Origin: an uncultured Sphingomonadaceae bacterium
GTDB lineage: Bacteria; Pseudomonadota; Alphaproteobacteria; Sphingomonadales; Sphingomonadaceae
Length of the DNA: 64,000 nt
Assembly: GCA_947489315.1 (NCBI GenBank)
Contig: CANLCX010000002.1
Location: forward strand, 806,001-870,000
Direction: 5' to 3'
Positions within the stretch are counted from its first letter, which is position 1, and every line of letters starts with the position of its first letter. Below are positions 1 to 64,000 of the stretch, piece by piece. Under the pieces are notes generated by a model. That model worked only from the letters and a program-made list of their open reading frames with translations. It did no database searches and was not told the origin of the DNA. A program made the translations under genes and the position numbers.

Positions 1-1556
1 GGATGAATATCGTTGGCGATCTTTTCGGATCGGGCAAAATGTTCCTGCCGCAAGTGGTGAAATCCGCTCGCGTGATGAAAAAGGCCGTCGCTCATCTCTT
101 CCCCTATATCGAGGCGGAAAAGGAAGAAGGTGCCAAGGGCAAGGGCAAGATCATCATGGCGACCGTCAAGGGCGATGTGCATGATATCGGTAAAAATATT
201 GTCGGCGTTGTGCTGCAATGTAACGGCTTTGAAGTAGTCGATCTAGGGGTCATGGTACCCTGGACGGACATCATAAAGGCGGCGAATGAAAATGATGCCG
301 ATATGATCGGCTTGTCCGGCTTGATTACGCCGTCGCTCGACGAAATGGTCACCGTCTCCGAAGAGATGGAGCGCGCCAAGATGACCATGCCGCTGCTGAT
401 CGGCGGCGCGACGACGTCCAAAACGCATACAGCCTTGCGGATTGAACCGGCTTATTCTGGTCCGACCATCTATGTGCTTGATGCCAGTCGCGCGGTGGGC
501 GTGGCCTCGCAACTGGTCAGCGATACACAGGCCGAGGGCTTTATCGCCAGCACCCGAGAAGATTATGAGCAAGTACGTATTGCGCGCGCTGGTAAGACCG
601 CGAAGAAGCTCGCTTCGCTGAATGAAGCCCGCGCCAATGGCGCAACGGTAGACATGAGCAAAAAACCACCGGCGCCGAAAAAGCCGGGTCTGCATGTCTA
701 TGACGACTGGGACCTCGCGGATTTAAGAGACTATATTGACTGGACACCGTTCTTTCGCGCGTGGGAATTGGCTGGCACCTATCCGGCGATCCTGACCGAC
801 GACGTGGTCGGCGAAAGCGCTAGCGATCTGTTCAAAGATGCACAGGTGATGCTCGACAAAATTATCACGGAAAAATGGCTGACCGCTAAAGGTGTAGCAG
901 GCCTATGGCGCGCACGACGGGACGGTGACGACATTATGGTTTCGCCGGAAAATGAAGAAGTCGCCCTGCCCATGCTACGCCAGCAGGTCAGCAAACGGTC
1001 CGGCAAGTCAAACAATTGCCTCGCTGATTTTATCGATACCTCCGACGACTGGATGGGCGGCTTTGCGGTCACCGCCGGTCATGGCATTGACGAGCATGTC
1101 CAGCGGTTTGAGGCGGACAAGGATGATTATAACAGCATCCTGATCAAGGCGCTGGCCGACCGGCTCGCCGAAGCCTTTGCCGAGCGTATGCACGAACATG
1201 TCCGCAAAGACCTTTGGGGCTATGCGCCGGATGAGAATCTCGACAATAAGGCACTGGTCCAAGAGAAATATCAAGGTATCCGCCCGGCCCCCGGCTATCC
1301 CGCCTGCCCTGACCATAGTCTGAAACCGATATTATTCGATATGCTGGATGCGACCGCCCATACCGGACTGGAACTCACCAGCAGCTTTGCGATGACGCCA
1401 ACAGCCGCTGTTTCCGGCTTTTATTTCGGTCACCCGCAGGCCGATTATTTCGGCGTGGCCCGGATTGGCGAAGATCAAGTTGAGGATTATGCGGCGCGGC
1501 GGGATATTTCACTGGATCGCGCGCGGCAGTGGTTGCGGCCCAATCTAAACGAATAA
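1..1556 (+). CDS. metH: Methionine synthase, cobalamin-dependent (C-terminal part)
   Basis: This is the 3' part of B12-dependent methionine synthase, which moves a methyl group from methyltetrahydrofolate to homocysteine in the cytoplasm. The gene is cut by the window start; the first visible ATG (base 3) is internal. About 517 residues are seen. The B12 cap helices come first (residues 1-35), then the cobalamin-binding Rossmann domain with the DxHxxG motif (D58, H60, G63), where the His is the lower axial ligand, and then the AdoMet reactivation domain with [12 protein letters not shown] at about residues 427-438. The folate and homocysteine domains lie outside the window; in many alphaproteobacteria they are encoded as separate proteins, which cannot be judged here. 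A strong terminator follows the stop directly. Confidence 0.96.
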
Positions 1557-1585
1557 AGCCGGCCTCTTTCGAGGCCGGCTTTTAT
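1557..1585 (+). terminator. Rho-independent terminator of metH
   Basis: A perfect 10-bp stem (1557-1566 with 1571-1580) carries a TTTC loop and ends in a T-rich tail. It starts one base after the metH stop codon. Confidence 0.9.
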
Positions 1586-1605
1586 CTGATCAATTACGAT
1601 AAGGT

Positions 1606-2241
1606 CTAGGCGTAGCTAACCTTTGTCGACACTTTGCGACGACGGCGCATTGCTCCGCCAACCAGACCAAAGCCGCCGATCATCATCGCCCAAGTTGAAG
1701 GCTCTGGAACTGCAGGAGCTGCGGTCAACACGCGGACATAGTCGCCCGGGCTGGATGCCCTGAAATTGATGTTTATTCTATTGCCAACAGTGTTGAAGCT
1801 GTCTTGGCTTTCCAGTCCGCGCAAATTGACGCTGACATAGTTGACATTGGCATTGCCCAGCAATGCGTCGGTCATTTCCATATCAGCCCTGCCATCAAGT
1901 ACGCCCAATATATCGCTGTCAAAATCCACATAGCCTATAGCCCTGAAGTCCGGACCGGGATCGAAAAAGACATAGTGACTGTTCACCACCGTTCCTGCCG
2001 CAATACCGCCAATGGCGGATAGCAAAGTCACATTTTGCTGTTCATCAAAAGCAAACAGATTGTTGGACTGTTGGTTATTATTGCCGACATTAAAGCCGGC
2101 CGCTGGGGTTAGCTGTTGGAAAGCACCGCCATTAGTTAAGGCGCTTCCGCCAGTAAGTTCGCCCATCACAACTGCGGCATTTGCGGATCCGGCAGTAGAT
2201 AAGGCCCCAACCGCGGCTGCGGTCATTAGTAGTTTTTGCAT
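1606..2241 (-). CDS. PEPxxWA-CTERM sorting domain protein
   Basis: A secreted protein of 211 residues with an N-terminal signal peptide (cleavage near AANA, about residue 22). The C-terminal sorting signal runs from about residue 178: PEPSTWA, then a hydrophobic stretch rich in Gly, then an RRRR cluster. Known PEP-CTERM proteins are recognised by an exosortase-type enzyme and handed to the surface or matrix. The middle part (residues 25-175) is Asn, Gly and Val rich, without a motif I can name. An AAAGGA ribosome site precedes the ATG. No exosortase or exopolysaccharide gene is near, so the processing enzyme must be elsewhere. The passenger function is unknown. Confidence 0.85.
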   Translation of the reverse strand: MQKLLMTAAAVGALSTAGSANAAVVMGELTGGSALTNGGAFQQLTPAAGFNVGNNNQQSNNLFAFDEQQNVTLLSAIGGIAAGTVVNSHYVFFDPGPDFRAIGYVDFDSDILGVLDGRADMEMTDALLGNANVNYVSVNLRGLESQDSFNTVGNRININFRASSPGDYVRVLTAAPAVPEPSTWAMMIGGFGLVGGAMRRRRKVSTKVSYA

Positions 2242-2517
2242 TGTAAAATTCCTTTTACGAGCAAACTGCTCGCTTCACAATGCGACCCGATTCGGAGCCT
2301 TAACAAATTATTAACCCTATGACTATGATCGAGCGCACATATGTCCTATTTCGAGACTCTTACTGCGATCAATCCTAAGATATCCGATGAACCAGAATAT
2401 TAACGGGTGTGGCCCAATGTGCATATATTTGGGACAGAGCTATTCCCAATATTGTGTTGAGTTTTGTAAGCCGATATAAAAAGGCATATTTCCTCCGCTT
2501 TTTCAGGAGCTTCAGAC

Positions 2518-3462
2518 GTGAAATTTTCGGCCCATATCTATATTGCCGCTGCTCTGGTAGCTTCCGCCAGCCCTGCTGCATTAGCTCAAAACAATACGCC
2601 TTTCACTGTCGCTGAAAACGGACAAGGCTTTTACAGCTTGTCTGACGCAGTGGAGGCAATCGGCGCGAATAGAGGCACGATCGTGATCGCTCCGGGTGCT
2701 TATGGCGACTGCGCTGTACAAACCGAAGGACAGATTACCTATCGGGCTGCAGTGCCCGGACAAGCCATATTAGACGGCGGGATTTGCGAGGGCAAAGCAG
2801 CTTTGGTCCTGCGCGGCCAGTCCGCTCTTGTCGATGGCATCATCTTTCAGAACCAGCGCGTGCCCGATGGCAATGGCGCGGGTATCCGCTTGGAACGCGG
2901 CAATCTAACGATTACCAATGCCCTGTTCCGCAACAGCGAGCAGGGTTTGTTAACTGCCGATGACGCGAGTGGCAGCATTGTAATTGATCGTTCGACATTC
3001 CAGCGGCTCGGCCGCTGTGACCGCGGCCTGTCTTGTGCCCATAGCATTTATATTGGCGATTATGGCTCGCTGAGCGTTACCAATAGTCGTTTTGAAAAAG
3101 GCAATGGCGGACATTATGTCAAAAGCCGTGCGCCACGCATCACTGTCACCAACAGCAGCTTTGATGATACGCAGGGCCGCTCAACCAATTATATGATCGA
3201 CCTGCCCGCGGGCGCTTCGGGCGTGATCAGCGGCAATGTTTTTGTGCAGGGTCAAAACAAGGAAAACTGGAGCGCTTTTGTAACCGTTGCTGCTGAAGGA
3301 AAAAAACAAAGCTCTGCTGGTCTCAACATCCATTCCAACAGCGCGTCTCTCGCCAAGGGCGTTGAGCGCAACACCTGGTTTGTCGCCGACTGGAGCGGGG
3401 ACAAGATGCGGATTGCGAATAACAGCCTTGGCCGGGGATTGACCCGTTACGAACAGCGATAG
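2518..3462 (+). CDS. Secreted right-handed beta-helix protein
   Basis: A protein of 314 residues with a clear signal peptide (cleavage after ALA, about residue 23). It starts at GTG, supported by AGGAG eight bases upstream. The body shows the short repeating strand pattern of a parallel beta-helix (for example IVIAPGAYGDC, LTITNALFRN, SIVIDRSTF, LSVTNSRFEKG, ITVTNSSFDD), as in pectate-lyase-like and NosD-like folds. That fold usually binds or cleaves polysaccharide in the periplasm or outside the cell, but I see no catalytic set that fixes the activity. It ends 8 bases from the convergent phosphatase gene. The substrate is unknown. Confidence 0.8.
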   Translation: MKFSAHIYIAAALVASASPAALAQNNTPFTVAENGQGFYSLSDAVEAIGANRGTIVIAPGAYGDCAVQTEGQITYRAAVPGQAILDGGICEGKAALVLRGQSALVDGIIFQNQRVPDGNGAGIRLERGNLTITNALFRNSEQGLLTADDASGSIVIDRSTFQRLGRCDRGLSCAHSIYIGDYGSLSVTNSRFEKGNGGHYVKSRAPRITVTNSSFDDTQGRSTNYMIDLPAGASGVISGNVFVQGQNKENWSAFVTVAAEGKKQSSAGLNIHSNSASLAKGVERNTWFVADWSGDKMRIANNSLGRGLTRYEQR

Positions 3463-3470
3463 CGCTAAAA

Positions 3471-5144
3471 CTACTCGCAGCTATTGCCCGCACCACCATC
3501 AATATCCAGACAGCGGCCATCAAGTTCGTCGTTGGGAATATCAAGGCCGATTATCGACGCTAAGGTCGGCGCTATATCAACGGTTTGAACAGAGAGCGGC
3601 TGTTCAAAATGGCTCATGCCTTTGCGCCAGAACATAATCGGGACGCGCCGGTCATAGTCCCAAGGACTGCCGTGGGTTGCAACATAACCGCGCATAGCCT
3701 TGGTGATCGGGGTCACCGCTTTTTTCAGCAGGACGATGAAATCTCCGGACCGGTCAGGGTGGAAAGACGCCCGCGCGCGCTCGGCCAGGTTCCATTCTTC
3801 AACGGGGCCGGTTGGCATCGGCATTTTGGCTAGGTCTGCGCCATCCAGAACCAGTTCGACCTGATCACCACGCGCCATCATCGCCATCGCCTCTGTCTTG
3901 ACTTCAGTACGCAGAGGCTCGGGAATGGTGCGGTTGATATAATAATCGCCAAACGGGCTGTCGGCGTAAACCACCTGACCATATTGCCCCAGCTTGCGAT
4001 TTTCATAAAAGACTTCGTTGAGACCGTCTGCGTTGACGTCATCATCAATCCGCTGTGCTTCTGGTACACCTTGCAGTTTCAAACGCTCCGGCAAATCATG
4101 GCCACCATGATCGGCAGTGAGCACGACCATATAATCGCGCTCCATTTTATCGAGATTATCGAAAAAAATGCCGAGATTCCTGTCCAGCTCAGACAAGTTG
4201 ATACACATTTCAACACCGCCGGTGCCAAAGGCATGGCCGACATAATCCGTCGCCGACAGGCCGATATTCAAGATGTCGGTAAACTCGAAAGTGCCGAGCC
4301 TCTCATTCTCCACCATTTTTTCCGCCAGCGTTAAAACAGCAGCATCAAAATCCGGCGACGCACGAAAAATACTTGCGCCATTTTCAGGGCGCTGAAACTG
4401 GTAGGTGCCGACGGCACTATCTGTTCCAACAGCGATCGCGCGGTTGCGGGTTTCGCAATGAGCGGGCGCTGTAATCGGCGCGCGCGGCTTGGCCAGCATC
4501 GCTTTAATCTCGGCGTTAAATTTAGGCAGAGCAGGCAGCATCAGGCCGCCTTGTTTGGTTTCAAAACCCTCACCGCGCCACCAGAACACCATATCAGGCG
4601 CATTGCCGCCCATCATCAAGGCCGACCGATCTTTCCCCGCCACCGCCATATTGCGGGAATCAGGAGATATTGTCTTCAGTCGCTCCCCCAAAGTTGGAAC
4701 CAGCAGATGCCACGCCGAGGCAACATAATCGCCTTGGGTCGCGGCAGTGATGCTTCCATAGCTAGTGCCTTCAATCCGCTCGTCTTCGGCGCAATAGATG
4801 GTTTTATCATCACGCTTTACGCCCAGATCAATCCAGTTATTGGCGATAATACCCGCGCGCCCGGGATGAACACCGGTCATGATCGTCGCGTGGCCCGGAC
4901 AGGTTTCGGTGGCAGCATGCCCCTGATATCCTGATGGAAAGACCGCACCGTTCGCCAGACGTTTTAGGCCGCCGGTAAAGGTGCTGCGATACTCGCTGAA
5001 CAAATCGGACGAAAACTGGTCCACCGATATCGCGATCACCAGATTGGGCTTATCGGACTTTGCTTCGCTGTGATCTTCGGCATTAGCGGTGGTAGAAATT
5101 GCGATAAAAGCTATGAAACTTGTAACATATTTGGTGAAGCGCAC
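3471..5144 (-). CDS. phoK: PhoK/PafA-type alkaline phosphatase, exported
   Basis: A periplasmic or secreted phosphomonoesterase of the nucleotide pyrophosphatase/phosphodiesterase superfamily, 557 residues, about the length of Sphingomonas PhoK. The signal peptide ends near residue 22. Asp42 in AISVDQF is the first metal ligand and Thr81 in ATETCPGHAT the likely nucleophile (known PhoK enzymes use Thr in this motif, not Ser). DYVGHAFG and TADHGGHD give the other Asp/His zinc or calcium ligands, and ATHGSPWDYDRRVP near residue 500 the last His. It would release phosphate from organic esters. It is divergent from the DsbD gene with 83 bases between them; no Pho box was recognised there. The family call is firm; the symbol rests on motif similarity to PhoK. 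Confidence 0.88.
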   Translation of the reverse strand: MRFTKYVTSFIAFIAISTTANAEDHSEAKSDKPNLVIAISVDQFSSDLFSEYRSTFTGGLKRLANGAVFPSGYQGHAATETCPGHATIMTGVHPGRAGIIANNWIDLGVKRDDKTIYCAEDERIEGTSYGSITAATQGDYVASAWHLLVPTLGERLKTISPDSRNMAVAGKDRSALMMGGNAPDMVFWWRGEGFETKQGGLMLPALPKFNAEIKAMLAKPRAPITAPAHCETRNRAIAVGTDSAVGTYQFQRPENGASIFRASPDFDAAVLTLAEKMVENERLGTFEFTDILNIGLSATDYVGHAFGTGGVEMCINLSELDRNLGIFFDNLDKMERDYMVVLTADHGGHDLPERLKLQGVPEAQRIDDDVNADGLNEVFYENRKLGQYGQVVYADSPFGDYYINRTIPEPLRTEVKTEAMAMMARGDQVELVLDGADLAKMPMPTGPVEEWNLAERARASFHPDRSGDFIVLLKKAVTPITKAMRGYVATHGSPWDYDRRVPIMFWRKGMSHFEQPLSVQTVDIAPTLASIIGLDIPNDELDGRCLDIDGGAGNSCE

Positions 5145-5227
5145 GAATAATCCCCATGGTATAAAGCGGCTATGGCAAGACAGCCGTCGATAGACTAACA
5201 GCGTTATATATAAAATGGTGAGTTTTT

Positions 5228-7354
5228 ATGACATCTGAAACCTCTTTGAGGACAATCTCGGCAAATTTCCGGGTTTTGCTCGCGGCTTTCGTTTTTGCGG
5301 CACTGCTCAGCATCAGCCCAGCCAGAGCGCAGGTTGACCTCAATAAGCGTGAGCTCAACGTACCCGCCACGCTGGTTGCGGAATCGCAGCAAGTGCAAGC
5401 TGGGCAAAGCGTTACACTCGCCTTTGTCATGAACCCTAAGCCAACCTGGCACGGCTATTGGGAAAATCCCGGTGATGCTGGCATTGGCATGAGCTTCGAC
5501 TGGAAACTGCCAGACGGCGTGACGGCTGGAAAAGCACAATATCAGGTACCTGATACGCTGCTGATTTCCGGTATCATGAACTATATTTACAAAGGCGATT
5601 ATGCCGTTTTGGTGAATCTCGTCGTGTCCGAAAAGGTGAAGCCCGGGCCCCTGCCCATTTCGGTGAAATCCGAATGGCTCTCCTGTACCGATGAAGTCTG
5701 CGTACCTGAACAGGATGAGCTGTCGATCACCTTGGAGGTGGTTGGACCTGATGCCGCAGTGTCACTCAACAATGCGTTTAACGACTATCGCGAGGCTTTG
5801 CCGCGCCAGCTTGGTAACCCGGCCACTTTCATGGTCAAAGATGACCTGTTCCGCCTGTCCATTCCCGTCCCCGCTAATATTGACGTTGAAACGCCTTATT
5901 TCTTTATCAAGGAAGATGGCATTGTCGACTATGGAGCGCCGCAAAAGGTCAATCGCGATGGCGACAAACTCATCATCGAAACAGCCGCGCGCGGAGATGA
6001 ATTGCAGAACATCTCGGGTGTCCTGAAAATTGGTCCGAGCATGGGCTTTTCCATAAAGGCATCCAGCGGAGACGTCGCGATGTCCGGTGTTCCCGTGAGC
6101 GGCACAGGTGACGGCGGAAATTTTATTGGTGGTGGCGACCAGTCTAAAGCGTCTTTGCTGTTCATAGCCCTTGGCGGAGCGATTGTCGGCGGCCTGCTGC
6201 TCAATCTGATGCCCTGTGTTTTCCCGATCCTCAGCCTCAAAGCGATAAGTCTCGCCAAAGCAGGCGGAGATGAATCAGTCGTGCGCCGCGATGCGCTGGC
6301 TTACACAGCCGGCGTAGTAGTTGTCGCAACAGCCTTAGGCGGATTGCTCCTAGGCCTGCGGGCAAGCGGAGCTGCGGTCGGCTGGGCATTCCAGCTGCAG
6401 GATCCACGGATCATCTTCGTGCTGCTGGCGCTGGTAACCGCCATCGGGTTCAACCTCGCGGGTCTATTTGAACTACCCAATGTCAACTTTGGCAACAAGC
6501 TGGCCCAGAAAGATGGAGCGACAGGCTCATTTTGGACCGGCGCGCTCGCAGCATTTGTTGCCACCCCCTGCACCGGACCTTTCATGGCTGCTGCGCTAGG
6601 GGCCACTATCGTACTACCACCTGTTGCCGCGCTGATAATTTTTGCCGGTCTAGGGGTTGGATTGGCCTTGCCCTTCTTGCTCATCGCCTTCGTACCGGCC
6701 ATCCGCAACCGCCTACCAAAACCGGGCGCGTGGTTGGACAGCTTTCGCAAAACCATGGCCATTCCGATGTTCCTCACCGCAATCGGCCTGATCTGGTTGC
6801 TCGGCCGGCAAATAGGAACCGACGCACTGGGACTGTCATTGATCTTCCTACTGCTGGTCACATTAATACTCTGGTGGTTCGGCGGCGAACAAATGAAAGG
6901 CCTATCAAGGGGCACATTGACCACCGGCGCGCTTAGCGCCGCGATTATTGGAGGCGTCTTGTTGTTACCCAATGCAGAAGCCATGGATGATCAGAAAGCC
7001 GCTAGCGCCTCTTCCGCTACCTTGCCCAGCGAACCCTTTAGCGAAGCCAAACTATCCGAATTGCGCGCATCCGATACACCGGTATTCGCCTATTTCACTG
7101 CTGATTGGTGCATCACCTGCAAGGCCAACGAAGCCGCCGCTGTGCAACGTCAGGAAACGGCCGACGCTTTTGCCGAAGCCAATGTTGCGGTTTTGATGGG
7201 AGACTGGACTCGCCCTGATCCGGAAATCAGTAAGTTTCTGGAAAAGCATGGCCGTGCTGGTGTGCCACTCTATCTCTATTATGAGCCCGGTAAAGAACCT
7301 GTTATATTGCCGCAGATACTGACCGTCGGGACGCTGACCGATCTGGTCACGTAG
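5228..7354 (+). CDS. DsbD-type thiol:disulfide interchange protein
   Basis: An inner-membrane electron conduit of 708 residues that passes cytoplasmic thioredoxin reducing power to periplasmic partners. Order: signal peptide (cleavage near ARA-Q35), an N-terminal periplasmic DsbD-alpha-like domain with a Cys pair (C153, C158), a CcdA-like membrane domain of about eight helices with its two key cysteines in LMPC330VFP and ATPC448TGP, and a C-terminal thioredoxin domain with WCITC (C628, C631). All six redox cysteines expected in the family are present. The large N-terminal domain resembles the ScsB/DsbD variants of alphaproteobacteria more than E. coli DsbD. The next gene, a redoxin 41 bases downstream, is the natural client. 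Confidence 0.9.
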   Translation: MTSETSLRTISANFRVLLAAFVFAALLSISPARAQVDLNKRELNVPATLVAESQQVQAGQSVTLAFVMNPKPTWHGYWENPGDAGIGMSFDWKLPDGVTAGKAQYQVPDTLLISGIMNYIYKGDYAVLVNLVVSEKVKPGPLPISVKSEWLSCTDEVCVPEQDELSITLEVVGPDAAVSLNNAFNDYREALPRQLGNPATFMVKDDLFRLSIPVPANIDVETPYFFIKEDGIVDYGAPQKVNRDGDKLIIETAARGDELQNISGVLKIGPSMGFSIKASSGDVAMSGVPVSGTGDGGNFIGGGDQSKASLLFIALGGAIVGGLLLNLMPCVFPILSLKAISLAKAGGDESVVRRDALAYTAGVVVVATALGGLLLGLRASGAAVGWAFQLQDPRIIFVLLALVTAIGFNLAGLFELPNVNFGNKLAQKDGATGSFWTGALAAFVATPCTGPFMAAALGATIVLPPVAALIIFAGLGVGLALPFLLIAFVPAIRNRLPKPGAWLDSFRKTMAIPMFLTAIGLIWLLGRQIGTDALGLSLIFLLLVTLILWWFGGEQMKGLSRGTLTTGALSAAIIGGVLLLPNAEAMDDQKAASASSATLPSEPFSEAKLSELRASDTPVFAYFTADWCITCKANEAAAVQRQETADAFAEANVAVLMGDWTRPDPEISKFLEKHGRAGVPLYLYYEPGKEPVILPQILTVGTLTDLVT

Positions 7355-7395
7355 TTCAAAACTCTCAAAGTTGATTGAATGAAAAGGACATCGCC

Positions 7396-8013
7396 ATGTT
7401 ATATAAAACCGCCATCACTTCCGTAGTCGCCGTAGCTGCAATCGGCATGGCTATGCCCCTCGCGGCAGCCCAGAAAACAGGGGCAATCGCGCAAGATTTT
7501 AAACTGACCGATATGTACGGAAAAACCGTGCAGCTTTCCAGCTTCCGCGGCAAGACCGTCGTGATGGAATGGCACAATCCGGGATGCCCCTTTGTCGTAA
7601 AACATTATGATAGTGGGAACATGCAGGCCACTCAGGCCGCAGCCCGCAAACAAGGTGTCGTCTGGTTGACCATCAACAGCGGTGCGCCCGGGAAACAGGG
7701 CTATATGAAGGGTCCCGAGGCGCAAAAGCTAGCCAAGGATCAAGGCTTGAAAGCGGACCATTATCTGCTCGATGTCAACGGCTTGGTCGGCAAAGCCTAT
7801 GCTGCCAAAACGACGCCGCATATGTATATTATCGATGGTTCGGGCAAACTGGTTTATCAAGGCGGCATCGATGACAAACCAACAGCCAATAAAGCCGATA
7901 TCAAGGGCGCGCGCAATCATGTGACGGCAGCTTTGGCTGATCTAAAGGCAGGCAAAAGCGTCAGCGTTGCCCAATCCCGACCCTATGGCTGTTCGGTTAA
8001 ATATGCGAGCTAG
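7396..8013 (+). CDS. Periplasmic redoxin/AhpC-TSA family protein
   Basis: A thioredoxin-fold protein of 205 residues exported by a signal peptide (cleavage near AAA-QKT). The ATG at 7396 is chosen because AAGGA lies eight bases upstream and because it gives a clean signal peptide. The active site is NPGCPFV, with one Cys where thioredoxins have CxxC, typical of the AhpC/TSA-redoxin group. A second Cys lies four codons from the conserved-looking C-terminus in GCSVKY and could serve as the resolving Cys. It may be a periplasmic peroxidase or thiol reductase. It follows the DsbD-type gene by 41 bases, so electrons probably come from DsbD. Confidence 0.82.
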   Translation: MLYKTAITSVVAVAAIGMAMPLAAAQKTGAIAQDFKLTDMYGKTVQLSSFRGKTVVMEWHNPGCPFVVKHYDSGNMQATQAAARKQGVVWLTINSGAPGKQGYMKGPEAQKLAKDQGLKADHYLLDVNGLVGKAYAAKTTPHMYIIDGSGKLVYQGGIDDKPTANKADIKGARNHVTAALADLKAGKSVSVAQSRPYGCSVKYAS

Positions 8014-8038
8014 ACGCTAAGAGGATACCATAGGAAAA

Positions 8039-8143
8039 AGTAGGGCCGTCGCGCGATACACAACCAGCGCGCCAGCCCTACTCCCCCAAAAGTCCAGCGG
8101 CTTGCAAAACCCCCTGAAAGCCCCCGTAAACGGATTGCTGGAC
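8039..8143. repeat. Two inverted repeats between genes
   Basis: Two perfect dyads lie side by side: AGTAGGGC (8039-8046) with GCCCTACT (8075-8082), and GTCCAGC (8092-8098) with GCTGGAC (8137-8143). Neither is followed by a T run on either strand, so they are poor terminators. Together with the repeat at 8185-8222 they make the whole 254-base gap able to fold. Confidence 0.6.
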
Positions 8144-8184
8144 CTAAATTGTAAGCAACTAAGCTTATTCCTGTTCAAAGGATC

Positions 8185-8222
8185 GGGAGACAGATTTAAT
8201 ACACAACACAAATCTGTCCCCC
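8185..8222. repeat. GGGGACAGATTT-type inverted repeat
   Basis: GGGAGACAGATTT (8185-8197) pairs with AAATCTGTCCCCC (8210-8222), 12 of 13 positions. The arm resembles the GGGGACAGATTT sequence often found in REP-like elements mobilised by Y1-type (IS200-like or RAYT) transposases. No transposase gene is in the window. That kinship is recalled from other genomes, not shown here. Confidence 0.5.
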
Positions 8223-8267
8223 GCCTTTGTTCCGGCAGCAAGCGACCCTAAGCCGCCGCCGGCCAAA

Positions 8268-8654
8268 CTAGTGACCCGTCAGGTTAAACTTCTTGGTGCG
8301 GTTGGCGCCAACAAGTTCAATGCCCTTTGTACCTGACAGGCCAGAGAGCGGCATTGATTTCTCATAACGTTCGACCCCCATCGAAACGTCATGGTCATTT
8401 GCCGCGCGCGTGTCCCAAGTTAACTCAATCTGTTGATATTCAGGCTGCGTATCGCCCAATACCGGCAGTAATCGTATATACGCGCCGGGTTCCGGCGTTG
8501 GTCCTGATACGATCAGGTACAACCCCTGGCCCAAAGTTGGTCCAGCCCGCAGTTCAGCAGCGTCGAAATCGACAGCATTCACACGACCGGATTTTCCCGG
8601 CGCAGCAATCATGCCGGCTTTCAAATATTCGTCATTGTTCACAACAAGCTCCAT
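8268..8654 (-). CDS. Hypothetical protein, 128 residues
   Basis: I do not recognise this protein. The ATG at 8654 is preferred because AGAGAGG lies just upstream; a TTG six codons earlier is possible. It has no signal peptide, membrane segment or cysteine. The sequence is rich in short beta-type segments and polar residues (ELVVNNDEYLKAG at the start, GLYLIVSGPTPEPG in the middle), suggesting a small soluble beta domain. It stands alone, with repeats downstream and a 320-base gene-free stretch upstream. A real gene is likely given the ribosome site, but function is open. Confidence 0.6.
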   Translation of the reverse strand: MELVVNNDEYLKAGMIAAPGKSGRVNAVDFDAAELRAGPTLGQGLYLIVSGPTPEPGAYIRLLPVLGDTQPEYQQIELTWDTRAANDHDVSMGVERYEKSMPLSGLSGTKGIELVGANRTKKFNLTGH

Positions 8655-8975
8655 AAGAACCTCTCTGTCCAAAACCGAGATACTGACCGCGGCTCATCTT
8701 CGTGGCCGGTGTTTCACTTTTCGTGTCAGTTCGTAACTACGCAACTTATGTAGGACTCTTTAGCGCAACTGGGCATGAACCGTCTTGTAAACTATTGTAA
8801 CTATCCGTAAAGTATTGAAATTATATTACAATTTTGTGCAATTTAATCTACAAATGCTGATCCCGCTTTTCTAAAAATGGTGCGCTGCACAAAAATTGAG
8901 GCGAATCGCTTCGCCCCAATCATGTTTTAAGGATGTGATTCGCCGCTATTCAGACCAGCGAGCAAACCGAACCGC
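8655..8975. other. Gene-free stretch of about 320 bases
   Basis: The part from about 8760 to 8890 is visibly AT-rich with repeated TTGTAA-like words and should hold the promoter of the minus-strand hypothetical gene that starts at 8654, though I could not fix a -35/-10 pair. The part near 8891-8920 is the terminator of the methyltransferase gene. No convincing short gene is seen. Confidence 0.55.
8891..8920 (-). terminator. Terminator of the exported methyltransferase gene
   Basis: On the minus strand ATTGGGGCGAA and TTCGCCTCAAT form an 11-bp stem closed by one G-U pair, with a GCGA loop and a following run of T. On the plus strand the same position is an A-C mismatch, which supports the minus-strand reading. 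It lies about 55 bases after the stop at 8976. Confidence 0.8.
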
Positions 8976-9776
8976 TTAAGTAGGTTTGCGGAACTTCATC
9001 ACAAAGCGGTTAGTTTTGCCGCGTATCGCTGGGTCAAAGACATTTTTGTCCAAATCATCATCCGGATTAGCGAACATGTCGCTTTCCGCCTCCAGCACAA
9101 AACCGGCTTTCTCGAAATCGGCTTTGGCTGTGGCAGGATCAATCCGATGAGTCTTTTCAACCACGACTCTCGTGTCTCCGGCATTACCAACATGGTCGAT
9201 CACCGCGACGATACCGCCAGGCTTCATACCTGCATAAAGCTTACTCAAAAAAGCCGCAGGATCCATCCGTGCGACTTTGAACTTTTCGCTTTCCCAATAG
9301 AGGTCATGAAAGATGAGATGCATCATCGCAAAATCATAACTATCCGGTGCAGGTGTAAAATCACCCAATTGTGAGGGCAACATCGACACGCCCGGTTGCC
9401 GCTCAGAAATCCCGGCCCATTTAGCTTTCGCAGCGTCGCTGGATACAAATTGCGGGGGGTTGACCGCGACAACAGAACCATCGGCCCCAACTGCTGCGCC
9501 CATGATCTCGCTATAGTAGCCGCCGCCTGCAAAGATATCGAGTGCAGCATCGCCGGATTTCAAGCCCATGAAAGCAAGGATTTTAGACGGCATACGACTC
9601 TCGTCCAATTTTATATCGGCCTGAACGCGGCCACCGGCAGCCACAGCAGCAGTAAAATCAGGTGCAGCCTGCGTTGTGGCTTCACTTGGTTGGGCCATTG
9701 CCTGATGGCCATCATAAGCAACTGTACCCAGCGCTAAAACTGAACCCGCTACCACCGTTAAAACTGTCGATTGCAT
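8976..9776 (-). CDS. Exported class I SAM-dependent methyltransferase-like protein
   Basis: 266 residues with a Rossmann methyltransferase core: motif I is ALDIFAGGGYYSE (about residues 78-90), followed by MMHLIFHDLYW, the glycine turn MKPGGIVAVIDH and a C-terminal strand NRFVMKFRKP. The N-terminus looks like a signal peptide or anchor (about 28 residues ending QAMA-Q), so the enzyme appears to leave the cytoplasm, where its usual cosubstrate is made. Related proteins with the same layout are known in sphingomonads as predicted methyltransferases. The substrate is unknown. It is a single-gene unit with its own terminator. Confidence 0.82.
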   Translation of the reverse strand: MQSTVLTVVAGSVLALGTVAYDGHQAMAQPSEATTQAAPDFTAAVAAGGRVQADIKLDESRMPSKILAFMGLKSGDAALDIFAGGGYYSEIMGAAVGADGSVVAVNPPQFVSSDAAKAKWAGISERQPGVSMLPSQLGDFTPAPDSYDFAMMHLIFHDLYWESEKFKVARMDPAAFLSKLYAGMKPGGIVAVIDHVGNAGDTRVVVEKTHRIDPATAKADFEKAGFVLEAESDMFANPDDDLDKNVFDPAIRGKTNRFVMKFRKPT

Positions 9777-9919
9777 TACATCTCTCCCCAGATAATTATC
9801 GATTCAGCATGAACCTTGCCCCCTTGCTGTACAAGCCGGATACCTGTCGTTTGTCTATTTGAGCGTGATGTTGGTCGAGAAGTAGGCCCGATCATACCGT
9901 CCATAGGGTCAGAACCAGT

Positions 9920-12097
9920 TTAGAATTTCTTCTGCGTCTGACCAAATCCCATTTTGCGTGTGCCGGGTTTACCTTCAGTAGCCCTGCCTTTGGGTCTGGC
10001 CAGTTGTAAATCGGCAGGCAAACCCAGTTCATCAGCTTCGAGTTTACGAATTTCATCACGCAAACGTCCTGCAGTTTCAAATTCCAGATCAGCCGCCGCA
10101 TCGCGCATCCGTTTTTCAAGGCTTTCGATATGGCTGCGCAAGTTATGCCCAACAAGATGATCGGTATCATCATCAATCGGCACGGTAACCTGATCTTTGC
10201 TTGACACATGGGCGACAATATCACCGATATTTTTCTTGATCGAAAGCGGCGTGATGCCGTGCAGCTTGTTATAAGCCTCTTGCTTCTCGCGCCGCCGTCC
10301 GGTTTCATTAAGCGCCCGCTCCATCGAACCGGTAATGCGATCGGCATAAAGGATCACGCGGCCATCCACGTTACGCGCCGCCCGGCCGATGGTCTGGATC
10401 AAAGATGTTTCAGAGCGCAAGAAGCCTTCCTTATCCGCATCCAATATCGCCACCAATCCGCACTCGGGAATATCCAGACCCTCGCGGAGCAGGTTAATCC
10501 CGACCAAGACATCATAAACACCCAGTCGCAAATCCCGGATCAATTCTATCCGCTCCAGTGTTTCCACATCGCTATGCATATAGCGGACCTTCAAACCCGC
10601 CTCATGCATGAACTCGGTCAGATCTTCCGACATCCTTTTGGTCAGCGTCGTGACCAAGGTGCGATAGCCTTGCTGCGCGACCTTTCTGCATTCGTTGACC
10701 AGATCATCGACCTGATCCTCAACCGGCTTGATCTCGACCGGCGGATCAATCAGACCGGTCGGTCGGATCACCTGTTCGGCAAACACGCCACTTGTCTGCT
10801 CCATTTCCCATTTACCGGGGGTCGCCGATACACTCACCGTCTGCGGCCGCATCGCATCCCATTCATTAAAACGCAGCGGTCGGTTATCGATACAGCTGGG
10901 CAACCGGAACCCATATTCGGCCAAGTTAATTTTGCGGCGGTGATCCCCTTTTGACATAGCGCCGATTTGCGGCACCGTCTGATGGCTTTCATCGACGAAC
11001 AGCAAGGCATTGTCGGGTAGATATTCGAACAAGGTAGGCGGCGGCTCACCGGGCAAACGGCCTGTGAGAAAACGGGAGTAGTTTTCAATGCCCGCGCAGC
11101 TACCGGTCGCGCCGATCATCTCCAGATCAAAATGGGTGCGTTGCTCCAACCTTTGGTGCTCGATCAACTTGCCTTCAGCCTCCAGCTCTTTCAGCCGCAC
11201 GCCAAGCTCTAGCTTAATCGCCTCCATCGCTTGTTTCATAGTAGGTCCGGGCGTCACATGGTGGGAATTGGCATAAACACGGACGCTATTGAGACTAGCA
11301 CCCTTTTTCCCAGTCAGTGGATCAAACTCAACTATCTCTTCAATCTCATCTCCGAAAAAACTGATTCGCCACGCCATGTCTTCATAATGCGATGGATAAA
11401 TTTCCAGATTGTCACCACGCACCCGGAAATTACCGCGCGCAAAGGCCTGATCATTGCGCTTATATTGCAGGGAAACGAGCTTACGGATGATATCGCGCTG
11501 ATCCACCGCTTGCTCTTTTTTGAGATCAAAGATCATCGCCGAATAAGTTTCGACCGAGCCGATACCATAAAGACACGAAACAGACGCGACGATAATCACA
11601 TCATCCCGTTCAAGCAGAGACCGTGTCGCGCTATGGCGCATCCGGTCAATCGCTTCGTTTACCGAGCTTTCCTTCTCGATATAAGTATCGGAACGAGCCA
11701 CATAGGCTTCGGGCTGGTAATAATCATAATAGCTGACGAAATATTCGACGGCATTATTGGGGAAGAAATTTTTAAACTCCCCATATAATTGTGCGGCAAG
11801 AATCTTGTTCGGAGCCAATATCAAGGCCGGACGCTGTGTTTTCTCGATAATCTTGGCCATGGTGAAGGTTTTGCCCGACCCGGTAACACCCAGCAGCACC
11901 TGGTCCAGCTCATCCTCAAGAATTCCTTCCACCAGCTCCTTGATAGCAGTCGGCTGATCCCCGGATGGCTCAAAATCGCTAACCAGTTCAAAAGCTCTAC
12001 CACCTTCGGATTTTTCAGGTCGCACAGGTTTATGCGGGACGAAATTTTCGTCTGTATCCGGTTCCGCCAAACCTTCTCTAATTACCAGTTTTGCCAT
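9920..12097 (-). CDS. uvrB: Excinuclease ABC subunit B
   Basis: UvrB, the DNA damage verification helicase of nucleotide excision repair, acts with UvrA and UvrC. 725 residues from the ATG at 12097; a TTG 14 codons upstream is less likely. The Walker A motif GVTGSGKT is at about residues 70-77, the damage-gripping beta-hairpin region [11 protein letters not shown] follows at about 122, the helicase domain contains [11 protein letters not shown], and the C-terminus carries the UVR motif ([19 protein letters not shown]) that contacts UvrC. A basic tail follows. No LexA box was recognised upstream. It is divergent from the DUF3617 lipoprotein gene. Confidence 0.97.
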
Positions 12098-12237
12098 GCG
12101 GATGATATGGAACAAAACAGGTCCATTGTCATCCCCCAATATTGCCGGAATGAAGACGTTACACTTCGCAAATTTACAATATTGATCAATCGCGTTATGG
12201 CAAAAGTGGGTTCAGTAATTAAACGAGGGAAATCCTA

Positions 12238-12774
12238 GTGAAGAAGATAGTTTTATCGGTTGCCGCCGTAACATTGCTGGCGGGTTGCTCAAGTAACAAA
12301 GCCGACGCTGATGGCGATGGTAACATCAGCGCTGATGAGGTGGCGAAGGTTATGAATGAAGTCACCCTGGAGCCTGGCGAGTGGGAAAACACAGTTGAAA
12401 TTGTCGATGTACAAATCGAAGGCCTTCCAGAAGGCGCACCGGCAAATATTATGGACAGCATGAAGACGACAACTGTCACCAAAACTTGCATTACCGAAGA
12501 ACAAGCCAAAAATCCTGGTGCAGAATTTTTTGCAGCACAGGAACAGACCGATTGCAAAATCAAGAAATTTGATATGAGCGGCGGCGCGATCAATTCCGAG
12601 ATGTCCTGTTCCAATGTCGGCGCGCCCGGCGAAATGAATATGGCAATGACCGGGCAATATGGTCCCAGCAGCTATGAAATGACCATGAAAATGGATGGTG
12701 GTGCTGGCGGCATGAAAATGAACATTACCGCCAAAAACAATGGCAAACGGATCGGCAAGTGCCCAGCGGGCTAG
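12238..12774 (+). CDS. DUF3617-type lipoprotein with an EF-hand loop
   Basis: 178 residues, GTG start with GAGGG upstream. The lipobox LLAGC puts the lipid on Cys17. Only five residues later (D23 to E34) a full 12-position EF-hand calcium loop can be read: Asp at 1, 3 and 5, Gly at 6, Ile at 8 and Glu at 12. The rest matches the DUF3617 layout: EPGEWENTVEI, two Cys pairs (TKTCIT, QTDCKI, EMSCSN, IGKCPAG) and Met-rich strands. The role of DUF3617 proteins is unknown; they are exported and probably disulfide bonded. A terminator follows about 27 bases after the stop. Confidence 0.85.
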   Translation: MKKIVLSVAAVTLLAGCSSNKADADGDGNISADEVAKVMNEVTLEPGEWENTVEIVDVQIEGLPEGAPANIMDSMKTTTVTKTCITEEQAKNPGAEFFAAQEQTDCKIKKFDMSGGAINSEMSCSNVGAPGEMNMAMTGQYGPSSYEMTMKMDGGAGGMKMNITAKNNGKRIGKCPAG

Positions 12775-13966
12775 TCAGTTGATCCTGAACATTACGAAGA
12801 ACGGAGCAAAGGCCCTGCGCTTTTGCTCCGTTTTCTTTTGTCTTGTCTGGTCATTGTCCATCAACATCTCGGCACAGACTGGCGCGCCGCCCGCAGCAGT
12901 CATGAACCAATTCAATGAGGATCAGGTTGCAACCATCGCCATTCAGGGATTATCCAACCGCACCACCGGTCGCGCTTTGATGCCCGATGATCCGGCGCGG
13001 ATCGCATCAATCTCAAAGCTTTTTATCAACCTCGCGGTGATGCGTTTGATGGAGCGGGATCAGCTGCAACTCGATGCAGATGTATCGGACTATCTTGACT
13101 GGTCACTGCGACATCCATCCTTTCCTGACGTAGCCATCACCTTACGCCTGTTGCTCTCTCATCAATCTGGCTTGCGCGATGGTATTAACTACGCACTGCC
13201 GATGGATGCAAAGCTTTCAACCGAACTGGAAAACCCAGAGGCTTGGGATGCCGATCACCCGCCCGGCCAGTATTTCACTTATGCCAATCTCAATTTTCCG
13301 GTCGTTGCGGCTGTTATGGAAGCGGCCACGGGCAAACGCTTTGATCGGATCATGAAGGAAGAGGTTTTCGATCCCCTGAAACTTGATGCCTGTTTCAACT
13401 GGACCTTGTGCAGCGATGAAAAGATCTCCGCAGCCGTAACTCTTTACCGTGCCAACGGCGATGTCGCTCGCGATGATTTGCGCGGCGTGAAGGAAGATTG
13501 CTCCATGGTTCCTGCTAAAGATGGCAGCTGTGATTTGGTGCTCTATCAACTGGGCCAGACCGGATCGATATTCAGTCCGCAAGGCGGCCTGCGCATATCT
13601 GCCAATGATCTCGCTAAGGTTGGACAGATGTTTCTAACCAATGACGGTGACTTTCTAAGCAAATCCAGCATCGCCACAATGATCAGTCCTGCCTGGCAAT
13701 ATGATGGCTCTAACGGTGACAGCGAAGATGGTTATTTCTGCGCGTACGGCCTGGCAGTTCACATTCTCGCTGCTCCAGGACGCCCGTCATCCTGCAAGGA
13801 TGATCCTTTCGGTGACGGCCAAATGCGCTTTGGGCACAGCGGCGAAGCCTATGCTTTGAAATCCGGTCTTTGGATAAATCCGGCTAGCAACCAAGGCACT
13901 GCCTTCTTTCGCACACAGGTCCCTGAAAATGATCCGGCAGGTCATTGCATCTATTTCTGTGAGTGA
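12740..13966 (+). CDS. Serine hydrolase, beta-lactamase/penicillin-binding family
   Basis: Up to 408 residues from the ATG at 12740. Class C-like active site: Ser90 in SISK (SxxK), YAN in FTYANLNFP (YxN), and HSG in FGHSGEA near the end (the KTG-like box). It probably cleaves an ester, amide or peptidoglycan-type bond in the periplasm. The start is uncertain: the first ATG overlaps the previous gene by 35 bases and has no ribosome site, while an ATG at 12902 would remove what looks like a signal peptide (residues 28-45, cleavage near ISA-QT). The codons for that signal lie across the previous gene's terminator hairpin. A TTG or CTG start nearby is possible. Confidence 0.8.
   Translation: MANGSASAQRASQLILNITKNGAKALRFCSVFFCLVWSLSINISAQTGAPPAAVMNQFNEDQVATIAIQGLSNRTTGRALMPDDPARIASISKLFINLAVMRLMERDQLQLDADVSDYLDWSLRHPSFPDVAITLRLLLSHQSGLRDGINYALPMDAKLSTELENPEAWDADHPPGQYFTYANLNFPVVAAVMEAATGKRFDRIMKEEVFDPLKLDACFNWTLCSDEKISAAVTLYRANGDVARDDLRGVKEDCSMVPAKDGSCDLVLYQLGQTGSIFSPQGGLRISANDLAKVGQMFLTNDGDFLSKSSIATMISPAWQYDGSNGDSEDGYFCAYGLAVHILAAPGRPSSCKDDPFGDGQMRFGHSGEAYALKSGLWINPASNQGTAFFRTQVPENDPAGHCIYFCE
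12801..12839 (+). terminator. Terminator after the DUF3617 gene, inside the next reading frame
   Basis: ACGGAGCAAAGGC (12801-12813) pairs with GCTTTTGCTCCGT (12819-12831) through one G-U pair, followed by TTTCTTTT. It is a good Rho-independent terminator for the lipoprotein gene, yet overlaps codons that read as the signal peptide of the following hydrolase. Confidence 0.8.
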
Positions 13967-14017
13967 TAGGTTTCAGTCCGAAACCGAATCAACCGCCCTC
14001 AATCAGGAGAGAAAAAG

Positions 14018-14401
14018 ATGATCGCTTACACCATGCTTGGCACCAATGACAAAGACAAAGCCGTTGAATTTTATGATAAGCTGTTTGAAGGTACGGATGT
14101 CAAAAAATTGTTTCAAACACCTTTGGGTGGCCAGTTTTACGGCAAGAAACCCGGCCAACCGATGATCTGCATCACCAATCCCTATGATGGCAACGAAGCC
14201 TGCTTTGGTAATGGCACCATGGTAGCCATGTCATTTGACGATACCGACCAGATTGATGCCCTTTATGCCAAGGCATTGGAACTGGGTGCTGCCGATGAGG
14301 GCGCTCCCGGCTGGCGCGCACCGGACGTTTTTTATGGTGCCTATTTCCGTGATCTTGACGGCAATAAGCTTTGCGTATGCAAAATGAACATGGGAGGCTG
14401 A
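14018..14401 (+). CDS. VOC family (glyoxalase/bleomycin-resistance fold) protein
   Basis: 127 residues forming one vicinal-oxygen-chelate domain: MIAYTMLGTNDKDKAVEFYD at the start, a central LDxxYAKALELG helix and YFRDLDGNKLCVCKM at the end. A good ribosome site (CAGGAGAG) precedes the ATG. The fold binds a metal and modifies small electrophiles, but this subgroup (YfcF-type VOC) has no known substrate. The following gene is a diverged copy, so the pair arose by tandem duplication and is probably cotranscribed. Confidence 0.85.
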   Translation: MIAYTMLGTNDKDKAVEFYDKLFEGTDVKKLFQTPLGGQFYGKKPGQPMICITNPYDGNEACFGNGTMVAMSFDDTDQIDALYAKALELGAADEGAPGWRAPDVFYGAYFRDLDGNKLCVCKMNMGG

Positions 14402-14403
14402 TC

Positions 14404-14796
14404 ATGATTGGCTATGTCACATTAGGCGTCAATAATATCGAGAAAGCGCAGGCATATTATGACGCGCTACTGAGCGAACTAGGCGCAAAACGATTGATGG
14501 AACTCGAAGAGGGCGGTTTCACGCTTTATGGTGCCGAAATGGGCGCGCCCTCGCTTGCCATCACCCAACCTTATAATGGCCAGGCGGCTGTGCCGGGCAA
14601 TGGTAATATGATCGCCATCCCGTTCGAAGAACGGGCGCAAGTCGATAGCTTTTACAACAAAGCAATGGAACTGGGCGGCAGCGATGAAGGTCCTCCTGGA
14701 CTGCGCGGCGATGATGGCCCACAAGCTTTTTACGCAGCCTATTTTCGGGACCCGGAAGGCAATAAACTTTGCGCTTTTCGTGTTGGGCCAGCATAA
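14404..14796 (+). CDS. VOC family protein, tandem paralogue
   Basis: 130 residues, clearly a paralogue of the preceding protein: MIGYVTLGVNNIEKAQAYYD, then FYNKAMELGGSDEGPPG, then YFRDPEGNKLCAFRVG. The ATG at 14404 has GGGAGG seven bases upstream and starts 2 bases after the previous stop; an upstream in-frame ATG lies inside the previous gene and is unlikely. Metal-binding residues of the fold appear only partly kept (His is absent at the first strand, as in its neighbour), so catalytic activity is uncertain. Confidence 0.85.
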   Translation: MIGYVTLGVNNIEKAQAYYDALLSELGAKRLMELEEGGFTLYGAEMGAPSLAITQPYNGQAAVPGNGNMIAIPFEERAQVDSFYNKAMELGGSDEGPPGLRGDDGPQAFYAAYFRDPEGNKLCAFRVGPA

Positions 14797-14824
14797 GGGC
14801 GGAAATTCCACGGGGAGAAATATC

Positions 14825-16162
14825 TTGAAACATGTGATTCTGGCTTTGGCTGCAAGCAGCGCTTTATTCTATGGTGCGCCAGCATCGGCCCAATCGACTG
14901 ATCTCGCAAAGGCAGTCGCGGCGGACTATGACGCCAAGCTTGAAGCGCTGTTTATCGATTTTCACAAAAACCCGGAACTGTCTTACAAAGAAACCCGTAC
15001 CGCTGGCATCATCGCCAAGGAATGGCGCGCGGTCGGATGGGATGTTACCGAGAAAGTGGGCGGCACCGGCGTCGTCGCCGTCATGAAAAATGGCGACGGC
15101 CCAACCCTGATGTTGCGCGCCGATATGGACGGCCTGCCGTTGGTCGAAGATAGCGGCCTCGATTACATGTCCACCGTCAAGCAGGTCAGCATTGATGGCG
15201 AAGAGAAGCCGGTTATGCATGCTTGCGGCCATGACGTGCATATCACCTCGCTCATCGGTACGGCCCGGCGACTGTCGGCAATGAAAGACCAGTGGCGCGG
15301 GACGATTGTTTTGATTGCACAACCGGCTGAAGAGCGCATTGGCGGTGCGAAGCTGATGATGGACGACGGTCTCTACACCCGCTTTCCCAAGCCGGATTTT
15401 GCCATGGCTTTTCACGTTTCAGCTGACACGCCGACAGGCAAAATGGCGCTGAAAGAGGGCATTACCTATTCCTCTTCCGACAGTGTCGATATTACCGTGC
15501 ATGGCGTCGGCGCGCATGGTGCATCTCCCCATCGCGGCAAGGATCCGATTGTCATGGGCGCGCAGATCATCATGAACCTGCAGACCATTGTCAGCCGGGA
15601 AATCGCCCCGCTGAAACCCGCCGTGGTGACAGTTGGTGCGTTCCACAGCGGTTTCAAACACAATATCATTTCCGACAAAGCAACGATGCAGCTTACCGTC
15701 CGGTCCGACGATCAGGAAACCCGTGAGAAACTGCTCGAAGGTATTAAGCGCATTGCCGAAAATGTGGGCCGGATGAATGGATTGCCCGAAGACAAATTGC
15801 CCGAGGTCAAGATATCGCATGAGCGGACCCCGGCGACCTATAATGATGCGACATTGTCACAGCGGATCAGAAGCCTGTTTTCCGAACGTTTCGGAGCGGA
15901 TGTCTTTGACGACCAACCGCGCGAAGGCATGGGCGCAGAAGATTTCGCCTATTTTGTCGCGCCCAATACCGATGTGCCCGGTGTCTATTTCAACGTTGGC
16001 GGAACCCCGCAAGCGGACTTTGATCGCGAAGATGCTGGCGGCGCGCCCGTGCCATCGCATCACTCACCCTTCTTCAAGGTGGCGCCAAGAGAGTCGGTGA
16101 CATTGGGCACAGAAGCTATGACAGCCGCTGCATTGGATCTGCTTGCCCCGAAAACCGAATAA
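14825..16162 (+). CDS. M20 family amidohydrolase/carboxypeptidase, exported
   Basis: 445 residues from the TTG at 14825, which has GGGGAGAA upstream and yields a signal peptide ending ASAQS. Zinc-dependent M20D amidohydrolase (relatives of hippurate and IAA-amino-acid hydrolases) cleaving N-acyl amino acids. The metal site is seen in MHACGHDVHI (Cys, His), AQPAEERIGGAKLM (Glu pair) and FHVS, with the last His in PSHHSPFFKV. The dimerisation domain lies between (about residues 205-320). A periplasmic location is unusual for the better-known cytoplasmic members. The next gene starts 5 bases after its stop. Confidence 0.9.
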   Translation: MKHVILALAASSALFYGAPASAQSTDLAKAVAADYDAKLEALFIDFHKNPELSYKETRTAGIIAKEWRAVGWDVTEKVGGTGVVAVMKNGDGPTLMLRADMDGLPLVEDSGLDYMSTVKQVSIDGEEKPVMHACGHDVHITSLIGTARRLSAMKDQWRGTIVLIAQPAEERIGGAKLMMDDGLYTRFPKPDFAMAFHVSADTPTGKMALKEGITYSSSDSVDITVHGVGAHGASPHRGKDPIVMGAQIIMNLQTIVSREIAPLKPAVVTVGAFHSGFKHNIISDKATMQLTVRSDDQETREKLLEGIKRIAENVGRMNGLPEDKLPEVKISHERTPATYNDATLSQRIRSLFSERFGADVFDDQPREGMGAEDFAYFVAPNTDVPGVYFNVGGTPQADFDREDAGGAPVPSHHSPFFKVAPRESVTLGTEAMTAAALDLLAPKTE

Positions 16163-16167
16163 CCATC

Positions 16168-16515
16168 ATGGCCGATGATCTTTCCAAACGTCAGATCGCG
16201 GCCCTGAAGACCCTTATGCGCGAACGACAGGCAGAGCTCAAAGCGCTGGATGAAGAAGCAGCGGGCTGGAGCGATACGGTCGAGCTCGATCAGCAAAGCG
16301 TTGGTCGCTTGTCGCGAATGGACGCGATGCAACAACAGGAAATGGCGCGGGCCGAAGCCCGCCGCCGGACCAGCGACCTCGCCCGCATCGACATCGCATT
16401 GAAGCGCATCGAAGAAGACGAATATGGCTGGTGCGCCGAATGCGGAGAACCCATTGCTTACAAGCGGCTCGAGATTGATCCGGCCGCCGCGTTATGTGTG
16501 ACCTGCGCGCGTTAA
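16168..16515 (+). CDS. DksA/TraR-type C4 zinc finger protein
   Basis: 115 residues. An N-terminal helical hairpin (residues 5-80) is followed by a C4 zinc finger: C89, C92, C110, C113 in CAECGEPIAY and LCVTC. Members bind the RNA polymerase secondary channel and tune promoters during starvation; small ones such as this resemble TraR/YbiI rather than full DksA. The loop between the helices lacks the acidic DxxDxA tip of DksA as far as I can see, having AAGWSDTVELD instead. It follows the amidohydrolase closely and may be cotranscribed. Confidence 0.88.
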   Translation: MADDLSKRQIAALKTLMRERQAELKALDEEAAGWSDTVELDQQSVGRLSRMDAMQQQEMARAEARRRTSDLARIDIALKRIEEDEYGWCAECGEPIAYKRLEIDPAAALCVTCAR

Positions 16516-16733
16516 AAACTTGCCGCGCAAAAAATAGGGTCACACAGGGTCACACCCCCTAATACAGGATTTCCTTTGCCCTCAAAAAGGGCGGAAGGCG
16601 GCGGATGTGTGGATATTCAAAACTGAGAAAGAGCTGGCATAGGCATAGCGTTTTCGATGCATGTAGGAAAGCGGAATACCGCATTTTTCTCTCTCGCCAA
16701 TGCCGGCACTTGGCAACGAAATCGGCGGCGAAC

Positions 16734-16761
16734 TTGACATGCAACCATATAGTTGCATAAT
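16734..16761 (+). promoter_or_regulatory. Promoter with built-in ArsR-type operator
   Basis: TTGACA (16734-16739) and CATAAT (16756-16761) are separated by 16 bases. Inside and flanking the spacer is a perfect dyad, ATGCAAC (16739-16745) and GTTGCAT (16752-16758) with 6 bases between. A regulator bound there would block RNA polymerase. The expected transcript start falls at the ATG at 16769, so the message is probably leaderless. Confidence 0.8.
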
Positions 16762-16768
16762 GACAAGC

Positions 16769-17107
16769 ATGACAGATGTATTCCATGCCCTTGCCGATGA
16801 GTCGCGCCGCCTGCTTCTCGACCGCCTGTTTGAAAAAGGCGGGCAGAGCCTGAATGATCTATGCGAGGGCTTTCCCATGTCCCGCCAAGCCGTCGCAAAG
16901 CATCTCGGAATATTGGAAAAAGCCAATCTGGTTTCTGTGCATTGGCAGGGCCGGACCAAGCTCCATTATCTCAATCCCGTGCCGCTGGGTGACATTGTCC
17001 ATCGCTGGGTCGGCAAGTTTGAAGATGCCCGCATCGCCGCCCTGACCGAATTCAAAGAACAAGTGGAAGACAAACAAAAACCAAAACAGGAGAAACGCCG
17101 TGCCTGA
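16769..17107 (+). CDS. ArsR family transcriptional regulator
   Basis: 112 residues; winged-helix repressor of the ArsR/SmtB fold, with the recognition helix in MSRQAVAKHLGILEKANLV and the wing in HWQGRTKLHYLNP. No metal-binding Cys box (ELCVCD type) is present, so it belongs to the group paired with SRPBCC proteins rather than to the metal sensors. The ATG at 16769 is chosen because the promoter places the transcript start on it; an ATG at 16760 overlaps the -10 box. It shares 8 bases with the next gene, an operon. Self-repression is likely. Confidence 0.88.
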   Translation: MTDVFHALADESRRLLLDRLFEKGGQSLNDLCEGFPMSRQAVAKHLGILEKANLVSVHWQGRTKLHYLNPVPLGDIVHRWVGKFEDARIAALTEFKEQVEDKQKPKQEKRRA

Positions 17108-17600
17108 TACAACCCCCTTAGAAACCATCCCTACCCGTGCTTCAACCGGAGAACCGTGCGCGCCGGATTTCGTCTACACCATCTATATTGCCGCCAGCGC
17201 GGAAAAAGTCTGGAACGGCCTGATCGATCGGGAAATGACCAAAGCCTATTGGGGCCATTATAATGAATCCGACTGGAAACAAGGATCACGCTGGGAACAT
17301 GTTGGCAGCGACAGCGGCAAGGTCAACGTAAGGGGACAGATTATCGAAATGGACCCCCCGCGCAAGATGGTCTGGAGTTGGGCCTTTGCAGACGAGGCAG
17401 ACGAACCGGCCAAGCTGTCGCGGGTGACTTATGAACTGGTTGCGCTGGGCCCTGATACGAAATTGACTGTGACCCACAGCGAATTGGAACCCGGTTCTTC
17501 GATGGACATAGGCGTTCGTGAGGGTTGGTCTGCCGTTCTCAGCAATCTTAAGAGCATGGTGGAAACTGGAAAAGCCATGTCGGAAGAGGATTGGAAATGA
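17100..17600 (+). CDS. SRPBCC (AHSA1-type) domain protein
   Basis: 166 residues, GTG start with AGGAG nine bases upstream and an 8-base overlap with the ArsR gene. START-like helix-grip fold: VYTIYIAASAEKVWNGL at the start, then KAYWGHYNESDWKQGSRW, then a long C-terminal helix (GWSAVLSNLKSMVETG). These proteins bind a hydrophobic ligand in a deep cavity. The ArsR-SRPBCC pair is common in proteobacteria; the ligand sensed by the pair is not known. Confidence 0.85.
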   Translation: MPDTTPLETIPTRASTGEPCAPDFVYTIYIAASAEKVWNGLIDREMTKAYWGHYNESDWKQGSRWEHVGSDSGKVNVRGQIIEMDPPRKMVWSWAFADEADEPAKLSRVTYELVALGPDTKLTVTHSELEPGSSMDIGVREGWSAVLSNLKSMVETGKAMSEEDWK

Positions 17601-17676
17601 TTTCCAGTGGTTAACCGCCAAAAAGACTCAATTTTACGCCGAACGGAATCATTTGCGCTTTCCCCTTTGAAATCAG

Positions 17677-18174
17677 GTGACTAATGTCCCGAAGATGGAT
17701 GCCATCAGCAATCTCCCCACCGATATCAAGCCGCATGAGGGCGAGTTTCGGGATCACCGTCATTATTTCGCCTGCCGGGTTTATTATGAAGACACTGACT
17801 TTTCAGGGATTGTCTATCACGCCAGCTACCTGAAATTTATGGAGCGGGCGCGCTCCGATATGCTGCATCAGCTTGGCATGGACCAGCGCGCGGCGTTTGA
17901 AGCCAATGAGGGCGCTTATGCTGTGGTCGATATGCACATTAAATATATTGCACCGGCTAAATTTCAGGATAATTTGCTCGTTATCAGTCATGTCCGTAAA
18001 TTGCGCAAAGCCAGCGTTGAGATCGAACAAACCATCATGCGTGGAACCGACAAAATAGCGTCAGCCAGTGTTCAGGCAGCCTTCCTTACGCCCGCCGGGC
18101 GGCCAAGGCGGCAGCCGGAGGCATGGACGAAGGCCTTTGCGGCTGTCATCGACGATGATGACGAACAAAAATAA
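17677..18174 (+). CDS. ybgC: Acyl-CoA thioesterase YbgC, Tol-Pal associated
   Basis: 165 residues, hot-dog fold thioesterase: RVYYEDTDFSGIVYHASYL holds the catalytic Asp and the conserved HxxYL signature. It hydrolyses acyl-CoA and in E. coli contacts phospholipid enzymes at the membrane. It is the first gene of the tol-pal cluster, 12 bases before tolQ, as in many proteobacteria. The start could be GTG 17677 or ATG 17695; neither has an ideal ribosome site. Confidence 0.93.
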   Translation: MTNVPKMDAISNLPTDIKPHEGEFRDHRHYFACRVYYEDTDFSGIVYHASYLKFMERARSDMLHQLGMDQRAAFEANEGAYAVVDMHIKYIAPAKFQDNLLVISHVRKLRKASVEIEQTIMRGTDKIASASVQAAFLTPAGRPRRQPEAWTKAFAAVIDDDDEQK

Positions 18175-18186
18175 GAGGATATACCC

Positions 18187-18885
18187 TTGCTAGACAGTCT
18201 TTCTATCCACGCAGTATCTGGCGAATTTTCGCCTTTTGCCTTGTTTTTACAAGCGGATATCATCGTCAAGTCGGTGATGATCGGCTTGCTGCTCGCTAGC
18301 GTCTGGACATGGACGATCATTGTCAGTTTCGCGATGAAAATAGGTCAGGTCGGTAAAAAGTCGGACCGGTTCGAAAAATCTTTTTCCAAAGCCAATGATG
18401 TTGATAAATTTTATGACGATCACGGCAAATCGAGTCTGCCAATGGCGAAGGTGCTGGCCTCGGGTATGCGCGAATGGCGGCGTTCGACCGCACGCGGCCC
18501 AATAGATCGGGATGGCACGCGGCAACGTCTCGCGACAGCCATGAACGCGACTATTGCCCATGAGGTCGACAAGCTGGCGGATCGCCTGAATTTCCTCGCC
18601 ACCGTGGGTAGCGTTGCCCCCTTTGTCGGTCTGTTCGGTACAGTCTGGGGCATTATGCGCAGTTTTTCCGCCATTGCCGCCGAACAAAATAGCTCGCTGG
18701 CCGTCGTCGCCCCGGGCATTGCCGAGGCGCTTTTTGCAACCGCTATTGGCCTTTTTGCGGCCATTCCGGCGGTTATCGCCTATAACCGCTTCTCACACCG
18801 GCTGAACAAGCTGGAATCCCGTATGGGCCGCTTTGCCGATGGATTTCATGCGACCTTGAGCCGCGAGCTGGAATTGGGGGAGTAA
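18187..18885 (+). CDS. tolQ: Tol-Pal system proton channel subunit TolQ
   Basis: 232 residues starting at TTG with AGAGGA upstream. ExbB/MotA/TolQ family: three membrane helices (about residues 25-50, 132-160, 175-200) and the conserved stretch FVGLFGTVWGIMRSF. With TolR it uses the proton gradient to energise TolA, which remodels the outer membrane during division. It is followed three bases later by tolR. Confidence 0.95.
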   Translation: MLDSLSIHAVSGEFSPFALFLQADIIVKSVMIGLLLASVWTWTIIVSFAMKIGQVGKKSDRFEKSFSKANDVDKFYDDHGKSSLPMAKVLASGMREWRRSTARGPIDRDGTRQRLATAMNATIAHEVDKLADRLNFLATVGSVAPFVGLFGTVWGIMRSFSAIAAEQNSSLAVVAPGIAEALFATAIGLFAAIPAVIAYNRFSHRLNKLESRMGRFADGFHATLSRELELGE

Positions 18886-18888
18886 GCC

Positions 18889-19329
18889 ATGGCGATGAAC
18901 CTTGCCCCCGGTAACGGCCGCCGCAATCGCGGCCGCGCGCCGATGTCAGAGATTAACGTCACGCCCTTTGTCGATGTTATGCTGGTGCTGCTGATCATTT
19001 TCATGATCACCGCGCCTTTGTTGGTGACTGGCGTGCCCGTCGACCTGCCCGAAAGCCGCGCCAATGCGTTGGATCAGGATCAGGAACCGGTGCAAATATC
19101 GATCGATCAGGAAGGCCGGATTTTTCTCGACGATGACGAAATGAGCCGAAATGGCCTCGCGGCACGATTAAACGAAATCGCCGCAAATCAGAGCCCGGAA
19201 GACCCGCGGCAGATCATGCTGCGCGGTGATAAAACGCTGGATTACGGCCTGATCATGGGGGTGATGGGTGAACTCAATCGGGCGGGCCTGAACCGGGTGT
19301 CATTAGTCACAACAGGTTCATCTGAGTGA
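18889..19329 (+). CDS. tolR: Tol-Pal system protein TolR
   Basis: 146 residues of the ExbD/TolR family: one membrane helix (about residues 22-45) with the essential Asp in EINVTPFVDVMLVLLIIFM and a periplasmic domain ending in LNRVSLVTTGS. The start has GGGGGAG-like sequence upstream. It partners TolQ in proton-driven force generation. Confidence 0.95.
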   Translation: MAMNLAPGNGRRNRGRAPMSEINVTPFVDVMLVLLIIFMITAPLLVTGVPVDLPESRANALDQDQEPVQISIDQEGRIFLDDDEMSRNGLAARLNEIAANQSPEDPRQIMLRGDKTLDYGLIMGVMGELNRAGLNRVSLVTTGSSE

Positions 19330-19350
19330 ATTTAGAAATCACAGGCTGTT

Positions 19351-20103
19351 ATGGAAAGAGCTGAAAAAATTGGCTTAGGCGTTGCTGCTGGCGGACATCT
19401 TGTCCTTTTCGGCGTGCTTTCGCTTAGCCTGCTCTCCCAACCGGATGAGGCCTTTAAACCCAAATCTATCGAAGTAATGATCGCTGATGAGGTCGGACTC
19501 GAAAGCGCTTCGCCCAATCCCGCCTTGGTCCCGCCCGCCACCAGCGTTGCGCCAGAACTGGGCGATCCCGATCCGGCAGACCTCAGCCAGCCCGATCCGA
19601 TGGAGCTTACCCCGGCGCCAGATGTAAAGCCGGCGCCGCCACGTGCGAAACCGGTTGCTAAACCCAAGCCGAAACCGAAGGCGAAACCCAAGCCGAAGCC
19701 CAAAGGATCGCGTCTCGGCAAGGATTTCCTGAAAGGCGTTACCGATCAATCGTCGGTCAGCCGCAATCAGAATGTTACCGGTGAGAAAGCATCGGCCCGC
19801 GCAGTGGCATCCTTGCAGCAAGAATTATACCGGCAGGTAAAACGCAAATGGAAACCGCCCAGCGGTGCAGACGCAGAATTGCTGCGCACCAAGGTTACAG
19901 CGCGGCTTGACCGCAGCGGCAATATTATCGGTACGCCCACAGCGACCACCACCGGAATCACGGCCAGCAATCGTTCCCAAGCAGGTGTTCACAAGGAACG
20001 GGCCATTGCAGCGGTCAAACTAGCCGCACCATATACGACATTTCCCGAGAAATTTTATACAGAGTGGCAGGTCATAGAACCCGTGCTCTATCTCGGCATA
20101 TAG
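19351..20103 (+). CDS. tolA: TolA-like periplasm-spanning energy transducer
   Basis: 250 residues: one N-terminal membrane helix (about residues 7-30), then a Pro/Lys-rich extended arm (about residues 87-112, repeated KPKP and AKPK units) instead of the long helical arm of E. coli TolA, then a C-terminal TonB/TolA-like domain with two strands (VTARLDRSGNIIG; a Cys-less end YTEWQVIEPVLYLGI). It should connect TolQR with TolB and Pal. The call rests on position in the operon and layout, since TolA sequences diverge strongly. Confidence 0.88.
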   Translation: MERAEKIGLGVAAGGHLVLFGVLSLSLLSQPDEAFKPKSIEVMIADEVGLESASPNPALVPPATSVAPELGDPDPADLSQPDPMELTPAPDVKPAPPRAKPVAKPKPKPKAKPKPKPKGSRLGKDFLKGVTDQSSVSRNQNVTGEKASARAVASLQQELYRQVKRKWKPPSGADAELLRTKVTARLDRSGNIIGTPTATTTGITASNRSQAGVHKERAIAAVKLAAPYTTFPEKFYTEWQVIEPVLYLGI

Positions 20104-20112
20104 GAGAATATC

Positions 20113-21453
20113 ATGGCTATAACAGCCTCTAAGCGTTTGAAATCATGGCTTGTTGCTTTCACTTTATTAACAGGCTTGGCAATGCCTGCCCAGGCTCAGT
20201 TGACCGTCGATGTCGATAATGCCGGAGCCGATGAACTCACCATTGCCGTGCCCGGTCTACCGACATCGCGAAGCACAGAAACACCTGCTGGTACTACCGC
20301 TGAACTGGGTAATAAAATCAGTGACGTGATTGTTAGCAATCTGCGTTCCAGCGGCTTGTTCAAACCACTCGGCCGCAATCAGGTTCGCGGGATCAGCTTT
20401 AGCGAAGTAACCGCGCCGCAATTTCCTTATTGGAATGGTACAAATGCCTCTGCCCTAATCCAGGGCTTTGTCCAATCCAATGGCGATGGCAAGCTGACCG
20501 TGGGTTGTTATCTCTATGATGTGGCACTCGAAACCGAGCTTACTCGGCAGGGCTTTGTCGTCGACCCCGGCGATTGGCGACGCGCAGCCCATAAATGTGC
20601 GGACAGCATCTATTCGCGCCTGACCGGGGAATCGCCGTTTTTCGACAGCCGTATCGCCTATATTGCCGAAACCGGCCCCAAGGATAATCGCCGCAAAAGG
20701 CTGGCGATCATGGATAGTGACGGGGCCAACCACCGGTTCATCACCAATGGACAGGCAACCGCCCTCACCCCGCGTTTCTCGCCGGACTATTCCAAGATCG
20801 TATATTTGAGTTTTCTCGATGGAAATCCGCGTATCTATGTTTATGAGATCGGAACTGGCCGTCAAAGGCTGATTACCCAAAGCACCAACCCGACCTTTGC
20901 GCCGCGCTGGTCACCGGATGGCAAGACGATTCTCTATTCGATGGCCATTGCGGGTAACACCGATATCTATAAAGTTTCAGCACAAGGCGGTGAACCCACG
21001 CGACTGACATTTTCTCCCGGCATCGACATTGGCGGTAGTTTTTCACCCGATGGCAGCAGGATCGTGTTCGAAAGCGATCGATCCGGGAGCCAGCAACTCT
21101 ATGTCATGAGCGCCAATGGCGGCAATGAACGCCGGATCAGCTTTGGCGGCGGGCGCTTCGCAACGCCGGAATGGAGCCCGCGCGGCGATTTGATCGCCTT
21201 TACCAAAATGGCCGGAAACTTCCGCGTTGGCGTTATGACACCCAGCGGCGGCGGGCAGCGTTTGCTCACCAATAGCTGGCAAGATGAAGCGCCAACATGG
21301 GCGCCCAATGGCCGGATCATCCAATTTTTCCGGACCACCCGCGGCAGTGGCAAAACCGGTATTTGGCAGGTCGATCTGACGGGCCGGAATGAACGTCAAT
21401 TGCCCACACCCGTAAATGGATCAGATCCCGCATGGGGACCATTGCTTCCATAA
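20113..21453 (+). CDS. tolB: Tol-Pal system beta-propeller protein TolB
   Basis: 446 residues with a signal peptide (cleavage near AQA-Q). The N-terminal domain (to about residue 170) is followed by a six-bladed propeller whose blades repeat the pattern PRFSPDYSKIVYLS, PRWSPDGKTILYS, GSFSPDGSRIVFES, PEWSPRGDLIAFT. It sits in the periplasm, binds Pal and is controlled by TolA. It follows tolA by 9 bases. Confidence 0.97.
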   Translation: MAITASKRLKSWLVAFTLLTGLAMPAQAQLTVDVDNAGADELTIAVPGLPTSRSTETPAGTTAELGNKISDVIVSNLRSSGLFKPLGRNQVRGISFSEVTAPQFPYWNGTNASALIQGFVQSNGDGKLTVGCYLYDVALETELTRQGFVVDPGDWRRAAHKCADSIYSRLTGESPFFDSRIAYIAETGPKDNRRKRLAIMDSDGANHRFITNGQATALTPRFSPDYSKIVYLSFLDGNPRIYVYEIGTGRQRLITQSTNPTFAPRWSPDGKTILYSMAIAGNTDIYKVSAQGGEPTRLTFSPGIDIGGSFSPDGSRIVFESDRSGSQQLYVMSANGGNERRISFGGGRFATPEWSPRGDLIAFTKMAGNFRVGVMTPSGGGQRLLTNSWQDEAPTWAPNGRIIQFFRTTRGSGKTGIWQVDLTGRNERQLPTPVNGSDPAWGPLLP

Positions 21454-21543
21454 AATCGAATAAAAGTTCGAAGTAATGTGAGACAAGCTACTGAAAAAAA
21501 GTTATAACTACCCGCAAGGGCAAATTAGACTAGGAGCAGAAAT

Positions 21544-22053
21544 ATGTTGAAATATGCGACCCCCCTCCTGATTACCGCGAGCTTGGTTCTCGCCGGCTGC
21601 GCTAAAAAAGCACCGGAAGAATTGCCGCCAGCACCGGCTGGAACCAGTGATCCGGTGGCTCCACCGGCACCAACTGGTCCGGGCTATGCACCGGGCTCAC
21701 AAGGTGATTTCCTGGCCAACACAATGTCCGACCGGATCCTGTTTGATACGGATCGCTATAATGTGGATTCGCAGGATCAAGTAGTATTGCAGAGTCAGGC
21801 CCAGTGGCTGGCGCAAAATCCCAATGCGCGGATCACGGTGGAAGGCCATGCCGATGAACGCGGAACGCGGGATTATAACCTCGCTCTAGGCGAACGCCGG
21901 GCCAATGCCGCGAAAAACTATCTCGCGTCTTTGGGGGTCAGCCCGACCCGGATGACCACCGTGAGCTATGGTAAGGAACGTCCCGAGGCTCTTGGCTCCA
22001 ACGAAGCAGCATGGGCGCAAAACCGCCGTGCCGTTACCATCGTGGTTCAATAA
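21544..22053 (+). CDS. pal: Peptidoglycan-associated lipoprotein Pal
   Basis: 169 residues; lipobox VLAGC puts lipid on Cys19-20, followed by an Ala/Pro-rich linker and an OmpA-like domain with DRILFDTDRYNVDS, VEGHADERGTRDYN and GERRANAAKNYLASLG, the residues that hold diaminopimelate of peptidoglycan. The ribosome site AGGAGCAGAA is clear. It is the last gene of the operon; no cpoB/ybgF gene follows, unlike E. coli. Confidence 0.96.
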   Translation: MLKYATPLLITASLVLAGCAKKAPEELPPAPAGTSDPVAPPAPTGPGYAPGSQGDFLANTMSDRILFDTDRYNVDSQDQVVLQSQAQWLAQNPNARITVEGHADERGTRDYNLALGERRANAAKNYLASLGVSPTRMTTVSYGKERPEALGSNEAAWAQNRRAVTIVVQ

Positions 22054-22070
22054 GCGCCTAAGACATAATT

Positions 22071-22109
22071 AAAAAAGGCCGCTAACCTGACAGGGTAGCG
22101 GCCTTTTTT
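22071..22109 (+). terminator. Terminator of the tol-pal operon
   Basis: AAAAAAGGCCGCTA and TAGCGGCCTTTTTT make a long perfect stem with an 11-base inner part (ACCTGACAGGG) that pairs further. It works in both directions on paper and separates pal from the convergent gene at 22127. Confidence 0.92.
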
Positions 22110-22126
22110 GTGTCTTGTGAAAAGGC

Positions 22127-22423
22127 TTATTTCTTGGTGCCGCTCATCGCCATTTCACCAAAAGCGCCTGCATTGACGGAACCGGTCAGAACGCCATCGA
22201 CTACAGTCGCGGTGCCTTCCAGTTTCATTGGCATGGGCACGGTCATGTTCATGACCCATGTCAGCGTATCGCCGTCAATCTTGCCGTCTTCCAATTCCAT
22301 GGAACCCATGGCGCCTTCGTTGGTGCCGGTGAACGTGTCGCCATTGGTGACGATTGTCACAACAGAGGCTTGGTCACCCATGGGGGATTTGGTTACGCAA
22401 TCATATGAACCATCGATAGACAT
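22127..22423 (-). CDS. Small conserved-looking beta protein, unknown function
   Basis: 98 residues, good ribosome site (AAAAGGAG). No signal peptide or membrane segment. It alternates short strands and turns (SVVTIVTNGDTFTG, MGSMELEDGKIDGDTLTW, VDGVLTGSVNAGAFGEMAMSG), like a small beta sandwich or half barrel. I recall similar short proteins in other sphingomonads without a function. It starts 37 bases after the M16 protease gene and may share its transcript. Confidence 0.72.
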   Translation of the reverse strand: MSIDGSYDCVTKSPMGDQASVVTIVTNGDTFTGTNEGAMGSMELEDGKIDGDTLTWVMNMTVPMPMKLEGTATVVDGVLTGSVNAGAFGEMAMSGTKK

Positions 22424-22460
22424 ATTCTTCTCCTTTTAAATCAAAGCTCTGAACCGGCGA

Positions 22461-25376
22461 TCAGTCTTGGCCGACTGCCGAATCATCTGAACTGCCTGCC
22501 TTACTAACATCGGTGTTACCAGCTTCATAGCCGCGATATTCAATGGGCATATCAAGTGCTTCGAGTTGCGTCTTGATCTTGTCCGCGTCACCGACAATCA
22601 CCCAGGTAAATTTGTCGGGGTCAATCGCACTCGCCATCGCTTTGTTGAGGTCATCGGCCGTTAGTGCTTTGTAGCGATCGGCCACGGTTTCCGCATAGTT
22701 GGAAGGGCGCTTGAACATCACATCGCCTTGCATTTGGCCCAGTACGCGGTTCGATTGCTCGAACTGTCCCGGCAGCTGGCGAACATTGCCGTTCACGGTC
22801 CGCTCCAGCTCTGCCTGCGTAACACCATTGTCGCCCAGGAAATCTTTGACCTGGCTCATAATCGCGGCGACAGCCGGACCGGTCTGATTGGTCTGGACCG
22901 GGGCCCGCATGATATAAGGCACGTCCTGTTCACCGCGCAGCACCGTATTGCGGGTGCCGTAGCTCCAGCCCTTGGTCTCGCGCAGATCCATGTTGATCCG
23001 CGACAGAAAATTGCCGCCAAGAACCTCATTGGCGGCGTTGAGCGTCAATAAATCATCAGTGCCTTTATACGGCAAAACCTGCCCGGCGAGGATCATCGAT
23101 TGTGGGCTGTTGGCGCGGTGGATGACCACGATTTTGCCTTCTGCTGCCGGAATCGCGGCATCGAAATTTTTGCCGGCTGCCGGTTGGCCTTCCGGTTGCC
23201 ACTCGCCAAAACGCATTTCCAGTTTTTCGAGCAAAACCTGCCGGTCAATCTGGCCAACCGCGAAGATGGTCGCATTTTCAGGACGCATCCAGCTTTGATG
23301 GAAATTCACCAGATCATTCCGCGTGATTGCTGCCACCGACTCTTTCGTGCCATTGCCAGACAGGCCGCGACCATAAGGATGGGCATCACCGAAAATCAGC
23401 GGCGGCAAGGCGTTGGTTGCGACACTGCGCGGATTGCTCTCTTCCCGGTCGATAGCCGTGAGCTGCTGGACCCGCATGCGTTCGATATCGTCTGTCTTGA
23501 AGGCAGGATTTTTGACAATATCCGCCATCAGGTCGAGCGACGCGTCGAGATTGGGATTAACAGCACTAAGATTCACATCCGTCCGGTCGCGTCCGCCGCC
23601 AACGCTGACATTGGCACCCAGGCGCTCTTGCTGCTCGGCAATTTGAACCGAGGTCAGGCTGGTCGTGCCTTCTTCCATCACGGCGGTGGTGAAATTCTGC
23701 AGACCGATCTTGTCAGCCGGATCAGCAGAAGCCCCGGCATCGAATGACAGAGTCACGCGGGTCATCGGAACCGCATTGCGTTGCGCGAAATAGACCTTGA
23801 TACCATTGGACAATGTAGCGGTTTCGACATCCGGAAAATCAACATTGGGAATGTCGCCCACCGGCGGCAGAGAAGAGCGATCGACCGTTGCCGGAGCCGC
23901 TTGCTCATTGCCGTCCTGCATATAGAAAGCCGGGCTGGTCAGCGATCCGGTGCGTGCGCCCTTGCCAGAGTCCACTTCCTGATAGGCTTCGCGCTCACCC
24001 GGTACAACGCGGATACCGACAACCGGCCGTGTCAGCCATTTCTTCATGGCTGCGGTTACCGATGCCGGGGTTGCCGAGGCCAGTCGTTGCAATTCTTTCT
24101 TATAGTATTTGGGGTCATCGGAATAAAGCTCGCCCTTGGCCAGCGCGGTCGCCTTGCCGTTAAAGCCGCCAACTTGCTCCAATCCGGCTATCCGAGAAGC
24201 CGCATCGCGGGTCGCAACCCGTTGCACTTCATCTTCGGTCGGACCGTTTTGAATGAAATCGGCGATAATTTCATCCAGCCGTTTCGCTACCACGTCCGCA
24301 TCTTCGCCCGGCTTCACATCCGCCTGAATCTGCACCAGACTGCCATGGACGAAAGGCAGAACATAGGCCGAAACCGCAACCGCATTTTTCTCTTCTCGGA
24401 CCATGATATTGTCGAGTCGCGAGCTGGCCAAACCGCCCAGCACGGCCATACCAACATCGAGCGGCGTGTAATCGGGATCATTCAAGCCCGGCACCACCCA
24501 GTTGCGATAAATCCGCGTGGTCGCAACCTTGTCTTTCATCACATCATAAACCGGGGCGTCCAAAGTCGGCAGTTCCGGGTTCAGCACCGGAATCGGCTTG
24601 CCCTTTGCAATGGCGCCAAACCATTTTTCCACCAGCGGCTTGGCCGCCGCGGCATCAATGTCGCCAGCGAGCACCAATATCGCGTTGTTCGGGCCATAAT
24701 GGTCGGTAAACCATTGTTTCATGTCATCCAGCGATGCTGCTTCGAGATCTTGCAGCGAACCGATCGTGCTATGACCATAAGGATGCGCGTCCGGGAACAG
24801 CAATTCCGTCTGGCGATAGCTAACCAAACCATAGGGCTGGTTATCGCCCTGGCGCTTTTCATTGGAGACAACGCCAATCTGGTTGTCGAGCTTTTCCTGC
24901 GTCACCGCGCCGAGCAAATGCCCCATCCGGTCGCTTTCCAGGAAGAGCGCGACTTCGAGCGCTGATTTTGGCACTGTCTGAAAATAGTTGGTCCGGTCGA
25001 GCCAGGTCGTGCCGTTCAAATCGGTCGCACCAATCTGCCGCAGTGGTTCAAAAAAATCACCCGGTGCGTTTTCGGAACCGTTGAACATGATATGCTCGAA
25101 CAGATGGGCATAGCCCGTCTTGCCCTTGGGCTCATGGGCGGAACCCACACCATACCAGATAGATACCGCCACAATCGGCGCCTTGCGGTCAGTGTGCACC
25201 AGCACTTTCAGGCCATTGTCGAGAGTGAACCGCTCATAGGGAATATCAACCGCGTCCACCAGTTCGCTGACTGGTGCGGGCTTGGCAGTCTTGTGGTCAT
25301 CGGCAAGGGCCGGAGCAGCGAAGCTCAGGGCCGTAGAGGTAAGTGCAATCGCAACCGTGCGGGAAAAGCGTGACAT
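22461..25376 (-). CDS. M16 family zinc metallopeptidase, two-domain, exported
   Basis: 971 residues: signal peptide (cleavage near ALA-D26) and two tandem M16 halves. The N-terminal half has the inverted zinc motif HLFEH (H91, E94, H95) with the third ligand in NEKRQG about 80 residues later. The C-terminal half (from about residue 520) lacks HxxEH but keeps the fold, as in pitrilysin-type proteases where it closes the chamber. It probably degrades peptides in the periplasm. A downstream 98-residue gene is in the same orientation. Confidence 0.92.
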   Translation of the reverse strand: MSRFSRTVAIALTSTALSFAAPALADDHKTAKPAPVSELVDAVDIPYERFTLDNGLKVLVHTDRKAPIVAVSIWYGVGSAHEPKGKTGYAHLFEHIMFNGSENAPGDFFEPLRQIGATDLNGTTWLDRTNYFQTVPKSALEVALFLESDRMGHLLGAVTQEKLDNQIGVVSNEKRQGDNQPYGLVSYRQTELLFPDAHPYGHSTIGSLQDLEAASLDDMKQWFTDHYGPNNAILVLAGDIDAAAAKPLVEKWFGAIAKGKPIPVLNPELPTLDAPVYDVMKDKVATTRIYRNWVVPGLNDPDYTPLDVGMAVLGGLASSRLDNIMVREEKNAVAVSAYVLPFVHGSLVQIQADVKPGEDADVVAKRLDEIIADFIQNGPTEDEVQRVATRDAASRIAGLEQVGGFNGKATALAKGELYSDDPKYYKKELQRLASATPASVTAAMKKWLTRPVVGIRVVPGEREAYQEVDSGKGARTGSLTSPAFYMQDGNEQAAPATVDRSSLPPVGDIPNVDFPDVETATLSNGIKVYFAQRNAVPMTRVTLSFDAGASADPADKIGLQNFTTAVMEEGTTSLTSVQIAEQQERLGANVSVGGGRDRTDVNLSAVNPNLDASLDLMADIVKNPAFKTDDIERMRVQQLTAIDREESNPRSVATNALPPLIFGDAHPYGRGLSGNGTKESVAAITRNDLVNFHQSWMRPENATIFAVGQIDRQVLLEKLEMRFGEWQPEGQPAAGKNFDAAIPAAEGKIVVIHRANSPQSMILAGQVLPYKGTDDLLTLNAANEVLGGNFLSRINMDLRETKGWSYGTRNTVLRGEQDVPYIMRAPVQTNQTGPAVAAIMSQVKDFLGDNGVTQAELERTVNGNVRQLPGQFEQSNRVLGQMQGDVMFKRPSNYAETVADRYKALTADDLNKAMASAIDPDKFTWVIVGDADKIKTQLEALDMPIEYRGYEAGNTDVSKAGSSDDSAVGQD

Positions 25377-25508
25377 CCGGAAATCCTCTTCAATATTTCG
25401 TATATATGGAAACTACTATGAACATGCGGACTTGTCGCGCAAGCCCTGTCTGATCTTCGACAAACGGTCGATCAGCGTCGACCAACAACAACGCCTAGAC
25501 AGCAGCGC

Positions 25509-26135
25509 CTATTTCTTTTTCCAGCCCCAGAATATGTGACACGGCAATATATTCCAAATAGAATAGTCATTGTCGATCCGATCAAAATGCGGCGCCATGA
25601 AATCGCGCGCGCGTTTGACGAATTGATAGACCAGAAAAGCACCACCCGGCCGCAAAGCTTCGTGTGTTTCTTTCGCTATTTTGGGTCCGAGCTGATCGGG
25701 CAAGGTAGAAAATGGCAAACCAGACAGGATATAGTCCGCTTTTTCATGTCCCAGATCGTTGAGAATTTGCTGCACATCTGCGGCCGAACCGTGAATCGGA
25801 TAAAAGCGGCTGTCACGAATGCTTTTGCTGAGATAATCGATAAAATCGGGATTGAGGTCGATGACGACCAAGGTCGCCTCAGGCTTCATACGCTCTAGCA
25901 CCGGGCGACAAAAAGTCCCGACTCCGGGACCATATTCGACAAACACATCGCATTCGTTCCAGTTCACCGGCTCCAGCACCTTCTTGATAGTTACGGCCGA
26001 TGAGGGAATGATCGATCCAACCATCACGGGATGTTTCAAAAATCCTTTGAAGAATACACCCCATGCACCAAATGTCCGAGCTGCGCGTAGCTTGATTCGG
26101 TCCAAAATTGGCGCTTTTGCAATGCTATTGGTCAA
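25509..26135 (-). CDS. PmtA-like SAM-dependent methyltransferase
   Basis: 208 residues. Motif I is VEYGPGVGTF, followed by LVVIDLNPDF, a YILSGLPFS motif IV and RPGGAFLVYQF. The N-terminal amphipathic part (residues 10-45, HPVMVGSIIPSS) and LPFSTLP match bacterial phospholipid N-methyltransferases that convert phosphatidylethanolamine stepwise to phosphatidylcholine. A rRNA dimethylase-like relative without that activity is the alternative. Single gene. Confidence 0.75.
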   Translation of the reverse strand: MTNSIAKAPILDRIKLRAARTFGAWGVFFKGFLKHPVMVGSIIPSSAVTIKKVLEPVNWNECDVFVEYGPGVGTFCRPVLERMKPEATLVVIDLNPDFIDYLSKSIRDSRFYPIHGSAADVQQILNDLGHEKADYILSGLPFSTLPDQLGPKIAKETHEALRPGGAFLVYQFVKRARDFMAPHFDRIDNDYSIWNILPCHIFWGWKKK

Positions 26136-26238
26136 TCAAATTCTCCTATGTCACCCTGCTGTCTTACTAAGCCATAGCAGTGATATATTCAAACATCTTC
26201 GCGCTTGTCCGAGGCGATCAGAGGTTTAAAAGAGCAAT

Positions 26239-26604
26239 ATGGACTTGCACCCCTCTGGAAGCATCGCCGTGATCTTTTGTGCGCAGCGCACCGCGGACGA
26301 TGAGGATGCCTATGCCGCAGCGGCGGGCATCATGAGCGACCTTGCCGCGCAGCAAACCGGATATTTGGGGCAGGATAGCAGCCGTTCGGAAGACGGACTG
26401 GGTATCACGATTAGCTATTGGGAAAATGACAAAGCCGCCAAGACATGGCGCGATCATCCCGTTCACTCGGCCATTCGCGAACAAGGTCGTGGCAAATGGT
26501 ATGAAAGCTACACGCTGCACGTGGCGCGAATAGAACGCAGTTATGACTGGGAAAAATCCGCGGATAGTGAAAAATCTGGGAACGGCAAAAATAGCGTGCC
26601 ATAG
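26239..26604 (+). CDS. Antibiotic-biosynthesis-monooxygenase fold protein
   Basis: 121 residues with the dimeric ferredoxin-like ABM fold: SIAVIFCAQRTADDEDAY at the start, QQTGYLGQDS in the middle and SYWENDKAAKTWRDHPVH, the usual heart of the domain. Members act on quinones, haem or small aromatics or have no known activity. It lies 6 bases before an MFS transporter gene, a likely two-gene operon. Confidence 0.8.
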   Translation: MDLHPSGSIAVIFCAQRTADDEDAYAAAAGIMSDLAAQQTGYLGQDSSRSEDGLGITISYWENDKAAKTWRDHPVHSAIREQGRGKWYESYTLHVARIERSYDWEKSADSEKSGNGKNSVP

Positions 26605-26610
26605 GAGCCC

Positions 26611-27969
26611 ATGGCCGATTCTCCTGCACCTCCCATTGCCGCCAAAAAGCACAAACCTATAGACAGTACCCGCATGACGGTGCTGTTCGCGGTCATGCTG
26701 GTCACCGCGTCGGGCAATACGGCGATGCAGTCCATATTGCCGACCATTGGAACGCAGCTGGACATTCCTGATTTCTGGGTGAGTGCAGCTTTTAGCTGGT
26801 CCGCTTTGCTGTGGGTTTATACCGCGCCCAAATGGGCCCGACTATCAGATCATCGCGGCCGCAAGGCGCTGATGCGGCTCGGAATGATCGGTTTTACCGC
26901 ATCCATGGCGCTAGCGGGCCTAGCGCTCTTTCTTGGGCTGCTCGGCTGGTATAGCGCCGTCTGGACCTTCATATTATTTGCTATATTCAGAAGCCTTTAC
27001 GGAGGATTGGGGTCCGCCGCTCCGCCAGCGGTGCAAGCCTATGTCGCCGCCCGCACGGCGCGCGCCGATCGCACCAAGGCGCTGTCGCTTATCTCCTCCT
27101 CCTTTGGTCTCGGTACGATTGTCGGTCCCGCCATTGCGCCCTTGCTGATCTTGCCGGTACTTGGTCTTTCAAGCCCGATGTTTGCCTTCGCTCTTATCGG
27201 CATCATCGTGATGGTCGCACTAGCGCTCAAACTGCCCAATGATGATCCGGGTTTTGAAGCGCGCGGTGTCGTGACTTCGGAACCCTATAGTGCCGCGCCT
27301 TCTGCTGGCAGCCTCAAGGATGACGGCCACGAAGACCAACCAGTTGGGAAGAAATCGGATGCCATCATACCCCCGCGACTGCGTTGGGGCGACAAGCGCA
27401 TCAAGCCATGGCTGGTCACCGGAATCATGGGCGGCAATGCCCATGCGATTATTTTGGGCGTTATCGGCTTTCTGGTGCTCGACCGGCTGGGCCTGAGAGA
27501 AGACCCGAAAACTGCGATTGAGATGACGGGTATTGTCTTGATGTCAGGCGCGGCGGCAACCTTGCTGGCGCAATGGGGCCTGATCCCGCTGCTGCAAATG
27601 GGACCGCGGTCTTCCGTTTTATGGGGCATGTTGCTCGCCGCCATTGGCTGCTTCATCATTGGCATGTCCGATGACCTTTATGGCATCATCATCGGCTTTG
27701 CGGTGAGCTCGCTCGGCTTTGGTCTGTTCCGTCCCGGCTTTACCGCTGGCGCATCCTTGGCGGTCGATCGAGCGGAGCAAAATGGCGTCGCGGGCATAGT
27801 CGCGTCCGTGAACGGTATGGCGTTCATTGCGTCACCGGCGCTAGGTGTCTTGATCTATACTTATGCCAGCGCGCTACCTTTTTGGATCGCGGTGACGATG
27901 TGCGTGTTTATCTTTGGCTGGGGCTTCAAAACGCTAAAGCTAGATGAAGCCCCTGGCCTAGATCGCTAA
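26611..27969 (+). CDS. MFS transporter
   Basis: 452 residues with about twelve hydrophobic helices. The loop between helices 2 and 3 has the MFS signature-like WARLSDHRGRKALMRLG. A hydrophilic stretch of about 55 residues (about 210-265) separates the two halves. It resembles drug/proton antiporters (DHA1 type), substrate unknown. Its stop overlaps the stop of the convergent CDC48 gene in a shared CTAA. An upstream ABM gene is 6 bases away. Confidence 0.88.
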   Translation: MADSPAPPIAAKKHKPIDSTRMTVLFAVMLVTASGNTAMQSILPTIGTQLDIPDFWVSAAFSWSALLWVYTAPKWARLSDHRGRKALMRLGMIGFTASMALAGLALFLGLLGWYSAVWTFILFAIFRSLYGGLGSAAPPAVQAYVAARTARADRTKALSLISSSFGLGTIVGPAIAPLLILPVLGLSSPMFAFALIGIIVMVALALKLPNDDPGFEARGVVTSEPYSAAPSAGSLKDDGHEDQPVGKKSDAIIPPRLRWGDKRIKPWLVTGIMGGNAHAIILGVIGFLVLDRLGLREDPKTAIEMTGIVLMSGAAATLLAQWGLIPLLQMGPRSSVLWGMLLAAIGCFIIGMSDDLYGIIIGFAVSSLGFGLFRPGFTAGASLAVDRAEQNGVAGIVASVNGMAFIASPALGVLIYTYASALPFWIAVTMCVFIFGWGFKTLKLDEAPGLDR

Positions 27970-30302
27970 AACTCGTGTTTGCTGTCGCGCACAGGCGTCA
28001 GCATGCCGGGTGAGACAAAACCAATTGGTTCTGCGCGCATCGCATTTTGTTTCAGCGCCGCTTCCATTTTGGAATATTCTTCCTCCATTTCTGGCGTAAC
28101 CGAGGCGCGGCTGTCTTTCAGCGCTTTCTCAAAATGCTTCATTGATACTTTCTCAACCAGCCCGCCATGTTCGCGCAAGGCATAGAGCCCGGCACGGCGC
28201 ACCAGATCCTCCAGATCAGCGCCCGAATAACGCTCGGCCCGCCGGGCGATGTCGTCAAGATCAACATCCTTGTCTATCGGCATTTCAGCTGTGTGGATGG
28301 CGAGTATCCGGCGGCGACCCTCTTTTTCGGGAACGGGCACATAGACCAGTTCGTCAAAGCGGCCGGGACGCAGCAAGGCGGGATCAACCAGGCCGGGACG
28401 ATTGGTCGCGCCGATCACGATCACCGATTGCATTTCTTCGAGCCCGTCCATCTCAGCAAGGATGGTATTCACCACCCGTTCCGTGACCTGCGAATCCCCC
28501 ATTCCGCCGCCACGCGCGGGGACAAGGCTGTCGATTTCGTCAATGAACAAGATTGTCGGGGCCACTTGTCGCGCACGCGCAAAGAGCCGCGCAATCTGTT
28601 GCTCGCTCTCGCCATACCATTTGGACAAAAGATCACTGGACTTGGTCGCGATGAAATTCGCTTCCGCTTCTCGTGCAACAGCTTTGGCGAGCAAGGTCTT
28701 TCCGGTTCCGGGCGGTCCATAAAGCAGAAAGCCCTTGGCCGGCCTTATACCGAGACGGGAAAACGCCTCGGGGTTTTTCATGGGCAGTTCGATGCCTTCT
28801 TTCAACCGCACCTGCGCGTCATCCAGGCCGCCAATATCTTCCCAGCGAACATCGGGCATTTGCACCATCACTTCACGCATAGCGGACGGCTGCACCCGTT
28901 TCAGCGCTTCGACAAAATCATCGCGGCGCACCACCAATTCCTCCAGCACTTCTGGCGGAACGGTTTCCGATTCCAAGTCGAGCTTGGGCATGATCCGGCG
29001 GACGGCTTCAATCGCAGCTTCGCGGGTCAAAGCGGCAAGATCCGCACCAACAAAACCATAGGTTGTGCGTGCCAATTCCGCTAGATCCACTGCCGGTTCC
29101 AAAGGCATACCGCGGGTGTGAATACCCAATATTTCCTTGCGGCCCCGCTTATCCGGAACGCCGACAACGATTTCACGGTCAAACCGGCCCGGACGACGTA
29201 ATGCTTCGTCAATGGCCTCGGGACGATTGGTGGCTGCGATCACGACCAGGTTAAGGCGCGATTCAAGACCATCCATCAAAGTCAGCAACTGGGCGACTAG
29301 ACGCTTTTCGGTCTCACCCTGCACTTCACCGCGTTTAGGGGCAATCGAGTCGATTTCATCGATGAACAGGATTGATGGCGCCGCCTTGGTCGCGGCTTCA
29401 AAAACCTCACGAAGCTTTTTTTCTGACTCGCCATAAGCGGAACCCATGATTTCAGGCCCATTGATCAGGAAAAATTCGGCGTCGCTTTCATTGGCGACGG
29501 CCCGCGCCAAACGGGTCTTACCCGTCCCCGGAGGACCATGAAGCAACACCCCACGCGGCGGATCAACGCCGAGGCGCGTGAATAATTGCGGATAGCGCAG
29601 CGGCAGCTCCACCATTTCGCGCAGTTGATCAATCGTTTCATGCAAGCCGCCTACATCGTCATAGGTGACGTCTGCCCGGCGATGCTCGGTTGATTCTTCA
29701 TATTCCGGACGCAGTTCGACTTCCGTATTCTCATCAATATGGACAAAGCCTTTTGGCACAGTGGACACCACCATCAGGCGAATCTGAGTCAGTGAAAAAG
29801 CGGGCGCGGCCAGCATTTGCTGCAACTGTGGCGGCATGTCACTACGATCAACCTGCTGCTGACCGTGAGTCGCTACAAAATCTCCGGAATTGAGGGGACG
29901 GCCCATGAAACTGCGTTTTAAACCGGCACCGCTACCCTGCAAGCGCAGGTCTTTTTGCGCCGGTGCAAAGATGACTTTCTTAGCTGGTTTGGATTCGACC
30001 TTACGAATTTCAACAAAATCACCGGAACCGACACCTGCGTTGGCGCGCTGTAGTCCGTCGAGCCGAACAAAATCCAAGCCTTCATCCTCGGGATAAGGCA
30101 ACACTGCGCGCGCAGGCGTTGCTTGCTTGCCGCCTATCTCGACAACATCGCCTTCCATCAGCCCCAATTTACCGAGATTATCGCGAGACAAGCGAGCAAG
30201 CCCGCGGCCACTATCTTCCGGCCGGGCATTGGCCACTTGCAACTTTATCATTTTTGAATCGGATTCAGGGTCAGACTTTGATTCGGATTTGGGATCAGAC
30301 AT
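27966..30302 (-). CDS. CDC48/p97-type double AAA ATPase
   Basis: 778 residues from ATG 30302: an acidic Ser/Asp/Pro-rich head (repeated DPESDS units), the N domain of the Cdc48 family (double-psi barrel, about residues 17-105, then a second part to 175), and two AAA modules. D1 has GPPGTGKT at about 256-263 and FIDEID at 313-318; D2 has GPPGTGKT at about 529-536 and LFIDEID near 590. Both arginine-finger regions (RRPGRFD) are kept. It should form a hexameric unfoldase. Eukaryotic and archaeal relatives work with ubiquitin-type tags or the proteasome; no partner gene lies nearby. A start 17 codons later (MIKLQVANAR) is possible. Confidence 0.93.
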   Translation of the reverse strand: MSDPKSESKSDPESDSKMIKLQVANARPEDSGRGLARLSRDNLGKLGLMEGDVVEIGGKQATPARAVLPYPEDEGLDFVRLDGLQRANAGVGSGDFVEIRKVESKPAKKVIFAPAQKDLRLQGSGAGLKRSFMGRPLNSGDFVATHGQQQVDRSDMPPQLQQMLAAPAFSLTQIRLMVVSTVPKGFVHIDENTEVELRPEYEESTEHRRADVTYDDVGGLHETIDQLREMVELPLRYPQLFTRLGVDPPRGVLLHGPPGTGKTRLARAVANESDAEFFLINGPEIMGSAYGESEKKLREVFEAATKAAPSILFIDEIDSIAPKRGEVQGETEKRLVAQLLTLMDGLESRLNLVVIAATNRPEAIDEALRRPGRFDREIVVGVPDKRGRKEILGIHTRGMPLEPAVDLAELARTTYGFVGADLAALTREAAIEAVRRIMPKLDLESETVPPEVLEELVVRRDDFVEALKRVQPSAMREVMVQMPDVRWEDIGGLDDAQVRLKEGIELPMKNPEAFSRLGIRPAKGFLLYGPPGTGKTLLAKAVAREAEANFIATKSSDLLSKWYGESEQQIARLFARARQVAPTILFIDEIDSLVPARGGGMGDSQVTERVVNTILAEMDGLEEMQSVIVIGATNRPGLVDPALLRPGRFDELVYVPVPEKEGRRRILAIHTAEMPIDKDVDLDDIARRAERYSGADLEDLVRRAGLYALREHGGLVEKVSMKHFEKALKDSRASVTPEMEEEYSKMEAALKQNAMRAEPIGFVSPGMLTPVRDSKHEF

Positions 30303-30422
30303 AGGGGGATGAACTCCTGCCGCTCTTATTGTTTCCAACAAGATAGGGAGGCGTAAGCCATTATGCGACTCTGAATTTGGTTGAAATCTGCCGAAACAGA
30401 CGAGGAGCGCCGGATTTCAGGC

Positions 30423-30453
30423 AAAAAAAAGGCCAATCCCGAAGGACTGGCCT
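30423..30453 (-). terminator. Terminator with UUCG loop and no upstream gene
   Basis: On the minus strand AGGCCAGTCC and GGATTGGCCT form a full 10-bp stem with one G-U pair and a TTCG tetraloop closed by C-G, followed by eight T. On the plus strand the same site has an A-C mismatch and no T run, so the minus strand is the working one. Confidence 0.82.
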
Positions 30454-30500
30454 GTAAAAGTTTTTAGGAGAGGATGCCTGAAAGGCGAGTTCTAATTGGC
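30423..30500 (-). ncRNA. Candidate small RNA with anti-Shine-Dalgarno-like segment
   Basis: On the minus strand one reads a small hairpin (GCCT-TTC-AGGC), a single-stranded ATCCTCTCCTAAAA segment complementary to AGGAGAGG-type ribosome sites, and then a strong terminator. No protein gene lies upstream on this strand for more than a kilobase, so the terminator must end a non-coding transcript. The 5' end is estimated from a weak TTGCAA / CAATTA pair with a 17-base spacer (about 30497-30525). C-rich anti-SD small RNAs are known in alphaproteobacteria; kinship to them is inference. Confidence 0.5.
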
Positions 30501-30541
30501 CGAAAATCGATTATGTTGCAAGTGCGAAAAGAACATCGTGA

Positions 30542-30633
30542 GTTGCATATCTTGCAACATAATAATAGTGATAGGGCCGCGATTTAGCCGATCTATTGCA
30601 CCATTTTGAAATTTTGCGTTGCACAATCTGCAA
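30542..30633. promoter_or_regulatory. Two LysR-type palindromes before the LysR gene
   Basis: GTTGCA-N5-TGCAAC (30542-30558) and TTGCA-N5-TGCAA (30619-30633) share the same half-site. A half-site TTGCA also occurs at 30515-30521 and 30596-30600. They fit the T-N11-A rule for LysR regulators and sit directly before the LysR gene, so autoregulation is likely. Confidence 0.6.
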
Positions 30634-30643
30634 TTAACTGGAT

Positions 30644-31534
30644 ATGACACTGATTATGAGACGTCTTCCTCCCCTACGCGCTCTCGAAGCCTTTATCCGT
30701 GTCGCGAGACTCGGCTCTTCCAAAGCTGCTGCCGCTGAATTGGCTCTTTCTGCGCCTGCTTTAAGTCGCCGAATCAAATCGCTCGAAGATCATATTGGCA
30801 AGCCGCTATTTGAGCGGCGCAACCAATCGATGGTACTCAATGAAGATGGCCAGTTGCTGCTTAGTGCAGTGGCCCCTGCGATGGAGACTATTGGGGAAGC
30901 GGTTGATCAAATGACCGTGAGCGGCAGTGATTTACGACTGCGCCTAGGTGTCCTCCCTCTTTTCGGAGCAACGCGTCTCGTGCCCCGCTTGCCAGAATTG
31001 AGAAAGCTATATCCCAAGCTGCATATTGACGTGGACACGTCTACCCATGCTGAAAATATGCTGGGTGACGTGATTGATGCTGCCATCATCATTGCAGACC
31101 ATGTCGATCCCAATCTCTATGCGGTCAAGCTGGACAGCAACAAGGTGTATGCAATTGCCGCGGCAGATCTAGTGAACGGTCCCAATGGGATTAAAACGCC
31201 GGAAGATTTGAAGGATCACAATATCCTAATCCATAGCGATATGGCGAAAGCCTTTGATCGTTGGAAGGACGCGGTAGGCCTGCCCAATCTTGATCCCGCG
31301 AGCGTCGATCAGATGAATAGCGGGCCTTTGATGCTGGAAGCTGCCGCACAGGGCCTGGGCGTAGCAATCATGCATGGCGGCCATTTCTCGGACGCCAACG
31401 ACCCGCGCCTCGCCCGGTTGTTCGACTATGATATCGACAGTCCCTATTCCTACTGGTTCGTATGCCGCAAACGCGATAAGAAAAACCGTGCGGTGCGGAT
31501 TTTCCACGATTGGGTTGTAAAAGCAGGGCTTTAA
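30644..31534 (+). CDS. LysR family transcriptional regulator
   Basis: 296 residues. Winged helix-turn-helix at the N-terminus (LRALEAFIRVARLGSSKAAA, APALSRRIKSLEDHIG) and a periplasmic-binding-like effector domain (about residues 90-290). The layout resembles the GcvA/AmpR branch. The start may be 30644 or the Met four codons later. Two palindromes precede it. No divergent protein gene lies next to it; the closest minus-strand transcript is the candidate small RNA. Confidence 0.9.
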   Translation: MTLIMRRLPPLRALEAFIRVARLGSSKAAAAELALSAPALSRRIKSLEDHIGKPLFERRNQSMVLNEDGQLLLSAVAPAMETIGEAVDQMTVSGSDLRLRLGVLPLFGATRLVPRLPELRKLYPKLHIDVDTSTHAENMLGDVIDAAIIIADHVDPNLYAVKLDSNKVYAIAAADLVNGPNGIKTPEDLKDHNILIHSDMAKAFDRWKDAVGLPNLDPASVDQMNSGPLMLEAAAQGLGVAIMHGGHFSDANDPRLARLFDYDIDSPYSYWFVCRKRDKKNRAVRIFHDWVVKAGL

Positions 31535-31712
31535 GCGACGAACCGTGCGGGTTTAACCGTCGGGCTTCGATGACATTTCTATCATTTTATGATAATGATC
31601 TATGATCGTCACGCAGTATCGACAGCTATTGTCGTAAAACCAAATATACGGGAATCTTATTACGAATTTTTTATAATATAGGATTCCTCGATATAAATAT
31701 TGGAGAAAATGC

Positions 31713-31964
31713 ATGCGTTTCAAGACTTTGGCTGCTTTGTCAGCCCTATCCCTTTCGGTCGCACCTGCTATGGCACAATCACAGGCGGTCGCCCCAGTGA
31801 CAAGTGCAAGTGTAGAGCGTGTTTCTGCGACTCAGGAACAAGCAAATAATCTGGGAGGTGGCAGTGACACCATCATCGCCGTACTGGCCGGTGCCATTGC
31901 TGTAGGTTTTATTACGCTAACCATAATCAATAATGATGACGATGATGATCCAGTAAGCCCCTGA
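31713..31964 (+). CDS. Small exported membrane-anchored protein
   Basis: 83 residues: a signal peptide (cleavage near AMA-Q22), a short Ser/Gln/Val linker, a hydrophobic segment (about residues 53-71, TIIAVLAGAIAVGFITLTI) and an acidic tail with five Asp. GGAGAA precedes the ATG. Small proteins of this kind are common in sphingomonads; function unknown. A hairpin follows at 32012. Confidence 0.72.
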   Translation: MRFKTLAALSALSLSVAPAMAQSQAVAPVTSASVERVSATQEQANNLGGGSDTIIAVLAGAIAVGFITLTIINNDDDDDPVSP

Positions 31965-32011
31965 CAGAAGTGAAAACTAATTTCACTTTATACCCGCGAA
32001 AATGACTCAAG

Positions 32012-32036
32012 ATCAGGCCCTCATAAAGGGCCTGAT
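32012..32036 (+). terminator. Terminator hairpin between convergent genes
   Basis: ATCAGGCCCT and AGGGCCTGAT form a perfect 10-bp stem with a 5-base loop. The T run is short on both strands, so strength is uncertain; it separates the small exported protein gene from the Mur ligase gene. Confidence 0.65.
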
Positions 32037-32053
32037 TTGCGTTTGGGGTCAGC

Positions 32054-33454
32054 TCATTGCTTGGCGGTCAATTTTGCCAATATATTGGATGCAAATATAC
32101 TGAGTGTATCATCACGCGCGCCCATGATGACGATGCGATCACCGGGTTGAGCGATCTGCACAATATGATCACCACAGTCTGGGCGACCGGCTATGTGCTT
32201 AGCCATTCCTCCGGCAGCATTTAAGGCATCAGTAATGGATTCACTGCCAATGCTGCGATCCACTGTGCCGCCGAAATAGACTGGATCGCATAAAATCACG
32301 CGGTCATCGCTATCCAATATGTCCGCGAATACTTCTGCCAGCTCCGCACCCATTTTATGGATCGGGCCAAAACCATGGGGCTGGAAAAAAGCGATGATAC
32401 GGCCGGGGAAGGCTTTCATCGTTTTTAGCGTTGCAGCGATCTTATCGGGATTGTGGCCGAAATCGTCGATCACGCTGATATCATTAGCCGTTCCGACCAC
32501 ATCGAAACGCCGGGCCAGACCATTAAAACGGGAGATAGCCGACACGCTGGTCGCCACCGGCACACCAACCGCAGATGCAGCGGCAATAGCCGCTAGCGCG
32601 TTCGCGATATTGTGCCGGCCTGGCACTTGCATTTCTACTGGATATTGATTGCCTGCAGCCTTCAAAGTGAAGCGGGAACTAATGGGCGCTTCTTCGATAT
32701 CACTGGCCTGAAAGTCAGCTCCGTCTGAAAATCCGAAGCTGATGGCATCCCTTAAGTCGAGTCCGCCGACCAAAGCGACGGTCTCGGCGTCATCCCGGTT
32801 CCAGATGCAATGTTTGGCTTTGCCAGCAAAGTCTCCGAAGAGCTGGCGCAATTCCTCCAGGCTTTTGTGATCCAGACTGACATTGTTCAGCACCGCAATC
32901 TCGGGATCAAACAGAGCGATCGATCCATCGCTTTCATCAACTTCGCTGACCATGATGTCGCCATCTCCCACGCGGGAACTGGCAAAGGGCGCATCATCGG
33001 CAACGAAATTTTTCATGACAGCACCGTTCATGATGGTTGGGTCCAAACCAGCCTCGGTCAATATCCAGCCGATCATGCCCGTCACCGTTGATTTGCCGCT
33101 GGTCCCACCAATCGCGATGCTGCGCGGCGATCCATTAAACTGCTCCGCGAGCAATTCCGCGCGGGTCATTCGGGTACAGCCTAGGCTGTTGGCTTTGGCA
33201 ACATCCGACACGCTGTCTTCAATCGCAGCCGATGCGATCAATATCTGGTCGCCAGAAGTTAATCCGCTACCGTCTTGAGCGAACAGGCCAATACCTTTGG
33301 CTTTCAACCATTCGAACTTGGCAGCCAGCCGCCCCTGATCAAGCGCCCGGTCCGAACCAGCAACGTCAGCGCCATTTTCCCGAACAATCATCGCCAGTGG
33401 CAGCATGCCTGATCCGCCGATGCCGCAAAAATAATAGGATTTGTCTTTACTCAT
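32054..33454 (-). CDS. Mur ligase family protein (MurC/Mpl-like)
   Basis: 466 residues in the Mur ligase layout: nucleotide-binding start YYFCGIGGSGMLPLA (as in MurC), P-loop GGTSGKST (about residues 116-123), central domain with EVDESDG and NNVSLDHKS, and a C-terminal domain with RRFDVVG and IDDFGHNP. It should join an amino acid or peptide to UDP-MurNAc. The P-loop reads GTSGKS where MurC and Mpl have GTHGKT, so it is a diverged branch and not the main MurC. Its divergent neighbour is an LD-carboxypeptidase, an enzyme of peptidoglycan recycling, which suggests an Mpl-like recycling role (inference). Confidence 0.82.
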   Translation of the reverse strand: MSKDKSYYFCGIGGSGMLPLAMIVRENGADVAGSDRALDQGRLAAKFEWLKAKGIGLFAQDGSGLTSGDQILIASAAIEDSVSDVAKANSLGCTRMTRAELLAEQFNGSPRSIAIGGTSGKSTVTGMIGWILTEAGLDPTIMNGAVMKNFVADDAPFASSRVGDGDIMVSEVDESDGSIALFDPEIAVLNNVSLDHKSLEELRQLFGDFAGKAKHCIWNRDDAETVALVGGLDLRDAISFGFSDGADFQASDIEEAPISSRFTLKAAGNQYPVEMQVPGRHNIANALAAIAAASAVGVPVATSVSAISRFNGLARRFDVVGTANDISVIDDFGHNPDKIAATLKTMKAFPGRIIAFFQPHGFGPIHKMGAELAEVFADILDSDDRVILCDPVYFGGTVDRSIGSESITDALNAAGGMAKHIAGRPDCGDHIVQIAQPGDRIVIMGARDDTLSIFASNILAKLTAKQ

Positions 33455-33510
33455 ATTCCCCCGCTATGGCCTCAGCAGCTTTTTGGCAATTGTGTTGGGG
33501 TAAAAATTTC

Positions 33511-34344
33511 GTGAAACAGGTCAGGATCGGCATTTGTGCGCCATCAACGCCCCTTTATGAAGAAGAGGCGCAGCAACTGATTGCTCTCACCAGCGATAGC
33601 CACCCGGCAGCGGAGTTGGTCTTTCATGATCAATGCTTTGCCATAGCAGGGCATTTTGCGGGCAAGGATGATCTAAGATCGTCCGCTTTCGTTTCTTTGG
33701 CCAATGATCCGACGATAAACGCCATCTGGTTTGCGCGTGGCGGATATGGCGCGGCACGAATTGCGGACAGCATCTTGGCGCAACTAGGACCAGCGGCACA
33801 GGATAAGACCTATATGGGCTATAGCGACGGCGGAAACCTGCTGGGCGCTTTATACAAAGCTGGGATAGGCACACAGGCGCATGGGCCGATGCCAGTCGAC
33901 ATGCGACGCGACGGTGGCATGGTGGCCGTCGAGCGCGGGCTTGATTGGTTGGTAAGACAAGACTCTGCCGCACTGGAACCTCATGTAGAAGCCGGTCAGA
34001 AATATGCTGCGTTCAACCTGATGACCTTGGCGATGATGGTTGGTACACCGCTGCTACCGGATCTTGAAGATCATGTCCTGATGATCGAGGAAATTGCCGA
34101 ATATCTCTATGCTTTTGACCGCGCGTTATTCAACGTCACCAGCCATCTGGCCGACAAAGGTCTCACCGGGATACGTCTGGGCCGAGTCAGCGATGTGCCA
34201 GAAAATAATCGGCCCTTTGGCGAAGAGGCCGAGGAGATCGTGCGGCGTTTATGCGCGCGTTTTGATATTCCATATTTAGGGAGTGCGGATATCGGTCATG
34301 ACGTGGACAATAAGGTCGTTCCCTTTGGAACCCCGCCCGCGTAG
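33511..34344 (+). CDS. ldcA: LD-carboxypeptidase (S66 family)
   Basis: 277 residues from GTG 33511, giving the family start VRIGICAPSTPLY; an ATG at 33466 is possible but adds an atypical head. S66 serine peptidase: the nucleophile Ser105 lies in MGYSDGG, RGGYGAARI is the conserved oxyanion region, and Glu/His of the triad fall in the second half (MIEEIAEYLYAFDR; SADIGHDVDNKV). It removes the terminal D-Ala from the tetrapeptide of recycled murein in the cytoplasm (no signal peptide). It is divergent from the Mur ligase gene. Confidence 0.88.
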   Translation: MKQVRIGICAPSTPLYEEEAQQLIALTSDSHPAAELVFHDQCFAIAGHFAGKDDLRSSAFVSLANDPTINAIWFARGGYGAARIADSILAQLGPAAQDKTYMGYSDGGNLLGALYKAGIGTQAHGPMPVDMRRDGGMVAVERGLDWLVRQDSAALEPHVEAGQKYAAFNLMTLAMMVGTPLLPDLEDHVLMIEEIAEYLYAFDRALFNVTSHLADKGLTGIRLGRVSDVPENNRPFGEEAEEIVRRLCARFDIPYLGSADIGHDVDNKVVPFGTPPA

Positions 34345-34356
34345 GAACAGCGCTAC

Positions 34357-34920
34357 CTAAGCCTTCAGATCCGGGTCCAGTTCCAAACCCTCATCCAACT
34401 GCACGCCATAACTGTTCAGCATCATCGAAACCTGGGTATATTGACCGACGGTCATGACCAAATCCATACGCTGTTTTTCTGTCAGCTCTGAAAGGTCTGC
34501 CCAAGTTGCATCGGACACAAAGCTATCGCTGGTTAGTTCGTCCGTAGCCCGCAACATCGCAGCTTCCAAAGGCGTCCAACCTGATGCATCCGGGCCCTGC
34601 TTGATCCACTCAATCTCTTCGTCACTTATCCCGCAATCTTTGCCGATGCGGACATGCTGCGCCCATTCATAGCCGGATTTCCAGTTAAATCCGGTCCGCA
34701 ATATGATGATTTCCCGGTCGCGCTCCGGCAAACTGTTGTGGCGCGACAGCATATAGCCGCCCCACCACATGAAAGCTTTGAACGCCTTGGGCGCGCGAGC
34801 CAAAGTCCGGAAAATATTGAACACAGGGCCTTGCTGGAAGCGCTCGCCCAACATCGCCTTTTGCTCATCATCCATCTCGGTATCGGATAGCGGGGCGATG
34901 CGCGGTTTACTCAGCCGCAT
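34357..34920 (-). CDS. Carboxymuconolactone decarboxylase family protein
   Basis: 187 residues, all-helical CMD/AhpD-like fold. The core is REIIILRTGFNWKSGYEWAQH, where the usual Glu and His stand; the CxxC of AhpD peroxidases is absent. Relatives include decarboxylases and proteins of unknown activity. The ATG overlaps the stop of the upstream GST gene by one base (TAATG), so the two are translated from one message. Confidence 0.85.
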   Translation of the reverse strand: MRLSKPRIAPLSDTEMDDEQKAMLGERFQQGPVFNIFRTLARAPKAFKAFMWWGGYMLSRHNSLPERDREIIILRTGFNWKSGYEWAQHVRIGKDCGISDEEIEWIKQGPDASGWTPLEAAMLRATDELTSDSFVSDATWADLSELTEKQRMDLVMTVGQYTQVSMMLNSYGVQLDEGLELDPDLKA

Positions 34921-35816
34921 TATTCTGGCGCTTCGACTTCACCGCGCGCGATTCTTTTGTCCTGTGTATTGGTTTCAAAATCGCTAGCATCATGGCGCTC
35001 GTGCAGCTGTGTCTCTGGTTCACCGTAAGGACGGTTCACCATCATGCCGCGTTTCACTGCGGGACGATCTCCGAGCAGCGCGGTCCAACGCTGGACGTTT
35101 TTATAGTCCTGAACGGATAGAAACTCGCCGGCTTCATAAAGAACGCCGCGTGCCAAGCCACCATACCACGGGAAGATCGCCATATCAGCGATACTATATT
35201 CATCGCCCGCGAAATATTCATTATCCGCAAGATGGCGATCGAGCACATCCATCTGCCGCTTCACTTCCATCGCATAGCGGTTGATCGGATATTCGTATTT
35301 CTCGGGTGCATAGGCATAAAAATGCCCAAAGCCGCCGCCGAGGAAAGGCGCGCTGCCCATTTGCCACATCAACCAATTCATCGTTTCTGCGCGTTTAGGT
35401 TGATCTTTCGACAGGAACATATCAAATTTCTCGGCGAGATAGATCAGCATCGAGCCCGACTCAAACAGCCGGGTTGGCGGCGTGGTGCCGTGATCCATCA
35501 GTGCCGGAATTTTGCTGTTCGGGTTAATGTCGACAAAGCCGCTACCAAATTGCGCGCCTTCACCAATGTTGACGAGCCATGCATCATATTCCGCCGCCGA
35601 AAGACCCGCTTCCAAAAGCTCTTCGAACATGATCGTGACTTTCACGCCGTTGGGCGTGCCGAGCGAATAGAGCTGAAAGGGATGCTTGCCGACCGGCAGT
35701 TCCTTGTCATGGGTCGACCCTGCAATCGGGCGATTGATATTGGCAAAACGCCCTCCACTTTCCGTATCCCATGTCCAAACCTTAGGCGGGGTATATTCAG
35801 GAAGCTTGTCGGTCAT
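34920..35816 (-). CDS. yghU: Glutathione S-transferase family protein YghU
   Basis: 298 residues from ATG 35816, with GGAG ten bases upstream. Nu-class GST closely resembling E. coli YghU: PPKVWTWD at the N-terminus, GGRFANINRPIAG, QLYSLGTPNGVKVTIMFEEL in the thioredoxin-like domain, APFLGGGFGHFYAYAP in the helical domain, and HERHDASDFETNT at the end. YghU-type enzymes reduce disulfides and organic peroxides using two glutathiones. It is followed without a gap by the CMD gene, which fits a peroxide or quinone detoxification unit (inference). Confidence 0.93.
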   Translation of the reverse strand: MTDKLPEYTPPKVWTWDTESGGRFANINRPIAGSTHDKELPVGKHPFQLYSLGTPNGVKVTIMFEELLEAGLSAAEYDAWLVNIGEGAQFGSGFVDINPNSKIPALMDHGTTPPTRLFESGSMLIYLAEKFDMFLSKDQPKRAETMNWLMWQMGSAPFLGGGFGHFYAYAPEKYEYPINRYAMEVKRQMDVLDRHLADNEYFAGDEYSIADMAIFPWYGGLARGVLYEAGEFLSVQDYKNVQRWTALLGDRPAVKRGMMVNRPYGEPETQLHERHDASDFETNTQDKRIARGEVEAPE

Positions 35817-35839
35817 TGCGTTTATCTCCAATTATCAGT

Positions 35840-36265
35840 CTATTCTTTCCGCGTGAAACGCGATGTTCGCCCGCGGGTGCCATCAATATAGCTCAGCTCT
35901 TTTTCTGACACGGAATAAAGCAGATAGCAGGCCTGTTTTTCTTTGCCGTGCAAAATGAAAGCTTTTCCTTGCATATCCGTGGTTTGCGTTTTGCAGCTGT
36001 CGACAAAAACTATCGGCACGACATATTGCGGATCGCCAGCATAGCTTTCCTGAAAGTTACTGCCGTCTATTGCGATGGTCCGGTTTGGATCTTCATCGGA
36101 TGCCCAACTGCCTTGCATTTCTGCCAAATAGCCCGTTTTTGCAGCGGCAGGGTCGATGACCACAGCTGCGTCTTTATCAGCACCATCAGACGCTTTGTCT
36201 CCGGCCGAACAAGACACCAGCAATAGGCTGGTTGATGCAAGGCCGGAGAGAAAGATGTTTTTCAT
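35840..36265 (-). CDS. Hypothetical lipoprotein
   Basis: 141 residues; lipobox LLVSC puts the lipid on about Cys19, then an Asp/Ala/Lys-rich linker to residue 45. The folded part has two Cys (DSCKT, KQACYLL) that could bridge, and strands such as RTIAIDGSNFQ and KELSYIDGTRG. I do not recognise the family. It lies 23 bases upstream of the GST gene and 17 downstream of the cyclophilin gene on the same strand, so it may be in the same operon. Confidence 0.75.
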   Translation of the reverse strand: MKNIFLSGLASTSLLLVSCSAGDKASDGADKDAAVVIDPAAAKTGYLAEMQGSWASDEDPNRTIAIDGSNFQESYAGDPQYVVPIVFVDSCKTQTTDMQGKAFILHGKEKQACYLLYSVSEKELSYIDGTRGRTSRFTRKE

Positions 36266-36282
36266 AGTAAGGCGTGCAGGCG

Positions 36283-36732
36283 TTAGCCGAGTGTCACGCT
36301 TTTGATCGCACCAGGCTGCGCTGGTGGCTCACCCTTAGGCAGAGCGTCCACAGCATCCATGCCGCTCGTCACTTCGCCCCAGACGGTATATTGACCATCG
36401 AGGAAGCCAGCATCGTCGAGACAGATGAAAAACTGGCTATTCGCGCTGTTCGGGTCCATCGTGCGGGCCATGGAACAGACGCCGCGCGCATGCGGTTCCT
36501 GACTAAATTCTGCTGCAATATCTGGCTTGTCAGAACCGGACATGCCGGTACCGGTGGGATCACCGCCCTGCGCCATGAAACCGTCGATCACGCGGTGGAA
36601 CACAACACCGTCATAAAAACCCTCGGACGCCAGTTCAGTAATCCGCTCGACATGGCCGGGGGCCAAATCAGCGCGCAGTTTGATTTCAACGTCGCCGGTG
36701 TCGAGGTGGAGGGTCATTTTTTCGTGCGCCAT
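36283..36732 (-). CDS. Peptidyl-prolyl cis-trans isomerase, cyclophilin type
   Basis: 149 residues, no signal peptide, so cytoplasmic (PpiB-like). Cyclophilin core motifs are complete: FYDGVVFHRVIDGFMAQGGD, RGVCSMARTMDPNSANSQFFIC, and FLDGQYTVWGEV. It speeds proline isomerisation in folding proteins. It appears to be the first gene of a minus-strand run with the lipoprotein, GST and CMD genes. Confidence 0.94.
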   Translation of the reverse strand: MAHEKMTLHLDTGDVEIKLRADLAPGHVERITELASEGFYDGVVFHRVIDGFMAQGGDPTGTGMSGSDKPDIAAEFSQEPHARGVCSMARTMDPNSANSQFFICLDDAGFLDGQYTVWGEVTSGMDAVDALPKGEPPAQPGAIKSVTLG

Positions 36733-36903
36733 GGGCTATTCCTTATAGTTTATGTTTAGGTCATGAATTGTCTGGCCATGCATATAGGGGGCTCATTCAC
36801 AAAAATCACCCGCTGCATTCGATAAATGTCACAAAAGATTGCAATTATAGCCGTACAGCTACTACAAACCCGCCATATGTGACGCCAAACAGGGAGCATC
36901 GAC

Positions 36904-38313
36904 ATGACCGAGATGACAGACGCTCCCGAAGTGGAAGATGTCGCACCGCCGAGCTTGGACGAGGACAACCGTCTGACCGACGAATTTGTCCGTCGGGTTT
37001 CCGATGCTGTGGACGAAGGCGATAGCAACCTCGCCCAGGAACTCGTCAACCCGCTCCACAATGCCGATATTGCCGATCTATTCGAGCTAATCGACGAAGA
37101 CGAACGTGCGCCGCTGGCTGGCGCGCTAGGTGATCTGGTTAGCGCCGATGTGCTTGCCGAGATGAACGAGCATGTTCGCGAAGACCTGATTGAGATACTC
37201 GAGCCCGGCCAGATTGCAGATCTGACGGAACAGCTTGAGACCGATGACGCCGTTGCGATTATCGAGGATCTTGAGGAAGACGAGCAAAAAGCGGTTCTCG
37301 CTGAACTTGAACCGGAAGATCGGGCGGCGATCGAAAGCGCCCTCACCTATCCCGAAGAATCCGCTGGTCGGATCATGCAGCGCGACTTGGTGGCCGTGCC
37401 GGAACATATGAATGTCGGGCAGCTGATCGACTATCTGCGCGAACATGGCGATTTGACCACCGAATTCTGGGAAGTCTATGTCGTCGATCCAGCCCATCGA
37501 CCGGTTGGAACTTGTCAGCTCAGCTGGATATTACGCGTACCCCGTGACATTGCCGTTTCCGACATCATGAAGCGCGAACAGTCGCTGATCCCAGTTGATA
37601 TGGATCAGGAAGAAGTGGCGCTGCGTTTCCAGAAATATAATTTGATCTCTGCTGCGGTGGTCAACGAAGACGGTCGCCTGATCGGCATGATCACGGTGGA
37701 TGACATTCTCCACATTGTCGAAGATGAGGCCAGCGAGGATGTTTTGCTGCTCTCCGGGGCCGGCGAAGGCGATATTAACGAACCCATCCGCGACAGTTAT
37801 CAAGCGCGGGTCAGATGGCTCATCGCCAATCTGGCAACGGCGATGGTCGCGAGTTTCGTGATCTCGATATTTGGCGCGGCAATCGAAGAGATGGTGGCGC
37901 TCGCTATATTAATGCCGATCGTGGCATCCATTGGCGGCAATGCTGGTACCCAAACAATGGCGGTGTCGGTGCGTGCGCTCGCGATGAACGAGCTGACCCG
38001 ATCCAACACCCGAAGAATTATCGGGCGCGAATTCCGCATCGCCATACTCAACGGCGGGACGATTGCGATACTGGTCGGTATTGGAACAGCGATAGCCTTT
38101 ACAAACCCGATGTTGGGCGGCGTCATTGCCGCGGCGATGCTAATCAATATCGTCATTGCCGGATTTGCGGGTATATTTGTACCGGTCATGCTTGAACGCA
38201 TGGATCAGGATCCGGCATTGGCATCCTCGGTATTCGTCACCATGATTACGGATACCATGGGTTTCTTGGCCTTTCTCAGCCTTGCTGTGGCGAGCGGGAT
38301 GGTCAGCTTTTAG
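36904..38313 (+). CDS. mgtE: Magnesium transporter MgtE
   Basis: 469 residues: acidic N-terminal helical domain with the repeats that sense cytoplasmic magnesium (about residues 30-150), two CBS domains (about 155-275), then five membrane helices with the pore motif AILMPIVASIGGNAGTQT and AVSVRALAM. It lets Mg2+ in and closes when the cytoplasm is replete. It is preceded by about 170 bases that contain no riboswitch I can recognise. Confidence 0.95.
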   Translation: MTEMTDAPEVEDVAPPSLDEDNRLTDEFVRRVSDAVDEGDSNLAQELVNPLHNADIADLFELIDEDERAPLAGALGDLVSADVLAEMNEHVREDLIEILEPGQIADLTEQLETDDAVAIIEDLEEDEQKAVLAELEPEDRAAIESALTYPEESAGRIMQRDLVAVPEHMNVGQLIDYLREHGDLTTEFWEVYVVDPAHRPVGTCQLSWILRVPRDIAVSDIMKREQSLIPVDMDQEEVALRFQKYNLISAAVVNEDGRLIGMITVDDILHIVEDEASEDVLLLSGAGEGDINEPIRDSYQARVRWLIANLATAMVASFVISIFGAAIEEMVALAILMPIVASIGGNAGTQTMAVSVRALAMNELTRSNTRRIIGREFRIAILNGGTIAILVGIGTAIAFTNPMLGGVIAAAMLINIVIAGFAGIFVPVMLERMDQDPALASSVFVTMITDTMGFLAFLSLAVASGMVSF

Positions 38314-38322
38314 GCCACGGAT

Positions 38323-38835
38323 ATGATTGAAACCGAGAGACTATTACTTCGCCCTCACATCGCGAGTGATTTGGCTGCTTACACGGCTATGTCGCAAGAC
38401 CCGGAGGTCATGCAGTATATTGGGCGGGAACCATCTACAGGAGATGAAGCTTGGTTACGGTTTCTGGCACATTTCGGACGGTGGAAGCTACTGGGTTACG
38501 GGCTATTTGCGATCATCGAAAAAGAAACCGGTCTATTCATAGGAGATGCCGGTTTCAGCGATTTTCGTCGCGGCCTAGGTTCGGATTTTGATCCTTTTCA
38601 CGAGGCAGCATGGATATTGTCCACGGCTGGTCAAAACAAAGGATATGCCTTTGAAGCCATGACCGCTGCGCACATTTGGTTAGAGAAGCAATATAAGCCG
38701 GAGAAAACCGTTTGCATCATCAGTCCTGAGAACGAACCCTCGATTAGACTGGCAAGCAAACTGGGATATCAAGAAACGGGCATTGGCAACTACAAAGACA
38801 GCGACGTAATTATGTTCGAGCGCATCTGTATATAG
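38323..38835 (+). CDS. GNAT family N-acetyltransferase
   Basis: 170 residues of the RimJ/RimL-like group: IETERLLLRPHIASDLAAY, YLAWILSTAGQNKGYAFEAM-type motif A (AWILSTAGQNKGYAFE), and SIRLASKLGYQETG. Acceptor unknown. The start lies 9 bases after the mgtE stop, so it may be cotranscribed with mgtE. Confidence 0.87.
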   Translation: MIETERLLLRPHIASDLAAYTAMSQDPEVMQYIGREPSTGDEAWLRFLAHFGRWKLLGYGLFAIIEKETGLFIGDAGFSDFRRGLGSDFDPFHEAAWILSTAGQNKGYAFEAMTAAHIWLEKQYKPEKTVCIISPENEPSIRLASKLGYQETGIGNYKDSDVIMFERICI

Positions 38836-38882
38836 TGCCCAAACGAACTTTATGTGCGATCTTTAGGAACAACTCTCACTCG

Positions 38883-39329
38883 CTAACCACCCAACGCTCG
38901 CGTTCCGTAAACCGCCGCAAAATTGGACATGTCCAAATATATCCGATCGCGGCTGCACGGAGCAATCATCTCGCAGATTAATGCGTCAAAGGCGGGACGA
39001 TTTTCCTGCACCGCGCAACGCAACATATTCAGCAGCAATATCTCATCCGGCATAGTGTGAGGGCAACAGGCGCGGCCAATTTTGACACTTTCCGGCCATG
39101 CTCCGCCAATTGCCTCAACCATGATCAGAAAACGGCTGACGGCGAGTTCGCTGCCTAAACGGTCCTCCAAATAAGGCCGGGCATCGCGATAGCATTTCTG
39201 ACTCATCACCGCGATACGCAGCGACATGATAATCCTTGCCTCTGCGCTCGCGAGCGACATCAAGTCGGGTAACGGCGTCACTAGTGTTGCAAGGTTTCCC
39301 GGCCCCAATTTACCCGACCATAGTCCCAT
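38883..39329 (-). CDS. Cysteine-containing protein under a Fur-type box (DUF6628-like)
   Basis: 148 residues from ATG 39329, chosen because GAGGAGA lies eight bases upstream. All-helical soluble protein with RACCPHTMPDEILLLNMLRCA as its most striking part, and further Cys in QKCYRD, LICEM and APCSRD. I recall it as a sphingomonad family of unknown function (DUF6628), not certain. A 16/19 match to the Fur box sits about 40 bases upstream of the start, so it is probably expressed when iron is scarce. A role in iron handling is inference. Confidence 0.72.
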   Translation of the reverse strand: MGLWSGKLGPGNLATLVTPLPDLMSLASAEARIIMSLRIAVMSQKCYRDARPYLEDRLGSELAVSRFLIMVEAIGGAWPESVKIGRACCPHTMPDEILLLNMLRCAVQENRPAFDALICEMIAPCSRDRIYLDMSNFAAVYGTRALGG

Positions 39330-39368
39330 TTGATATTCTCCTCTTTCTGAATCGATAACCAATAATAT

Positions 39369-39387
39369 GATATTGATAATCATTTGC
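39369..39387. promoter_or_regulatory. Fur box
   Basis: GATATTGATAATCATTTGC matches the E. coli Fur consensus (GATAATGATAATCATTATC) at 16 of 19 positions. It is 39 bases upstream of the minus-strand ATG at 39329 and about 108 from the plus-strand gene at 39495; the former is the likelier target. Confidence 0.7.
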
Positions 39388-39494
39388 AATACTAAATATA
39401 GATCATGCGATGAATTGCAGGCGTGAGACTATGAGAAGCGAATATCGGGTCGGCCTGACTTGACTAATCCGGCCGCGCCTCACAGATAAGCGCC

Positions 39495-39908
39495 ATGCCG
39501 CTCAACATGACCAAAATTGCTTTTCGTAGCGAAAGTCCCGCGACTTTGCGGGCGTGGCTGGAATCGCATATTGGCCTTGAAGCGACAAATGGCGAAGCGC
39601 GGCTAACCACCCGCTACCTGCCGAAACGGCATGCAGAGATGGTTGGCGGATCACTCTATTGGATCCACAGCAAGAAAATCGTAGGGCGCAGTCCGATTAT
39701 CGGCTTTCAGGATAATGGCGAAGGCCGCCAATGGATTCGGCTGGAACCAAAGCTGATCGCTGTTCAAACCATCCCCCGCCGTGCGCATCAGGGCTGGCGC
39801 TATCTCGAAGAAAAAGACGCACCCGCTGATCTGGGCGAAGGCGCAGAAGGGGCTGAGGAAATGCCCGCAGAGATGCTCGGCGAGCTTTCGAAACTGGGGC
39901 TGGTTTAA
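39495..39908 (+). CDS. DUF1489 family protein
   Basis: 137 residues, cytoplasmic. It matches the DUF1489 layout: MTKIAFRSESPATLRAWLE, TRYLPKRHAEMVGGSLYWI, KIVGRSPIIGF and VQTIPRRAHQGWRYLEEKDAP. This family is common in alphaproteobacteria and of unknown function; several lysines, arginines and Trp suggest RNA or nucleotide contact (inference). The tail is acidic. Single gene. Confidence 0.88.
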   Translation: MPLNMTKIAFRSESPATLRAWLESHIGLEATNGEARLTTRYLPKRHAEMVGGSLYWIHSKKIVGRSPIIGFQDNGEGRQWIRLEPKLIAVQTIPRRAHQGWRYLEEKDAPADLGEGAEGAEEMPAEMLGELSKLGLV

Positions 39909-40179
39909 TTTCCGCTCAAGCTTGAATAAATTTTCACCTTTATATCAACGCGTTAAGAAATTAGCAGCCCTGACGATCGCCCCAATATAATCACAATATT
40001 CTCATCCACTTAACCGTGGAATAGGATAAATTCGCCGTATTTCCAACGGCTTGCATGTCCGATTCATCCAATATGACAGGATTGTCTTAGTTGTATTTGC
40101 ACTGCCAGACGCAGCGATCCACCCCCAGAAACAAGACGCTGCTTTAGGTCGCATTTTCAATATCCACGGAGATGTAAAA

Positions 40180-42300
40180 GTGAAGATACCCCATAATGTA
40201 CCCTGCCCTAACGGCACCGACAGAGCACAAAAAGCAAAAAAGCTGCGCGAATTGGCTGCGGAAATTTCACGCACCCGACCCCATGCCGCCTCGCGTAACA
40301 ATGCCGAAGAACTGGACTATGCCGGTTCGAAATTCCCCACTAACTTCACCAAAGGATTGCATCATGATGAATTTGGCATTCTCAGTTTTGGCGACGATTA
40401 TCGCACATTTGTCGAAGCAATAAACAGCAATGACACCAATCTTTTTGAAAACCACGTAAAGGATGCCACCGACCGCGCCGCGGAATTGGGCGACCCCGCC
40501 TATCAATGTACTTTTAACGGCGATGCCCCCCAATGGCGTGGCTGGGAAAGCCCCCGCGCAGGTCATGTCTATGAACTGCAAGGACCCGATGCGGATAGCG
40601 TCGGCATGGCTCCCGCCCCCCGCGTTGGTTCATCCGAAAAGGCGGCCGAACTTGCTGAGGTTTATGGCCTTGCGATCCTGCGAGATGTTCCGTTCACTAG
40701 CATCTGTGCCGGTGATAGCGCCAAACAGCTTTGCGACGGCGACAGCGACGCGCAGCTCACATCGACCCAAGTTGTAGATGCGCTAAACAGCATGCCATTC
40801 TTTGCTGGTGAAAGTCTCGGCGGCACGGTCACCTCATCAACACCGGCCTATGTTGACAATAGCGGGTTGAACAATTTTGAGCGCAACCGCCGCTTTGCCC
40901 GAACCCAAGATGACGGCAATGCGTTTACCGCACCGTTGACCACAGAAACGGTATTTCGCGGCTCGACCAAGGGCGCTCTCGCCGGCCCCTATCTGTCGCA
41001 ATTCATGCTGATCGGTAGTGTCGGGCTGGCTGGTCCTGGTGGCGGTGCATCAAGTTTCCCTGGTAAGAGCGCTGGCTATGACTTGCAGGATGGGTTCATC
41101 CGCTATGGTAGCCTGTCAATCGACCAGCGCACGGCAACCCACAAATCCTGCCTTGATCATATGACTAACTGGCCAGCATGGCTGGATGTGCAAAATGGTG
41201 CGAATTTCAAAGGCGCAGATCTGTTCGAAGAAAAACGCCGGTTCATTACAACCCCGCGCGATCTGGCGACCTATGTCCATTTTGATGCGCTTTATGAAGC
41301 CTATCTCAATGCCGTGCTCATCATCGATTCCATGGGCACACCAGCGTCCAAAGGCTTTCCAGAACCCGGTTTTCGCGATGGCGGTGGATCAGCGAGACGG
41401 ACCGCTTTTGCGACCTTTGGCGGACCCCATATACTCTCGCTGGTCACCGAAGTGGCAACCCGCTGCCTGAAAGCGGTGCGGCGTGAGAAGTTCAACTATC
41501 ATCGCCGGGCCCGCCCCGAAGCAATGGGCGGACGGATGGCGCTGGTCGAATGCGGTAGCGGGATTAAATTGGGTGAAGCACAGGCACCCATTGAAAAAAT
41601 GCATGCTGAATTGCCGGACGCTTTGAAAGCGGCAATCATCGCCCATAATGAAGCACAGAATGAAACGGCGATGAATGACATGCGTCTGACCGATTGCGCC
41701 GGCGGAGCAGCCCCATTCAGTAATTTCGATGATTGCAATCTGTTGCTGCCAATGGCCTTCCCCGAAGGGTCACCGATGCACCCTGCTTATGGTGCCGGTC
41801 ATGCGACAGTAGCAGGCGGCTGTATCACGATGGTCAAAGCTTTCTTTGAAATGTTCGAGAGCAATGACAGCGGCGTCGAACGACCACTGGTTGAACCCGA
41901 TGGCACGCCGATAGCCTATGTCCCCAATGCCAATGGCGGGCGGCTTGTTGCAGACAGTAAATTTACCGGCACTCTGACCATTCAGGGTGAGCTGGACAAG
42001 CTGGCGGCAAATATATCCATTGGCCGGAACATGGCCGGAGTGCATTTCTACTCCGACTATTATGACAGCCTGCGGATGGGAGAGCGCGTCGCGGTCGGTA
42101 TCTTGCTGGAGCAAGCGCCGACTTATGGTGATCCAATGGAAACGACCTTCACCAGCTTTGATGGCGATTTCATTTCGATCAGCGGACAAGCAGACGCGGC
42201 ACCACAGCTGACCATCATCGACCGTGATGGCAAACAGATTTCCAATCAGGAATGGTGGCTCCGCCATGTTCCTGGGGAACAGATGATCCTGGGAATGTGA
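40180..42300 (+). CDS. Vanadium-dependent haloperoxidase
   Basis: 706 residues from GTG 40180, which has GGAG upstream. It uses vanadate and peroxide to oxidise halide ions. The vanadate-binding set can be placed: K437, R445 (KFNYHRRARP), H541 (YGAGHATVAGG, the axial His pair region), R616 and H622 (GRNMAGVHFYSD). It belongs to the acid-phosphatase-2 superfamily and resembles bacterial bromo- and iodoperoxidases. I see no signal peptide, so it would be cytoplasmic unless the true start differs. A strong terminator follows. Confidence 0.93.
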   Translation: MKIPHNVPCPNGTDRAQKAKKLRELAAEISRTRPHAASRNNAEELDYAGSKFPTNFTKGLHHDEFGILSFGDDYRTFVEAINSNDTNLFENHVKDATDRAAELGDPAYQCTFNGDAPQWRGWESPRAGHVYELQGPDADSVGMAPAPRVGSSEKAAELAEVYGLAILRDVPFTSICAGDSAKQLCDGDSDAQLTSTQVVDALNSMPFFAGESLGGTVTSSTPAYVDNSGLNNFERNRRFARTQDDGNAFTAPLTTETVFRGSTKGALAGPYLSQFMLIGSVGLAGPGGGASSFPGKSAGYDLQDGFIRYGSLSIDQRTATHKSCLDHMTNWPAWLDVQNGANFKGADLFEEKRRFITTPRDLATYVHFDALYEAYLNAVLIIDSMGTPASKGFPEPGFRDGGGSARRTAFATFGGPHILSLVTEVATRCLKAVRREKFNYHRRARPEAMGGRMALVECGSGIKLGEAQAPIEKMHAELPDALKAAIIAHNEAQNETAMNDMRLTDCAGGAAPFSNFDDCNLLLPMAFPEGSPMHPAYGAGHATVAGGCITMVKAFFEMFESNDSGVERPLVEPDGTPIAYVPNANGGRLVADSKFTGTLTIQGELDKLAANISIGRNMAGVHFYSDYYDSLRMGERVAVGILLEQAPTYGDPMETTFTSFDGDFISISGQADAAPQLTIIDRDGKQISNQEWWLRHVPGEQMILGM

Positions 42301-42323
42301 TTTCGTTTCCAGGATAACAGGGG

Positions 42324-42357
42324 AACAGGCCGGAGCGATCCGGCCTGTTTTCTTTTT
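42324..42357 (+). terminator. Terminator of the haloperoxidase gene
   Basis: AACAGGCCGGA and TCCGGCCTGTT form a perfect 11-bp stem with a GCGA loop, followed by a T-rich tail that just reaches the stop of the convergent DUF2867 gene. Confidence 0.92.
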
Positions 42358-42874
42358 ACAGTCTGCCGGCGGTTGCCGCATTTCTTAGCAGCGTCTTCAC
42401 GCCCAATTTGTGAAACGGCATGATCGTACCGAGATACAGCCTTCCGAAGACATTATGAGTCTTCACCGAGGTCGTCACGGTGATCCTGTCTTTATCACCA
42501 TCCGATATCCGCAATATCGACAATCTGAAATCGAGATGTTTGTCATCGCCGCCGGCAATAAATTCATTTTCAGTACGGCCATAGAAGTTGAACACCCCAG
42601 CCTTGTCGCCGACTTGATATGATTTTTTGGTCGCCACCTTGTCAATCTCATGGGAACGAGGGGCTTCCAACCCAAGCGGACGAACGATTGCGTTGCGCAA
42701 CTTGAACAGATTGCGAAACCATTCCGGCATTGAGGACATGACCGCGTGATAGCTGTCTTCGATCCGCTGACCACTGCTTGGAACCATCACTTCATAGGCA
42801 TCTGAAAAATCTGCTCCCGGCAGATAGCTCGCTATCTCACTTTCCCTGGGAACAGATGTTTCGGAAACGATCAC
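42356..42874 (-). CDS. DUF2867 domain protein
   Basis: 172 residues, no signal peptide. The DUF2867 layout is seen: DAYEVMVPSSGQRIEDSYHAV, a central WFRNLFKLRNAIVRPLGL and the C-terminal strands ITVTTSVKTHNVFGRLYLG. The fold is SRPBCC-like; function unknown. It is the last of four genes joined by 4-base overlaps (mutY, hydrolase, nudC, this gene). Confidence 0.85.
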   Translation of the reverse strand: MIVSETSVPRESEIASYLPGADFSDAYEVMVPSSGQRIEDSYHAVMSSMPEWFRNLFKLRNAIVRPLGLEAPRSHEIDKVATKKSYQVGDKAGVFNFYGRTENEFIAGGDDKHLDFRLSILRISDGDKDRITVTTSVKTHNVFGRLYLGTIMPFHKLGVKTLLRNAATAGRL

Positions 42875-43803
42875 CGCTCTTGTTCATCCAACCAATTCTT
42901 GAGCAAATTATAGGCAATGGCAAAGGGCGGTGGCGCAATGAAGGGCGCAGCAGGATCGCCGTTCATCGCCGCTTTCACTTCATCGAGCGAGAACCACGCC
43001 GCTTCCTCAATCTCTTCCTCATCCAACGTCAATGTCGGATCATCGGTTACACTGGTACAAGCCATCATCAGAGATGATGGAAAGGGCCAAGGCTGGCTGG
43101 CAATATATCGGACATTATGAACCTTGATGCCCGCCTCTTCCCATAATTCGCGGGCAACACCGCCTTCAATGCTTTCGCCGGGTTCGATAAATCCTGCTAG
43201 CGCAGAAAAACGCTTGGGCGGAAAGCGCGGTTGTCGGCCCAGAAGAATTTTACCTTCACATTCCGCCAACATGATCGCGACCGGATCGGTGCGGGGAAAA
43301 TGTTCTGCACCGCAGCCATCTTCTTCCTTCTTGCATTGCCGGGCCCAACCGCCTTTGCGGGATTCGGTTGGTTGGCCGCAATTGGCACAAAAACGGTGCC
43401 GTGCATGCCAGTCGACCAGACTGCGCGCGGTCGCATAAATGGCGGCCTGTTCGGGTGGCAGGACACCCAATGATTGCCACAGTCGTGGATCGGCGGTTGG
43501 CATCGCACTGCCGGCTCCATTAAGCTCTGCAAAGCATGGCATATCACCATCAATACCCAACAAGAGCAGGTCATTGTCGGGCGAAGCCTCGTATAGCGGC
43601 CCCCAGGCGAGATCCCCCATTGCGTCAAATACCGGACTCAGTCCGTCAAGCTTAAGCAGCCGCGCATTGGGCCGCATCATCGCCTCTTTGAGCCGCTCCG
43701 GATTGACCCGGATCTGATCCGCCCGATCTATAGTACCGCCAGCAAAGGTCGGGATGATCGCGCTGAGGTCGCTCGTCATAATCGGGAGGATGGGATCGCT
43801 CAC
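42871..43803 (-). CDS. nudC: NADH pyrophosphatase NudC
   Basis: 310 residues. It hydrolyses NAD(H) and, in E. coli, removes NAD caps from RNA. A C4 zinc ribbon (FCANCGQ ... CKKEEDGCG) precedes the Nudix box GFIEPGESIEGGVARELWEEAG, and SQPWPFPSSLM is the NudC signature that sets it apart from other Nudix proteins. It overlaps both neighbours by 4 bases (ATGA), so translation is coupled to the hydrolase upstream. Confidence 0.95.
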   Translation of the reverse strand: MSDPILPIMTSDLSAIIPTFAGGTIDRADQIRVNPERLKEAMMRPNARLLKLDGLSPVFDAMGDLAWGPLYEASPDNDLLLLGIDGDMPCFAELNGAGSAMPTADPRLWQSLGVLPPEQAAIYATARSLVDWHARHRFCANCGQPTESRKGGWARQCKKEEDGCGAEHFPRTDPVAIMLAECEGKILLGRQPRFPPKRFSALAGFIEPGESIEGGVARELWEEAGIKVHNVRYIASQPWPFPSSLMMACTSVTDDPTLTLDEEEIEEAAWFSLDEVKAAMNGDPAAPFIAPPPFAIAYNLLKNWLDEQER

Positions 43804-45158
43804 GGGCTGGTTTTTCCTTCACCCGCTGACATTGCTTGCATCAGGTCGGCGTAGACATATTTCGGGAAATTCGACTGGAACGGATAAGCGTTGGACGGGA
43901 TATATTGCGTATATCCACCCGCGCGGAAACCATTGCCAGTATCAACAAAGGCCGATGTTCCTGCCGCACCGCCCCAACCGAAGGTTCCGGCCGGACTTTC
44001 CGCCGTCCCCAGACCAGCACGACCACCAGCACCAAAGCCATGATTGGCAACCCATGTGCCTTTCATATCGGTGCCTTCGGGCAGAAGGTTGGACATGCCG
44101 AGCTTTGCCGTTTCCGGTTGCATGATTGCGGTCCCTTTATAGGTTCCAAAACCGAGCAACATGGTGAGAAACTTGTCATAATCACCCGCGGAACCGACAA
44201 GGCCCGCGCCGCCAAAGGCAAATGCAGGCTCGTCGAGATAGATGCTGTTCTCTGCCGGATCGATCGGGATCAGAGCGCCGCCGAACGGGGAGTAATTGTC
44301 CGTGAAATCTTTCACGCGGTCAGCAGGTAAGCGGAAGAATGTATCTTTCATGCCCAGCGGATCGAACATGCGTTTCTGCAAAAATTCTTCCAGTGGCATG
44401 CCAGAAGCCACTTCGACAACATAGCCGAGCAAATCGAGACTGACGGAATAGCTCCACTTCGTGCCGGGTTCGTAAACCAGCGGCAAAGATGCAAGATTTT
44501 TTGAGAAGGTCGCAGCATCCGGGGTGGGCGGACCAGGCTGCGTGCCCGGAAGCGGCATACGACTAACCACACCCGGCGTGATGCCTTTCGCAAAATAGGC
44601 CGTTTGAATCGGTCCTTTGCTTATGATCGAATAACCCAGACCGGCCGTATGGGTCAGCAGATGACGGATGGTGATCTGTGTCCGTGCTGGCACGGTTTCG
44701 TCAAGTGACCCTTCGGGATTTTGGAGCACGCGCATATTGGCAAATTCAGGCAATATATCTGCTAGCGGCTGATCGAGTTTGAGCTGGCCGTCTTCGATCA
44801 GCATCATGATCGCCATGCCGGTTACCGGCTTGGTCTGCGAATAGAGCCGCCACAACGTGTTCATATCGACCGGTTTGTCGCCGCCCAATTTATGCGTTCC
44901 AGCCGAAATCACCATCGGATCAGCCTGCCCCATGCCGATGGCTGCCAGCATCCCGGCTACTTTCTTCTCGGCAACATAGTCATTGATGATCTTGGTCAAG
45001 CCGGGGAAAGGCGAAGCGGGCCGAGCGAGCGAGCGCGCAAAAGCCGCGCTGGGCGCACCAGCCAGAAAGGCACCGGCACCGATCGCGCCAAGAACCGAAC
45101 GGCGGTTAAAGGCCTGGAGGTTCATGTTTTCCGCCGTCTTGTCTATGGTCATAGTCAT
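43800..45158 (-). CDS. Serine hydrolase (class C beta-lactamase family), Tat-exported
   Basis: 452 residues. A twin-arginine signal is seen (NRRSVLGA, residues 18-25, hydrophobic stretch to about 40). SxxK is S107-Q-T-K110 in LYSQTKPVTG, and the YS(V) motif in WSYSVSLDLLGYV takes the place of YxN, as in EstB-like esterases; the C-terminal GWGGAAGTSAF replaces KTG. It is more likely an esterase or transpeptidase-like hydrolase than a resistance enzyme. Start 45158 overlaps the mutY stop (ATGA); ATG 45152 has the better-spaced AAGGA site. Confidence 0.87.
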   Translation of the reverse strand: MTMTIDKTAENMNLQAFNRRSVLGAIGAGAFLAGAPSAAFARSLARPASPFPGLTKIINDYVAEKKVAGMLAAIGMGQADPMVISAGTHKLGGDKPVDMNTLWRLYSQTKPVTGMAIMMLIEDGQLKLDQPLADILPEFANMRVLQNPEGSLDETVPARTQITIRHLLTHTAGLGYSIISKGPIQTAYFAKGITPGVVSRMPLPGTQPGPPTPDAATFSKNLASLPLVYEPGTKWSYSVSLDLLGYVVEVASGMPLEEFLQKRMFDPLGMKDTFFRLPADRVKDFTDNYSPFGGALIPIDPAENSIYLDEPAFAFGGAGLVGSAGDYDKFLTMLLGFGTYKGTAIMQPETAKLGMSNLLPEGTDMKGTWVANHGFGAGGRAGLGTAESPAGTFGWGGAAGTSAFVDTGNGFRAGGYTQYIPSNAYPFQSNFPKYVYADLMQAMSAGEGKTSP

Positions 45159-46276
45159 TCCTTCAGTTTTTGTTTCACAGCCCAGCGCACCGCTTTTGCA
45201 AATAAGGTGGGCAGGCCTGCATCCTCAATCTCTTCTATTGGCCACCAGATCGCGTCTTTAAGTTCGGGGCCAAGTTCGGTATTTTTATTATCATCCGTGT
45301 TAATAACGATTTTATCGCTTTGATAAACCGCCAAATCAACCTCAAGCGAAAAATGCGTGAAGCTGTGCTGAACGACATTCTCGTGAATTTGCCAATTGCC
45401 GTGCAACGGCGGCTTGCCGTGCCCGTTGGTTCCCGCTGCCCAATTGTCATCCGGTAGCGCCCGCATTGAGCCGAGCATCCCCTTTGACGGGCGCGTTAAA
45501 AGGAGCAGCTTTTCATTCTGTTCTATCCAGAAAAAGCGGCCTTTGCGCAATGGTTTAGCTTTTTTTGGCGGCTTGACAGGATAGCGCTCCTGATCGCCCT
45601 TTGCATGCGCCGCGCAATGGGTCTGGATCGGACAAATCTCACATTTTGGTGCCTTGGCGGAACAGATACTCGCGCCGATATCCATACAGGCTTGCGCAAA
45701 ATCGCCCGCGCCATGCTTAGGCGTCAGGGCGTCCATGCCGATGCGAATGTCCGTTTTGCCCGTAGGCAATGGTGTATCGATCACAAACAACCGCGCCACC
45801 AGCCGTTCGATATTGGCATCGACAACCACCGCACGTTCCCCAAAGGCAATCGCTGCAATAGCCGCCGCCGTATAGGCACCAACACCAGGTAGTTTGAGTA
45901 ATTCCGCTTCCCGCGACGGAAATACCCCGCCCAGTTCATCCGTTACATAGCGAGCGCATTTATACAGGTTTCGCGCACGAGCATAATAGCCAAGGCCAGC
46001 CCATGCCGCGAGCACATCCGCCTCATCCGCTGCTGCCATATCCCCAATCGTCGGCCACCGCTTGGTGAATTTCTGGAAATAGGCGATGACCGCCGCGACC
46101 GTTGTCTGCTGCAACATCACTTCGGACAACCAGACATGATAGGGATCGGGCAAGGCACCGCTTGCCGAAATCTTGGGCGGCACGCGCCATGGCAAATTTC
46201 GCGCGTTATCCACATAATGTGCACTGATTTTGGCGGTGATATCCTGCGCTTCACCGGTTATTCTGTCGACGCCCAT
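45155..46276 (-). CDS. mutY: A/G-specific adenine glycosylase MutY
   Basis: 373 residues from ATG 46276. It removes adenine mispaired with 8-oxoguanine. The helix-hairpin-helix is LKLPGVGAYTAAAIAAIAFGE with its catalytic Asp in VVVDANIERL, the catalytic Glu is in EVMLQQTTV, and the 4Fe-4S cluster loop has the Cx6Cx2Cx5C spacing (CSAKAPKCEICPIQTHC). The C-terminal NUDIX-like domain recognises 8-oxoG. It is the first gene of a four-gene overlap operon and lies 27 bases from the divergent DUF721 gene. Confidence 0.96.
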   Translation of the reverse strand: MGVDRITGEAQDITAKISAHYVDNARNLPWRVPPKISASGALPDPYHVWLSEVMLQQTTVAAVIAYFQKFTKRWPTIGDMAAADEADVLAAWAGLGYYARARNLYKCARYVTDELGGVFPSREAELLKLPGVGAYTAAAIAAIAFGERAVVVDANIERLVARLFVIDTPLPTGKTDIRIGMDALTPKHGAGDFAQACMDIGASICSAKAPKCEICPIQTHCAAHAKGDQERYPVKPPKKAKPLRKGRFFWIEQNEKLLLLTRPSKGMLGSMRALPDDNWAAGTNGHGKPPLHGNWQIHENVVQHSFTHFSLEVDLAVYQSDKIVINTDDNKNTELGPELKDAIWWPIEEIEDAGLPTLFAKAVRWAVKQKLKE

Positions 46277-46303
46277 GGGGTGCCTATGCCATGGTGTGAC
46301 GTG

Positions 46304-46990
46304 ATGGCGAAGGAAAATAATCCAGACGATAAAAAGCCAAAGCGCCAAAGCGCTAAGCGCCCGTCTGTGGCCAGAAAATTCAGCAAATATCAACGCCCAC
46401 GCGGCGGTGATGCGCGCAGCATATCCGACCTAATGCCCGAAATCGGCCGGGCCGCCTTTCGCCGCTATGGTTTCATCCAAAGTTCCGTGGTCAGCCGCTG
46501 GCCGGAAATTGTTGGGGAACGCTACGCAGGCGTCTCCTTACCCGAATCAATCCGCTTTCCACGCGGCGAAAAAGAGGGCGGGACGCTCCATTTGCTGGTT
46601 TCCGGTGCCCATTCCACCTTGATGCAACATATTACACCCGAAATTATCGAACGGGTGAACCGCTTTTTCGGCTATGGCGCGATTAGTCAGGTCAGATTCA
46701 GGCAAGGACCAGTAAATCCAGCAAAAGACCCTGAAAAACCACGGGAAAAGCGGGTCGCACTACCGCCGTCATTGAAACCCGCACCAATAGAATTGGGAGA
46801 CAGCCTCCGCGATATTGGTGATCCGGAATTGAACAGGGTGCTGGAATCACTGGCAACAGCTATTGCCAAGTCGGAAGGCGCTCCGCAAATAGAGGAACCA
46901 AAACCAATTACCATCATGGGAAAAATTGGTGGCGGCGTAAAACGGCAATCGAAAAATAACGGGCCGGAAGAGAAGAAGGACGACGAATGA
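46304..46990 (+). CDS. DUF721 (DciA-like) protein
   Basis: 228 residues from ATG 46304; upstream in-frame Mets lie inside mutY. A Lys/Arg-rich N-terminal tail (residues 1-40) precedes the DUF721 domain: FIQSSVVSRWPEIVGERYAG, LHLLVSGAHSTLMQHITPEI, RVNRFFGYGAISQVRFRQG. The family includes DciA, the helicase loader of bacteria that lack DnaC, and binds DNA. The C-terminal half is longer than in short members. Position between mutY and DsbA-like/smc genes is the usual alphaproteobacterial order. Confidence 0.87.
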   Translation: MAKENNPDDKKPKRQSAKRPSVARKFSKYQRPRGGDARSISDLMPEIGRAAFRRYGFIQSSVVSRWPEIVGERYAGVSLPESIRFPRGEKEGGTLHLLVSGAHSTLMQHITPEIIERVNRFFGYGAISQVRFRQGPVNPAKDPEKPREKRVALPPSLKPAPIELGDSLRDIGDPELNRVLESLATAIAKSEGAPQIEEPKPITIMGKIGGGVKRQSKNNGPEEKKDDE

Positions 46991-47682
46991 AGTTTGGAAG
47001 CGCGTATATTGCTTCGGCAGCATTGGGAGTAGCAACCATTGTCGCTGCGCCAGCCACAGCTCAAGAAACGGACTGGGCCCAGCGCGTCACCATGTCCGAT
47101 AAGGGTGGTCATATTGTCGGTAATCCCTTGGCCAAACACCAGGTGGCCGAATATATGAGCTATACCTGCAATCATTGCGCGAATTTTGAAACGGAATCGC
47201 ATGACTCCTTAAAGTCCGATTTCATCCAAAAGGGCCATATGAGCTTTGAAGTCCGCAACCTGATCCTCAATCCGATTGACCTGACGGCGGCAATGCTAGC
47301 GCGCTGCGGCGGACGCACCAAGTTTTTCGGCAATCATCGCGCATTGCTCGGATCTCAAGCAAGCTGGATGGAGACCTTCCAGTCTTCTTCACCTGATGTC
47401 ATGAAATCATTGAACGAAGGAACCGTTCCCGAACGGTTGAAAAAAATTGCCAAAGCGGCAGACTTTTATGGCCTGATGAACAAACGCGGCTATTCGGCGA
47501 AGCAGGTTGATGCTTGTTTGGCCGACCAATCGGCGCAAGATAAAATTTTGGCGATGACCAAATATGCAACCGGAACGTTGAAATTGTCTGGCACGCCTAG
47601 CTTTACGCTGAACAACCAACCCATTGAAAAGGTCCACAATTGGTCGCGCTTGCGCGCCGCTTTGCTGGCTCTGCCGGAATAA
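46987..47682 (+). CDS. DsbA-family thioredoxin-fold protein, periplasmic
   Basis: 231 residues with a signal peptide (cleavage near ATA-Q26). The active site is CNHC in EYMSYTCNHCANF, and the cis-Pro loop is SGTPSFTLN near the end; a second Cys pair (ARCGG, DACLAD) lies in the helical insert. It resembles the DsbA/ScsC-like proteins next to smc in alphaproteobacteria. It overlaps DUF721 by 4 bases. It could make or isomerise disulfides and be kept reduced by the DsbD-type protein (5228-7354). Confidence 0.9.
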   Translation: MKFGSAYIASAALGVATIVAAPATAQETDWAQRVTMSDKGGHIVGNPLAKHQVAEYMSYTCNHCANFETESHDSLKSDFIQKGHMSFEVRNLILNPIDLTAAMLARCGGRTKFFGNHRALLGSQASWMETFQSSSPDVMKSLNEGTVPERLKKIAKAADFYGLMNKRGYSAKQVDACLADQSAQDKILAMTKYATGTLKLSGTPSFTLNNQPIEKVHNWSRLRAALLALPE

Positions 47683-47717
47683 ATAACAAACCTCATAGGA
47701 ATAACAGGAAACTATCT

Positions 47718-48461
47718 ATGTCTAAATCACTCTATTTTGCACCGATCGCTCTCGCATTGGCACTAACCGCTTGCGGCGGCGCAGCGGAAACCGAAGGCGG
47801 AGCAACTTCTGGCGACGCGGCTGAAACTGTGGCGGCGCCGGAGGGCCAGAAATGGTCCACCACAGTCGCACAGACCGAAGCCGGTGGTTATGTCATGGGT
47901 AATCCCGATGCGCCAATCAAGTTGGTTGAATATATGTCGATCACATGTTCGCATTGCGCCACTTTTGGCGAGGAAGCTTTCAACTCAATCCGTGATGACT
48001 ATGTCGAAAGCGGTCGCGTAAGTTTTGAGATCCGCAATTTTGTTCGTGATCCACTGGACCTGACAGCTGCGATCTTATCCCGCTGCGGCGGCGAAGGCCC
48101 ATTTTTCGCGCTGACCAAACAGGCCTTGGATAATCAGGGCCCGATGTTTGAAAAAGCGCAAGGCATGGGCGAAGCGACCTATAAAAGCGTATTGGAATCC
48201 GAGCCCAATGTACGCTTCGTCAAGCTCGCTGAGGAGCTCGACCTGATCAGCTATTTTCAGCAACGCGGTGTTTCTGCAGATCAGGCCAAGACTTGCCTGA
48301 GCGAAACAGCCACAGCTGAAAAGCTAATGGCTGATACACAGACAGCGGTGAAAGATTTTGATATTCAGGGCACACCGACATTCCTGATTAACGGCCAGAA
48401 AATCGACGGCACCAACTGGACGATGGTGGAAACCAAATTGAAAGAAGCAGGCGCCCGGTAA
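47718..48461 (+). CDS. DsbA-family thioredoxin-fold lipoprotein
   Basis: 247 residues from ATG 47718. A lipobox (ALTAC, lipid on about Cys19) replaces the signal peptidase I site of its upstream paralogue. An Ala/Gly/Glu-rich linker runs to about residue 50. The active site is CSHC in EYMSITCSHCATF, the cis-Pro loop is QGTPTFLIN, and the LSRCGG and KTCLSE cysteines match the paralogue. The two genes arose by duplication: one soluble, one anchored. AGGAA lies before the start. Confidence 0.9.
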   Translation: MSKSLYFAPIALALALTACGGAAETEGGATSGDAAETVAAPEGQKWSTTVAQTEAGGYVMGNPDAPIKLVEYMSITCSHCATFGEEAFNSIRDDYVESGRVSFEIRNFVRDPLDLTAAILSRCGGEGPFFALTKQALDNQGPMFEKAQGMGEATYKSVLESEPNVRFVKLAEELDLISYFQQRGVSADQAKTCLSETATAEKLMADTQTAVKDFDIQGTPTFLINGQKIDGTNWTMVETKLKEAGAR

Positions 48462-48529
48462 GCGCCTGTTATCGCTTGGGGGAAGCGAGCAATGCGATTG
48501 ATATATGACACTCAAGCAGGGCAACCTGC

Positions 48530-51500
48530 GTGCAGATAAAAAAGCTCAAACTTTCGGGCTTCAAGAGCTTTGTCGATCCCACCGAGCTGCGCATTGAAAA
48601 AGGGCTGACCGGCGTGGTCGGCCCCAATGGCTGCGGTAAATCCAACCTTCTCGAAGCGATCCGCTGGGTCATGGGCGAAAGCTCTGCCAAATCCATGCGC
48701 GGTGGCGGCATGGAAGATGTGATCTTTGCCGGAACCGACCAACGGCCAGAACGTCAATTTGCCGAGGTCGCGCTGCACGCTGAACGCGAGGCGAATGATG
48801 TGTCCTCGCTTCACGTCGGTGACAATGACAGCGAATTGGAAATTGTCCGGCGCATTGAGCGGGGTGCAGGCAGCGCTTATCGTGCCAACGGCACCGACGT
48901 CCGCGCGAAGGATGTTGCGCTAATCTTCGCTGATGCGGCGACCGGCGCGCATAGCCCTGCCTTGGTCAGTCAGGGCAAGATCAGCAATGTGATCTCGTCC
49001 AAACCGACCGACCGGCGCGAAATGCTGGAGGAAGCCGCAGGCATTTCCGGGCTGCATGTCCGCCGAAAGGATGCTGAGCAAAAGCTGCGTGCGGCAGAGA
49101 AAAATCTCGGGCGACTCGATGACATATTGGGCGATATGGAACAGCGCGCCTCTGCCTTGCGCCGACAGGCCAAGCAAGCTGAGCGCTACAAGAAGCTGAG
49201 CGGCCAGATTACGACCGTCGAGGCCCGCCTGATTTTTGCCCGCTGGAAAGAAGCTGCTGCGGCTGCTGATGCTGCGAAGGCCGAAGCAGAAACGGCCGAG
49301 GCCAAAGTCAACGCAGCACAGAACGAACAACAATCGGCTGTAAAAGCGCAGAATGAGAGCGCCAAGACGCTTGGCATATTGCGTGCAGACCTCACCAGAG
49401 CGCGCGAGGAAGCGAGTGAGTCCAGCCATCGCCTGCTGTCGCTGACCAACGAGCGTGACAACCTGAAATCGCGCTTGCTCGACTTGCAAACACAAGCAAA
49501 GCGTATCCAAGATGACAATGCGCGCGAGGATCAATTAACCCGCGATGCGATGGAGGCATTGTCCCGGCTCGAACAGGATAACAAGCGTCTGACAACCGAG
49601 CTTTCCGCACTGGAAGCCGAACGCCCGGACCTAGAAAAACAAGCTGAAAAGGCAGAACGTGCCGCCAGCGATAGCGAAGTGGAACTGGCCAAAGCGGTGG
49701 CCGAAGAAGCGCGGATTCAAGCAGAGATCAAGGTTGCCAATGCCGCCTTGGAAGCCGCCCAGACCCGTCATGGCCGCTTGGCTGTCGAACTGGATCGGCT
49801 AGCACAGGAACGGGCCGAAATGGGCGATGAGGCGGAACTGAAAACCGCCCTTGCCGACGCCATTACTGCGCGGAAAGCAGCCCAGAAAAAGGCTGATGGC
49901 AGCGGATCGCAAATCGCGACGCTGGAGGCTCAGCGGCTTGCGGCCAGCGAAGCCCGTGATGCGGCCGAGTCTGCGCTGGCCTCTTTGAAAGCCGAACTGG
50001 CAGGTCTCACATCCGAGCATAGCGCTTTGGAGCGGGAACTCTCCAAGGGCGAGAGCGACCATAAGGCAATCGATCAGGTTAAGGCCGCGCCCGGATATGA
50101 ACGGGCTTTGGCGGCGGCTTTGGGTGACGATTTGCTGGCTTCCATTGGCGAAGCCAATGGAAAAGGAGATGACCGCTTCTGGGGCGGCGGTAGCGCGCTT
50201 GCGGCCGGCAAAGCACCAGCCGGAACCGAAACATTGCTCGATCATGTCGAGGCACCGGAACAATTGCACAGCCGCCTGTCACAGATTTTTGTTGCCGACA
50301 GCGATGCGAACCAATCACTCGCGGTCGGTCAAAGACTGGTTACCAAATTAGGAGCCTTGCGCCGCTGGGACGGTTTTGTCGCCCGCGATGATGGCAATGC
50401 CAGCGCCGAACGGCTGGTGCGCGCCAATCGCCTGACCGAATTATCCGGCTTGTTGGGGCCAGCCGAAACGAAGGCCGCGGCGGCTGAAACGGCTTTGCAC
50501 AGCCAACAGGAAGCCATTGCCATCGCAGAACAGCAGCTCGCCGAAGCGCGCACTGCTCGGCGCGAGGCAGAAGATTTGTTGCGGCAGGCCCTGCGGGAAG
50601 CGGATCAAGCGGAAGAAGCATTGGGCTGGCTGCAAAAACGGACGGCCAGCCTGTCCGAACGGGAAGCGGCCCTCAAAGCAGAAGCGGCGACCGCGCAGGC
50701 GGAACTGGAAGCGGCCCAAAAGGAACGCATCAGCCAACCCGACGGCGCAGCACAGGAAAAGGCGCGCGCGGCCCTGCAGGATCAGCGCGATGCGGCTCGG
50801 CAGCAGGTCATGTCTTCACAGGCGGCTTTGTCCGGCCTCGATCAAAAGCTGGCACAGGTAAAAGAACAGAAAGCCGTGGCCGGCGCGCAGATTAAGTCCT
50901 GGCAAGATCGCTCCAGCGAGGCTGCCACGCGCATGGCGGAGATGAACAAGCGCGGTGCAGCGATTGAGGCAGAGGTCGAAAAGCTCGCTGATCGCCCGCG
51001 CGTGATTGAAGTGGAAGTGACCAAGCTGCAAGAACAGCAGGATGCCTTCAACGCGGTAGTCGCGGAAAAAAATGCCGCGCAGCAGACGGCCGAGTTGGCG
51101 CAGCGCGATCATGAAGACCGGTTAAACGCCACTAGCGAGGCGCTGAGTCAGGCGCGCGAAGAACGCGCCGGGGCCAAGGCGCGGGCCGAGAACCAAGATT
51201 TGCGACGGGTGGAAATGGGTCGGATTTCGGGTGAAAAATTTGAATGTCCGCCGCAACTGCTGTCCGAAAAATGTGAATTTGACGAAACCACAGTTGGCGA
51301 AGCCGGACGGGAATCGGCGGAGCTGGAGCGGTTAACGCTCAGTCGCGAACGGATTGGACCGGTTAATCTGGTTGCCGCAGATGAGCTCGAAGAACTTGAA
51401 ACCGAATGGGAAAAATCGACCAAGGAAAGCAGCGAGCTAAACGAAGCAATCAACCAGCTGCGCGGCTCCATCGGCAGTCTCAACCGCGAAGGGCGGCAAC

Positions 51501-51979
51501 GGCTACTCGCAGCGTTTACTGAGGTCGATCAACATTTCCAGCGGCTGTTCTCGACCCTGTTCGACGGCGGCAGCGCGCACCTGGAACTGGTCGACAGCGA
51601 CGATCCGCTCGAAGCAGGCCTCGAAATCATGGCGCAGCCACCAGGCAAGAGACTGACGTCTCTGACTTTGCTATCCGGCGGCGAACAGGCCCTAACCGCC
51701 GTGGCGTTGATATTTGGCTTGTTCCTGACCAATCCCGCTCCGATCTGCGTACTCGACGAGGTCGATGCGCCGTTGGATGACGCGAATATTGAACGCTTCT
51801 GCGACCTGCTCGACAAGATGGTTGCCGAGACCAATACCCGCTATCTGATCGTGACCCACAACGCCGTGACGATGAGCCGGATGCACCGGCTATTCGGTGT
51901 AACGATGATCGAACGCGGAATTTCGCAGCTAGTGTCGGTGGATCTCGATGCAGCGGAAGAGTTGTTGGCGGCGGAGTGA
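48530..51979 (+). CDS. smc: Chromosome segregation protein SMC
   Basis: 1149 residues, GTG start giving QIKKLKLSGFKSF at the N-terminus. Walker A is GPNGCGKS (residues 31-38), long coiled coils run about 170-500 and 670-1000, the hinge lies between (APGYERALAAALGDD), the ABC signature LSGGEQ is at about 1048 and Walker B CVLDEVDAPLDD at about 1073-1084. It entraps and loads DNA loops for chromosome segregation. It is the last gene of the DUF721-DsbA-DsbA-smc run. Confidence 0.97.
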   Translation: MQIKKLKLSGFKSFVDPTELRIEKGLTGVVGPNGCGKSNLLEAIRWVMGESSAKSMRGGGMEDVIFAGTDQRPERQFAEVALHAEREANDVSSLHVGDNDSELEIVRRIERGAGSAYRANGTDVRAKDVALIFADAATGAHSPALVSQGKISNVISSKPTDRREMLEEAAGISGLHVRRKDAEQKLRAAEKNLGRLDDILGDMEQRASALRRQAKQAERYKKLSGQITTVEARLIFARWKEAAAAADAAKAEAETAEAKVNAAQNEQQSAVKAQNESAKTLGILRADLTRAREEASESSHRLLSLTNERDNLKSRLLDLQTQAKRIQDDNAREDQLTRDAMEALSRLEQDNKRLTTELSALEAERPDLEKQAEKAERAASDSEVELAKAVAEEARIQAEIKVANAALEAAQTRHGRLAVELDRLAQERAEMGDEAELKTALADAITARKAAQKKADGSGSQIATLEAQRLAASEARDAAESALASLKAELAGLTSEHSALERELSKGESDHKAIDQVKAAPGYERALAAALGDDLLASIGEANGKGDDRFWGGGSALAAGKAPAGTETLLDHVEAPEQLHSRLSQIFVADSDANQSLAVGQRLVTKLGALRRWDGFVARDDGNASAERLVRANRLTELSGLLGPAETKAAAAETALHSQQEAIAIAEQQLAEARTARREAEDLLRQALREADQAEEALGWLQKRTASLSEREAALKAEAATAQAELEAAQKERISQPDGAAQEKARAALQDQRDAARQQVMSSQAALSGLDQKLAQVKEQKAVAGAQIKSWQDRSSEAATRMAEMNKRGAAIEAEVEKLADRPRVIEVEVTKLQEQQDAFNAVVAEKNAAQQTAELAQRDHEDRLNATSEALSQAREERAGAKARAENQDLRRVEMGRISGEKFECPPQLLSEKCEFDETTVGEAGRESAELERLTLSRERIGPVNLVAADELEELETEWEKSTKESSELNEAINQLRGSIGSLNREGRQRLLAAFTEVDQHFQRLFSTLFDGGSAHLELVDSDDPLEAGLEIMAQPPGKRLTSLTLLSGGEQALTAVALIFGLFLTNPAPICVLDEVDAPLDDANIERFCDLLDKMVAETNTRYLIVTHNAVTMSRMHRLFGVTMIERGISQLVSVDLDAAEELLAAE

Positions 51980-51981
51980 GC

Positions 51982-52266
51982 TTACTCGAAAACTTTGGCG
52001 ATGCTTGTGGTGTTTTCGTCGGTTTTTAGAGCCACCATATTTGGTGTTAAAAATCCTAAAATCCAAGTTCCAACTACTTGAGATGTAGCTGTTACGGCAC
52101 TGAAAATCATACTCAAAACAAGCGAAGCAAAAAAGTATGGTGCACTTAGCTCCTTATATTCAAAGAAAACGAAGAAGAGCATAAATGGTGTAAAGATGAG
52201 AAGACAGGAAACAAAACTGGCCTTGAACATCGATAGCTTTTTCACCTGATTGAGCTTAATATCCAT
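51982..52266 (-). CDS. Small two-helix membrane protein, AT-rich
   Basis: 94 residues with a good AGGGAG ribosome site. Two hydrophobic segments (about residues 15-36 and 44-72) place it in the inner membrane. I recognise no family. The bases are visibly AT-richer than both flanks, with codons such as AAA, TTT and ATA dominating, which suggests recent arrival by transfer. It ends 3 bases from the smc stop and lies 57 bases after the soxR gene end. Confidence 0.6.
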   Translation of the reverse strand: MDIKLNQVKKLSMFKASFVSCLLIFTPFMLFFVFFEYKELSAPYFFASLVLSMIFSAVTATSQVVGTWILGFLTPNMVALKTDENTTSIAKVFE

Positions 52267-52323
52267 TTGAATACTCCCTACTTCTTATATGAAGTTGGTT
52301 ACCATATACTCCTTTAAAAGCTC

Positions 52324-52767
52324 CTAATCCCTCAAAACCAGCCGTGGCCCAGACCCTTTTAACCCAGCGCGGTCCTCCGGATTGTAGAGCTGACATTTCT
52401 TCAAGCTCAAACAACCACAGCCAATGCACCCATCGAGCCGGTCCCGCGTCCGTTCCAGTTCCGCAATGCGCGCATCAATCACTTTACGCATCGCCTTGCT
52501 GATCCGCGTCCAGTCGGCCTGAGTCGGTGTTCGACCGTGCGGAAGGCCCGCCAGCTGATGCTCAATCTCTCCGATAGTAAGCCCCAATTGTTGCGCGATC
52601 AGGACGAAAGACAAGCGCCTGATGTCCGAACGCAAAAAGCGCCGCTGGCCGCCGCTGGAGCGAAAGGGTTCGACCAGCCCCTTTTCCTCGTAAAAACGGA
52701 TAGCGGAAACCGACAGGCCGGTGCGTGCGGCCAAGGCTCCGATCGTCAGGGATTTGGTGTCGGGCAT
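52324..52767 (-). CDS. soxR: Redox-sensitive regulator SoxR
   Basis: 147 residues, MerR family. N-terminal winged helix (LTIGALAARTGLSVSAIRFYEE), a dimerisation helix to about residue 110, then the 2Fe-2S loop with CxxCxC and a fourth Cys five residues on (C114, C117, C119, C125), the SoxR hallmark. Oxidation of the cluster by redox-cycling compounds switches on the target promoter. A matching SoxR box lies in the divergent promoter at 52795-52825. In non-enteric bacteria SoxR controls small detoxification operons directly, as seems to be the case here. Confidence 0.94.
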   Translation of the reverse strand: MPDTKSLTIGALAARTGLSVSAIRFYEEKGLVEPFRSSGGQRRFLRSDIRRLSFVLIAQQLGLTIGEIEHQLAGLPHGRTPTQADWTRISKAMRKVIDARIAELERTRDRLDGCIGCGCLSLKKCQLYNPEDRAGLKGSGPRLVLRD

Positions 52768-52794
52768 CGCAATATCATTCCAAAAAATTATCTC

Positions 52795-52825
52795 TTGACC
52801 TCAACTTAGCTTGAAGTTGTACGAA
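52795..52825 (+). promoter_or_regulatory. SoxR-controlled promoter
   Basis: TTGACC (52795-52800) and TACGAA (52820-52825) are 19 bases apart, the long spacer typical of MerR-family activated promoters. Within it CCTCAACTTAGCTTGAAG (52799-52816) matches the SoxR box consensus CCTCAAGTTAACTTGAGG at 15 of 18 positions. It drives the divergent VOC operon and may repress soxR itself. Confidence 0.8.
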
Positions 52826-52873
52826 TCGCAAGTGCAGGCAGAAAAGCACCTATTTTTGAGAAGGATCGCGATT

Positions 52874-53416
52874 GTGAAGTTGAACCAGGTTACCGTTGGA
52901 TGTGTCGATTATGATGCGTCGGTCAAATTTTACGAGACACTGGGTCTCGTCCAGATTGTTGGTTCTCCTCCCGATTATGCGCGTTTTGAAACAGCGACCG
53001 GTGAGACGTTCTCTATTCACGCGGTGGATCAGGTCTTCGAACCAACCAGTATGATCTATTTCGAAACCGCTACGCTCGATGATGATGTCGCGGCTCTGGA
53101 AGCCAAAGGCATTATTTTTGACACGCGGCCGAAAAATCAAACCTGGGGCTGGCGGGAGGCGCGTCTGCGCGACCCAGCCGGCAACGCCTTGTGCCTCTTT
53201 CATGGCGGAGACAATCGCCGCTTCCCGCCATGGCGAATTTCAAATAGCAACCAAGAAAAGGACATGAAAAATGACAACAGCAACTCTGGAACATGTGAAC
53301 ATGACAGTCAGCGACCCGCGGCGGTCCGCCGCCCTGATGCGCGACCTATTTGGCTGGCATATCCGGTGGGAGGGGCCATCAATGTTGGGTGGCCACACGA
53401 TCCACGTTGGGACTGA
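52874..53416 (+). CDS. VOC family protein, first gene of the SoxR operon
   Basis: 180 residues from GTG 52874 (GAGAAGGA upstream). The VOC domain spans residues 1 to about 121: VKLNQVTVGCVDYDASVKFYE, FETATLDDDVAALEAKGI and RDPAGNALCLFHGGDNRRFPPWRI, where such proteins normally end. About 60 further residues of low-complexity, unlike-protein sequence follow, because the frame runs on into the next gene. Either the stop was lost or the sequence has a base error near 53240. Likely a scavenger of reactive electrophiles. Confidence 0.78.
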   Translation: MKLNQVTVGCVDYDASVKFYETLGLVQIVGSPPDYARFETATGETFSIHAVDQVFEPTSMIYFETATLDDDVAALEAKGIIFDTRPKNQTWGWREARLRDPAGNALCLFHGGDNRRFPPWRISNSNQEKDMKNDNSNSGTCEHDSQRPAAVRRPDARPIWLAYPVGGAINVGWPHDPRWD

Positions 53417-53651
53417 CGATCAATATCTCGCGCTCTATACCAATGCGGATGTGAAGGCCGCCGATCCAAGCTTCCGCAAGGGAGAACCGATGAACCATGT
53501 CGCGATGATCGTCGATGATCTGGATGCTGTCGAGGCGAAAGTTGTCGCGGCCGGCCTCAAACCCTTTGGCCATGATGATTATGATCCCGGGCGACGGTTC
53601 TATTTTTTTGACTGGAACGGGATTGAGTTCGAGATTGTCAGCTATTCCTGA
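53271..53651 (+). CDS. VOC family protein, second gene of the SoxR operon
   Basis: 126 residues. Glyoxalase-like fold: LEHVNMTVSDPRRSAALMRDLF with its metal His, HIHVG-type middle (GGHTIHVGTDDQYLALY), EPMNHVAMIVDDLDAVEAKV and YFFDWNGIEFEIVSYS with the final Glu. It keeps the His/Glu set of the superfamily. The ribosome site (AAAAGGA) and start lie inside the previous gene, with 146 bases of out-of-frame overlap. Confidence 0.87.
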   Translation: MTTATLEHVNMTVSDPRRSAALMRDLFGWHIRWEGPSMLGGHTIHVGTDDQYLALYTNADVKAADPSFRKGEPMNHVAMIVDDLDAVEAKVVAAGLKPFGHDDYDPGRRFYFFDWNGIEFEIVSYS

Positions 53652-53730
53652 TCGGGCCGATCTTCCCATTCGGGCCGCCAGCGCGTAACCTTTCACAATG
53701 GCGGCCCGAACCGGGCCATGGAGACAGACC

Positions 53731-54345
53731 ATGCCCTATAAATTTCTCGATATGCTGACCACCGACAGTGTCCGTGACGCCCAATCCGAAAATGGCGCCC
53801 GGGAATTATGGGCAGATTTTTCCGGTGATCGCCGCTTTGATCAGTTTGACGAACGGGCAGCAGCCTTCATCAGCGCCCACGACAGTTTCTACATGGCCAG
53901 CGTTTCAGAAAATGGCTGGCCTTATGTCCAGCACCGTGGCGGGCCACCGGGCTTTGTAAAAATACTGGATGAGAAGACGTTGGGATTTGCCGATTTTCGC
54001 GGCAACCAGCAATATATCAGCCTCGGTAACGTCAAGGCCGATGATCGAGTAGCGCTGTTCATGGTCGATTATCCGCGGCGCAAGCGATTGAAGTTGCTTG
54101 CCCATATGACGGTTCATTCGCTGGATGCCGATCCCGAACTTGCCGAGCGGATTATCGACTCCGACTATCTAGGCGAGCCGGAGCGATTAATGACTCTATC
54201 GCTTGAGTCCTATGACTGGAATTGTCCGCAACATATCGTACCGCGCTTCACCAAAGAGATGGTCGATCTTGCCGCGAAACCTTTGCACGAAGAAATCGTT
54301 CGGCTGACAGCAGAAAATGAGGCGTTACGGGCAAAGCTTGGATAA
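53731..54345 (+). CDS. Pyridoxamine 5'-phosphate oxidase-fold flavoprotein
   Basis: 204 residues from ATG 53731 (GGAGACAGACC upstream). FMN-binding split barrel: FYMASVSENGWPYVQHRGG, LGFADFRGNQQYISLGNV and VALFMVDYPRRKRLKLLAH. The C-terminal helix carries heptads (LHEEIVRLTAENEALRAKL), a short coiled coil for oligomerisation. Substrate unknown; flavin reductases of this kind detoxify quinones or nitro compounds. It is the third gene of the SoxR-controlled unit. Confidence 0.85.
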   Translation: MPYKFLDMLTTDSVRDAQSENGARELWADFSGDRRFDQFDERAAAFISAHDSFYMASVSENGWPYVQHRGGPPGFVKILDEKTLGFADFRGNQQYISLGNVKADDRVALFMVDYPRRKRLKLLAHMTVHSLDADPELAERIIDSDYLGEPERLMTLSLESYDWNCPQHIVPRFTKEMVDLAAKPLHEEIVRLTAENEALRAKLG

Positions 54346-54347
54346 GC

Positions 54348-54392
54348 CGTCCCATCGTCACACTGAACCATATTCAGGATAACGATGGGACG
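54348..54392. terminator. Hairpin between convergent genes
   Basis: CGTCCCATCGT (54348-54358) pairs with ACGATGGGACG (54382-54392), with an inner CTGAA/TTCAG stem. The T run after it is broken (ATGTTTCGTCTT). It may stop transcription from both sides. Confidence 0.6.
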
Positions 54393-54402
54393 ATGTTTCG
54401 TC

Positions 54403-55539
54403 TTATAGGCTTGGATTCACCAATACCTTCTCGCCGGTTGCTTTTTTCTCATAGCCTTTGGCAATCTCGGGATTGATCATGTCGAGCAGCGAAATCTCGC
54501 TTGAATATTCGCTGTTGAATATGCCGTTACGCTCTTCGACCGAGTACATGCGCATTTCCATCATGCGCTCCATGCCAACCTGCTCCAAATGCGGGGTCAG
54601 CAACCAACCGCCGACGCCCCAATAGAGGCCCAGTCCGCCGCCCAAAATGGTTTCGCCCGTATCGAGGCGTCCATAGATATAGACCTGTTTGTGGACAGTG
54701 GAACCATAAACACTGAACTCCGCGCCGCGTTTTGCTGCGGCCTGTTCCATCGCGGTGAGGATATAGCTTGCCAGCTTACCACCACCGATTGCATCAAAGC
54801 CCAATGTCGCGCCGGTTTCCGCCAACGCATCGACCAGGCTTGGCATGAAATCATCCTTGGTGCTGTCGAGCACATGGGTCACGCCCAGATCGGTTAGAAT
54901 TTTCTTCTGCGCATCGGACCGCACGATCGCGACCAATGGGATATTATCCTTCACACATAGTTTCGCGAGCATCTGGCCAAGATTGGACGCTGCTGCCGTG
55001 TGCACCAGCCCCTCATGTCCTTCTGCACGCATCGTGTTGATAAAGCCCTGCGCTGTCATTGGGTTAACGAACAGCGACGCGCCTTCCTTGGCCGCAGCAC
55101 CTTCAGGAAGCGGGACGCACATCATCGCCGGCATGACGCGGTGGGTGCGATACATTTCGCCGCCCACTATGGTAACAGTCTTGCCGAGCAATGCCTGCGC
55201 CGCATCGGATGCACCAGCGGCGACAACCTTGCCCGCGCCTTCGTTACCGGCGGGGAGTTTCTTACCCTTGCGACCAGCGAAAATGCGCATCATCGCAGGG
55301 TCGACATCAGCGACCAGTGCCGGATGACCATCGACGGTTTCTGACCGTACCGTGTCCATTTGCGCAGGACTCAGCAGCAATCCAAGGTCAGACGGGTTGA
55401 TCGGCACCGCTTCCATTGCGACGACCACTTGATGGTCCTCTGGTTCAGGAACCGCATAAGGTTCAATCGAAAGTACCAGCTTTTCATCATCGGTAACCGT
55501 TGTAAAAAGTTGCTTTGCGTCAGTAATATTATGGCTCAT
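54403..55539 (-). CDS. Zinc-free medium-chain dehydrogenase/quinone oxidoreductase
   Basis: 378 residues, MDR superfamily: GroES-like part with PEDHQVVVAMEAVPINPSDLG, NEGAGKVVAAG and the Rossmann part GLVHTAAASNLGQMLAKLC, with IPLVAIVRSDAQKKILTDLG. Zinc-binding Cys/His of true alcohol dehydrogenases are absent, so an enoyl or quinone reductase is likelier. It is 33 bases after the nitronate monooxygenase gene, the last of three oxidoreductase genes in one operon. Confidence 0.87.
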   Translation of the reverse strand: MSHNITDAKQLFTTVTDDEKLVLSIEPYAVPEPEDHQVVVAMEAVPINPSDLGLLLSPAQMDTVRSETVDGHPALVADVDPAMMRIFAGRKGKKLPAGNEGAGKVVAAGASDAAQALLGKTVTIVGGEMYRTHRVMPAMMCVPLPEGAAAKEGASLFVNPMTAQGFINTMRAEGHEGLVHTAAASNLGQMLAKLCVKDNIPLVAIVRSDAQKKILTDLGVTHVLDSTKDDFMPSLVDALAETGATLGFDAIGGGKLASYILTAMEQAAAKRGAEFSVYGSTVHKQVYIYGRLDTGETILGGGLGLYWGVGGWLLTPHLEQVGMERMMEMRMYSVEERNGIFNSEYSSEISLLDMINPEIAKGYEKKATGEKVLVNPSL

Positions 55540-55572
55540 CAGGATTTTCCTCTTGTTGGATATGCGGTTAAA

Positions 55573-56508
55573 TTAGAAACTCTTTGCGGCGTTCAACGCG
55601 CTCATACGCTCGGTAATGGTGAAAAACTCTTCCACCGTTTCGTCGATAATCTGTTTGGCAGTTTTTATCTCGTCAATCAAACCGGATGATTGTCCGGCGA
55701 GACCAACAGCGGCCTCCATATCACCGCCAAAATAGACATCGAGTATGCCTTTAAACGTATCAGGTGGCATCAATCCGTCTTCATAGATTTTCGCGGTGCG
55801 CTCCGTTTTCAGCGCGCGGATGCAGGGTGTCGCTTTCTTATTCAGTACATAGGTACCGGTTTCCTTGGCATCCAATATCGCCTGTTTGTAATTGTGGTGG
55901 ACCGGGCTTTCGGCGCTGGACACAAAACGCGTGCCCATTTGGACCGCTTCGGCCCCCAGAGCAAAAGCAGCCGCCATGCCCTTGCCATCCGCGATACCGC
56001 CAGCCGCGACCATCGGTATGTCTGATTGACGGCGAATGGCTTGCAGCAAGACGAGTGTAGAGACTTCTTCGGGATTTTTGAAACCGCCGCCTTCTGCGCC
56101 CTCAACAACCAAGCCATCAATGCCAGCTTCCACGCATTTCATCGCCGCATCGACCGTTGGAACGGCGTGGTAAACGGTAATACCGGCTTCTTTAAGGGGG
56201 CCGATAAACTTGGCCGGACTACCTGCAGAGGTGGTCACAAATTTCACGCCTGATCCACAGATATGATCAAGGATCGCTGGATCTTTGAGGAACATGATCG
56301 GCAGGTTTACGCCAAAGGGCGCATCGGTCAGATCGCTCATCTTGGCGATTTCCGCCATGCAATTTTCCGTCTCACCCGATGATGTTTCGATAACGCCAAG
56401 GCCGCCAGCGTTGCAAACAGCCGAAGCGAGCTGCGATCGGGCGATCCAACCCATGGGGGCCTGCACAATGGGATATTTCGCGCCAGTATGTTCGAGAAAA
56501 CGGTTCAT
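55573..56508 (-). CDS. Nitronate monooxygenase family protein
   Basis: 311 residues, FMN-dependent TIM barrel: YPIVQAPMGWIARSQLASAV at the start, GVNLPIMFL, GVKFVTTSAGSPAKF, VEGAEGGGF (in place of the catalytic His motif GxEAGGH), and PMVAAGGIADGKGMAAAFALGAEAVQMGTRF. The catalytic His of nitropropane dioxygenases is replaced by Gly here (EGGG), so the substrate may differ. Middle gene of the three-gene operon with 33-base gaps. Confidence 0.87.
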   Translation of the reverse strand: MNRFLEHTGAKYPIVQAPMGWIARSQLASAVCNAGGLGVIETSSGETENCMAEIAKMSDLTDAPFGVNLPIMFLKDPAILDHICGSGVKFVTTSAGSPAKFIGPLKEAGITVYHAVPTVDAAMKCVEAGIDGLVVEGAEGGGFKNPEEVSTLVLLQAIRRQSDIPMVAAGGIADGKGMAAAFALGAEAVQMGTRFVSSAESPVHHNYKQAILDAKETGTYVLNKKATPCIRALKTERTAKIYEDGLMPPDTFKGILDVYFGGDMEAAVGLAGQSSGLIDEIKTAKQIIDETVEEFFTITERMSALNAAKSF

Positions 56509-56541
56509 GAATTTGTCTTTCGTTGAATAATTTTTAACCGA

Positions 56542-57561
56542 TCAGCCCATCGGATAGAGAATATCTTTGGTGACCGCATCGACCGCCTTCATCACGTCAT
56601 CACTAAGCACCAATTCGCTCGCAGCAAATATGTCGGCCAATTGATCGGTGTGAGTTGCGCCCACGATGGTGGAAGCTACAAATTTATGCTGTTTCGACCA
56701 CGCTGTTGCTAGCGTGACCGGAGCGATGCCCGCTTCATCGGCAATGGCCATGAAGCGTTTGGTCGATGCGATGCTTTTCTCGTTCACAAAGCGCTCCGCC
56801 ATTTTGAACTGGCGCTTGCCTTCCATCTCCAGATAGGCCGAGAACCGGGCCCCCTCTGGTTTGGCGCCATTATTATATTTGCCAGACAAGACACCGCCCG
56901 CGAGCGGCGAATAGGGAATGAGGCTGACACCTTCTTTCTTGCAAACCTGCGCCAGTTCATCTTCAAACCGGCGATTGTTCATGCTGAAATTATTTTGAAT
57001 GGTGCAATAGCGGGTGACACCGAGACGCTCTGACGCTTCCAGCGACTTCATCAAGCCCCAGCTGGTTTCGTTGGAACAGCCAATAGCGCGGATTTTACCT
57101 GCGCGGATTTGGTCATCGAGTACTTCCATCGTTTCATCATAGCCAGTGCCATGATCGGGCCAATGAGTCTGATAAAGGTCAATATAGTCTGTTCCCAGCC
57201 GTTTGAGACTATCGTCCAACGCCTTGACGATATTATGCCGATCGAGCGCCGTATTGCCCTGACGCACAGCGGCTTGAAACCAACCACCACTGGGTCCGGC
57301 TACTTTGGTTGCCAATATGATCGAGTCGCGATCTTTGTCCTTGAGCCAGCGGCCGACAATTTCCTCGGTCCGACCCGCATATTCGAGCCTAGGCGGTACT
57401 GGATATATTTCAGCCGTATCGAAGAAATTAATCCCGGCATCGAACGACTGATCCATGATTTTGTGCGACATGGCTTCATCAGCACCCGTGCCAAAAGTCA
57501 TGGTGCCCATGCAAACATCGGAAACATGCAGGGCGCTCTTACCAAGACGGCGTCGTTTCAT
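56542..57561 (-). CDS. Aldo/keto reductase
   Basis: 339 residues. NADPH-dependent TIM barrel. Catalytic residues can be seen: Asp and Tyr in NFFDTAEIYP, Lys in ILATKVAG and His in LYQTHWPDHG. C-terminal RFMAIADEAGIAPVTLATAW and STIVGATHTDQL hold the NADPH phosphate. Resembles the Tas/YdjG group. It is the first gene of the three-gene oxidoreductase operon. Confidence 0.93.
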   Translation of the reverse strand: MKRRRLGKSALHVSDVCMGTMTFGTGADEAMSHKIMDQSFDAGINFFDTAEIYPVPPRLEYAGRTEEIVGRWLKDKDRDSIILATKVAGPSGGWFQAAVRQGNTALDRHNIVKALDDSLKRLGTDYIDLYQTHWPDHGTGYDETMEVLDDQIRAGKIRAIGCSNETSWGLMKSLEASERLGVTRYCTIQNNFSMNNRRFEDELAQVCKKEGVSLIPYSPLAGGVLSGKYNNGAKPEGARFSAYLEMEGKRQFKMAERFVNEKSIASTKRFMAIADEAGIAPVTLATAWSKQHKFVASTIVGATHTDQLADIFAASELVLSDDVMKAVDAVTKDILYPMG

Positions 57562-57661
57562 TCAGGCTCTCCGGGAGTTTGTTTTTAACTATGCAGTTAA
57601 AGATGCCAGAATTACCATAGGTTGCAAGAGGCAATGTAATTAATCTGAGAAGAGAATTGCT

Positions 57662-58579
57662 TTATCCGGCTTGTCCCAACACCAGACAAGCGAGAAACAT
57701 CAGAAATCCGGCAAAACGATTAGACCGGAATTTGACTAGAGCATCTTCGCCATCACTGCTGTTCAAGCTGCTCACTTGCCAGACCAGATGCAGTGCCATC
57801 GGTATTAACGCCGTCAGACCTAATGCTTCGGGGCGAACGAGCCAGAAAGCCCCTGCCCAACTTGCCAAGGCCAAAGCATAGAAGACGAGCACACCGAACC
57901 GAACATTATCACCGAGCTTTAGTGCACTGGAACGGATACCGACCAGCGCATCATCCTCGCGGTCTTGCAGTGCATAGATGGTATCAAAACCAATCACCCA
58001 GAATATCGATCCGGCATAGAGCAACATCATCGCCCATGAAAAATCAGGCTCTATGGCCAGCCAGCCGACGAGCGCGCCCCATGAAAAAACCATGCCGAGC
58101 CATGCCTGCGGCCACCATGTGATCCGCTTCATAAAGGGATAGCCCGCCACCAAAGCCAGACTGCCCAGCGCGACCAGCTTTGCTGTTAAATTCAATTGAA
58201 ACCATACCGCCAGACCGATCAGGCATAAAAGTCCCAACCATATCCAAGCGGCTTTCAGCGACACCGCACCGCTAGCCAAGGGCCGAGAGCGGGTCCGTTC
58301 AACCTGTTTGTCGAGATCACGGTCGACAATATCATTATAAACACAGCCCGCGCCGCGCATCGCTATCGAACCGATGAGCAGCCACAGAAGCAAGTCCCAG
58401 CGCAGCACCGCTCCGCCAGCCAATGCCACGCCCCAGGCACAAGGCCAATAGAGCAGCCACCAACCAATTGGGCGGTCTAGACGAGCGAGGAGCGCGTAGG
58501 GACGCGCACTGGCGGGCAACAGGCCGATCAGACCGCGATATTCGGTGTCGGGAACATTTGGATGAAGATCGGATGACAT
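57662..58579 (-). CDS. ubiA: 4-hydroxybenzoate polyprenyltransferase UbiA
   Basis: 305 residues, about nine membrane helices. It joins the polyprenyl chain to 4-hydroxybenzoate in ubiquinone synthesis. Two Asp-rich motifs bind Mg-diphosphate: NDIVDRDLDKQVERTRSRPL and DTIYALQDREDDALVG. The N-terminus PASARPYALLARLDRPIGWWLL is typical. It is divergent from rsmE; a repeat lies between them. Confidence 0.96.
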   Translation of the reverse strand: MSSDLHPNVPDTEYRGLIGLLPASARPYALLARLDRPIGWWLLYWPCAWGVALAGGAVLRWDLLLWLLIGSIAMRGAGCVYNDIVDRDLDKQVERTRSRPLASGAVSLKAAWIWLGLLCLIGLAVWFQLNLTAKLVALGSLALVAGYPFMKRITWWPQAWLGMVFSWGALVGWLAIEPDFSWAMMLLYAGSIFWVIGFDTIYALQDREDDALVGIRSSALKLGDNVRFGVLVFYALALASWAGAFWLVRPEALGLTALIPMALHLVWQVSSLNSSDGEDALVKFRSNRFAGFLMFLACLVLGQAG

Positions 58580-58591
58580 ATCGCTTCTATA

Positions 58592-58677
58592 CCGTTAGTC
58601 CTGAGCTTGTCGAAGGACGTTTTTCGCTGAAGGATAACAGATCGATAGGCGTGGTTCGACAGGCTCACTACTAACGG
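58592..58677. repeat. Palindromic GTCGAA-type intergenic repeat
   Basis: CCGTTAGTCCTGAGCTTGTC continues to GAA (58592-58614) and pairs 20/23 with the reverse complement of 58655-58677. The element fills 86 bases of the gap between ubiA and rsmE. Similar GTTCGTCCTGAGCTTGTCGA repeats are scattered in sphingomonad genomes (recalled). No second copy is in the window. Confidence 0.75.
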
Positions 58678-58688
58678 ATATTTGCATT

Positions 58689-59450
58689 ATGGCCGCCACA
58701 CCCGCCTATCCCCCGCTTAGCGCTCCGCGCCTCTACGTTGATGTGGAACTCAGCGAGGGTGCAGAAATCCGTTTGGATGGCGGCCACGCGCATTATTTGC
58801 TCAAGGTCATGCGGATCAAACAAGGCCAGACGGTAAAATTATTTGATGACCGGACAGGCGAATATCTGGCGCATGTGACCATGCTCGGTAAACGCGACCT
58901 TATCCTTCTGATCGACGGAAAAACGCGAGAGCGGGACAATGTCCCAGATCTCTGGCTGCTCGCAGCCCCGATCAAGAAGGACCGCTATAGCTGGATTGCA
59001 GAAAAAGCGACGGAACTAGGCATTGCCGAAATGATTCCAGTGCAAACCACACGAACCCAGAATACTCATATAAAACCCGATAAATTGCGCGCGCATATGG
59101 TTGAAGCGGCGGAACAATGCGAAAGGACTGCGCTTCCTATATTGCGCCCGCTGGTCAAGCTGGATGAGTTGCTGAAAAATTGGCCTGCTGACCGCCATCT
59201 GTTTTTCGCCGATGAACGCATCCATGAAAGCGGGGAAGGCAGCTTTCGCAAGGCTTTGGTCGCAAATGATGGTCCCGCTGCGATCTTGATTGGGCCCGAA
59301 GGCGGCTTTTCCGATGCTGAAAATAAGGCCATCCGCGGCCTGCCCCAGTCCGTCCCAATCTCGCTTGGCCCGCGTATTTTACGGGCGGACACGGCTACGG
59401 TTGCGGCGGTCAGCTTGTGGATGGCTGGCCGCGGCGATTGGGATGCGTGA
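58689..59450 (+). CDS. rsmE: 16S rRNA (uracil1498-N3)-methyltransferase RsmE
   Basis: 253 residues. SPOUT-class enzyme modifying U1498 of 16S rRNA. PUA-like N-terminal domain (AEIRLDGGHAHYLLKVMRI), then WLLAAPIKKDRYSWIAEKATEL, then the knotted SAM site LIGPEGGFSDAE and SLGPRILRADTATVAAVS. It lies 12 bases after a repeat, so its promoter must be in or before the element. Confidence 0.95.
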   Translation: MAATPAYPPLSAPRLYVDVELSEGAEIRLDGGHAHYLLKVMRIKQGQTVKLFDDRTGEYLAHVTMLGKRDLILLIDGKTRERDNVPDLWLLAAPIKKDRYSWIAEKATELGIAEMIPVQTTRTQNTHIKPDKLRAHMVEAAEQCERTALPILRPLVKLDELLKNWPADRHLFFADERIHESGEGSFRKALVANDGPAAILIGPEGGFSDAENKAIRGLPQSVPISLGPRILRADTATVAAVSLWMAGRGDWDA

Positions 59451-59570
59451 GCCGCAAATGGCTTTTTTACAAGACTTTCAAGAGATTTAAGAAAATGTAA
59501 AATCTCGTTAATCTTGTCTAATGACTAGTTTTTTTACCAAATATTCAGCCTATTTCCCTAAGCCAACTCC

Positions 59571-61550
59571 ATGTTTGTGGGAACATATGATAACGGATTG
59601 ACCAGATCCGGTGCATATCAATGTGCAAAAGGCTTTGTAGCATTGCTGCTGGGTCTGATGGTGATTGCTCTGCTCACCAGCACCGCACAAGCGCAAACCA
59701 CGACGCAATACACAATCACCGATGGCGGCGGAGCCAATGATATTACCGCAACCACAACTTGCGCCAATCCGCTTGTCCAGAATTTCTCCGTCCCCACCAA
59801 TTACACGGTGTCGGATGTCGATATCGGGGTCATCGCCGACCATAGCTGGCGCGGTGACATACGCATCACCTTGCAATCGCCTGCAGGTACACGCGTTCAG
59901 GTCGTCAACGGCAGCGGCGGCGATTCAGGCGATAATTTCGATGTCCGGTTGAATGACGACGGCACGCAAGTTGTAAATACCGACCCCGCCACGGGTGATC
60001 ACATAACAGCTGCACCTCTATACGATAACAATTTTATTCCGGACAATCCGCTCTCTGCCTTTGTCGGCGAAAATAGCATTGGAACGTGGCGTCTGGAAAT
60101 TTGTGATATCTTTCCAACCGAAGATGATGGCAATTTTCTGCGCGCTGATTTGTTCCTTACGGATACACCGCCTTATGCCGATCTTTCAATCAATAAATCA
60201 GTCAGCAGCGGATCACCGGCCAGCGGTAGCAATGTTACTTACACGATAACAGTAACCAATGCCGCCGGATCACCGAGCAGTGCAAGTGGCATCGTAGTAA
60301 ATGATGCTCTGCCGTTAGGCGTTTCTTATGTCAGCGACACAGCATCCGGAGCCTATAATAGCGGAACCGGTAACTGGACCGTGGGCTCGCTTGCACCGGG
60401 CGCTTCTGCGACGCTGGACATCGTTGCCAATGTTACAGGAACGCCAGGTGCAGTTGTAACCAATAGCGCAGAAGTAGCAGCCTCTTCCATTTTTGATATC
60501 GATTCAACGCCCAATAACGGAGACACCAGCGAAGATGATTATGACGACGCCAGTTTTACCGTCTCTGGTGCCAGAGTGGCCGGAATACCGCCCAGTTTCA
60601 ACGCGATTTGTCCTATTGCAAATCAGATTCTATTCGATTGGGCGACTAGAACGTGGACCACAGGAAGCACCGATAACGACTTCGTAGTGACCGGTATCGG
60701 AACTCTAAATTATGCTCTCACTTCCGATACACCCTTCGTCACCGGCTCACCGGAAATAAATGGAACAAATACTGGCGGGAACCCGGGAGAAGTATCGCTT
60801 TTCATAAACAACAATCAAGGCATATTGTCCGATTTGGCGACAGGCGTGATAACGCTACCCACCGCCGTGCCAAGCCTGCAATTTACGGTTTATGATGTTG
60901 ATTTTCTTGCTGGCCAATTCGCTGACAAACTAACCGTGACCGGTAGTTTCAATGGCGCTACTGTCTTACCTACATTGACAAATGGCGTTGCCAACTACGT
61001 TGTTGGTAACACCGCGATTGGAGATGGCGCATCCGGAGGAACTGACGCGTTTGGCAATGTCGTAGTTACATTCTCATCGCCTATCGATACTATCACCATC
61101 GAATATGGAAACCACACAACGGCTCCTGCATTTCCGGGCAATCAATTCATCAACATATCTGACCTTAACTACTGTATGCCCGCAACGACCCTTAGCGTCA
61201 CCAAAATTAGCAACGTGGTGAGCGATCCGGTCAACGGCAGCACCAATCCAAAAGCCATTCCGGGTGCGACCATCCAATATTGCATATTAATTTCGAACGC
61301 CGGTAGCGCCACCGCATCATCGATCAGTGCTACCGACACTCTCCCCGGCAACGTGACCTATACCGCGGCTTCGATGCAAAGCGGCAGCAATTGCGGCTCG
61401 GCCGCAACGGCAGAGGATGACGACGCAACGGGTGCGGATGAGAGCGATCCCTTTGGCGCTTCGGTCAGTGGGGCAGTCTTAACCGCTACGGCCGCAGCTT
61501 TGGGACCGGCAGAAGGCTATGCTCTCACTTTTCAGGTCACCGTAGACTAA
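59571..61550 (+). CDS. Secreted P-domain/DUF11 repeat protein
   Basis: 659 residues: signal peptide (cleavage about residue 42, AQA-Q), a proprotein-convertase P-type domain (about residues 60-200, with DHSWRGDIRITLQSP and IGTWRLEICD), a first DUF11 repeat (about 205-330, ADLSINKSVSSGSPASGSN), a central jelly-roll-like part (330-540), and a second DUF11-like repeat (about 545-655) with four Cys. No protease domain is attached to the P domain. It is probably a surface or adhesive protein. The start lacks a clear ribosome site, so the first codons are uncertain. Confidence 0.82.
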   Translation: MFVGTYDNGLTRSGAYQCAKGFVALLLGLMVIALLTSTAQAQTTTQYTITDGGGANDITATTTCANPLVQNFSVPTNYTVSDVDIGVIADHSWRGDIRITLQSPAGTRVQVVNGSGGDSGDNFDVRLNDDGTQVVNTDPATGDHITAAPLYDNNFIPDNPLSAFVGENSIGTWRLEICDIFPTEDDGNFLRADLFLTDTPPYADLSINKSVSSGSPASGSNVTYTITVTNAAGSPSSASGIVVNDALPLGVSYVSDTASGAYNSGTGNWTVGSLAPGASATLDIVANVTGTPGAVVTNSAEVAASSIFDIDSTPNNGDTSEDDYDDASFTVSGARVAGIPPSFNAICPIANQILFDWATRTWTTGSTDNDFVVTGIGTLNYALTSDTPFVTGSPEINGTNTGGNPGEVSLFINNNQGILSDLATGVITLPTAVPSLQFTVYDVDFLAGQFADKLTVTGSFNGATVLPTLTNGVANYVVGNTAIGDGASGGTDAFGNVVVTFSSPIDTITIEYGNHTTAPAFPGNQFINISDLNYCMPATTLSVTKISNVVSDPVNGSTNPKAIPGATIQYCILISNAGSATASSISATDTLPGNVTYTAASMQSGSNCGSAATAEDDDATGADESDPFGASVSGAVLTATAAALGPAEGYALTFQVTVD

Positions 61551-62014
61551 ACGCCGCGCTTTAGCCGCACCAGCACTTCATCCAATGACGACAAGAATTT
61601 TGATCGATCAGCTTTTGTGAAAGGCGGCGGACCACCGATATTCTCTGTTCCCATGCCAGCACGCAAGTCGGCCATGATCGCGCGTGTCGCGACCGCAGCA
61701 CCAATAGAATCGGCAGTAAATGGCTTGCCATTGGAACCGATGACCTCTGACCCCGCCTTTACGCAGCGATCTGCCAGCAAAATATCCGACGTGATCACAA
61801 CCGTTTTCTCTGATGCGCGCTCTGCGATATAATCATCCGCTGCATCAAACGCATCGCTGACCACGATGCGACTGACTAGCGGGTGTTGCGGCACACGAAA
61901 ATGACTATTGCTTACTATGATGACCGGCACCTCGAGGCGATAGGCCACCCGGTAAATCTCATCTTTTACCGGGCATGCATCAGCATCAACATAGATTTGG
62001 ATCGCGTCGGTCAT
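61547..62014 (-). CDS. yaiI: YaiI/YqxD family protein (UPF0178, DUF188)
   Basis: 155 residues. PIN-like nuclease-fold family: IYVDADACPVKDEIYRVA, VSDAFDAADDYIAERA and VVITSDILLADRCVKAG hold the acidic residues of the fold. Biochemical role is unproven. Its stop overlaps the stop of the convergent P-domain gene in a shared CTAA. Confidence 0.92.
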   Translation of the reverse strand: MTDAIQIYVDADACPVKDEIYRVAYRLEVPVIIVSNSHFRVPQHPLVSRIVVSDAFDAADDYIAERASEKTVVITSDILLADRCVKAGSEVIGSNGKPFTADSIGAAVATRAIMADLRAGMGTENIGGPPPFTKADRSKFLSSLDEVLVRLKRGV

Positions 62015-62022
62015 AAAGCGGT

Positions 62023-64000
62023 TTAGTCGCTTTTAGGCTTGCCTTCAAACGGTCGCTTCCCACGATGAGGCTTCTTGCCGCCAAAATCACCCTTGGAACC
62101 GGACTTCCGGTCGCCCTTAAAGTCGGACTTCTTTTTAAAGCCATCGCCAAATTCGCGCTTGCCACCACCTTCGCTTCCGCCTTCACGGTCACCAGCGGGT
62201 TTGCGTTTCACATAGGGCTTGCCACCATCGTCCGACTTGTTGCCATATTTCTTTTTACCACCAAAATCGCGACCGTCTGAGCTTCCGCCGCCGCCTTTGC
62301 GGTCACCGAATTTTTTATCACCAAATTTCTTGCCGCCGAATTTCTTGCTGGCGTTGCTGTAATCCCGGCCACCGCCGCCGCCATTGTCTCTGCGTCCGCC
62401 TTTGCGGTTGCGCTTGGCTTCATCGCGCGGCTTGCCTTCAAACTGGGTGATGTTGATATCATCGGTATCATCGCCACCGGTTTCGCGTTTTTCGGCAATC
62501 GCCTTGGTAAATTTGTCGACAACTCGGCGCGGAATTTCGAACAACGTATCGTCGCCATTAATCCGGATCGCACCAATTTCATTCTTGGTAATATGGCCGC
62601 GACGGCAGAGTACTGGCAAAATCCAGCGGGCATCAGCCCGCTGATTATGGCCAACATTCATTTTGAACCAGACAGTATCTTCAAAGCCGGGGCGTGGGCC
62701 GCTAGCGGCTGGTTGTGACTGGGTGCCACGATCCAACATCTGCTCGGGCGCTGGCATTTTCGCGCGATGGGATTGGACCAACATCGCTGCAATTTCTTCC
62801 GGCGTTTTTTCCGCCATCAAGCGTTTGGCCAGTTCCAAATCATCTTCATCAATTTCAACCGGCTGGAGCAAGGTTTCGATCAAACGCTCCGCATCATTCT
62901 TGCGAATATCTGCGCGCGTCGGAGCATCTTTCCATTCCGCGTTGATTTTTGCACCGCGCAACATGGATTCAACCCGTTTACGGCGCTGATAAGGCACGAT
63001 GATAACCGCTGTACCCTTTTTACCAGCGCGACCGGTCCGTCCCGACCGATGCTGCAAAGCCTCCGCATCGCGCGGGATTTCTACGTGAATAACCAGGCTC
63101 AAACTCGGCAAATCGAGGCCGCGCGCGGCCACATCGGTTGCCACACATACCCGCGCGCGCTTGCTGCGCAGGGCCTGCATTGCCTGATTACGTTCGGCCT
63201 GCGTGTGTTCGCCGGATAGCGCTACCGCGCTGAAACCGCGATCGACCAGACTGGTGTGAAGCCGGCGGACAGCTTCTCTTGTTCCGCAGAACAGCATCGC
63301 CGATTCCGCTTCATGAAACCGCAGCAGATTGACCACCGCATTTTCGGTATCGGCAGGGGCAACTGTTATCGCCTGATAGGCAATGTCACCATGTCCGCGG
63401 TCTTCGCCGACCGTCGAAATGCGCATCGCATCATTTTGATAGCGTTTGGCAAGATTGATAATTGGTTTTGGTATGGTGGCAGAGAACATCAACGTCCGAC
63501 GATCTTCACCGGTCGCGTCCAATATTTCTTCGAGATCTTCGCGGAAGCCCATGTCGAGCATTTCATCCGCTTCATCGAGAACTGCTGCACGCAGCTTGCT
63601 GAGGTCGAGCGCGCCGCGTTCGAGATGGTCACGTAGACGGCCTGGCGTTCCGACAATCACATGCGCACCGCGACGCAAGGTGCGCCGTTCTTTGGACGCA
63701 TCCATACCGCCAACGCAGGTTGCCATCTGGACGCCCGCGCCCTCATAAAGCCATTTCAATTCGCGGCTAACCTGCAGTGCAAGTTCGCGCGTAGGGGCGA
63801 TGACAAGCGCAAGAGGTTCCACAAGAAAGGGAAAGCGGCCATTGTCATCCAAAAGCTGCGGCGCCATCGCCAGACCAAAAGCAACCGTCTTGCCAGAACC
63901 CGTTTGGGCAGACACAATAAGATCGCGACCTTGGGTTTCCGGTTCCAGCACAGCGGCTTGGACCGCCGTCGGTTTCGCATATTCGCGGTTTGCAAGCGCT
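62023..64000 (-). CDS. DEAD-box RNA helicase with DbpA-type domain (5' end cut)
   Basis: At least 658 residues; the gene runs off the window end, where codons for ALANREYAKPTAVQAA are still in frame, so the Q motif is at the edge. Motif I is AQTGSGKT, II is VLDEADEM, III is FSATIPKP and VI is HRSGRTGRAGKKG. A DbpA-like RNA-binding domain (VWFKMNVGHNQRADARWILP) follows, then a long Lys/Gly/Asp/Arg-rich tail with KKFGDKKFGDRK-type repeats that binds RNA. It fits DeaD/CsdA, used in ribosome assembly and cold growth. It ends 8 bases from yaiI. Confidence 0.94.
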   Translation of the reverse strand, partial: ALANREYAKPTAVQAAVLEPETQGRDLIVSAQTGSGKTVAFGLAMAPQLLDDNGRFPFLVEPLALVIAPTRELALQVSRELKWLYEGAGVQMATCVGGMDASKERRTLRRGAHVIVGTPGRLRDHLERGALDLSKLRAAVLDEADEMLDMGFREDLEEILDATGEDRRTLMFSATIPKPIINLAKRYQNDAMRISTVGEDRGHGDIAYQAITVAPADTENAVVNLLRFHEAESAMLFCGTREAVRRLHTSLVDRGFSAVALSGEHTQAERNQAMQALRSKRARVCVATDVAARGLDLPSLSLVIHVEIPRDAEALQHRSGRTGRAGKKGTAVIIVPYQRRKRVESMLRGAKINAEWKDAPTRADIRKNDAERLIETLLQPVEIDEDDLELAKRLMAEKTPEEIAAMLVQSHRAKMPAPEQMLDRGTQSQPAASGPRPGFEDTVWFKMNVGHNQRADARWILPVLCRRGHITKNEIGAIRINGDDTLFEIPRRVVDKFTKAIAEKRETGGDDTDDINITQFEGKPRDEAKRNRKGGRRDNGGGGGRDYSNASKKFGGKKFGDKKFGDRKGGGGSSDGRDFGGKKKYGNKSDDGGKPYVKRKPAGDREGGSEGGGKREFGDGFKKKSDFKGDRKSGSKGDFGGKKPHRGKRPFEGKPKSD

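Follow-up and report, generated by a model that had tools for sequence, protein, structure and literature searches.

The question raised by this locus is whether a short stretch between a LysR-family regulator gene and a Cdc48-family ATPase gene encodes a small RNA of its own, and to which family such an RNA belongs. The window, meaning the whole 64,000-nucleotide stretch of DNA that was analysed, had been given an initial annotation that placed a small RNA on the minus strand, with a terminator of its own and a segment resembling an anti-Shine-Dalgarno sequence, and that did not recognise the RNA. The comparisons described here support the proposal well, and they also give the RNA a name. Minus strand 30493-30416 matches Rfam RF00519 (suhB/MmgR, alpha-r8) with 46.7 bits against a gathering cutoff of 41, over model positions 1-77 of 77, with E = 1.8e-6 computed for the whole 64-kb window, and membership follows from this covariance-model score. 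It is the sole above-cutoff Rfam match within the 64-kb window and the sole RF00519 match in its own genome at E <= 0.001. The Betaproteobacteria toxic sRNA and MicC were considered as Rfam identities and both scored far under their own cutoffs. The locus is thus covered by a curated model, and a Sphingopyxis SuhB has been studied experimentally (PMC6563040). We consider it highly probable that an independent sRNA gene lies here, one that belongs to RF00519 suhB/MmgR (alpha-r8) and to a sphingomonad branch whose seed is its own. The RNA family has already been described, so the finding itself is ordinary; judged by sequence comparison, the predicted pairing region of this branch is distinct and very strongly conserved, and the new detail is a pair of siblings in one genome. 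The features of the locus are as follows.

27966..30341, minus strand: gene for a Cdc48-family AAA ATPase, on the strand of the sRNA and downstream of it (TIGR01243, 936.8 bits, cutoff 802.65; coordinates are those of the longest ORF, and the true start may be internal)
30423..30486, minus strand: SuhB/MmgR-family (RF00519) sRNA; the mature transcript is predicted at about 61-64 nt (Rfam score; start from promoter spacing)
30423..30453, minus strand: intrinsic terminator with 10-pair stem (30453-30430), UUCG loop and U8 (fold and covariation)
30463..30476, minus strand: C-rich seed CAUCCUCUCCUAAA, single-stranded and able to pair with AGGAGAGG-type ribosome sites by complementarity (fold; identical in 32 same-genus loci)
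30476..30486, minus strand: 5' hairpin GCCU-UUC-AGGC (predicted fold; identical in 32/32 same-genus loci)
30493..30498, minus strand: putative -10-like CAATTA, 17 nt after TTGCAA (read from the alignment)
30517..30530, minus strand: conserved promoter block TTTTCGCACTTGCA with a -35-like element (alignment of 35 loci)
30542..30558, no strand assigned: dyad GTTGCA-N5-TGCAAC, candidate operator upstream of the promoter (genome count; relatives by eye)
30615..30626, no strand assigned: PhaR-like site TTGTGCAACGCA, immediately ahead of the LysR start; the predicted start of the sRNA is about 130 nt downstream of it
30644..31534, plus strand: divergent LysR-family regulator gene (Pfam and NCBIfam; the best NCBIfam match, GcvA, is under that model's cutoff)

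The RF00519 layout of a weak 5' hairpin, a single-stranded C-rich core and a Rho-independent terminator was found here, the hairpin by prediction. Minus strand 30423-30493 (folding z of -3.5) contains a hairpin, then a C-rich stretch left unpaired, then a strong terminator, and with the presumed ends the predicted fold has a 4-pair hairpin, the unpaired segment and a 10-pair terminator (-22.7 kcal/mol). The initial annotation had named the same parts, and its hairpin and C-rich segment before the terminator correspond to GCCU-UUC-AGGC and a single-stranded C-rich stretch in the fold. The terminator that it read on the minus strand, with its stem of 10 pairs, its UUCG loop and its run of eight T, was recovered in full. 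The A-C mismatch that it had reported for the plus-strand version is seen where the minus strand pairs G-U. Among 27 distinct same-genus sequences this pair is G-C in 16, G-U in 9 and A-U in 2, and it is broken in none. This speaks for the minus strand being the one that the RNA represents. It also holds that no minus-strand protein gene lies upstream for more than 1 kb: barring a 93-aa ORF (31226-31507) that sits within the LysR gene, the first ORF to reach 80 aa is 32054-33454. The proposed span of 30423-30500 is right at its terminator end, and the alignment of relatives would move its start from 30500 to near 30486. When the downstream flank was included in the folding, the 5' hairpin paired with sequence beyond the terminator; this pairing vanished with the presumed ends. 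Directly 3' of the U run, minus strand 30416-30422 reads GCCTGAA, complementary to UUCAGGC of the 5' hairpin, and this complement is present in only part of the genus.

The RNA is conserved well beyond the window. RF00519 was matched in 58 of 60 relatives, 57 of them above the cutoff, and the matches include all 31 same-genus relatives. The 31-nt core GCCTTTCAGGCATCCTCTCCTAAAAACTTTT is identical in 32 of 32 same-genus loci (the window copy and 31 relatives). A scan for the exact 23-nt core in one genome for each of 84,980 species found 90 stretches, all 90 in records titled as sphingomonads, and, being exact, is silent on how often the core varies; several Sphingomonas genomes have two such stretches. 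Variation can be seen in 36 further loci, none chosen by the exact scan (29 found by model in other genomes and 7 on plasmids). GCCTT and AGGCATYCTCTCC were kept in all 36 while the terminator sequence drifts, and the remaining core varies, including the stretch after CTCTCC.

Covariation was counted in the 27 distinct same-genus sequences against 500 shuffles, with a structure hand-written from the window sequence. In the terminator all 378 cells are paired, a percentage that none of the 500 shuffles reached. Changes on both sides were found in 4 of its 10 pairs (as many in 9 of the 500 shuffles, and so not clearly above them), there are 21 double-change cells (shuffle mean 6.9, none as high), and the covariation score exceeds all 500 shuffles. 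Further pair types in the terminator were not above background, since 459 of the 500 shuffles reach the value. The 5' hairpin is invariant across the same-genus set and shows no covariation, and thus covariation neither supports nor opposes it. The conservation test put forward in the initial annotation therefore came out in favour of its C-rich segment and terminator stem, both of which are kept in relatives, and its check for compensatory changes was borne out for the terminator stem, with the hairpin speaking neither for nor against. RNAalifold, run on a 40-sequence alignment, predicted the 5' hairpin only and not the terminator, probably because the terminator loops are of unequal length.

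The window RNA has a sibling in its own genome (G000:C1:138273-138344), which adjoins an FGase gene, the published alpha-r8 setting. The sibling was found via weak second RF00519 matches in relatives and is 94% identical to one relative's copy; the RF00519 search of the own genome (E 0.001) did not report it. Similar copies in four same-genus relatives were aligned with it. The window copy has a seed unlike the sibling's, and it lies between the LysR and Cdc48 genes instead of beside FGase. The alpha-r8 core 10-mer is given as UUUCCUCCCU, and an FGase neighbour is stated for most single-copy species (PMC12559287). Letter for letter this 10-mer is absent from the window RNA, which carries AUCCUCUCCU. 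The sibling segment CACCTCCCTGAACCTT is closer to the published core than the window's ATCCTCTCCT, and the sibling has CCUCCCU inside CACCUCCCUGAACCUU. By score the window RNA is filed under RF00519, as a branch whose sequence departs from the published core.

Two models, R1 from 5 FGase-type sequences and R2 from 27 window-type sequences, were run on 147 genomes of the order, own included. Among the 85 other same-family genomes R2 matched 75 and R1 67, with both in 66 and neither in 9. In the 61 other-family genomes R2 matched 10 (none above 38 bits) and R1 18. No R1 and R2 places coincided across the searched genomes, and the two places in the own genome also differ. Of the 20 main RF00519 places in other families (three further places, in genomes outside the 147, were left out), 9 were also matched by R1, none by R2 and 11 by neither. 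Thus, the sibling line of the window RNA is strong within the window's own family, and in the rest of the order sample it is weak or absent. The neighbours, taken about 1.5 kb to each side, differ as well. For the 30 best R1-type loci (own included) these were FGase in 30 and Cdc48 or LysR in none; for the 30 best R2-type loci (own included) they were FGase in none, Cdc48 in 15 and LysR in 16. Six weaker second RF00519 copies in relatives adjoin neither LysR nor Cdc48. One genome (G161, C3:109930 and 110112) has tandem window-type copies 182 nt apart and five matches in all.

Several known members of the family can be compared with the window copy. MmgR, the single copy of the family reported in Sinorhizobium meliloti (PMC12559287), falls under the same covariance model and has a hairpin, a C-rich single strand and a terminator, but its seed differs. 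SisA-D of Caulobacter crescentus are likewise described as sibling sRNAs in one genome, with hairpin, core and terminator and a seed that pairs with mRNAs; SisA is reported to repress several targets through its seed and to be countered by the sponge CrfA (PMC12559287). Unlike the window copy, SisA is described as FGase-linked and carries UUUCCUCCCU. SuhB of Sphingopyxis granuli TFA is reported to be a trans-acting RNA of 61 nt that binds the thnR 5' UTR and lowers translation with Hfq; it acts in catabolite repression, and PHB granules are reported to raise its transcription (PMC6563040). It resembles the window copy in its sphingomonad host, its Rfam name and its length, 61 nt reported against 61-64 nt predicted. 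We infer that it may be the orthologue of the window copy and not of the FGase-type sibling.

The family is also carried by plasmids. Among 72,556 plasmid records searched, 28 had a match, all from sphingomonads, and 6 of these are typed conjugative and 2 mobilizable. Seven of the 28 were examined and all seven match R2 (E 1.6e-9 or better), including the mobilizable Sphingopyxis pSfKp5.2 and Sphingobium pTK3 and the conjugative Novosphingobium pLA1 and Sphingobium pF2. Genes neighbouring the plasmid sRNAs include mobF, transposase and toxin-antitoxin genes.

The start of the RNA was placed from its upstream region. The block TTTTCGCACTTGCA has one exact copy in the own genome and one other place at one mismatch (control 2), and TTCGCAYTTGC of this -35 block is kept in 6 of 7 plasmid copies. 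The counterparts of the -10-like element in the alignment of 35 loci are CATTTA, CACATA and similar. From the spacing of TTGCAA and CAATTA, transcription would begin near 30486, the G of GCC, and the transcript would measure about 61-64 nt. A sigma-70 consensus scan of the region found no promoter, so the promoter is proposed from conservation. Farther upstream, the GTTGCA-N5-TGCAAC dyad occurs at 2 places in the own genome (control 0), and a TTGC...GCAA dyad was judged by eye to be at the same place in most relatives' promoters. The other genomic dyad (G000:C2:712162-712178) is just beyond the 3' end of a DUF4197 ORF.

A second motif suggests that PhaR, the PHB sensor and PHB-binding repressor, may control the sRNA at predicted sites. 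The PhaR motif of S. meliloti is reported to contain YGCRNYGCR, and purified PhaR to shift the mmgR promoter, the site of which holds TTGTGCACCGCA (PMC12542648). The motif was sought in window-type promoters from 138 loci outside the 32 same-genus loci. The placing core was present in 120 of them (121 sites), and 89 distinct promoters were left after duplicates, same-genus copies and those too near the locus end were dropped. The reference point was 8 nt before GCC, and the -10 region was taken as -25 to +5. YGCRNYGCR was found there in 67 of the 89 promoters, compared with a mean of 6.6 and a maximum of 12 in shuffles, in a set whose members are related to each other, 62 of them from the exact-core scan and some perhaps near the window's genus. 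Of the motif matches, 64 share one start position. The 29 model-found loci alone gave 28 promoters (two loci dropped, one giving two), 16 of them with the motif. In FGase-type promoters, for which the reference point is only approximate, the motif was found in 0 of 34 at -25 to +5, and over -160 to +8 in 3 of 34, level with shuffles (3.3). It was also found in none of the 7 plasmid copies in the 75 nt before GCC.

The window's own genus is arranged differently. None of its 32 promoters has the PhaR-like motif at -25 to +5, and 31 of the 32 have YGCRNYGCR near the LysR start, nearly always at the same position. Thus, any PhaR effect here may run through LysR. In the own genome PhaR is present and there are 8 TGCRNTGCACAA sites, compared with 0 for the control: one at a phasin ORF start, one before a glycosyltransferase ORF, the window's, two more intergenic and three inside ORFs. 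The site at the start of the phasin ORF (Pfam Phasin_2) reads TTGTGCACTGCA. Another PhaR-like site, TGCGCTGCACAA at 8881-8892 of the window, is intergenic and lies beyond a methyltransferase-like ORF, on the 3' side. All 85 other same-family genomes have PhaR, and because none of them lacks it, its presence cannot discriminate sRNA association. Across much of the family it is plausible that PhaR regulates the sRNA, either by acting on it directly or, in the window's genus, via the divergent LysR. No link between PhaR and suhB in sphingomonads could be recognised from the titles and first lines of abstracts among the papers listed, in literature mostly from outside the subscription journals.

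The divergent LysR may itself, instead of PhaR, bind the GTTGCA-N5-TGCAAC dyad and control the sRNA. This is compatible with the identity of the sRNA, and we hold it to be a real possibility without favouring it. Of the 31 same-genus relatives, 30 have LysR where it would be expected (in G002 the contig ends before the site), as do 16 of 30 window-type loci over the order, and a dyad of this kind is kept in relatives. However, two other-genus relatives, G033 and G035, have Cdc48 without an adjoining LysR, and the TTGC...GCAA dyad and the -35 block persist in both. Past the LysR gene, an 83-aa ORF (31713-31964) begins with a signal-like sequence, contains a hydrophobic stretch and ends in an acidic tail; it gave no Pfam or NCBIfam match.

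That the element is a leader or attenuator of the downstream same-strand Cdc48 gene, and not a free sRNA, appears improbable. The Cdc48 gene is present in 31 of 31 same-genus relatives. The main copy was examined in 34 relatives, and in 33 of these Cdc48 follows on the same strand shortly past the terminator. The exception, the other-genus relative G032, has the sRNA locus with LysR and without Cdc48. Over the order, Cdc48 is within about 1.5 kb at only half of the 30 best window-type loci, and around the six annotated plasmid copies the genes listed within 3 kb do not include Cdc48. Lastly, the element might be no more than an intrinsic terminator, serving for instance antisense transcription that arrives from the LysR side, with an upstream segment that has no role. 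This would agree with the terminator being the only part to show covariation, but it can hardly be reconciled with GCCTT and AGGCATYCTCTCC staying fixed in other genomes and plasmids as the terminator drifts, or with the conserved promoter-like block immediately upstream.

As a stand-alone sRNA, the RNA would be transcribed from near 30486 to the U run, and its U-rich tail would be bound by Hfq. The CAUCCUCUCCU segment would then pair with AGGAGAGG-like ribosome sites of several mRNAs and block their translation. Because the layout is that of SuhB and SisA and the seed is complementary to AGGAGAGG, the best guess is that it represses translation by covering ribosome sites, and by this analogy the sRNA probably blocks translation of selected messages. 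It would probably report carbon and energy status. The target pattern AGGAGAGGN{0,8}ATG was found at 18 places in the own genome, compared with 7 for the reversed control; one of the 18 is the sRNA's own complement and two overlap each other. Eight places open an ORF of at least 89 aa, and seven of these were scanned with Pfam, giving glyoxalase-like, CMD, GFA and SDR matches and three without a match. The own-genome pattern search gave no convincing target, and the candidates are leads only.

Three results deserve a closer look: the split into two sibling lines, the motif in the promoter and the copies on plasmids. They can be joined in a model that we put forward tentatively, as one somewhat more apt to be revised than to stand whole. 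A second sphingomonad alpha-r8 branch with a nearly frozen seed (GCCUU..AGGCAUYCUCUCC) would have a promoter repressed by PhaR until PHB granules titrate PhaR, so that the level of the storage polymer would be passed on to the silencing of catabolic genes, and copies on conjugative plasmids could impose or rewire this control. PHB-relieved repression by PhaR would account for the way in which suhB transcription tracks PHB in S. granuli. Should the PhaR link prove real, the dependence of suhB on PHB, reported from Sphingopyxis and so far unexplained, would gain a direct mechanism, and the rhizobial MmgR-PhaR circuit would extend to sphingomonads. With two siblings of different seeds in one genome, a division of targets between them becomes testable, and the plasmid-borne copies raise the question of whether plasmids bring their own regulator of carbon priority.
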